In this document: in pieces, positions 1-32,930 of the stretch
How positions within the stretch are numbered: the first letter of the stretch is position 1
Layout of the letters: each line of letters begins with the position of its first letter
From: Acidimicrobiia bacterium
Lineage (GTDB): Bacteria > Actinomycetota > Acidimicrobiia > IMCC26256 > JAMXLJ01
DNA: 32,930 nucleotides
Assembly (NCBI GenBank): GCA_024281095.1
Contig: JAMXLJ010000020.1
Coordinates: forward strand, 1-32,930
Direction: 5' to 3'
The notes under the pieces: generated by a model
What the model saw: the letters and a program-made list of their open reading frames with translations, nothing else
Database searches by the model: none
Told to the model about the DNA's origin: nothing
Made by a program: the position numbers and the translations under genes

Positions 1-932
1 GCGTCGCTCCTGCCGCCGGCTCGATCACATACGGCGTGTACCGCTCGCCGGAGGCCTGGTCGTAGTACTCCAGCCGCACGCCCGAGTGCTGGCTGTGCGC
101 GGCCAGGTCGTAGTCGGTGCGGTTGGCGATGCCCTCCAGTTCGCCCCACCCCCACGGGAACAGGAACTCGACGTCCGACGTGCCCGCCGAGTAGTGGGAC
201 AGCTCGTCCTGGGTGTGGGGCCGCAGCCGCAGCATGTCACGGGGGATGCCGAGGCTCACGTACCACTCGAGGCGCTCGTTGCACCAGTAGTCGAACCAGC
301 GGGGAGCATCGGCGGGGGGCACGAAGTACTCGAGCTCCATCTGCTCGAACTCCCGGGTCCGGAACACGACGTTCCCGGGCGTGATCTCGTTGCGGAACGA
401 CTTGCCGATCTGGGCGATGCCGAACGGAGGCTTCTTTCGCGTGGTGGTCTGCACGTTGAGGAAGTTGACGAAGATCCCCTGCGCGGTTTCGGGGCGCAGG
501 TACGCGACCGCCGCGTCCTCTTCCACGGGGCCGACGTAGGTCTTGAACATCAGGTTGAACTGGCGGGCCTCGGTGAAGCTGTCCTTCGCACCGCACTTCG
601 GACACGCGCCCGACGCGGGGAGCTGGTCGGCTCGGAGCCGCTCCTGACAGTTGCGGCAGTCGACCAGCGGGTCGGTGAACGTGGCGACGTGGCCGCTCGC
701 CTCCCACACCCGCGGCGACATGAGGATGGCCGAGTCGAGCGGCACGATGTCGTCGCGCAGTTGCACCATCGAGCGGAACCAGGCGTCCTTCACGTTGCGC
801 TTCAGCAACGTGCCGAGAGGCCCGTAGTCCCACGTGGAGCGGAACCCGCCGTAGATCTCGCTGGACGGGAACACGAGACCGCGTCGCTTCGCCAGGTTGA
901 CGACGCGATCCATCACATCGGGGCGGGCCATG
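1..932 (-). CDS. glyS: Glycyl-tRNA synthetase, alpha2 type (C-terminal part missing)
   Basis: Charges tRNA-Gly with glycine in the cytosol. The visible 310 codons start at ATG 932 ([10 protein letters not shown]) and hold the N-terminal and central catalytic part of the single-chain dimeric enzyme. They include a zinc-ribbon-like insertion with Cys92, Cys95, Cys110 and Cys113, then the class II signature RPETAQGIF (residues 146-154) and [23 protein letters not shown]-type motif 2. The gene runs off the left edge, so motif 3 and the anticodon-binding domain are not seen. It lies 42 bases downstream of recO on the same strand, matching the common recO-uppS-glyS neighbourhood. No strong Shine-Dalgarno precedes the start. 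Identification is secure; only the far end is unknown. Confidence 0.95.
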
Positions 933-974
933 AGGGTCGATGCTACCTGGGAGGCCCCGCGTGCCCGGGTGCCA

Positions 975-1694
975 CTACAGGAGTGCGGCGCTGCGCAGAC
1001 GGCGTTCGAGCTGGAACTCGAGCGCGCTGACACCGAGGCGTTCGACGACGCCGATCACCTCGGTGGACGGTGGGTCGGCGAGCGCGCCACGCACGTCGCC
1101 GCCGACGATGCGGCCAAGAAACGCGAGCGCGGCGTCGTCGACGGCCCGCCCGCCCGCGAAGGGCGCGCATTCGTCGCACAGCACGCCGCCTTCGGACAGA
1201 TCGAACGCGGCGAAGGGGCCTTCACCGCCGCAGTGCGCGCAGGTGTCGAGCATCGGGTGGAACCCCTCGAGGCTCAGCAGCTTCCAGAAGAACGCGGGCG
1301 TCACAACTGGTGACGGGGTGAGCGCAAGGGTGCGCAACGCACCGACGAGGAGCCGGTACAACGCAGGGTTGCGCTCCCGTTCGGGCGTGGCCTGATCCAC
1401 GGCCTCGAGCATCGAGATCGCGTGCGTGAGGACGCCGTATCCCTCGCGCAGCGAGCGCAGCACGTCGAGGGTCTCGACCTGTGTGACGACGTCGAGCTCA
1501 CGGCCTTCATAACACTGCAACGCGACGTGGCTCGTGGGCTCGAGGCGCGAACCGAACCGGCTCCCCGGCTTGCGCACACCCTTGGCCACGGCACGTACCT
1601 TGCCGTGGCCCTGCGTGAAGACCGTGACGATCCGGTCCGCCTCGCCGAGCTTGATCGTGCGCAACACGACACCCTGGTCGCGGTACAACGGCAC
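975..1694 (-). CDS. recO: DNA repair protein RecO
   Basis: Recombination mediator that helps load RecA at gaps together with RecR, in the cytosol. The 239-residue protein has the N-terminal OB-fold opening ([20 protein letters not shown]), a helical middle, and a zinc site made by Cys152, Cys155, Cys173 and Cys176 (CAHC and CDEC), as in many bacterial RecO proteins; length is typical. The start is GTG at 1694, the position where the RecO family begins. A TACACT box ends only seven bases before this GTG, so the mRNA could be leaderless. It lies between uppS and glyS, its usual partners, but is separated from uppS by a 142-base gap filled with direct repeats. Confidence 0.94.
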
Positions 1695-1700
1695 GACACC

Positions 1701-1729
1701 AGTGTAGTTACAGGCCTGTCGGGTCGAAA
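1701..1729 (-). promoter_or_regulatory. Candidate recO promoter
   Basis: On the minus strand a TACACT -10-like hexamer (1701-1706) fits the actinobacterial TAnnnT pattern. About 17 bases upstream, TTTCGA falls inside the nearest copy of the 24-bp repeat and sits where a -35 would lie. Transcription would begin at or next to the GTG of recO, giving a leaderless message. The -35 match is poor, so this rests mostly on the -10 and its spacing to the start. Confidence 0.33.
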
Positions 1730-1822
1730 CCGCTCCGGCGTCCCGCCCGTCCGGGCACGCCTCCGCTCATTCTCCCGGCCTGTCGGGTCGAAACCGCTCC
1801 CGGCCTGTCGGGTCGAAACCGC
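1713..1822. repeat. Three copies of a 24-bp direct repeat between uppS and recO
   Basis: Copies lie at 1713-1736, 1777-1800 and 1802-1822 (the last diverges after 21 bases). The shared core, read on the minus strand, is GGTTTCGACCCGACAGGCC. Copies two and three are almost contiguous (25-base period), while copy one is offset by 64 bases. The copies are identical over their 21-base core and lie in a non-coding gap. I see no further copy in this window. They may be a regulator-binding array for recO or a dispersed intergenic repeat; spacing is too irregular for CRISPR. Confidence 0.85.
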
Positions 1823-1836
1823 AGCTCGAAGCCGCG

Positions 1837-2565
1837 TCATTGTTCGTCGACCCCGCCGAAGCGCCGATCCCGGTTCTGGTAGTCGCGGATCGCCTCGAAG
1901 AGGTGCTCGCGACGGAAGTCGGGCCACAGCACGTCCGTGAAGTGCAGCTCGGAGTAGGCAACCTCCCACAGCAGGAAGTTGGAGATCCGGTACTCCCCCG
2001 ACGTGCGGACGAGCAGATCCGGATCGGGCATGTCGGGGGCGTACAGGTGCCGCGCGATGACGCGTTCGTCGACCTTCTCGGGATCGAGCTCGCCGGCGCG
2101 CGCGGCCCGAGCGATGGCCCGGACCGAGTCGACGAGCTCGGCCCGGCCGCCGTAGTTGAAGGCGAACGTCAGCGTCATGCGCCGGTTGCGCGCAGTGAGC
2201 TCCTCGGCATCGGTGATCTGGCGGCGGAGGCGGCCCGGTACCCGCCCACCGCGCCGGCCGATGAACCGCACGCGCACGCCCCGCTCGTGCAAGTCGTCAC
2301 GGCGGCGCAGGAGCAGTCGCTCGTTGAACTGCATGAGGAAGCGCACCTCGTCGAGGGGCCGGCGCCAGTTCTCGGTCGAGAACGCGTACACCGTCATCCA
2401 CCGCAGGCCGATCTCGAGCGCGCCCTCGACCGTGTCGAACAGGGCCTCCTCACCGGCCGCGTGACCTTCCGTGCGGCGAAGGCCCCGGCGCTTCGCCCAG
2501 CGCCCGTTGCCGTCCATCACGATCGCGACGTGACGCGGGATCCGGGTCTCGTCGAGGCCGTGCAC
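1837..2565 (-). CDS. uppS: Isoprenyl (undecaprenyl-type) diphosphate synthase
   Basis: cis-Prenyltransferase that condenses isopentenyl diphosphate units to make the polyprenyl carrier for peptidoglycan and other wall polymers; works at the inner membrane face. The 242-residue protein has the signature HVAIVMDGNGRWAKRRG with catalytic Asp18, the TENW stretch near residue 64, and the C-terminal RTSGE-YRISNFLLWEVAYSEL block (from residue 187). The residue after RTSGE is Tyr where Gln, Leu or similar is usual. The start is GTG 2565. It is divergent from the lipid kinase gene with only 41 bases between starts, and upstream of recO on the same strand. Chain length of the product cannot be told from sequence. 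Confidence 0.94.
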   Translation of the reverse strand: MHGLDETRIPRHVAIVMDGNGRWAKRRGLRRTEGHAAGEEALFDTVEGALEIGLRWMTVYAFSTENWRRPLDEVRFLMQFNERLLLRRRDDLHERGVRVRFIGRRGGRVPGRLRRQITDAEELTARNRRMTLTFAFNYGGRAELVDSVRAIARAARAGELDPEKVDERVIARHLYAPDMPDPDLLVRTSGEYRISNFLLWEVAYSELHFTDVLWPDFRREHLFEAIRDYQNRDRRFGGVDEQ

Positions 2566-2606
2566 GGGCGCTCACGCTAGCCGTGCCTTGGTAAGGTCCC
2601 GCCTCC

Positions 2607-3500
2607 ATGCGCTGGACCGCGGTCGTGAACCCGACCGCCGGCCGGGGCCGGACGCGCCGCATGCTTCCGTCGCTTTCGAACGCGCTCACCGGCACCGACC
2701 TCGACGTCGACATTCACGTCGCGTGCGACGCGCACGACACGCGTGCCGCGGCATGCGACGCGTTCGCGGCCGGTCGTGGCGTCGTGGCCTGCGGGGGCGA
2801 CGGCACCGTCAGCATGCTCGCCGGGGTAGCGGCCGAGACCGGTGGTCTCCTCGGCATCGTGCCCACGGGCGCCGGCAACGACTTCGCCCGGGCCCTCGGC
2901 ATCCCGCGCCGGCGTCCGGCCGCGGCGGTGGATGTCCTGCGGGCCGGAAAGGAGATCCGCGTCGACCTCGGCAAGGCGAACGGCTGCTGGTTCACGTCGG
3001 TCGCCAACACCGGCTTCGACGCCGAGGTGAACCGGTGGGCCAACGGCGTCCGTCACCTCGGAGGCACGGCGCTGTACCTGGCCGGCACGGCGAGAACCCT
3101 CGCGGTGTTCCGTCCACGCCGCTTCCGGGTCGAGATCGACGACGAGCCGCCGCGCTCGGTCGACGCCTGGTTGCTCGCCGTCGGGAACACGCCGTTGTAC
3201 GGCGGCGGGCTGCGCATCGTGCCCGATGCCCGCACCGACGACGGCATGCTCGACCTCTGCATCGTCGAGGCGGCTCCGGTCCGTACGTTCCTGGCGAACT
3301 TCCCGCGGGTGTTTCGCGGCACTCACGTGCGCCATCCCGCGGTCAGCACCACGCGCGGACGGCGGATCACCATCGAGTCGCTCGACCCCCGCCCGATGGA
3401 CGCGTACGCCAGCGGCGAGCTCGTCGGGCCACTGCCCGCGCGTTTCGAAGCCGTGCCGGGCGCGCTGAGGGTGATGGCACCGGCCGTTACGGGACGGTGA
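2607..3500 (+). CDS. Diacylglycerol kinase-family lipid kinase (DagK/YegS-like)
   Basis: Soluble, membrane-associated kinase that phosphorylates diacylglycerol or a related lipid with ATP; substrate not decidable here. The 297-residue protein has the DAGK catalytic-domain motifs: VNPTAGRGR at the N terminus, GGDGT (63-67) for nucleotide binding, and PTGAGNDFAR (86-95). The C-terminal beta-domain carries GNTPLYGGG and SGE (269-271). Most family members have DGE there; the Asp is replaced by Ser but the Glu, the likely base, is kept. The start is ATG 2607; a TAAGGT box at 2592-2597 suggests a near-leaderless transcript. The last 14 bases overlap tail-to-tail with the cupredoxin gene on the other strand. 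It is the only plus-strand gene in the first 20 kb. Confidence 0.88.
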   Translation: MRWTAVVNPTAGRGRTRRMLPSLSNALTGTDLDVDIHVACDAHDTRAAACDAFAAGRGVVACGGDGTVSMLAGVAAETGGLLGIVPTGAGNDFARALGIPRRRPAAAVDVLRAGKEIRVDLGKANGCWFTSVANTGFDAEVNRWANGVRHLGGTALYLAGTARTLAVFRPRRFRVEIDDEPPRSVDAWLLAVGNTPLYGGGLRIVPDARTDDGMLDLCIVEAAPVRTFLANFPRVFRGTHVRHPAVSTTRGRRITIESLDPRPMDAYASGELVGPLPARFEAVPGALRVMAPAVTGR

Positions 3501-3897
3501 TGGTGCCTTCCATGCCCGCGGCGCGATGGCCGGGTAGGTCGCACCAGAAGGTGTACTTCCCCCGCTTCAGGTCGATCTTCGACTGCTGCGTGGAGCCCTC
3601 TCCGACCACGTCGAGGCGGAATCCGGGCACCTTGCTCCCGAACACGAGGGTGTGCTCACCCGACTGCGTGTTCGTGAGCTTGATGAGGTAGACCCCGGGT
3701 TGCGGCACCGTGAACGTCCTCGGCTTGAAGAACAGGTTGCCCGACTCCACCGAGATCGTGTCGAGCGCGGGGCCGGTCGGCTGCTTGTAGCTGCTGGCCC
3801 CGCCGCCGCCGCCACAGCCGGCAAGCACGAGGACGAAAACCACCACCGCGACGGCGCCGCCACGGACGTGCAGCCGGCTGCGAGACATCATGGTCAT
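3487..3897 (-). CDS. Cupredoxin-domain lipoprotein
   Basis: Predicted extracytoplasmic copper protein of 136 residues. A hydrophobic signal segment (14-27) ends in the lipobox LAGC, so Cys28 should be lipidated. The rest is one plastocyanin/azurin-like fold. A type 1 copper site is complete: His82 (EHTLVF), Cys119, His124 and Met129 (CDLPGHRAAGM). The start ATG 3897 overlaps the upstream stop as ATGA, implying translational coupling; ATGs at residues 3 and 4 are alternatives. It is the last gene of the oxidase cluster. That position suggests a role in handing copper or electrons to the caa3 oxidase, but the sequence does not decide between them. It ends inside the 3' end of the lipid kinase gene. 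Confidence 0.86.
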   Translation of the reverse strand: MTMMSRSRLHVRGGAVAVVVFVLVLAGCGGGGGASSYKQPTGPALDTISVESGNLFFKPRTFTVPQPGVYLIKLTNTQSGEHTLVFGSKVPGFRLDVVGEGSTQQSKIDLKRGKYTFWCDLPGHRAAGMEGTITVP

Positions 3898-4604
3898 CCC
3901 GCTTTCGCGGTCGTCGACGGCGCCGCGCCCGGCCCGGGCGCCGGCGCCGCTCCGGCCGCGCCCACGGTGACGGTGGCCTCCATCCCGGCGGCCCGGTGGC
4001 CGGGAATCGTGCAGTAGATCGTGTAGGTCTTGCCCGCCACGAGGTCGACCTTGCCCTGCTTGGGCCCACCGGGCACCGCAAGCTGGAAGTACTTCAGCGA
4101 CGGGTCGTCGAAGACGAGCGTGTGCGTGCCGCCACCGTCGATGTAGTTCACGTTGATGATCCCGGCCGGCACCGTGTACGCCTTCTTGTCGAACGACAGC
4201 GTGGGCTCGGCGGTCACGTCGAGGCTCCCGACCGCCGGGCCGGTGGGCCCCGCAGGCCCGGACGCCGCCTTGTGCTCGTCGGCGTGCCCCACGACGACGG
4301 ACCCGGCCGCGAGCAACAGGCCGAGCGCTCCGGCTACGAGCATCACGAGCGACGACGTCCGCATGCGCGGCGCGGCGGACAGGATCGTCGCCCCCGCAAG
4401 GATCGTGACGGTTGCGAGCGCGGCGACGAGGATCGCGGGGTTGCCTTTGCCCGCGATCAGGACGCGGGAGAAGTTGAGGACGTAGAAGACGACGCCGAGC
4501 ACGGCGACGATCGGGATCCACAGCGCACGGACCATGCGCGCCTTGATCTCGCGTCGCTCACGCTGGACCGGGTCTTCCCCTTGCGGCAGCTCGGCCGTCG
4601 CCAT
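3894..4604 (-). CDS. Membrane-anchored cupredoxin-domain protein
   Basis: A 236-residue protein with a charged cytoplasmic N terminus (1-26) and three hydrophobic segments (about 27-50, 55-76, 84-106). A Gly/Pro linker leads to a C-terminal cupredoxin domain. The type 1 copper ligands are all present: His161 (THTLVF), Cys198, His203 and Met208 (CTIPGHRAAGM). The tail is Pro/Ala/Gly rich. The domain is a clear paralogue of the following lipoprotein (shared PGHRAAGME and HTLVF). The start ATG overlaps the ctaG stop by one base (TGATG), and the stop overlaps the next start (ATGA), so the three genes are probably coupled. I infer a service role for cytochrome oxidase; substrate and redox partner are unknown. 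Confidence 0.85.
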   Translation of the reverse strand: MATAELPQGEDPVQRERREIKARMVRALWIPIVAVLGVVFYVLNFSRVLIAGKGNPAILVAALATVTILAGATILSAAPRMRTSSLVMLVAGALGLLLAAGSVVVGHADEHKAASGPAGPTGPAVGSLDVTAEPTLSFDKKAYTVPAGIINVNYIDGGGTHTLVFDDPSLKYFQLAVPGGPKQGKVDLVAGKTYTIYCTIPGHRAAGMEATVTVGAAGAAPAPGPGAAPSTTAKAG

Positions 4605-5464
4605 CAGTTCGTCAGCCCCATCTGTTGCAGCTCCTGCAGCTCACGGTCCACCGCGCGCCCGCGGCGTGGCGTGTAGCCGCCTTCCTCTTCCGCGAACCAG
4701 CGGAAGAACACGATCGTGATCACCATCCACAATATGAGGCCGCCGCCCAGCTTCATGATCAACCCGGCGACGCGCTGGTCGTCGAGCGTGCTCATGCCGA
4801 AGAGCTGAGGCACGTGCTCGTAGTAGTGGTACAGCGGTGCGCTGCCGAACGTGAGGAATGACGCCGGTACCGTCGGCACCACCGACTGCAGGAAGAGGTA
4901 GACCATCTGGATCGGTGGTGAGTAGCGCGGGATCTCGGGAATCGGGCTCAGGATCGGCAGCCACACGATGATCGCGGTCACGAGGATGATCGTGTGCGCG
5001 ACGAAGTGCGCGAGCCCGTTGTGCAGCGTCAGGTCGACGACCGCCGGCCAGTGCGAGCCGACGAGCACGAGGTTGTAGAGCAGGATCGCGGGCAGGAAGC
5101 GGGCCAGCGTGCGCACGGTGCGAAACAGCCACTCGGGCTGGAGGAGCCAGCGCAGCAACCATGCCGGCGTGCCGAGCAGGAGCAGCGGCGCGGCAACGAG
5201 CGAGAAGGTCATGTGCTGCATCATGTGGATGCTGTAGTTGTGCTTCTCGGCGATGTCGTGCACCGGCCAGTCGGACACGATCCAGATCGCCAGGAGCCCG
5301 AGCGAGAACCACACCAACTGGGCGCGGCTCACGAGGCCGCCGGGTGGCGCGAGCCGGGGGCCGAGGCGCACCAGCGCGAGCCCGTACAGCGTCCCCAGGA
5401 GCGTGACCACGAGCCACACGTCGGGGTGAGGGCTCCAGGCGGGGAAGTGGGCGGCGCCGAGCAT
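4604..5464 (-). CDS. ctaG: caa3-type cytochrome oxidase assembly factor CtaG
   Basis: Polytopic membrane protein needed for assembly of caa3 oxidases, associated with copper delivery to subunit I in Bacillus-type systems. The 286-residue sequence shows about seven hydrophobic segments. It has the family hallmarks: HDIAEKHNYSIHMMQHM with several conserved His and Met residues, a PAWLLRWLL loop, HFVAHTIILVTAIIVWLPI, and YEHVPQLFGMSTLDDQRVAGLIMKLGG near the C terminus. The start is ATG 5464, three bases after the ctaF stop. It lies directly upstream of two cupredoxins, matching a copper-handling module at the 3' end of the oxidase operon. It is the Bacillus/actinobacterial CtaG (DUF1404-like), not the Cox11 protein that shares the name. 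Confidence 0.9.
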   Translation of the reverse strand: MLGAAHFPAWSPHPDVWLVVTLLGTLYGLALVRLGPRLAPPGGLVSRAQLVWFSLGLLAIWIVSDWPVHDIAEKHNYSIHMMQHMTFSLVAAPLLLLGTPAWLLRWLLQPEWLFRTVRTLARFLPAILLYNLVLVGSHWPAVVDLTLHNGLAHFVAHTIILVTAIIVWLPILSPIPEIPRYSPPIQMVYLFLQSVVPTVPASFLTFGSAPLYHYYEHVPQLFGMSTLDDQRVAGLIMKLGGGLILWMVITIVFFRWFAEEEGGYTPRRGRAVDRELQELQQMGLTN

Positions 5465-5467
5465 CGA

Positions 5468-5893
5468 TCAGGCGTGCGAAGCCCAGAAGTGCAGGGTCGA
5501 CAACACGACGAGGAACAACATGATCGCCGCGGCCGCCCCGACCGCGAAGAACCGCCGGTAGATCGGCCGATCGGTGCGCAGGTGCATGTACCAGGCCGCG
5601 ACCAGCACGAACTTCGCGACCATCATCACGAGCAACAACAGGATGATCAGACCGTTCGGGATGTCGCCCTCGAGGTACGACACGGTGACCTCGAGGGCGG
5701 TGAGCACCACGAGCACCACGCCGATCATCACGTACTGGAACGGCGTGGGGTGCGGGCGAACCTCGCCCGGCAGCAGCGGAACCTGCTCGGGCGGGATGTC
5801 GGACAGGGCCTCGGGCTCGGCACCTTGCGGAAGTTCGAGGCCGCCCGGCACCACCTCGGCCTCGCCCGCTGCCGTCGTCTCGGTCTCGCTCAC
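5468..5893 (-). CDS. ctaF: Cytochrome c oxidase subunit IV (prokaryotic, CtaF-like)
   Basis: Small accessory subunit of the heme-copper oxidase, 141 residues. A hydrophilic, acidic, Pro-rich N terminus (1-50) is followed by three membrane segments (about 54-74, 80-100, 112-136). The middle helix reads LLVMMVAKFVLVAAWYMHLRTD, the typical subunit IV signature with MHL near the membrane edge. The start is GTG 5893 with GGAG about ten bases upstream. It lies between ctaE and ctaG with gaps of 12 and 3 bases. Family assignment is good; the long acidic N terminus is more variable than the membrane part. Confidence 0.85.
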   Translation of the reverse strand: MSETETTAAGEAEVVPGGLELPQGAEPEALSDIPPEQVPLLPGEVRPHPTPFQYVMIGVVLVVLTALEVTVSYLEGDIPNGLIILLLLVMMVAKFVLVAAWYMHLRTDRPIYRRFFAVGAAAAIMLFLVVLSTLHFWASHA

Positions 5894-5905
5894 GAGCGGG
5901 GTCTC

Positions 5906-6520
5906 CTACTTCGGAACCAGGTAGATGACCGTGAAGATCACGATCCAGATGACGTCGACGAAGTGCCAGTACAGGCCGGCGATCTCGACCTTCTCGCTGT
6001 CGCCGGCGGCCAGGCGGCCCTGGGTCGACAGACCGAACAGCGACAGCAGCCAGATGATCCCGGCGGTGACGTGCGCGCCGTGGAGTCCGGTCAGGACGAA
6101 GAACGTCGACCCGAAGATGCTCGAGTGCAGCGACAAGTGGTGCTCACGGTAGAAGTTCGTGAACTCGTAGACCTGCCCCCCGATGAACGTGAGGCCGAAG
6201 AGCGCGGTCGCAAGGAGCCAGATCCGGAACCGGCGGTGGTCACCCCGCTGGATGGCGGCGAGCGACAGCACCATCGTGAGACTGCTCATCAGCAGGATGA
6301 ACGACGTCGTCGACGTGAAGGGGATGTCGTACACCTGCGACGGCGTGACCCCGCTGGTGCTCCGGCCCTTGTAGAGCAGGTACGCGGAGATGAACGACCC
6401 GAACAGCAGGAACTCCGACGACAGGAAGATCCACATCCCCAACTTGGCGTTGGTGACCCCTGTCGCGGTGCCGTGTTCGTCGTAGGCATCGTGCGGGGGC
6501 GCGAGCGCGGTCTGCTGCAT
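5906..6520 (-). CDS. ctaE: Cytochrome c oxidase subunit III
   Basis: Subunit III of the aa3/caa3 oxidase, 204 residues with five membrane segments, the short form lacking the first two helices of mitochondrial COX3. Recognisable motifs are KLGMWIFLSSEFLLFGSFISAYLLYK, the central Glu-bearing helix GQVYEFTNF, and the strongly conserved SSIFGSTFFVLTGLHGAHVTAGIIWLL, closing with EIAGLYWHFVDVIWIVIFTVIYLV. The start is ATG 6520, three bases after the ctaD stop, with GGAG provided by the end of ctaD. The His-rich loop LYWHFVDVIW is typical. Identification is secure. Confidence 0.95.
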   Translation of the reverse strand: MQQTALAPPHDAYDEHGTATGVTNAKLGMWIFLSSEFLLFGSFISAYLLYKGRSTSGVTPSQVYDIPFTSTTSFILLMSSLTMVLSLAAIQRGDHRRFRIWLLATALFGLTFIGGQVYEFTNFYREHHLSLHSSIFGSTFFVLTGLHGAHVTAGIIWLLSLFGLSTQGRLAAGDSEKVEIAGLYWHFVDVIWIVIFTVIYLVPK

Positions 6521-6523
6521 CGT

Positions 6524-8494
6524 CTACTCCGTTGCCGGTTCCTGCGCCCAGCCGAAGAGGCCGAACAGGATGAGCACCAGACCGAACGGCACGAACCACA
6601 CGTTCTGGAACACCGCGGCGTAGCCCATCAAGGGGATGCCGAGGCACATCACGAACGGCCAGTACGACGGGTCGGGCATGTGGACGCCGTGCCCCTGCGC
6701 GTGCTCGGCGGCAGGCTCGAGCGGGCCCGAAGGCGCCGTGGCGACCGTCGTGCCGGCCGCGTCGGCGCTCTCCGCCGGGACCGGGTCGTCGTCGGCACCG
6801 CCGCGCGGCAACCGCACCAGACGGCCCTCGTCGTCTTCGGTGTACTTGTGGTGCCACCAGTCGTCACGACCGTGCACGACCGGGATCTCCGCGAAGTTGT
6901 ACTCGGGCGGCGGTGACGACGTGGACCACTCGAGCGTGCGCGCGTCCCAGGGGTCGTCACCCGCAGGCACGCCGTGCTTGCGGCTCACCCAGAGGTTCAC
7001 GATCAGCATGAGCACGCCGAGGGCGATGATGAACGCCCCTACCGACTCGATCTGGTTGTAGATGTCCCAACCCATGTTCTTCGGATACGTGTACGTGCGC
7101 CGCGGCATGCCTTGCAGGCCGACGAGGTGCATCGGGAAGAACGTGAGGTTGAAGCCGACGAGCACGGTCCAGAACGTGAGCTTGCCGAGCTTCTCGTTCA
7201 TGTAACGGCCGTACAGCTTCGGGAACCAGTAGAACATGCCGCCGAACAGCGCGAACACGAGACCACCGAACAGTACGTAGTGGAAGTGCGCGATCACGAA
7301 GTACGTGTCGTGCTGCTGCGTGTCGGACGGGACCACGGCGTGGAGCACACCGGACAGGCCGCCGATGGTGAACATCGCGATGAAGCCGAGCGCGAACAGC
7401 ATCGCGGTGGTGAGCCTCACCGACCCACCCCATATGGTGCCGAGCCAGTTGAAGATCTTCACGCCCGTCGGGATCGCGATGAGCATGGTCGAGATGCCGA
7501 ACGCGGAAATCGCCACCGGTCCGAGGCCGGTCGTGAACATGTGGTGTGCCCACACGCCCCACCCCAGGAACCCGATCGCGATGCCGGAGAACACGACGAC
7601 CGCGTAGCCGAACAGCGGCTTGCGCGAGAAGACGGGCAGGATCTCGGACACCACACCCATGCCCGGGAGGATGAGGATGTAGACCTCGGGATGGCCGAAC
7701 AGCCAGAACAGGTGCTGGTAAAGGAGTGGGTCTCCGCCGGCGGAGGCGTTGAAGAAGTTCGTGCCGAAGTTGCGGTCGAAGAAGACCATGGTCAGCGCGG
7801 CGGTGACGAGCGGCATCGCGAACGCGGTGAGGAACGCGGTCACGAGCATCATCCAGACGAACACCGGCATCCGCAGCAGCGTCATGCCCGGTGCCCGCAT
7901 GTTGAGCACCGTGACGATGAAGTTGACCGCGGATGTGACCGACCCGATGCCGAGCATCACGATGCCGACGGCCCAGAAGTCGGGACCGTGACCGGGCAGG
8001 TACCCAGCCGACATCGGCGCACTGGTGAGCGGCGTGTACCCGAACCAACCACCGTTCGGCGCGCCACCGAGCAGGAAGCTCGAGTAGATGAAGATCCCGC
8101 CGAAGAGGAACACCCAGTAGCCGAAGCAGTTGAGCCGCGGGAACGCGACGTCGCGTGCCCCGATCATGAGCGGCACGAGGTAGTTGCCGAACGCGACCGC
8201 GAGCGGCATGCCCATCAGGAAGACCATGGTCGTGCCGTGCATCGTGAACATGGTGTTGTACTGGTTCGCGGTGAGCACGGTGCCGTTCGGCTGCGCGAGC
8301 TGCGCGCGGATCAGCAGCGCCTCGATGCCGCCGAGGCACAGGAAGACCAGCGCGGTGACGGCGTACATGATGCCGATCTTCTTGTGGTCGACCGTGGTCA
8401 ACCAGCTCCAGAACCCGGTGGTGGCCTTCGGGCGGCGGAAGATGTCGATCCGCCGGACGGGGACGGTGGTCACCGCATCGGAAACGGTCGTCAT
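6524..8494 (-). CDS. ctaD: Cytochrome c oxidase subunit I with C-terminal membrane extension
   Basis: Catalytic subunit of a type A1 heme-copper oxidase, 656 residues. Visible are the low-spin heme ligand loop MHGTTMVFL and the CuB/Tyr helix GHPEVYILILPG, with the Glu and the cross-linked Tyr. WAHHMF supplies the two other CuB His residues, and HDTYFVIAHFHYV the heme a3 and heme a ligands. A K-channel Lys is seen in PTGVKIFNW. After the usual twelve-helix core a soluble linker (about 530-600, Pro/Ala/Asp rich) leads to two more hydrophobic segments (about 607-650). AGGGAG seven bases before ATG 8494 is a good ribosome site. It is co-directional with ctaC and ctaE. Confidence 0.97.
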   Translation of the reverse strand: MTTVSDAVTTVPVRRIDIFRRPKATTGFWSWLTTVDHKKIGIMYAVTALVFLCLGGIEALLIRAQLAQPNGTVLTANQYNTMFTMHGTTMVFLMGMPLAVAFGNYLVPLMIGARDVAFPRLNCFGYWVFLFGGIFIYSSFLLGGAPNGGWFGYTPLTSAPMSAGYLPGHGPDFWAVGIVMLGIGSVTSAVNFIVTVLNMRAPGMTLLRMPVFVWMMLVTAFLTAFAMPLVTAALTMVFFDRNFGTNFFNASAGGDPLLYQHLFWLFGHPEVYILILPGMGVVSEILPVFSRKPLFGYAVVVFSGIAIGFLGWGVWAHHMFTTGLGPVAISAFGISTMLIAIPTGVKIFNWLGTIWGGSVRLTTAMLFALGFIAMFTIGGLSGVLHAVVPSDTQQHDTYFVIAHFHYVLFGGLVFALFGGMFYWFPKLYGRYMNEKLGKLTFWTVLVGFNLTFFPMHLVGLQGMPRRTYTYPKNMGWDIYNQIESVGAFIIALGVLMLIVNLWVSRKHGVPAGDDPWDARTLEWSTSSPPPEYNFAEIPVVHGRDDWWHHKYTEDDEGRLVRLPRGGADDDPVPAESADAAGTTVATAPSGPLEPAAEHAQGHGVHMPDPSYWPFVMCLGIPLMGYAAVFQNVWFVPFGLVLILFGLFGWAQEPATE

Positions 8495-8549
8495 CGACGG
8501 GCTCCCTGGTGGTTCGGGACGGAGACAGTCCGGTCGTGCATCACATCCA

Positions 8550-9689
8550 CTACTTGTGCGCGAGGAGGTAGTCGGCGATCGTCTCGGCGTCCTGCTTCGA
8601 CATTGGCTGCCTGCCGGCAGGCAGGTGCTTGGTGAAGGAGGGCATACCGACGCACGTCGCCGGCGGAGGCTCGAGACACTTCTGCGATTCCATCGGGACG
8701 AGCGACGGCGCGTCCATGACCCACTTCACGAGGTTGTCGCGGGTGAGCGGGTAGTCGCCGCTCGCGAACACCTCGCGGCTCGCGAGGTGCGTGAGGTTGG
8801 GGCCGTAACTCGGCTTCTTCGAATCGTCGAAGATGTGGCAGTTCGTGCACTGGTACCGGTTCGCGATGAGCGACGCCGCGCCCGGTGCGGCCTTGCCGTC
8901 GACCAGGAACGGCTGAGCCGGGCCGGCCTGTTGTGAACGCACCCAGTCGGCGTACTCGGCGACCGTGACGACCTTGACCCGCATGCGCATGCGCGCGTGC
9001 GCGAGACCGCAGTACTGCGCGCACTGACCGAGGAACGTGCCCGTCTTGTCGGCCTTGAAGTTGAGGTGCGACGTGCGGCCGGGCACGGCGTCCTGTTTTC
9101 CGGCGAGCTCGGGAATCCAGAAGCTGTGGATCACGCTGCACGCGGTGTAGCCGCTCTGGCCGAGCGTGGGATCGCACGCCCGCAGGGTGAGCCGAACCTG
9201 CGTGTCGACGGGCACGACGAACTCGTCCGCGGTGACGATCTTCTCCTGCGGGTACTCGAACTGCCACCACCACTGCTTGCCCACGACGTTGATGTTCACG
9301 ACGTTGCCGGTGGGCTTGCGGGCGAGGTCGAAGATGGTGCTCACCGTCGGCACCGCGATGACCGCGAGGATCAGCGCGGGAATCACCGTCCAGGTGATCT
9401 CGAGCGGGGTGTTGCCGTGGACCTGCTTCACGTTCGTGGGGTGCCCCGGACGCTCGCGGAACTTGAACACCGCGACGAGCAGGAGCCCCACGACGAAGAC
9501 GAGGACGCCGACGGCGATGAACGCGACCGGCGTGAAGAGGTTGTTGATCTTGTGCGCTGCGGTGCCGTTCGGCTTGAAGACGTTCTGACCGTTCTCCCTG
9601 CCGCCGCCACAGGCGCCGAGGACGATGACGGCAGCGGCGAGCAGCGTCAGCGTCGCCCGCCAGCCCGGACGCGTCGAACGATCCTTCAT
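8550..9689 (-). CDS. ctaC: Cytochrome c oxidase subunit II with fused cytochrome c domain (caa3 type)
   Basis: Lipoprotein subunit II, 379 residues from ATG 9689. The lipobox LGAC gives Cys27, and two membrane helices follow (about 52-75 and 98-120). The cupredoxin domain has a full binuclear CuA site: His188, Cys223, Cys227, His231 and Met234 (GQCAQYCGLAHARM), plus the aromatic WWWQFEYP. A C-terminal heme c domain carries CTNCH (281-285) and a probable Met ligand in GMPSF (Met349), making this a caa3 oxidase. An upstream in-frame ATG at 9782 would add 31 non-signal-like residues; ATG 9689 is chosen because the signal peptide follows and GAAGGGG lies just before it. Residues 356-361 (LPAGRQ) are encoded by a perfect palindrome. 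Confidence 0.96.
   Translation of the reverse strand: MKDRSTRPGWRATLTLLAAAVIVLGACGGGRENGQNVFKPNGTAAHKINNLFTPVAFIAVGVLVFVVGLLLVAVFKFRERPGHPTNVKQVHGNTPLEITWTVIPALILAVIAVPTVSTIFDLARKPTGNVVNINVVGKQWWWQFEYPQEKIVTADEFVVPVDTQVRLTLRACDPTLGQSGYTACSVIHSFWIPELAGKQDAVPGRTSHLNFKADKTGTFLGQCAQYCGLAHARMRMRVKVVTVAEYADWVRSQQAGPAQPFLVDGKAAPGAASLIANRYQCTNCHIFDDSKKPSYGPNLTHLASREVFASGDYPLTRDNLVKWVMDAPSLVPMESQKCLEPPPATCVGMPSFTKHLPAGRQPMSKQDAETIADYLLAHK
8607..8624. repeat. 18-bp perfect palindrome inside ctaC encoding LPAGRQ
   Basis: CTGCCTGCCGGCAGGCAG is its own reverse complement and covers exactly six codons, residues 356-361 of CtaC, just after the heme-ligand Met loop. It breaks what is normally a short loop before the last helix of the cytochrome c domain. 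The sequence resembles a short palindromic insert type that I recall yielding LPAGRQ peptides in unrelated proteins, so it may be a mobile or dispersed palindrome rather than native sequence. Confidence 0.7.
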
Positions 9690-9758
9690 GTCCCCTTCTC
9701 GATCGATGGTCCTCCGGACGGTCACGGCGGCGTGCCGGCCGGGCCGATCCGCGAGGAC

Positions 9759-9787
9759 TCTATAGCGAGCGGATTCTCGCACTACAA
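9759..9787 (-). promoter_or_regulatory. Candidate promoter of the cta operon
   Basis: On the minus strand TTGTAG (9782-9787) and TATAGA (9759-9764) are separated by 17 bases in the 224-base gap between era and ctaC. It is the most AT-rich patch of that gap. Transcription would start about 60 bases before the ctaC ATG. The spacer itself is an inverted repeat, GCGAG (9765-9769) and CTCGC (9776-9780), a possible operator. The -35 match is modest. Confidence 0.4.
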
Positions 9788-9913
9788 CTCATGTCTTGCG
9801 GTGATTCGACGGTTTCCACGGCCGCCGCCCTCCTCGACCGTCGAGTCAGCCGAGCGCGCGCTGCGCGTTCGAGACGCATGCGCGTTTGTGACGTTTCATC
9901 ACGTCAGCTCCTG

Positions 9914-10852
9914 TCACAACCCCAGGCGCTCCAGTGCCTGCGGGCGACGCTGCCAGTCGCGGTCGACGCGCACGACCGTGTCGAGGTACACCCGGGTGCC
10001 CAGCAACGCCTCGAGCTCCCGGCGGGCCTCCGTGCCGGCCTGCTTGAGCACGGCACCGCGGCGGCCGATCACGATCCCTTTCTGCGAGTCGCGCTCGACC
10101 CGGATCACGACCCGGAATGCGAGCAGGTCGTCACGGCGCTCCTCCTGCTCGATCGGCTCGGCCGTCACCGCGATCGAATGCGGAAGCTCGTCGCGAGCGA
10201 CCGCGAGCAGCTTCTCCCGTACGAGCTCCGCGACGAGGAACGTCTCCGGCTGATCGGTGACGACGTCGTCCGGGTAGTAGTGCGGGCCCTCCGGAAGGCG
10301 TTGCTCCAGCTGGTCGACGAGCACGTCGAGACCGTCACCGGTTGCCGCCGACACCGGGACGAACGCCGCGAAGTCGCCGAGCTCCGACGCCTCGGCGAGC
10401 CGGCGCGCGACGTCGGCCTTCGAGGCGGCGTCGACCTTGTTGACCACGAGCACCGTCGGCGACCCGGCCTCCGCCACGCGCGCCGCGACGAACCGGTCGC
10501 CGGGGCCCACCGGCGCCGAAGCGTCGACGAGGAAACACACGACGTCGACCTCGCGCAGCGTGGTGAGCGATCGCTCGTTCGACCGCTCACCGAGCAGCGT
10601 GCGCGGCTTGTGCACACCCGGTGTGTCGAGGAACACGATCTGACTCGTGCTCGTCGTGCGGACGCCGCGGACCTCGGTCCGCGTCGTCTGCGGCCGGTCG
10701 GACACGATCGACACCTTCGAGCCGACGAGACGGTTGACCAAGGTCGACTTGCCGACGTTGGGCCGGCCGACCACGGACACGAATCCGCTCCGAAACGGCG
10801 CGTCGTGAGGCCCCTCGTCACTCGGCGGCGGAGGGCCCGACGAAGTGGTCAC
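9914..10852 (-). CDS. era: GTPase Era
   Basis: Ribosome-assembly GTPase that binds the 3' end of 16S rRNA through a KH domain. From GTG 10852 the protein is 312 residues. Motifs are the P-loop GRPNVGKS (29-36), TTRTEVRG switch I, DTPG (76-79), NKVD (138-141) and SAATG (168-172). A C-terminal KH domain follows with GIVIGRRGAVLK and the typical LGTRVYLDTVVRVDRDWQ. The frame is open further upstream inside the preceding gene, but GTG 10852 overlaps that gene's stop as GTGA and gives the normal Era length, so it is preferred. Its usual downstream partner recO is 8 kb away because the oxidase cluster lies between. Confidence 0.95.
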   Translation of the reverse strand: MTTSSGPPPPSDEGPHDAPFRSGFVSVVGRPNVGKSTLVNRLVGSKVSIVSDRPQTTRTEVRGVRTTSTSQIVFLDTPGVHKPRTLLGERSNERSLTTLREVDVVCFLVDASAPVGPGDRFVAARVAEAGSPTVLVVNKVDAASKADVARRLAEASELGDFAAFVPVSAATGDGLDVLVDQLEQRLPEGPHYYPDDVVTDQPETFLVAELVREKLLAVARDELPHSIAVTAEPIEQEERRDDLLAFRVVIRVERDSQKGIVIGRRGAVLKQAGTEARRELEALLGTRVYLDTVVRVDRDWQRRPQALERLGL

Positions 10853-12159
10853 GACGGTGGCGCGTTGCTCGAAGCCGGCGGTTCCACCGTCACGCCCTCG
10901 ACCTCTTCGTCGTCCTTGCGCCGGACGTACACCGACACGATGCGGTGCCCCTGCACACGCTCGGCCCGGAACTCGAGGCCTTGGAAGCACACCGTCTCAC
11001 CCTCCTCCGGCACGTGCCCGAGGAGGTTGAACAGCAGACCTCCGACCGTGTCCCATTCGTCGCTCGGAAGCTCGACGTCGAGCTCCTCGTTCACGTCGTC
11101 GATCGGTGTACGACCGGGGACGCGCAGCTCGCCGTCGGCCAGGCGTTCGAGTTGCGGCTCCTGGCGGTCGTACTCGTCGGCGATCTCGCCGACGATCTCC
11201 TCGAGCAGGTCCTCCATCGTGACGAGCCCGGCCGTGCCGCCGTACTCGTCGACGACGATGGCCATGTGGAACTGCTTCTGCTGCATCTCGCGCAGCAGCT
11301 CCGCCACGCGCTTTTGCTCGGGCACGAACACCGCGGGCCGCACCGCGACCCGGACGGGGTCGGAGCCGCGACCGGCGCGGTCGAGGCTCACCAGATCCTT
11401 GAGGTACACGAGGCCGATGATGTTGTCGGTGCTGTCCTCGTACGCCGGCAGTCGTGAGAAGCCGCGGTCGATCGCCATCTGGATCGCGGACGCGACGGTG
11501 TCGTCGGCTTCGACCGCGACCATGTCAGGACGCGGCGTCATCACCTCGCGCACGAGCGTGTCGCCGAACTCGAAGATCGAATGGATCAAGCGTCGTTCCT
11601 GGCTCTCGATCGCCTGCTCCTCGGCGGCGACGTCGGCCATGGTGCGGATCTCCTCCTCCGTGACGAACGGGCCCTGACGTAGGCCGCGTCCGGGAAGGAC
11701 GACGTTCGCGAGCCCGATCAACCCGCGCGAGAGAAGGCGCAGCGGCGGAAACGTGGACAGGAAGTGCAGCAGCGGCGTGACGCGCAGGGCCGCACGCTCG
11801 GTGTGCTGGATCGCGTACGTCTTGGGTGCGACCTCGGCGAACACGAAGAACACCGCGACTTCCACGACGGTACCGACCACGACACCGATCGGACCGAGGA
11901 GGCGCTCCATCAGCACACCGACGAGCGTGGCGGATCCGAGTTGTGCCGCGAGCAGCACGAGCAGGACCGAGTTGAGCGTGGTGACGGGCGAGTCGAGCAG
12001 TTCGACGAGCCGGCGGGCCCGCTTGTTGCCCTCGTCCGCGAGCGCCAGCATGCGGATGCGGTTCGCCCGGGTGAACGCCGTCTCCGCGAGCGCCAACAAC
12101 CCGGACACCAGGAACAGGACGAGGATGACCGCGAGGATGATCCAGTCGGTCGCCCTCAC
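10849..12159 (-). CDS. CNNM/CBS/CorC-domain membrane protein (HlyC/CorC family)
   Basis: A 436-residue integral membrane protein of the family linked to magnesium/cobalt efflux and formerly called hemolysin C. Four hydrophobic segments (about 6-28, 62-84, 88-112, 130-160) form the CNNM transmembrane domain with the conserved AETAFTRANRIRM. A CBS pair follows (about 200-315, including VMTPRPDMVAVEADDTV and FHMAIVVDEYGGTAGLVTMEDLLEEIVGEI), then a C-terminal CorC/HlyC domain (about 330-412). The start is GTG 12159. It lies between ybeY and era, its common neighbours, and its stop overlaps the era start (GTGA). Transport substrate cannot be read from sequence. Confidence 0.9.
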   Translation of the reverse strand: MRATDWIILAVILVLFLVSGLLALAETAFTRANRIRMLALADEGNKRARRLVELLDSPVTTLNSVLLVLLAAQLGSATLVGVLMERLLGPIGVVVGTVVEVAVFFVFAEVAPKTYAIQHTERAALRVTPLLHFLSTFPPLRLLSRGLIGLANVVLPGRGLRQGPFVTEEEIRTMADVAAEEQAIESQERRLIHSIFEFGDTLVREVMTPRPDMVAVEADDTVASAIQMAIDRGFSRLPAYEDSTDNIIGLVYLKDLVSLDRAGRGSDPVRVAVRPAVFVPEQKRVAELLREMQQKQFHMAIVVDEYGGTAGLVTMEDLLEEIVGEIADEYDRQEPQLERLADGELRVPGRTPIDDVNEELDVELPSDEWDTVGGLLFNLLGHVPEEGETVCFQGLEFRAERVQGHRIVSVYVRRKDDEEVEGVTVEPPASSNAPPS

Positions 12160-12201
12160 GACGCACCACCGCGCTCATCGTGTGGGGGGAATCGCACGCC
12201 G

Positions 12202-12714
12202 TCAGCCCTCCTGCTCCAGACGGCGGAAACGCTCGAGCAACTCGCGTTCGCGACGCTGCATCGCCTCGGTCTCCTGCTCTTCGGCGTGGTCGTAGCTCAG
12301 CAGGTGCAGCACCCCGTGCACCACCAAGAGCGCGAGCTCGTCGTCGAGTGATCGGTGCCGCAGCTCCGCTTCCCGCCGCGCGTACGACGGACACACGACG
12401 ACGTCGCCGATCATCGCCGGCGGCTCGCCGGCCTCGCTCGGCGAGCCCGGCCCTCGGCCGCCCTGGTCGGGTTGGCGGCCGGCCGGCACGATGTCGTCGT
12501 CCATCGGGAACGCGAGCACGTCGGTGGGGCCCGTGCTGCCCAGGAAGCGTTCGTTCAGATCGGCGATCGCCTGCTCGTCGACGAAGATCAGTGACAGCTC
12601 CGCGCCGCCGGGTACCTGCTCCTCGTCCAGCACCATGCGCGCGAGCCGGACCCAACGCATGACGTCGACCGGAACGTCGCGCTGCTCGTCGGCCGCGAAC
12701 ACGTCGAGGCTCAT
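12202..12714 (-). CDS. ybeY: Endoribonuclease YbeY (rRNA maturation factor)
   Basis: Metal-dependent RNase needed for 16S rRNA 3'-end maturation and ribosome quality control. The 170-residue protein carries the zinc motif HGVLHLLSYDH with His133, His137 and His143, preceded by STGPTDVLAFPMDD. A Pro/Gly-rich loop of about 27 residues (74-100) is inserted between the FPMDD strand and IGDVVVCP; it contains VPAGRQP, recalling the LPAGRQ insert in CtaC. The ATG at 12714 and its GGAGGGAG ribosome site are both part of a repeated 68-bp element that fills the whole gap to phoH. phoH-ybeY-CNNM-era is a very common order. Confidence 0.94.
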   Translation of the reverse strand: MSLDVFAADEQRDVPVDVMRWVRLARMVLDEEQVPGGAELSLIFVDEQAIADLNERFLGSTGPTDVLAFPMDDDIVPAGRQPDQGGRGPGSPSEAGEPPAMIGDVVVCPSYARREAELRHRSLDDELALLVVHGVLHLLSYDHAEEQETEAMQRRERELLERFRRLEQEG

Positions 12715-12783
12715 GGCTCCCTCCGCTCCGACTCCAGAGGGCTTCGCCGAGCAGAGCCTCGCTCCGTCCGCACGGTACTCATG
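12712..12783 (-). repeat. Copy C of the 68-bp leader element (phoH-ybeY gap)
   Basis: Read on the minus strand, this stretch aligns without gaps to copy B at 20315-20382. I count 10 mismatches over 63 bases from GTGCGGACG to GGAGCCATGA. It begins right after the phoH stop and ends with the ybeY ATG. It contains a small open frame (ATG 12782 region, 23 codons, ending ERREP) whose TGA overlaps the ybeY start as ATGA. A GGCT...AGCC inverted repeat sits in the middle. Confidence 0.8.
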
Positions 12784-13737
12784 TCACGGTTTCTTTTCGC
12801 GCCGCTCGTAGGCGTCGACGATGTCCTGCACGATGCGGTGCCGTACGACGTCGCGCGATCCGAGATGCACGAACTTCAGATCGGGGATGCCGTCGAGCAC
12901 GTTCTCCAGCGCGGGCAGGCCCGAACGGCCGCGGCCCTCGGGAAGGTCGATCTGGGTGACGTCGCCGGTGACGACGATCTTCGACCCGAACCCGAGCCGC
13001 GTCAGGAACATCTTCATCTGCTCGGGGGTCGTGTTCTGCGCCTCGTCGAGGATGATGAACGAGTCGTTGAGCGTGCGGCCACGCATGTACGCGAGTGGCG
13101 CGACCTCGATCACGCCCCGTTCCATCAGCCGGGTGACCGCTTCGGGCTCGAGCATGTCGTAGAGCGCGTCGTAGAGCGGGCGCAGGTACGGATCGACTTT
13201 CGCGAGCACGTCACCGGGCAGGAAACCGAGCCGCTCCCCCGCCTCGACCGCCGGACGGGTGAGGATGATCCGGTTCACCTCTTTGGCCTGCAGCGCCTGC
13301 ACGGCGAGCGCGACGGCCAAGTAGCTCTTGCCCGTGCCGGCCGGGCCGATCGCGAACGTGACCGTGTTCTCGCGGACCGTGTCGACGAACCGCTTCTGGC
13401 CCGCGGTCTTGGGCCGTACCGACTTGCGCCCGCGCAGCACCTCCGTGGACAGCACTTCGCTCGGTCGCTGATCGGCCTTGAGCATCTCGATGGAGCGGCC
13501 GACGCCCTCACGGTCGAGATGGTGACCCTGCTCGAGGAGCATCACCATCTCCTCGAAGAGCTCGGCGACGCGTTCGGCTTCGTCCGCGTCTCCCGTCACC
13601 GTGATCTCGTTGCCGCGCACGTGGATGGAGACCGGGAACGCGCGCTCGACCATGCGCAGGAGCTCGTCCCGTTGCCCGAGAAGCCCGACCATCAAGTGGT
13701 TGCCCGGGACGAGGATCTTGACCTGGGTGGAGGACAC
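12784..13737 (-). CDS. phoH: PhoH-family ATPase
   Basis: Cytosolic P-loop ATPase of the PhoH/YbeZ group, thought to act with YbeY in RNA processing. The 317-residue protein has an N-terminal KH-like part (1-85, [17 protein letters not shown]), then the ATPase core. The core has Walker A GPAGTGKS (131-138), a [16 protein letters not shown] segment, Walker [10 protein letters not shown] (228-235) and [10 protein letters not shown]. It starts at GTG 13737; no other start codon lies in frame before the neighbouring HIT gene. Length is normal for the family. It is directly upstream of ybeY, separated only by the 68-bp element. Confidence 0.94.
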
Positions 13738-13785
13738 GTCGATCGAAAGCGTAGCGGCCGTCGGGTCGCGATCGAAGCGTGTTGG

Positions 13786-14127
13786 TCAGCCGGGCGGCCA
13801 GCCCATTGGGCGCCGACCGAGCACATGAAGGTGCAGGTGGGGCACGCTCATTCCGGCGTTCGGGCCGACGTTGGCGACGACGCGGTACCCGGTTGCCGCG
13901 ATGCCCTCCTGCTCGGCGACGCGTTGCGTCGCGGCCACGAGGTCACCGGTGAGCGGATCGTCGGCCGGGAGCGCATGGAGATGATCGACGTGACGGCGTG
14001 GCACGACGAGCACGTGCACCGGCGCTTGCGGGTTCACGTCGCGGAACGCGACGACGGTGTCCGTCTCGAGCACGCGATCGGACGGCACGTCGCCGGCCGC
14101 GATAGCGCAGAACAGGCAGCCGGGCAT
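13786..14127 (-). CDS. HIT-family protein (HINT-like nucleotide hydrolase)
   Basis: Small cytosolic nucleotide-binding hydrolase or transferase, 113 residues. The histidine triad HLHLHVLG (97-104) is complete, and a CLFC pair near the N terminus (4-7) matches the zinc-linked CxxC of HINT proteins. APVHVLVVPRRHVDHL is the usual core strand. The start is ATG 14127, 31 bases after the bldD-like gene. It is next to phoH in the conserved dnaJ-rsmE-HIT-phoH-ybeY series. Cellular substrate unknown. Confidence 0.92.
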   Translation of the reverse strand: MPGCLFCAIAAGDVPSDRVLETDTVVAFRDVNPQAPVHVLVVPRRHVDHLHALPADDPLTGDLVAATQRVAEQEGIAATGYRVVANVGPNAGMSVPHLHLHVLGRRPMGWPPG

Positions 14128-14158
14128 CGACGATGTGTGCGGTTCCCGGTGGCGTCGG

Positions 14159-14644
14159 TCAGGCGCGTGCCCGCAGGCCGAGTTGCTCGAGTCGTACGCC
14201 GAGCTCCTCCGGACGGCGACCGAGCACCGCAGCGAGCACGCGAAGGTCGTCGCTGCGGATCGTCAGCAGCCGGCCGTTGAAGTCCTGGCGTTGCAGCTGG
14301 ATCGTGGCCGCGTACCGGGAGAGCACCTGGGCGTCGGGATCGTCCAGCGCGTGGAGTGCCACGAGGTCGATCGTGAACCCGTTGTCGATCGACGTGGAGG
14401 CACCCTCAGTGAGGTTGATCTCCATCTCGGCGAGCTCCCGGGGGAGCAACTGGTCGCCCGGAACCTCGTAGATCTCGGCCAGTCGCAAGAGTCGGGGCAC
14501 CGAGATCGCGCGCTCCCCGCGTTCATAGGCACCCAGCACGGACGCCTTGAACTCTTGCTGCGACCGGGCCTCCACATCGTGCAGTGACAGGCCCTTCTGG
14601 CGTCTGATTGCCCGAAGGCGTTCCCCGACGCGAGTTCCACTCAT
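14159..14644 (-). CDS. bldD: BldD-type transcriptional regulator with c-di-GMP signature
   Basis: DNA-binding regulator of 161 residues. The N-terminal XRE/Cro-type helix-turn-helix (6-64) reads GERLRAIRRQKGLSLHDVEARS, closely like BldD of Streptomyces. The C-terminal domain (90-158) has RYAATIQLQRQDFNGRLL and IRSDDLRVLAAVLG. It carries RQD (119-121), eight residues, then RSDD (130-133), matching the RxD-x8-RxxD signature by which BldD binds tetrameric c-di-GMP. ATG 14644 is the family start. It is slightly shorter than BldD because the C-terminal tail is trimmed. It sits between rsmE and a HIT gene with its own AT-rich upstream region. I infer a c-di-GMP-responsive regulator; its target genes are unknown. 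Confidence 0.85.
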   Translation of the reverse strand: MSGTRVGERLRAIRRQKGLSLHDVEARSQQEFKASVLGAYERGERAISVPRLLRLAEIYEVPGDQLLPRELAEMEINLTEGASTSIDNGFTIDLVALHALDDPDAQVLSRYAATIQLQRQDFNGRLLTIRSDDLRVLAAVLGRRPEELGVRLEQLGLRARA

Positions 14645-14685
14645 TCTCGAAACCGCCCCCGTGCCCGGACCCGCCCGACCGGCAC

Positions 14686-14714
14686 ATTATCAGCGCGTGC
14701 ACCAAAATTGGGTG
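14686..14714 (-). promoter_or_regulatory. Candidate bldD promoter and symmetric upstream site
   Basis: On the minus strand GATAAT (14686-14691) is a good -10 about 40 bases before the ATG, in an otherwise GC-rich gap. Just upstream, 14700-14714 is a near-palindrome, CACC-N7-GGTG (caccaaaattgggtg on plus), which could be an operator or -35-region element. It does not match the BldD consensus closely, so autoregulation is only a possibility. Confidence 0.35.
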
Positions 14715-14738
14715 TTCTCGCGCTCGGCGCGCGAGAAC
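14714..14738 (-). terminator. Hairpin directly after rsmE
   Basis: A perfect 10-bp stem, GTTCTCGCGC (14714-14723) with GCGCGAGAAC (14729-14738), and a 5-base loop starts two bases after the rsmE stop. On the minus strand it is followed by ACCCAATTTT, a short T run a few bases away. It could end the hrcA-dnaJ-rsmE transcript ahead of the separate bldD promoter. Confidence 0.5.
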
Positions 14739-14740
14739 GG

Positions 14741-15496
14741 CTATTGCTCGCGCGAAAACATACCCGTTCGGCGACGGGAAGTGAACCCTCCCGAAACGGC
14801 TGTCGCCGCGGTACCCGCTCTGAGCAGGTACGGGCCGACCGCCACCTTCGGCGCGCCGGCGAGGCGTTCGCGCTCCGCGTCGTCAAAACCGCCTTCGGGA
14901 CCGACCGCGAGCAACCACTCACCGTCATCGGGGGGCGGCACCTCCCCGATGCCCTGCCCGTCACGCTCGGCGACCACGAGGCCGGGATGTCCGAGCAGCG
15001 GCCCGAGGGAGGTCTCGACGCGGACCTCCGGGAGACGGCTGCGCCGGCACTGCATCGCGGCTTCGCGGGCGACCCGCTCGAGGCGATCCCGAGCCGCGGC
15101 GCTGCGGCTGCCGTCCCACCGGACGACCGAGCGCGCCATCGTGACGGCCACGATGCGGTCCACTCCGAGCTGGGTGAGCTGGCTCGTGACGACTTCGGGT
15201 GTGTCGCCCTTCGTGACGCCGAACGCGACCGCGAGCCCGGGTGCGAGAACGGGCTCGGCCCGCACGTCGCCGGTCGCCTCGAGCTGCAGCTCCCCGCTGC
15301 CGGCCGTCGCGACCCGATACGGCCGCCAGAGACCGGTCCCGTCGCCGGCGGTCACGGCCTCACCCACGCGCAGGCGGCGCACCCGCTGGAGGTGGTGGCC
15401 GTCGCGACCGCCGACGTGGCAGTGGTCCGAAAGCTCCTCGAGCAGCACGTGCGCCACCGCGGGATACGCCGCCGCGAAGCCGGCCGGCGGCTCCAC
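14741..15496 (-). CDS. rsmE: 16S rRNA m3U1498 methyltransferase RsmE
   Basis: SPOUT-class methyltransferase that makes m3U1498 in 16S rRNA using S-adenosylmethionine. The 251-residue protein has the N-terminal PUA-like part (HHLQRVRRLRVGEAV) and a deep trefoil knot domain. The latter shows VTKGDTPEVVTSQLTQLGVDRI, REAAMQCRRSRLPEV and GPEGGFDDAE, and ends in VGPYLLRAGTAATA. The usual ILR-TETA motif is LLRAGTAATA here. The start is GTG 15496, two bases after the dnaJ stop. dnaJ-rsmE is the standard order in Gram-positive bacteria. Confidence 0.92.
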   Translation of the reverse strand: MEPPAGFAAAYPAVAHVLLEELSDHCHVGGRDGHHLQRVRRLRVGEAVTAGDGTGLWRPYRVATAGSGELQLEATGDVRAEPVLAPGLAVAFGVTKGDTPEVVTSQLTQLGVDRIVAVTMARSVVRWDGSRSAAARDRLERVAREAAMQCRRSRLPEVRVETSLGPLLGHPGLVVAERDGQGIGEVPPPDDGEWLLAVGPEGGFDDAERERLAGAPKVAVGPYLLRAGTAATAVSGGFTSRRRTGMFSREQ

Positions 15497-15498
15497 CG

Positions 15499-17644
<2,146 letters not shown>

Positions 17645-17661
17645 GCTGCTCACCTGGCCGG

Positions 17662-17688
17662 TTAGCACTCGATTCTACCGAGTGCCAG
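17662..17688 (-). promoter_or_regulatory. CIRCE operator of hrcA-dnaJ
   Basis: TTAGCACTC (17662-17670), nine bases, then GAGTGCCAG (17680-17688) on the plus strand. This matches the consensus TTAGCACTC-N9-GAGTGCTAA in all but two positions of one arm. It lies just upstream of hrcA, as expected for autoregulation. The imperfect arm and spacer overlap the last codons and stop (17675-17677) of hemW, so coding constraint may explain the two mismatches. Confidence 0.93.
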
Positions 17689-18787
17689 CGGGACCTACAC
17701 CGGCCATGAGACGTACGGTGACCTCGGACGCGAGCAGCCGGCCGCGAAGGGTGAGCCGCCAGCGCCCCTCCTCGCGTTCCAGCAGGCCTGCTTCCGACAA
17801 CGGGATTGCGACCGGCTCGGCGGCCTCCGGGAGCGCCACGCCCGCCCGGGTCCGCAGGCCGAGCGAGATCTCCTCCTCGGCCCGGACACGCTCGTCGATG
17901 TTCTCGCCCCCGGCTTCGGGCGGCCTCCCCGCGAGCACGCGCTCGACGTAGCGCTCCGGCGTGCGCACGTTCCACCATCGCCGGGCGCCGGTATGACCAT
18001 GTCCTGCGCAGCCGATGGCGACGTACTCCCCACCCGTCCAGTACAGCTGGTTGTGACGGCACTCTTCGCCCGGCCGGGCCCAGTTGGAGATCTCGTACCA
18101 GGAGAACCCCGCGCGCCCGAGCATGTCGTCGGCGATCGCGTACTTGTCGGCCTGGTCGTCATCGTCGGGAGCGGGACGCTTGCCGTCGGCGACCATCCGG
18201 CCGAGTGGTGTGCCGGGCTCGACCGTCAGCGCATACGCGCTCACGTGGTCTGGCTGCAACGCGAGCGCATCGTGCAGCGTGGCGCGCCAGTCGTCGAGCG
18301 ACTCGCCGGGCGTGCCGTAGATCAGGTCGAGGTTGAGCCGCCGGAACCCGCAGCGCCGCGCGGCCGCGACCGCGAGCGCAACGTTGTCGCGATCGTGGGT
18401 GCGACCCAACGCACGCAGAACATGGGGTCGCATCGACTGCACACCGAAGGACAAGCGGTTGACGCCGCCGGCCGCGTAGCCGCCGAGCTTCGCGTCGTCG
18501 ACGGAATCGGGATTGCACTCGACGGTGATCTCGACCCCGGGCTCGACCGGGATCTCGCGCAGGATCGACGACAGCTGCTCGGGAGTCAGCAGCGACGGTG
18601 TGCCTCCGCCGAAGAAGACGCTCGAAGCGGGGCGAAGCTCGCCGGACGCGACGCGCCGCCGCACGTCGACGACACTCGCGTCGACGTAGCGCTGCACGAG
18701 ATGGGCGCGGTCGGTCCACGTCGCGAAGTCGCAGTAGTCGCAGCGCACCGTGCAGAACGGCACGTGTACGTAGACGCCGAAGGGCAC
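17675..18787 (-). CDS. hemW: Heme chaperone HemW (radical SAM)
   Basis: Radical SAM family member related to coproporphyrinogen III oxidase HemN but acting as a heme-binding chaperone for respiratory enzymes. The 370-residue protein has the cluster motif CTVRCDYC (Cys12, Cys16, Cys19) and FFGGGTPS. HNQLYW (245-250) is the HNxxYW signature that separates HemW from true HemN. The start is GTG 18787 (MPFGVYVHVPFC); ribosome site weak. It lies upstream of hrcA, as in many Gram-positives, and its stop falls inside the hrcA operator. A heme chaperone near an aa3/caa3 oxidase cluster fits but the link is not direct. Confidence 0.92.
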   Translation of the reverse strand: MPFGVYVHVPFCTVRCDYCDFATWTDRAHLVQRYVDASVVDVRRRVASGELRPASSVFFGGGTPSLLTPEQLSSILREIPVEPGVEITVECNPDSVDDAKLGGYAAGGVNRLSFGVQSMRPHVLRALGRTHDRDNVALAVAAARRCGFRRLNLDLIYGTPGESLDDWRATLHDALALQPDHVSAYALTVEPGTPLGRMVADGKRPAPDDDDQADKYAIADDMLGRAGFSWYEISNWARPGEECRHNQLYWTGGEYVAIGCAGHGHTGARRWWNVRTPERYVERVLAGRPPEAGGENIDERVRAEEEISLGLRTRAGVALPEAAEPVAIPLSEAGLLEREEGRWRLTLRGRLLASEVTVRLMAGVGPAGTR

Positions 18788-18820
18788 GCAGCCATGTTCG
18801 CGCCGGCCGCAGGCGGACCG

Positions 18821-18848
18821 CGCTCGGCGCTCGGCGCTTCGCGCTCGG
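18821..18848. repeat. Four tandem 7-bp units (CGCTCGG)
   Basis: CGCTCGG occurs at 18821-18827, 18828-18834 and 18842-18848, with a variant CGCTTCG at 18835-18841. It fills most of the 62-base gap between the anti-sigma stop and the hemW start. It may be slippage-generated; I see no function. Confidence 0.6.
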
Positions 18849-18849
18849 C

Positions 18850-19629
18850 TCAGGCGAGCTTGCCCAGGGCGACCGGCTGGTTCGCGCTCGTGACCACGCC
18901 GGGGTCCTGCTCGTCGGTGACGGCGAATCCGAGCACGTTGCCCTGGTAACGGAAGGCGGCGAGGCGTGGCTCGGGCCCCAGCACACCCGCCGACACCGCG
19001 GTCGGGGCCCCCGGGTCACCCACGAGCGCCCAGAGCTGGTAGGTGCGGCCCTTCTGCAGCGCGCCCAGACGGTCGCCGGTGAAGTAGCCGGTGCCGTCGG
19101 GAAGCACCGTGACATGTGCGCGGGTCGACCCGTTCGACGCAGCGAGCGCGACGGTACGGGCGCGCGCGTCGCCGCGCGCCGCGTCGTATGCACGCTGCAG
19201 AGTGGACCGGCCGATGGCGCGGTTGAGGTCGTTGATCTTGTGGTCCTGTTGGGCGACCTTCACCCCGAGCAGGATCGCGGCGACGGCCGCGATCGCCGCC
19301 ACCGCGGCCGCGACCCGGAACGATCGCGACCGACGACGACGGCGGGCCTCCTCGATCGATGTGGGTGCCGGCCCGGCAGGAGAAACCGGCGCGAGCGCGG
19401 GGAGGTCGCCGTGGATGGCGCCCGCGATGCGGTCCCATACCCCGACGGGTGCGTCACCGCCTGCGTTGGCCATCAGCGCGGCGAGCTCGCGGAACTGCGC
19501 GACCTCGGCGCGGCCGTCCGGGTCGGTCGACAGGAACCGCTCGACCTGGACCCGTTCGTCGTCGTCGACGGCGTCGAGCGCGTACGCGCCGAGGAGCTCG
19601 CGAAGTTCCTGCGGGTTCAACTCGACCAT
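18850..19629 (-). CDS. RskA-type anti-sigma factor
   Basis: Predicted single-pass membrane anti-sigma factor of 259 residues. The cytoplasmic N-terminal part (1-100, LRELLGAYALDAVDDDERVQVERFL) resembles anti-sigma domains. An Arg-rich stop (96-102) precedes a membrane helix (104-126), and the outer domain (about 150-259) has the RskA pattern GTGYFTGDRLGALQKGRTYQLWALVGD. The N-terminal domain has no Cys, so the HxxxCxxC zinc motif of ZAS anti-sigmas is absent. The start ATG 19629 lies inside the sigma gene, which it overlaps by 13 bases, implying coupled synthesis. The signal it senses is not apparent. Confidence 0.85.
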   Translation of the reverse strand: MVELNPQELRELLGAYALDAVDDDERVQVERFLSTDPDGRAEVAQFRELAALMANAGGDAPVGVWDRIAGAIHGDLPALAPVSPAGPAPTSIEEARRRRRSRSFRVAAAVAAIAAVAAILLGVKVAQQDHKINDLNRAIGRSTLQRAYDAARGDARARTVALAASNGSTRAHVTVLPDGTGYFTGDRLGALQKGRTYQLWALVGDPGAPTAVSAGVLGPEPRLAAFRYQGNVLGFAVTDEQDPGVVTSANQPVALGKLA

Positions 19630-20201
19630 GGCCCACCGATTCCGGCGTCGACGAGCGAGTTGCGCAGACGACCCAGGCCCGAGCGGATCCGGCTCTTGAC
19701 CGTACCCTCCGGCTCGTCGAGCAGTCGGGCGACCTCGCGGTAGGTGTGTCCCCCGAAGTACGCGAGCGCGATCGCGGCCCGTTCTCCGTCGGACAGGTCG
19801 TTGAGCGCGTCACGAACGTGGTCGGCCACGGTCAAATCCCAGACCTCGCGCTCGACGTCGTAGCCCGACTCGGCCGTCAACCGGGCGTCGCGCTCCTCGC
19901 GATTGCGACGTGACGTCTCCGACCGGATGAGATCCACGCTGCGACCGTGCGCGTTCGCGAGAAGGAACGAGCGCAGTGAGCCGCGCTCGGCATCGAAGCG
20001 ATCGGGCTCCTTCCAAAGGCGCAGGAACACTTCCTGCACCACCTCCTCGGCCAGCGCTCGTTCCCCGGTGAGACGCTGCGCGAGCGTGAACACCGCGGCG
20101 CCGTGGCGGCGGTACGCCTCGGCGAGCGCCTCCTCGTGGAAGCGCGCGATCCCGAGGACAAGCCGGGCGTCGCTCGCGTCGCGAATGTCGGCATTCCCCA
20201 C
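19617..20201 (-). CDS. ECF RNA polymerase sigma factor (SigK-like group)
   Basis: Extracytoplasmic-function sigma factor of 194 residues from GTG 20201. Region 2 is LAEAYRRHGAAVFTLAQRLTG...AEEVVQEVFLRLWKEPDRFD (about 26-71) with RGSLRSFLLANAHGRSVDLIR. Region 4 is LSDGERAAIALAYFGGHTYREVARLLDEPEGTVKSRIRSGLGRLR (136-180) with a clear helix-turn-helix. The frame stays open upstream, but 194 residues is the normal size and the upstream translation looks non-protein-like. The SD-like CGGAG touches the GTG directly and lies in a hairpin, so expression may be low or controlled. It is paired with the overlapping anti-sigma gene and divergent from an acyl-CoA dehydrogenase. Confidence 0.88.
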   Translation of the reverse strand: MGNADIRDASDARLVLGIARFHEEALAEAYRRHGAAVFTLAQRLTGERALAEEVVQEVFLRLWKEPDRFDAERGSLRSFLLANAHGRSVDLIRSETSRRNREERDARLTAESGYDVEREVWDLTVADHVRDALNDLSDGERAAIALAYFGGHTYREVARLLDEPEGTVKSRIRSGLGRLRNSLVDAGIGGPWSS

Positions 20202-20233
20202 CTCCGAACATTCGGAGCCGCCGCCGGCGGCGG
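20202..20233 (-). promoter_or_regulatory. Two abutting 16-bp inverted repeats before the sigma gene
   Basis: 20202-20217 is CTCCGAA-CA-TTCGGAG (plus strand) and 20218-20233 is the perfect palindrome CCGCCGCCGGCGGCGG. They touch each other and the sigma start codon. In the mRNA the first would fold into a 6-bp stem with a 4-base loop that hides the only SD-like GGAG. They may act as translational control or as DNA operators. Confidence 0.5.
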
Positions 20234-20246
20234 ATGAGAACGTCCC

Positions 20247-20382
20247 GTGCGGACGAAGCGGAGCTTCGCCGGGCGAAGCCCACACGAGCCGGAGCGGAAG
20301 GAGCCATGAACAACGTGCGGACGAAGCGGAGCTCCGCCGGGCGAAGCCCCCACGAGCCGGAGCGGAGGGAGCCATGAACAAC
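20247..20382 (+). repeat. Copies A and B of the 68-bp leader element, in tandem
   Basis: Copy A is 20247-20314 and copy B 20315-20382, a direct tandem duplication differing at a few positions; the first seven bases of a third unit follow (20383-20389). Each unit runs from GTGCGGACGAAGCGGAGC to GGAGCCATGAACAAC. It holds an inverted repeat (GCTTCGC-CGG-GCGAAGC in copy A) and ends in a strong Shine-Dalgarno plus ATG. A third, diverged copy precedes ybeY. The small frame in each unit ends in (R/K)EP-stop with TGA overlapping the next ATG. The units lie between the divergent sigma and dehydrogenase genes, but the ATG ending copy B is not in frame with the dehydrogenase. Confidence 0.88.
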
Positions 20383-20407
20383 GTGCGGATGACTACCCTC
20401 GCCGGCG

Positions 20408-21544
20408 ATGCCGACGAGCACGCTGCCGCCCGAGGCAGAGACGTACCGCCAGGAGGTACGCGCCTTCCTCGACGAGCACGCGCCCGGAGGTCGCTACCCG
20501 CCCGACTTCGGCCGCCGGCTCGCGCGGGCCGGCATGGTCGCACCCCACTGGCCCCGACCGTGGGGTCTCGATGCCTCACCGCTGCAGCAGCTCGCGATCG
20601 ACGAGGTGCTGCGCGAACGGCGAGCGCCACGGCCCGTCAACCCGATCGGCATCGGCTGGGCGGGCCCGACGTTGCTCGTCGCCGGTACCGACGAGCAGCA
20701 CCGGCGGTTCCTGCCGGGCATGCTCGACGGCTCGGAGATCTGGTGCCAGTTGTTCAGCGAGCCGGGCGCGGGCAGCGATCTTGCGTCGCTCACGACCCGA
20801 GCCGAGCGTGACGGCGCCGAGTGGGTCGTGACGGGCCAGAAGATCTGGACGACCGGTGCGCACGTCGCCCGCTACGGCATCCTGCTCGCACGCACGGACC
20901 CGGACGCCGAAGCACATCACGGCATCTCGTACTTCGTGCTCGACATGCAGTCACGGGGCATCACGATCCGACCCATTCGACAAATGGACGGGTCGGCCGA
21001 TTTCAACGAGGTGTTCCTCGACGGTGTGCGGATCCCCGCATCGTGTCTCGTCGGTGACGAGCACGACGGATGGCGCCTCGCGCGCGTCACGCTCGGGAAC
21101 GAACGGGTCTCGTTGTCGGGTGAGGGCGCGTTGTGGGGCATGGGGCCGACCGCGAACGACCTCGTCGAGATCGTTCGGCAGCACGGCGGCACGACCGACC
21201 CCGTGCTCAGGCAGCGCATCGCGGCGCTCTACGCCGAGGCGGCCGTGCTCGTGTTGATCCGCATGCGGACGCTCGCAGCGCGTCTGCGCGGGCTCGAACC
21301 GGGCCCCGAAGCGTCAGTGCGAAAGGCGCTCGCGGACGAGCACGGCCAGCGCGTCATGGCGCTCGCCGTCGAGCTCGCCGGGCCGTACGGAATGCTCGCG
21401 GATCGGGGACCGTTCGGAAGTGCGACGACGACGTGGGCCCAGGGTTACCTCTTCTCGCCCGCGTTGACGATCGGCGGCGGGACCGCGGAGGTTCAGCGCA
21501 ACATCATCGCCGAGCGCGTGCTCGCCCTCCCACGCGACGCCTGA
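20408..21544 (+). CDS. Acyl-CoA dehydrogenase
   Basis: FAD enzyme that oxidises an acyl-CoA at the alpha-beta bond, in fatty-acid or related side-chain degradation. The 378-residue protein has the family signatures FSEPGAGSDLASL (116-128) and VTGQKIWTTGAHVARYGILLART (from 141), and the C-terminal GGGTAEVQRNIIAERVLALPR. The pattern recalls the FadE proteins of actinobacteria that act on bulky substrates, but substrate and catalytic base were not established. ATG 20408 is the first usable start because a stop in frame lies at 20390; no Shine-Dalgarno precedes it. It stands alone on the plus strand, divergent from the sigma gene and downstream of the tandem 68-bp elements. Confidence 0.9.
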   Translation: MPTSTLPPEAETYRQEVRAFLDEHAPGGRYPPDFGRRLARAGMVAPHWPRPWGLDASPLQQLAIDEVLRERRAPRPVNPIGIGWAGPTLLVAGTDEQHRRFLPGMLDGSEIWCQLFSEPGAGSDLASLTTRAERDGAEWVVTGQKIWTTGAHVARYGILLARTDPDAEAHHGISYFVLDMQSRGITIRPIRQMDGSADFNEVFLDGVRIPASCLVGDEHDGWRLARVTLGNERVSLSGEGALWGMGPTANDLVEIVRQHGGTTDPVLRQRIAALYAEAAVLVLIRMRTLAARLRGLEPGPEASVRKALADEHGQRVMALAVELAGPYGMLADRGPFGSATTTWAQGYLFSPALTIGGGTAEVQRNIIAERVLALPRDA

Positions 21545-21571
21545 ATCGCCGGCTGCATCACCGTCGGTACG

Positions 21572-21922
21572 TCACGCAGTGGCGCGGCGCAACGCGGCGA
21601 TCATCGCTTCGAAAAGCTCCTCATAGCGGGAGCCGCTGCCGGCTGCGCCGAAACCCAGGCCGTCCTCGAGCGTGACCGCCACGCGCGTCGCACCGCCGTC
21701 AGGCGTGACCGACACGAGCACCCGTAGCGGCAGCCACCGCTTCGGCACCAGCGACACGTCAAGCCGCGCGAAGACCGACGAGCCCGAGCGGGCTTCGATC
21801 CTGCCGCCACCGCTGTCGACGACCTTCGCACGTTGGCGGCGCAACGCGTTCACGACGCGCGAGCGCACGTCGGATGTGCCCGCCTCCACCGACCATTGCT
21901 CGCTGCGCGAGAAGGCCGGCAT
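21572..21922 (-). CDS. Small protein of unknown function downstream of lepA
   Basis: A 116-residue protein, probably cytosolic: no signal peptide or membrane segment. It looks like an alpha/beta domain with alternating strands (RIEARSGSSVFARLDVSLVP, LPLRVLVSVTPDGGATRVAVTLED) and a C-terminal helix (YEELFEAMIAALRRA), the layout of a small SRPBCC- or DUF-like domain. I do not recognise the family. The start ATG 21922 follows the lepA stop by ten bases, so it is probably cotranscribed with lepA. It converges on the dehydrogenase gene with a 27-base gap. Codon use matches its neighbours, supporting a real gene. Confidence 0.65.
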   Translation of the reverse strand: MPAFSRSEQWSVEAGTSDVRSRVVNALRRQRAKVVDSGGGRIEARSGSSVFARLDVSLVPKRWLPLRVLVSVTPDGGATRVAVTLEDGLGFGAAGSGSRYEELFEAMIAALRRATA

Positions 21923-21932
21923 CAGGCGCCCG

Positions 21933-23717
21933 TCATTCCTCGAGACGCAAGGCGGCGACGAACGCCTCTTGTGGAACCTCGACGCGGCCGATCTGCTTCA
22001 TGCGCCGCTTGCCTTCCTTCTGGCGCTCCAACAGTTTCCGCTTGCGGGTGATGTCGCCGCCGTAGCACTTTGCCAGCACGTCCTTGCGGCGGGCCTTCAC
22101 CGTTTCCCTCGCGATGATGCGGCCCCCGATCGCGGCCTGGATGGGGACGTCGAAGAGCTGGCGCGGGATGAGCTCGCGCAACTTCGTCGCCATCCGGCGG
22201 CCGTAGTCGTATGCGCGGTCACGGTGCACGATGGCCGAGAAGGCGTCGACCGGAACTCCGTTGAGCAGCACGTCGACCTTCGCCAGATCGGACGGGCGAT
22301 AGCCGGCCGGCTCGTAGTCGAGGCTCGCGTAGCCGCGCGTGCGTGACTTCAACTGGTCGAAGAAATCGAGGACGATCTCGGCGAGCGGCATCGTGTACAC
22401 CAGCTCGACCCGTTCCTCCGAGAGATACTCGAGCTTGGCCATCTCGCCCCGCCGCTGCTGGCACAGATCCATGAGCGTGCCGACGTATTCCGTCGGCGTC
22501 AGCACCGTGATGGTGACGTACGGCTCCTCGATGGATTCGACCGCGTTGGCCGGCGGCATCGCGGACGGGTTGTCGACGATCTCTTCCGCGCCTTCGGTGG
22601 TGTGCACGATGTACTCGACGTTGGGCGCGGTGGCGACCAGCTCGAGGTCGTACTCGCGTTCGAGGCGTTCACGCACGATCTCCATGTGCAGCAGGCCGAG
22701 GAATCCACAGCGGAAACCGAAGCCGAGCGCGCCAGAGGTCTCGGGCTCGTACGTGAACGACGAGTCGTTGAGGCGAAGCTTCTCGAGCGACTCCCGCAGA
22801 TCGGCGTACTCGTCGCCGTCGACGGGGTACAGCCCGCAGAACACCATGGGTTTCGGATCGCGGTAGCCCTCGAGCGCCTGACCGGGGCGGGCGGCGTCGG
22901 TGACCGTCTCACCGACACGGGCCTCGCCGACATCCTTGATGCCGGCGATCAGATAGCCCACCTCGCCAGGGCCGAGCGACGCAACGGGCGTGGGCGCGGG
23001 CAGTCGCACGCCGATCTCCTCGGCGTCGTGCGCGGCGCGGGCCTGCAGGAAGCGCAGCCGCTGCCCCGACGACATGGTGCCGTTGAACACGCGCACCGCG
23101 CTGACGACGCCGCGGTACATGTCGTAGTAGCTGTCGAAGATGAGGCCCTGCAGCGGCGCGTCGCCGTCCCCCTTGGGAGGCGGGATGTGCTCGATGATCG
23201 CGTCGAGCACTTCGGGCACGCCTTCACCGGTCTTGGCCGAGATCCGCAGGATGTCTTGTGCCGGGATGCCGAGCACGCGGTCGATCTCCTCGGCGACCCG
23301 GTCGGGCTCCGCCGCCGGAAGGTCGATCTTGTTGAGGACGGGCACGATCGCGAGGTCGTGCTCGAGCGCGAGGTACGTGTTCGCGAGGGTCTGAGCCTCG
23401 ATCCCCTGTGACGCGTCGACGAGGAGCACCACGCCCTCGCATGCGGCGAGGCTGCGGGATACCTCGTAACCGAAGTCGACGTGCCCGGGCGTGTCGATGA
23501 GGTGGAGGACGTGGCCCTTCCACTCGAGGCGCACGTTCTGCGCCTTGATCGTGATGCCGCGCTCGCGCTCCAACTCCATCGAGTCGAGATACTGAGCCCG
23601 CATCTCGCGGGGGTCGACGGCGCGCGTCAGCTCGAGGACCCGGTCGGCGAGCGTCGACTTGCCATGGTCGATGTGGGCGATGACCGCGAAGTTGCGGATG
23701 CGATCGAGCGAAGTCAC
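21933..23717 (-). CDS. lepA: Elongation factor 4 (LepA)
   Basis: Ribosome-associated GTPase implicated in back-translocation and 30S biogenesis. The 594-residue protein has AHIDHGKST (14-22), [20 protein letters not shown] and NKIDLP, then domains II, III and V. The LepA-specific C-terminal domain starts at [21 protein letters not shown], contains [14 protein letters not shown] and [26 protein letters not shown], and ends in FVAALRLEE. The start is GTG 23717 ([17 protein letters not shown]), the family start. It is divergent from rpsT. hemW, its frequent downstream partner, is separated here by the sigma/anti-sigma pair and the dehydrogenase. Confidence 0.97.
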
Positions 23718-23803
23718 GAAGCCCCATTGTCGCCCAGAGGAAGCGCCGCCAAGGGACGCAGGCCGACCTCCCGGGCTCCGCCCGGGGCAGCCTTACCCGT
23801 CCT

Positions 23804-23811
23804 GCTACCCT
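23804..23811 (+). promoter_or_regulatory. Candidate rpsT promoter (extended -10)
   Basis: TGCTACCCT in the 133-base lepA-rpsT gap has a TAnnnT -10 (TACCCT, 23806-23811) preceded by TGC, an extended -10. It would give a leader of about 33 bases. No clear -35 is visible. A GC-rich inverted repeat (CCCGGGC...GCCCGGGG, about 23770-23787) lies just upstream. Confidence 0.35.
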
Positions 23812-23850
23812 GTCCTCGTTTCCCGGACAATTTTCGGAGCCCTGACGCGC

Positions 23851-24120
23851 ATGGCCAACATCAAGAGCCAGAAGAAGCGGATCCTCACGAACGAGAAGCG
23901 GCGTCGCCGCAACCTCGCGGTGCGTTCCGAGCTCAAGACCCGGGTGAAGCGGGCACGTGATGGCGCCGCGACCGGGGCCGAGGACGCGCAGGAGCGGCTG
24001 CGCCTGGCCCAGAAGCGTCTCGCCAAGGCCGGCGAGAAGGGCATCATCCACAAGAACCAGGCGGCCCGGCGCACCTCCCGGCTGATGCGCGACGCGGCGA
24101 AGCAGCTCTCCGGCGACTAG
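23851..24120 (+). CDS. rpsT: 30S ribosomal protein S20
   Basis: Small-subunit ribosomal protein that binds the 5' and 3' minor domains of 16S rRNA. The 89-residue product is very basic and helical. It has the hallmark opening MANIKSQKKRILTNEKRR and a C-terminal GIIHKNQAARRTSRLMRDAAK. ATG 23851 is preceded by CGGAG about 12 bases away. It is divergent from lepA and converges on holA, whose stop is only eight bases beyond; holA-rpsT-lepA is a common neighbourhood. Confidence 0.97.
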   Translation: MANIKSQKKRILTNEKRRRRNLAVRSELKTRVKRARDGAATGAEDAQERLRLAQKRLAKAGEKGIIHKNQAARRTSRLMRDAAKQLSGD

Positions 24121-24128
24121 CCGGCGGG

Positions 24129-25208
24129 TCAGCGCCCGCTGCGCCGGGCCGGCGCTCCGCCGCCGCTCCGTGCACTCGGCGGGCGCGGCCGGCGACCGGA
24201 ACGGGCCGACAGCCCGGCGAGCCGGGCGACGAGCACCTCCATCACCACGTCTTCCGGAATGGCCCGGACGCCTTTGAGGTCGAGGTCGGCCTGGTGGAGG
24301 CGGGCGAACGCCTCCCGAATTCCGCGGCCGCCGATCGCACGTGACTGCTCGAGCGCCTTGCGCGCCGGGTAGGGCTTGACCTTTCCGCCGAGCGCGGCGA
24401 CCGCGCTGCGCTCGTCGACCACGTCGGGATCGTCCAGGCGGGCGAGCCGTCGGTAGTGGTTGTGGAGGAGGCCCATCACCTGCAACGGGTGCAGGGGCTT
24501 CGGTTGGCGCGGGCTTGTGACCGTCAGGAGCCGGTGCAGTGTCTCCAGCGCACCGGGCACGTCGCCCGCGTCGATCGCGTTCGCGAGTGCGTACACCGGC
24601 ACGGAACCTGCCTCGCCCAGGTACGGCTCGATCTCGTCGACGTCGAGGGTGGCTCCCGGCCCGTACGACGACGCCAGAACGTCGACGATGGCTGCGACCC
24701 GGCCGGCGTCTTCGCCGAGGCGTTCGGTGATCGCGCGGCGCGCGTCGGGCCGAAGGTGGAGATCGGCGGCGCGCAGCTGGTCCTGCAGCACGTCTTCCGT
24801 CCGCTCGGAACCGGCACCGAACGACTGCGCGCCTGCTGCGTCGAGAGCCTTTCCGAGCGCTGTCGTGATCCGACCGCCTTCGGGCACGAGCACCAGGGCG
24901 GTCGTGTCGAGCGGATTCTCGAGATAGCGAACGAGCGGTGCAGCATCGTCGGCGGTGAGGTCATCCGGGTTGCGCAGGACGACGACGCGACGTTCGGTCA
25001 TGAACGGCGGGCTGGACGCCGCGTTCACGATCTGAGCGACGACCGCGCTGCGGCCCTCGGCCGAGTTGTCGGCGTCGCCGCGTGCCGGCACCGCGAAGTC
25101 TTCGAGCGCGAGCGAGCGGTCGTCGGCACCGAGGAGCTCGTCGACCAGTTGTTCGAGCGCACGCGAGCGCAGCGCCGGATCGCCGGCTCGCACGACATGA
25201 ACGCTCAC
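24129..25208 (-). CDS. holA: DNA polymerase III delta subunit
   Basis: Clamp-loader subunit that opens the beta clamp. From GTG 25208 the protein is 359 residues. The AAA-like fold is degenerate, as usual for delta: VHVVRAGDPALRSRALEQLVDELLG, FMTERRVVVLRNPDDL, ALVLVPEGGRI, and the collar-domain stretch GSVPVYALANAIDAGDVPGALETLHRLL with HPLQVMGLLHNHYRRLARL. The C terminus ends in an unusual Arg/Pro/Gly-rich tail of about 25 residues. The frame is open upstream inside the folP-like gene, but GTG 25208 overlaps that gene's stop as GTGA and matches the family start. It is next to comEC and rpsT as in many bacteria. Confidence 0.88.
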   Translation of the reverse strand: MSVHVVRAGDPALRSRALEQLVDELLGADDRSLALEDFAVPARGDADNSAEGRSAVVAQIVNAASSPPFMTERRVVVLRNPDDLTADDAAPLVRYLENPLDTTALVLVPEGGRITTALGKALDAAGAQSFGAGSERTEDVLQDQLRAADLHLRPDARRAITERLGEDAGRVAAIVDVLASSYGPGATLDVDEIEPYLGEAGSVPVYALANAIDAGDVPGALETLHRLLTVTSPRQPKPLHPLQVMGLLHNHYRRLARLDDPDVVDERSAVAALGGKVKPYPARKALEQSRAIGGRGIREAFARLHQADLDLKGVRAIPEDVVMEVLVARLAGLSARSGRRPRPPSARSGGGAPARRSGR

Positions 25209-26056
25209 GCTACGCCTCGGTTCTCCGCGGCTTGGAGCAACGCCTCCACGACGCGACAAACGCGCACCGACCCGGCGACGTCGTGCACACGGACGATCCG
25301 GCACCCGTGGGCGACGCCGTAGGCGACGCTGGCGAGCGACAGATCGCGGCGGTCGTCGATGTCGAGCTGGAACAGCTCACCGAGGAACCGCTTGTTCGAG
25401 GCCGACAGCAGCAGCGCGTATCCGTGGGACGCGAGTGCATCGCTCTCGCGCAACAGCACCGCGCTCATCGCCGGTGTCTTGCCGAGGTCAAGCCCGGCGT
25501 CGAGCGCGATCTGTTCCGCGGCGAGCCCGGCGCGACGGGCCGCGTCCGCGCGTTCGAGCAGGAACGTCGTGACGTCAGCCACCAGATCGTCGTACACCGG
25601 GTCGGGATCGGGGACACGGGGGCGCAGCCGGATGTGGGTCGCCACGACGGAAGCCTGCGCCTTTGCCGCGACCGTGAGGTAGTCGGGATCGGCGAACCCG
25701 CTGATGTCGTTGCCGACGACCGCGCCCGCGTCGCACGCAGCCTGTAACACGCCCGCCCGCCAGGTGTCGACCGACAGCGGCACGTCGAAGCGCGCGTGCA
25801 AGGCCTCGATGCTCGGAACGACACGATCCATCTCCTCGGCCTCGCTCACGTCCGGGCCGGGGCCGGCCTTCACCCCGCCGACGTCGAGCAGGTCGGCGCC
25901 CTCGCGCACGAGCTGATCGGCCCGGTCGACGAGCCGATCCGCGTCGTACGTCGCGCCGCGGTCGAAGAACGAATCGGGCGTGCGGTTGAGGATGCCCATC
26001 ACGAGCGTGCGGTGCCGGAGGTCGTGGGTGCGGTCGCCGAGACGGAAGGCGGGCAT
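25205..26056 (-). CDS. folP2: FolP2-type dihydropteroate synthase-like protein
   Basis: TIM-barrel protein of the pterin-binding family, 283 residues. It has the opening TLVMGILNRTPDSFFDRGATYD. The substrate loops differ from true dihydropteroate synthase: DVGGVKAGPG (58-67) replaces the usual D-GGESTRPG, SVDTWRA (95-101) is kept, and SASNK (218-222) stands where the enzyme has SRK. These match mycobacterial FolP2, reported to lack synthase activity, so folate synthesis should not be assumed. ATG 26056 is chosen although it overlaps comEC by 58 bases, because residues before Met20 form the first strand; ATG 25999 (TGATG with the comEC stop) would remove it. Confidence 0.8.
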   Translation of the reverse strand: MPAFRLGDRTHDLRHRTLVMGILNRTPDSFFDRGATYDADRLVDRADQLVREGADLLDVGGVKAGPGPDVSEAEEMDRVVPSIEALHARFDVPLSVDTWRAGVLQAACDAGAVVGNDISGFADPDYLTVAAKAQASVVATHIRLRPRVPDPDPVYDDLVADVTTFLLERADAARRAGLAAEQIALDAGLDLGKTPAMSAVLLRESDALASHGYALLLSASNKRFLGELFQLDIDDRRDLSLASVAYGVAHGCRIVRVHDVAGSVRVCRVVEALLQAAENRGVA

Positions 26057-27540
26057 CGCCTTCGGACACTACCGGCCCGTCTCCAGCGGACCCCGAGCGT
26101 TGCGGCCCGAGCCGCGCACGTCAGCGCGACCACCAGCCACACCGAGCGGCCGTCGACCGGCAGCGGTATCCGCGCCGCCAGGTTCGCCACCGCCTCGACG
26201 TAACCCACGAGGAGCCGGGCCGGAAGCTGGCACCAGGCGGCAACTTCGGGAGCCCGCCGGGAGAGCAGCCCGCCGGCCGCGCCGCCGACGAGGCCGGCCA
26301 TCGTCAATGGACCGACCACCGGCGCGACCGCGAGGTTCGCGGGCAGCGCGATCAACGGAAGCGAACCGAACGTCGCGAGCGCGATGGGCATCACACCGAG
26401 CTGCGCGGCTGCCGTCATCGCGAGCGGCTGGCGCAGCCCGTCGGGGCCGGGCAGACGCTGTGCCAGCGGCGCGCCGACGAGCACGAGACCGGCACACGCG
26501 CCGCACGACAGGAGGAAACCAACCGAGTGGACGAGGAACGGGTCCGCGAGCAGTAGCGCGCCGGCAGCGAGGGTCAGGACGCGCAGTGCCGGCACCGGCC
26601 GGCCGAGAAAGATGGCGAGCATCGAGATGCCGGCCATCGCGGTGGCGCGCAGCACGGATGGCTGCCAACGCGTCAACGCGCCGAACACGAACAGCACCGC
26701 GACACCGCCGGCGAACCGCCCGCGCAACGAGAGCCGGCTGAGCACCGGCCCGACGAGGGCCACCACGAACGCGACGTTCTCTCCCGAGACGGCGAGCAGA
26801 TGGGTGAGGCCGGCAGCGCGGAAGTCGTTGGTGGTCTCGCGCGGGACGCCGCGCGTGTCACCGACGAGGAAGCCGGAGACGAGGGCGCGTTCGCGCGGCG
26901 GGAGGAAGCGTGTGCCGCCGAGAACGGTGTGGCGCACAGGATTGGCGACACGAGTCGAGAGCGCCCGCGAGCCCGAGGCGTCTACGACTTCGCGCACGAC
27001 CAGCCGGGCGACGGCATGTCGCCAGCGGTAGCGCGCGTCGTAGCCCTGCAGCGGACGGACCCGCCCCTCCACGACGACGCGGTCACCGGCTTCCAGGAGG
27101 CCGAGACGGCTGCCCGCGTCTCGCGACGCGGTGACGACGATGAGAGGACGACTGCTGCGCGTGCCGTGCGCCGGTTCGAGTGCCGACACCCGCGCCACGG
27201 CGCGCACGTCGAACCGGCCGGCCACGGGATCGTCGACCAGCGTGACCGTCGCGGTGACTGACGCGCGCGCGCCGGCGAGCACGCTGATCGGCGACGTGGT
27301 GATCCCGTGTAGCGCACGCTGCGTGAAGCCGCATCCCGCCAAGCCGCACGCGATCGTGACGCATACGAACCCGACCCGGCCGCGACGCCACCGCGCGACC
27401 ACGGTGACCACGGCGAGCACCGCGGCGGTCGCGATCGCGGCGGTGGCGGATGCGGGCCCGAGCCGTTCCCCCACGACGATTCCCACGACCACGCCGAGGA
27501 GCGCGGCGAGCGGGCCGGCGGTGTGCCGCAGCTCGGTCAT
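25999..27540 (-). CDS. comEC: ComEC-family competence channel protein, short form
   Basis: Polytopic membrane protein proposed to carry single-stranded DNA across the membrane in natural transformation. The 513 residues include an N-terminal membrane pair (8-55), a soluble OB-like region (about 85-200, VTLVDDPVAGRFDVRAVARV), and the core Competence domain beginning GFLVGDTRGVPRETTNDFRAAGLTHLLAVSGENVAFVV. Many hydrophobic helices follow. The C-terminal metallo-beta-lactamase-like domain of full ComEC is absent; the gene stops after the last helices in a basic tail. ATG 27540 overlaps the comEA stop as ATGA. With comEA it forms the core of a DNA-uptake locus; other parts (pilus, ComFA) are not in the window. 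Confidence 0.9.
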   Translation of the reverse strand: MTELRHTAGPLAALLGVVVGIVVGERLGPASATAAIATAAVLAVVTVVARWRRGRVGFVCVTIACGLAGCGFTQRALHGITTSPISVLAGARASVTATVTLVDDPVAGRFDVRAVARVSALEPAHGTRSSRPLIVVTASRDAGSRLGLLEAGDRVVVEGRVRPLQGYDARYRWRHAVARLVVREVVDASGSRALSTRVANPVRHTVLGGTRFLPPRERALVSGFLVGDTRGVPRETTNDFRAAGLTHLLAVSGENVAFVVALVGPVLSRLSLRGRFAGGVAVLFVFGALTRWQPSVLRATAMAGISMLAIFLGRPVPALRVLTLAAGALLLADPFLVHSVGFLLSCGACAGLVLVGAPLAQRLPGPDGLRQPLAMTAAAQLGVMPIALATFGSLPLIALPANLAVAPVVGPLTMAGLVGGAAGGLLSRRAPEVAAWCQLPARLLVGYVEAVANLAARIPLPVDGRSVWLVVALTCAARAATLGVRWRRAGSVRRRCPPSVSATAPTTSGTARS

Positions 27541-28274
27541 ACGCGTACGAGGGGGCGCAGCTGCGCGAACCGCGCGTCGCCGATGCCACGTACCTTCCGC
27601 AGTTCGTCGACTGTGCGGAAGCCGCCGGCGCGCTCACGTTCGGCAACGATCGCCCGCGCGAGCGATGGCCCGATGCCCGGCAGCGCCTCGAGCTGCGCCT
27701 CAGTGGCGGTGTTGACATCGAGCGGCGCGTCGGTCGATGCCGGCGCGCTGCCGCCGGCCGCCGGCGTGCTCGACACCAGCGGTTCCCCCACTGCCGGCAC
27801 TGCGACCTGTTGGCCGTCGGCGACCTTCGCGGCGAGGTTGAGCCGGCGGAGATCGGCACCCGGGGCCGCGCCACCGGCGGCGGCGATCGCGTCGGCCACG
27901 CGCGAGCCCGGAGGGACACGGACGAGGCCTTCCCGCGAGACGGCACCCGACACGTGCACGACCAGCTCGGCCGCGGGCGCCGAGGTGGACGGCGCGCCTT
28001 CGGTCGGAGACGTCGCCCGTTGTCGGGTCGCCGGTGTGCTCGTGGTCGGCGAGGGCTTCGACCGTACTGCCGTGTCGGCGCTGCTCGCGGCGGCGGTGCT
28101 GCCCGAGCCGATGCGATACCAGACGAGACCGGCGGCGAGCGCGACCACCAACAACGCGACGACCCCGAAACGGGGATCGGCCCGCAGCTCGTGCAGTCGC
28201 TCGACGAGCGGCGCCCATCGCTGGCCGGGTGTGACCGTGCGCGGGACGGGGCGAGGGGCGGGTTCGTCGGACAT
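27537..28274 (-). CDS. comEA: ComEA-like DNA-binding competence protein
   Basis: Membrane-anchored DNA receptor for uptake, 245 residues from ATG 28274. A cytoplasmic N terminus and one helix (about 37-53) anchor it. A Ser/Thr/Pro/Ala linker leads to a SLBB domain (about 103-160, LVVHVSGAVSREGLVRVPPGSRVADAI). Two helix-hairpin-helix motifs close it (from LDVNTATEAQLEALPGIGPSLARAIVAERE to VRGIGDARFAQLRPLV). An ATG 27 bases upstream is possible, but CGGAGGT directly before ATG 28274 decides the start. It is coupled to comEC. Confidence 0.93.
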   Translation of the reverse strand: MSDEPAPRPVPRTVTPGQRWAPLVERLHELRADPRFGVVALLVVALAAGLVWYRIGSGSTAAASSADTAVRSKPSPTTSTPATRQRATSPTEGAPSTSAPAAELVVHVSGAVSREGLVRVPPGSRVADAIAAAGGAAPGADLRRLNLAAKVADGQQVAVPAVGEPLVSSTPAAGGSAPASTDAPLDVNTATEAQLEALPGIGPSLARAIVAERERAGGFRTVDELRKVRGIGDARFAQLRPLVRV

Positions 28275-28351
28275 GCGACCTCCGAGGGCGCGACGCGGCA
28301 CGACGGAGGAAGCATGAAGGGGAAGCGTGGCGTTCGCGACGGTGGCGCACG

Positions 28352-28372
28352 CGTTCGCGAGCGGCGCGAACG
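28352..28372 (-). terminator. Hairpin between leuS and comEA
   Basis: CGTTCGCG (28352-28359), five bases, then CGCGAACG (28365-28372): a perfect 8-bp stem in the 139-base gap after leuS. A further CGTTCGCG lies at 28331-28338. No T run follows on the minus strand, so it would be a U-tract-less terminator or a spacer hairpin. Confidence 0.38.
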
Positions 28373-28413
28373 TAGCAGGGGCTTCAGGCTCCTGTCAGGG
28401 TGCGCGCCTCCGC

Positions 28414-31398
<2,985 letters not shown>

Positions 31399-31467
31399 AT
31401 CCCGCAGGGTAACGGGCGGCGACCTTCTCGCCCCGCCCGATACCTGTCACACCCAGCCGTCAGAATA

Positions 31468-31481
31468 CGAACATGTGTTCG
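31468..31481. promoter_or_regulatory. LexA (SOS)-box-like sequence
   Basis: CGAAC-ATGT-GTTCG fits the Gram-positive LexA consensus CGAAC-RNRY-GTTYG at every defined position. It lies in the 135-base gap between leuS (70 bases before its start) and the tRNA-Ala gene (53 bases before). It could control the plus-strand tRNA/endonuclease unit or leuS, or be chance; a 10-base exact match is not negligible by chance in 33 kb. Confidence 0.5.
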
Positions 31482-31493
31482 ACATGCGAGAGA

Positions 31494-31522
31494 TTCGAAG
31501 CGCGCATGCGTGCTGGTACGGT
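31494..31522 (+). promoter_or_regulatory. Candidate tRNA-Ala promoter
   Basis: TTCGAA (31494-31499) and TACGGT (31517-31522), spacing 17, place transcription start about five bases before the mature tRNA. TACGGT fits TAnnnT; the -35 is only a partial match. Confidence 0.35.
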
Positions 31523-31533
31523 TGGTGAGCCCT

Positions 31534-31608
<75 letters not shown>

Positions 31609-31628
31609 CCGATTTCTTCCAGCAACTC

Positions 31629-32111
31629 CTGTCGAGTTGGCGCCTCACCGGATTCACGCTGGCAGGACTCGTGGCAGGCGAGGGCGCCTTCGTCGTCACC
31701 ACGAATCCGCCTCCGTATCGCGACGGGTCGCTGCGGAAGCGGTTCGTGTTCCAAGTCGCGATGGCGACCCGCGACAGGCCTCTGCTTGTCGCGTTGCAAT
31801 GCTTTCTCGGCGTCGGGTCCATCAGCGACCGGCCACCGAGACAGACGCACTGGGAACCAATCAGCAGGCTGACGGTCAGTTCGCGTCGCGCGCACCGCGT
31901 CGCCACCATCCCGCTCGCAACCCAATTCCTTCTGCCCTGCGCCAAGCGAGACCAGTTCGAGCGATGGCACTCGGAGTTCAACGCATACGAAGCTGCCCGG
32001 CCGACGCGCTGGGGGCTCGGCCCGTCGCCGTGCTCCGTGCCCGGATGCGGCCGCCCGGTCCGAGGCCGCGGGCTCTGTCGGTCGCATTATTACCGTGCGA
32101 CCGGCTACTGA
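31629..32111 (+). CDS. LAGLIDADG homing-endonuclease-like protein 1, start codon unclear
   Basis: About 160 residues from the CTG at 31629. A LAGLIDADG motif, LAGLVAGEG (11-19), has the acidic Glu in place, followed by the usual beta-rich half-domain (RFVFQVAMATRDRPLLVALQCFLGVGSI) and a KRDQFERWHSEF helix. The tail PCSVPGCGRPVRGRGLCRSHYYR is a Cx4Cx9Cx2H zinc knuckle. With one motif it should work as a dimer, perhaps with its neighbour. No ATG, GTG or TTG lies in frame between the tRNA end and the motif (GTG 31671 is inside it). The frame is open back through the tRNA to ATGs at 31506 and 31473. So it is started by CTG, started upstream, or a remnant. Base composition looks less GC-biased than its neighbours. 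Confidence 0.72.
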   Translation: MSSWRLTGFTLAGLVAGEGAFVVTTNPPPYRDGSLRKRFVFQVAMATRDRPLLVALQCFLGVGSISDRPPRQTHWEPISRLTVSSRRAHRVATIPLATQFLLPCAKRDQFERWHSEFNAYEAARPTRWGLGPSPCSVPGCGRPVRGRGLCRSHYYRATGY

Positions 32112-32538
32112 CGCGGCCGCCTGGCTGACGGGATTCGTCGTCGCGGAAGGGTGCTTCACCGGGGCGTCGAACGGCAGCGACTTCACCTTCGCCGTCGGCC
32201 TCGGCGCGACCGATGGTGACACGTGCGAGCTGTTGCACGAGTTCTTCGGTGTCGGCGCCGTGAGGCGGTACGGCCGGCGCAAGGCTCATTACGACGACGA
32301 AGTCACGTTCAGCGTGCGCGCCGTTCCGGAACTTCTCTCAGTCATCGTGCCGTTCATGGACGAGCACCTGCCTGCGTCGTACAAGCGGACGCAGTACGAG
32401 GCGTGGCGCTCCCGGCTGTTCGACTACTGGGAGCACCGGGCGAAGCGGGTACGGCCGTGCAGGGTCGAAGGCTGTGACACCCCGCGACGCGCGCACGGGT
32501 TGTGCCGGCATCACCTCTATGAGCAGAGGCGCTACTAG
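32095..32538 (+). CDS. LAGLIDADG homing-endonuclease-like protein 2
   Basis: A 147-residue paralogue of the preceding protein. The motif LTGFVVAEG (11-19) with catalytic-type Glu is followed by CF and the strand FTFAVGLGAT. LLHEFFGVGAVRRYGRRK aligns with LLVALQCFLGVGSI of protein 1, and YKRTQYEAWRSRLFDYWE with its KRDQFERW helix. The tail PCRVEGCDTPRRAHGLCRHHLY keeps the same Cx4Cx9Cx2H spacing (Cys122, Cys127, Cys137, His140). The start is GTG 32095, overlapping the end of protein 1 by 17 bases, so the two are probably made together and could form a heterodimer. DNA cleavage is inferred from the family only. Confidence 0.8.
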   Translation: MRPATDAAAWLTGFVVAEGCFTGASNGSDFTFAVGLGATDGDTCELLHEFFGVGAVRRYGRRKAHYDDEVTFSVRAVPELLSVIVPFMDEHLPASYKRTQYEAWRSRLFDYWEHRAKRVRPCRVEGCDTPRRAHGLCRHHLYEQRRY

Positions 32539-32627
32539 AGGAGAAACCCGAATTCATCCATCCCGCGAGGTCGTCGAAACGTTCGGGGGTTATCCGCGCA
32601 GCGGTGTCGATCTCGGCGGTCCCGATG

Positions 32628-32930
32628 TCAGTCGTCGTCGCGGTCGGACAGACCGTCGAGCACGAGTGAGAGGCCGATGCCGACGAGCCAGCTGTCCTTG
32701 GCAATCGGGATGCCGTCCTGGGTCGGCCGCAGGCTGCCCTCCTGGTGCATGCCGGGGATCCGCAGATAGAGCCCGATGAGCCCGGAGGAGAACGCCGTCA
32801 GCGCGGCACCCGCCAGCGCCGGCGGGATGAACGGCGTCAACAACGCGGCACCCACGGCGATCTCGGAAACCGACAGCACGCGGGCGAACTGCTCGGGGCG
32901 GAGCTGCTTCACCTGTGGGTACGCCGTGCT
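32628..32930 (-). CDS. DoxX-like membrane protein (N terminus beyond window)
   Basis: The visible 100 residues carry two or three hydrophobic segments (VLSVSEIAVGAALLTPFIPPALAGAALTAFSSGLIGLYL and SWLVGIGLSLVLDGL) around a polar loop, MHQEGSLRPTQDGIPIAKD, typical of small actinobacterial DoxX-family membrane proteins. The frame continues to the right edge without a convincing start; the GTG at 32912 is internal (preceded by STAYPQ), so the gene is cut by the window. It ends in an acidic tail and converges on the endonuclease genes across an 89-base gap in which I see no clear hairpin. Function unknown. Confidence 0.7.
   Translation of the reverse strand, partial: STAYPQVKQLRPEQFARVLSVSEIAVGAALLTPFIPPALAGAALTAFSSGLIGLYLRIPGMHQEGSLRPTQDGIPIAKDSWLVGIGLSLVLDGLSDRDDD

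Follow-up and report, generated by a model that had tools for sequence, protein, structure and literature searches.

How can the whole spacer between two genes consist of a repeat that also brings the ribosome site and the start codon of the downstream gene? This question is raised by the junction between a phoH-like gene and ybeY in an Acidimicrobiia contig, of which we analyzed a stretch of 32,930 nucleotides (hereafter, the window). A sequence-only reading of the window had described a dispersed repeat of 68 bp at this junction, found again as a tandem pair at 20247-20382, that carries a small reading frame coupled to the host gene and belongs to no familiar class.

On the minus strand, the TGA of the phoH-like gene (12784-12786) is followed by a single C, then by ATGAGTACC, GTGCGGACGGAGCGAGGCTCTGCTCGGCGAAGCCCTCTGGAGTCGGAGCGGAGGGAGCC and ATGAGC, in which the ATG is the ybeY start. 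The element opens with GTGCGG and closes with GGAGCGGAGGGAGCC, so that, as had been read, its last bases carry the ybeY ribosome site and ATG, and a 23-codon frame (here called the relay frame) ends on a TGA overlapping that ATG. The relay frame begins at an ATG 1 nt downstream of the phoH-like TGA (Table 1). The likeness of the three window copies was borne out as well, the ybeY copy and tandem copy B differing at 10 of 63 aligned bases (84.1% identity, E 2.9e-8 for the window alone). The unit length was not: the constant element measures 62 or 59 bp including the start codon, and 68 bp is the tandem period with a 9-bp spacer such as ATGAACAAC. Each tandem copy reads ATGAACAAC from its final ATG. 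The pair sits between divergent genes for a sigma-70 factor and an acyl-CoA dehydrogenase, and the relay frame of copy 2 has no coupling at -4 nt to the latter. The last ATG of the pair (20374) and the dehydrogenase start (20408), 34 nt further on, are in different frames, so that this gene does not receive its start codon from the pair.

Table 1. Element copies, their parts and their neighboring genes in the window
Feature	Position	Strand	Basis or remark
Element core, type I, 62 bp	12712..12773	-	GTGCGGACG...GGAGCGGAGGGAGCC plus ATG of ybeY
Relay frame, 23 codons	12711..12782	-	Translation; its TGA overlaps the ybeY ATG (ATGA)
Upstream arm ATGAGTACC, putative target-site duplication	12774..12782	-	Holds the relay-frame start codon; flank comparison
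Downstream arm ATGAGCCTC, first ybeY codons	12706..12714	-	Sequence; flank comparison
Shine-Dalgarno-like GGAGG within the element	12720..12724	-	5 nt upstream of the ybeY ATG; sequence
ybeY (endoribonuclease YbeY), downstream gene	12202..12714	-	PF02130, E 1.1e-34
phoH-like gene (PhoH-like ATPase), upstream gene	12784..13737	-	PF02562, E 3.8e-95
Element core, type I, tandem copy 1	20247..20308	+	R1 58.9 bits
Element core, type I, tandem copy 2, period 68	20315..20376	+	R1 61.7 bits
Spacer ATGAACAAC separating the tandem copies	20306..20314	+	Sequence; found again, with all 9 bases, at 20374-20382
Relay frame of tandem copy 2, MNNVRTKRSSAGRSPHEPERREP	20306..20377	+	Translation; stop 30 nt upstream of the acyl-CoA dehydrogenase ATG
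Acyl-CoA dehydrogenase gene, 3' of the tandem pair	20408..21544	+	PF00441, PF02770, PF02771

Elsewhere in the window, at 31473-32538, two adjacent, overlapping reading frames carry LAGLIDADG_1 domains; as the first overlaps a tRNA gene (31534-31608), its true start is probably further downstream.

Because a BLAST-type search of the genome missed the ybeY copy, we used a profile model (R1, built from the first copies found by DNA search of the genome, threshold 25 bits). In the 4.39-Mb assembly R1 returned 64 copies of at least 25 bits, mostly 59 or 62 bp long, together with several tandem arrays of period 65-68, so that the repeat is dispersed as proposed. The copy at 12712-12773, itself among the 14 sequences behind R1, is the top-scoring match genome-wide (65.3 bits, E 2.6e-17). 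Two subtypes share the near-constant ends GTGCGGACG (5') and GAGGGAGCC (3'). In type I, 59 bp precede the start codon, for a total of 62 bp, and the frame reads VRTERSSARRSPLERERREP up to its stop; in type II, 56 bp precede it, for a total of 59 bp, and the frame reads VRTELRPGRMPGRAQRREP up to its stop. Alignments of the ends GTGCGGACG and GGGAGCC showed that they are not inverted repeats of each other. Could the likeness reflect nothing but purine-rich ribosome-binding sites arising by chance? The 3' end is indeed rich in purines, although for a 14-bp purine pattern on its own the window shows no more than marginal enrichment. Against this stand full-length matches over 62 columns, with E down to 1e-17, and the constant spacing of the ends at 59 or 56 bp; the 64-copy family refutes chance similarity, to which we give practically no probability.

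The family is associated with gene starts. In 29 of the 64 copies, the 3' end adjoins the start of a same-strand open reading frame of 100 aa or more, compared with 8 of 64 in a mirror control (5' end, opposite strand) and 12% of random positions, a baseline taken from the window only. A start codon directly 3' opens a reading frame of at least 150 aa in 17 of 50 terminal copies, which is an undercount with mechanical calls of reading frames, versus 1.1% at random (also a window-only baseline). None of the outcomes that would have undone the sequence-only reading, namely three copies only, no preference for starts or mere purine runs, was thus encountered. What did not survive is the notion that each copy provides some host gene with its start codon: by the mechanical tests about half of them, including the tandem pair of the window, do not adjoin a gene start. 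The genes downstream of filled sites include ybeY, argB, rodA, a response regulator, cydB, a P450, a mutase and menD (names other than ybeY and phoH were taken from translations), and many copies lie within operons, at stop-start overlaps.

Copies with a following start codon end in GGAGGGAGCC and DTGA, where DTG opens the next gene and TGA closes an internal frame of ~20 codons that generally starts at a second, upstream DTGA. This upstream start is in frame with the overlapping TGA in 29 of 35 copies and out of frame in 6. A coupling-compatible length is kept by 27 of 29 copies with DTGA compared with 10 of 22 other copies (Fisher P 3e-4), in line with the proposal of a repeat with its own Shine-Dalgarno sequence and coupling frame. 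Across 16 type I copies, diversity along the relay frame is highest at third positions (3.77 versus 1.83 and 1.50, P 0.026), and the synonymous share of differences peaks in this frame. Both observations are a modest sign that the relay frame may be translated; its conservation among copies is in part due to common descent. At one site (C158:67-126, L029), the relay frame continues into the next gene, giving the N-terminal extension VRTERSSAGRSRLERERREP-MSVVKI.

An inverted repeat had been reported in each unit; we found it to be strongly conserved, in the 59-bp subtype only. In 27 type II sequences from this genome and a same-genus relative (G001), 94.9% of cells pair (shuffles, 80%), and changes on both sides occur in 10 of the 13 pairs, which none of 500 shuffles reproduced and which was lost on sliding the partner. 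No covariation appeared in the first mixed alignment of the family because type I is without the type II hairpin: no conserved fold or type II-like structure was found among type I copies, and for the phoH-ybeY copy folding did not surpass that of shuffles (z 0.31). The compensatory changes indicate that in the 59-bp subtype structure matters at the DNA or RNA level, as it would if an attenuator, a riboswitch or a protein-binding hairpin had been copied, as a regulatory 5' leader, to genes under common control. We consider such an origin unlikely, since the downstream genes look functionally unrelated, many copies sit at stop-start overlaps inside operons, type I lacks the fold, and neither the window copy nor 13 element loci gave a match of the element to any Rfam family. 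A palindromic repeat of the REP/BIME type, mobilized by a RAYT (Y1) transposase, would also take the form of an imperfect hairpin dispersed in tens of copies, as the 59-bp subtype does. Its probability is lower still, given the coding frame, the target-duplication-like flanks described below and a search for Y1_Tnp (PF01797) that had no match in this 98% complete genome and was positive in 5 of the 14 genomes used as controls.

By its PhoH matches, the genome belongs with metagenome assemblies of Acidimicrobiia. When 296 genomes of the class were searched with R1, under stricter filters and with few scored candidates per genome, this was the only one to give matches exceeding 35 bits. A structure model of the hairpin core (R2), searched in 58 genomes of the order, gave 57 copies in this genome, 65 in the same-genus relative, 10 and 11 in two other families and 12 to 38 in one genus of a fourth family, with a few copies in further genomes and zero in most of the 58. 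The fourth-family copies mostly have other ends (TCGACC) and mostly lie 6-29 nt from starts. Hairpin relatives in other families of the order (L288, L229, L231, L065 and L254) end in TCGACC or CGACCC and lie at gene junctions. One of them (L288) has the ATGA relay anatomy again, with the duplicated gene start ATGAAGATC on both sides; another (L254) is located at the start of the gene MSVDFTLPPEVE, similar to a filled gene in the present genome (C70, MSIDFTLPADVE).

We compared the flanks of the element. In 32 copies, the bases 3' of the upstream and downstream DTGA gave 93 matches versus 62.3 in shuffled pairs, and none of 20,000 shuffles scored as high; in the 18 non-tandem copies there were 46 matches versus 31.3 expected, again unequaled in 20,000 shuffles. 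Flank pairs such as GTGAGTACC/ATGAGTACC and GTGAGAACC/ATGAGAACC illustrate a similarity that resembles a 9-bp target duplication. The putative duplicated flanks are imperfect at several sites, phoH-ybeY included, where both arms have little in common past ATGAG.

Orthologous gaps were expected to be empty in relatives, and they are. In the same-genus relative, argJ-argB reads ACGTC-GTGA-CGTCG, where the present genome has ACGTC, ATGAGCGCC, the element and ATGAGCATGACGTCG; the two-component histidine kinase-regulator junction and the cydAB junction are reduced to a bare GTGA and a bare ATGA, respectively; and pbpA-rodA holds a single copy of the start that is duplicated here. In about fifteen Acidimicrobiia relatives, phoH and ybeY meet in an ATGA or GTGA overlap. 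At two loci, pbpA-rodA and C41, the duplicated start differs by synonymous codons; the upstream and downstream gene starts that differ in this way at C41:18736-18794 (L038) and C135:6938-6999 (L021) are MSTI, encoded with TCG or AGC, and a ~36-bp repeat encoding YDLIVRGGDVV. Such differences are not explained by simple recent target duplication. In the same-genus relative itself, the phoH-ybeY junction (L257, G001:C1:67279-67418) is occupied by a repeat of another, modular kind (ATGAGCGAGCGAGCC...GCGGATACATGAGC), which has 51 matches across its genome and of which many copies start on TGA.

Taken together, we think it likely, on the evidence of sequence comparison, that the element is a MIRU-like, non-autonomous mobile repeat that inserts at DTGA, duplicates about nine bases and relays translation to the downstream gene. 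Insertion would occur at DTGA motifs, chiefly where a start overlaps or nearly touches the stop of the preceding gene, and an enzyme would duplicate about nine bases (DTGANNNCC) in the process. The 5' arm would retain the old start codon, which would now open a relay frame of 20-25 codons through the element; the last codons of the element would supply the Shine-Dalgarno sequence (GGAGGGAGCC), and the TGA of the frame would overlap the duplicated start (DTGA). The gene start would thereby be restored, with two translational couplings in series in place of one, and insertion should therefore be nearly neutral for the downstream gene. We saw neither a transposase nor a transposition event, nor any polymorphism within the species. 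Transposition, translation of the relay frame and near-neutrality are what we infer from these comparisons; a gene hosting the element at its start signal probably still works.

The same distribution might arise with no target preference if the element landed almost anywhere in intergenic DNA and its coincidence with start codons were a property of survivors, DTGA insertions that keep coupling being tolerated and the rest purged. This accords with the half of the copies located elsewhere, with the mixed lengths of those that have no following DTGA, and with the hairpin copies of two further genomes (G030 and G096), which mostly lie 6-29 nt before starts and not exactly on them. Survivorship is a possibility that we take seriously yet find doubtful, because in most copies at gene starts DTGA is where the putatively duplicated flank bases begin, and it also opens many of the genome's tandem spacers, which suggests that the motif is the site itself.

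There is also a wider proposal that we offer tentatively and hold to be somewhat less than probable. Translation-relay mobile repeats could be general and recurrently evolved in Actinomycetota and not a mycobacterial oddity; those of Acidimicrobiia could derive from a covarying hairpin family, in which the form at gene starts acquired a Shine-Dalgarno end and a relay frame under selection, while a second repeat, modular and unrelated, sits at phoH-ybeY in the same-genus relative. With ~64 copies, a hairpin relative and one genus that has both filled and empty sites, the idea of mobile elements hiding in translational coupling becomes testable. Gene callers should also be warned that, at junctions of this type, an element can be the source of start codons, short open reading frames and C-terminal tails.

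MIRUs (mycobacterial interspersed repetitive units) are treated as a mycobacterial peculiarity, and their mobility rests on sequence comparison. DTGA was reportedly given as the MIRU target by Supply et al. in 1997. In the wording of a 2025 review that cites this study, these apparently mobile elements insert at 'start codons', with their ORF coupled to the gene at -4 nt, and insertion probably leaves expression intact (PMC12548453). Mycobacterium tuberculosis has 41 MIRU loci and a rnc-fpg junction that is either filled or empty (PMC2734929), and MIRUs of 77 and 53 bp lie between senX3 and regX3 (PMC4213456). With this anatomy already published (PMC12548453), the class is not new, contrary to what the sequence-only reading had supposed.

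The present family shares with MIRUs the short (40-100 bp) dispersed and tandem repeats at co-directional gene junctions, the internal small ORF with an ATGA overlap (-4 nt) to the next gene, the end on the start codon of that gene (in some but not all copies), orthologous junctions both filled and empty (here, DTGA-type overlap sites that are empty in relatives) and a two-component operon among the host sites. Some of the MIRU-like loci that we examined have an ATGA-to-ATGA frame, e.g. MTRAYDDAERSDEEESRR with its stop before a gene starting MTSVLIVEDEE. Unlike MIRUs, the family includes a subtype with a covarying hairpin, has a putative duplication of more than four bases and is hosted by Acidimicrobiia. 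In 16 MIRU-like loci, R1 found nothing at E <= 10. A putative MIRU motif was absent from this genome and matched one genus only among 396 genomes of the phylum. MIRU-like working with no sequence match makes this a separate family of the same kind and, by sequence comparison with the MIRU-like set, the family itself is new. A literature search for similar elements outside mycobacteria returned nothing relevant, the term 'MIRU-like' occurring only in a Trichodesmium paper.

Other known systems are less close. REP/BIME elements (RAYT) are likewise small, dispersed and palindromic, but no Y1 transposase was found in the present genome, and its elements are associated with gene starts and contain a coding relay frame. 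ORF-bearing MITEs (Rickettsia palindromic elements, ERIC, YPAL) are short, non-autonomous repeats with a reading frame (PMC2229807, PMC10969869) that are sometimes fused to host genes, as the in-frame C158 copy is here; unlike them, the present elements have no terminal inverted repeats, are G+C-rich and carry a frame that normally stops on the next start instead of fusing. A sequence-unrelated family that follows the same insertion logic in a distant class suggests convergence with MIRUs.
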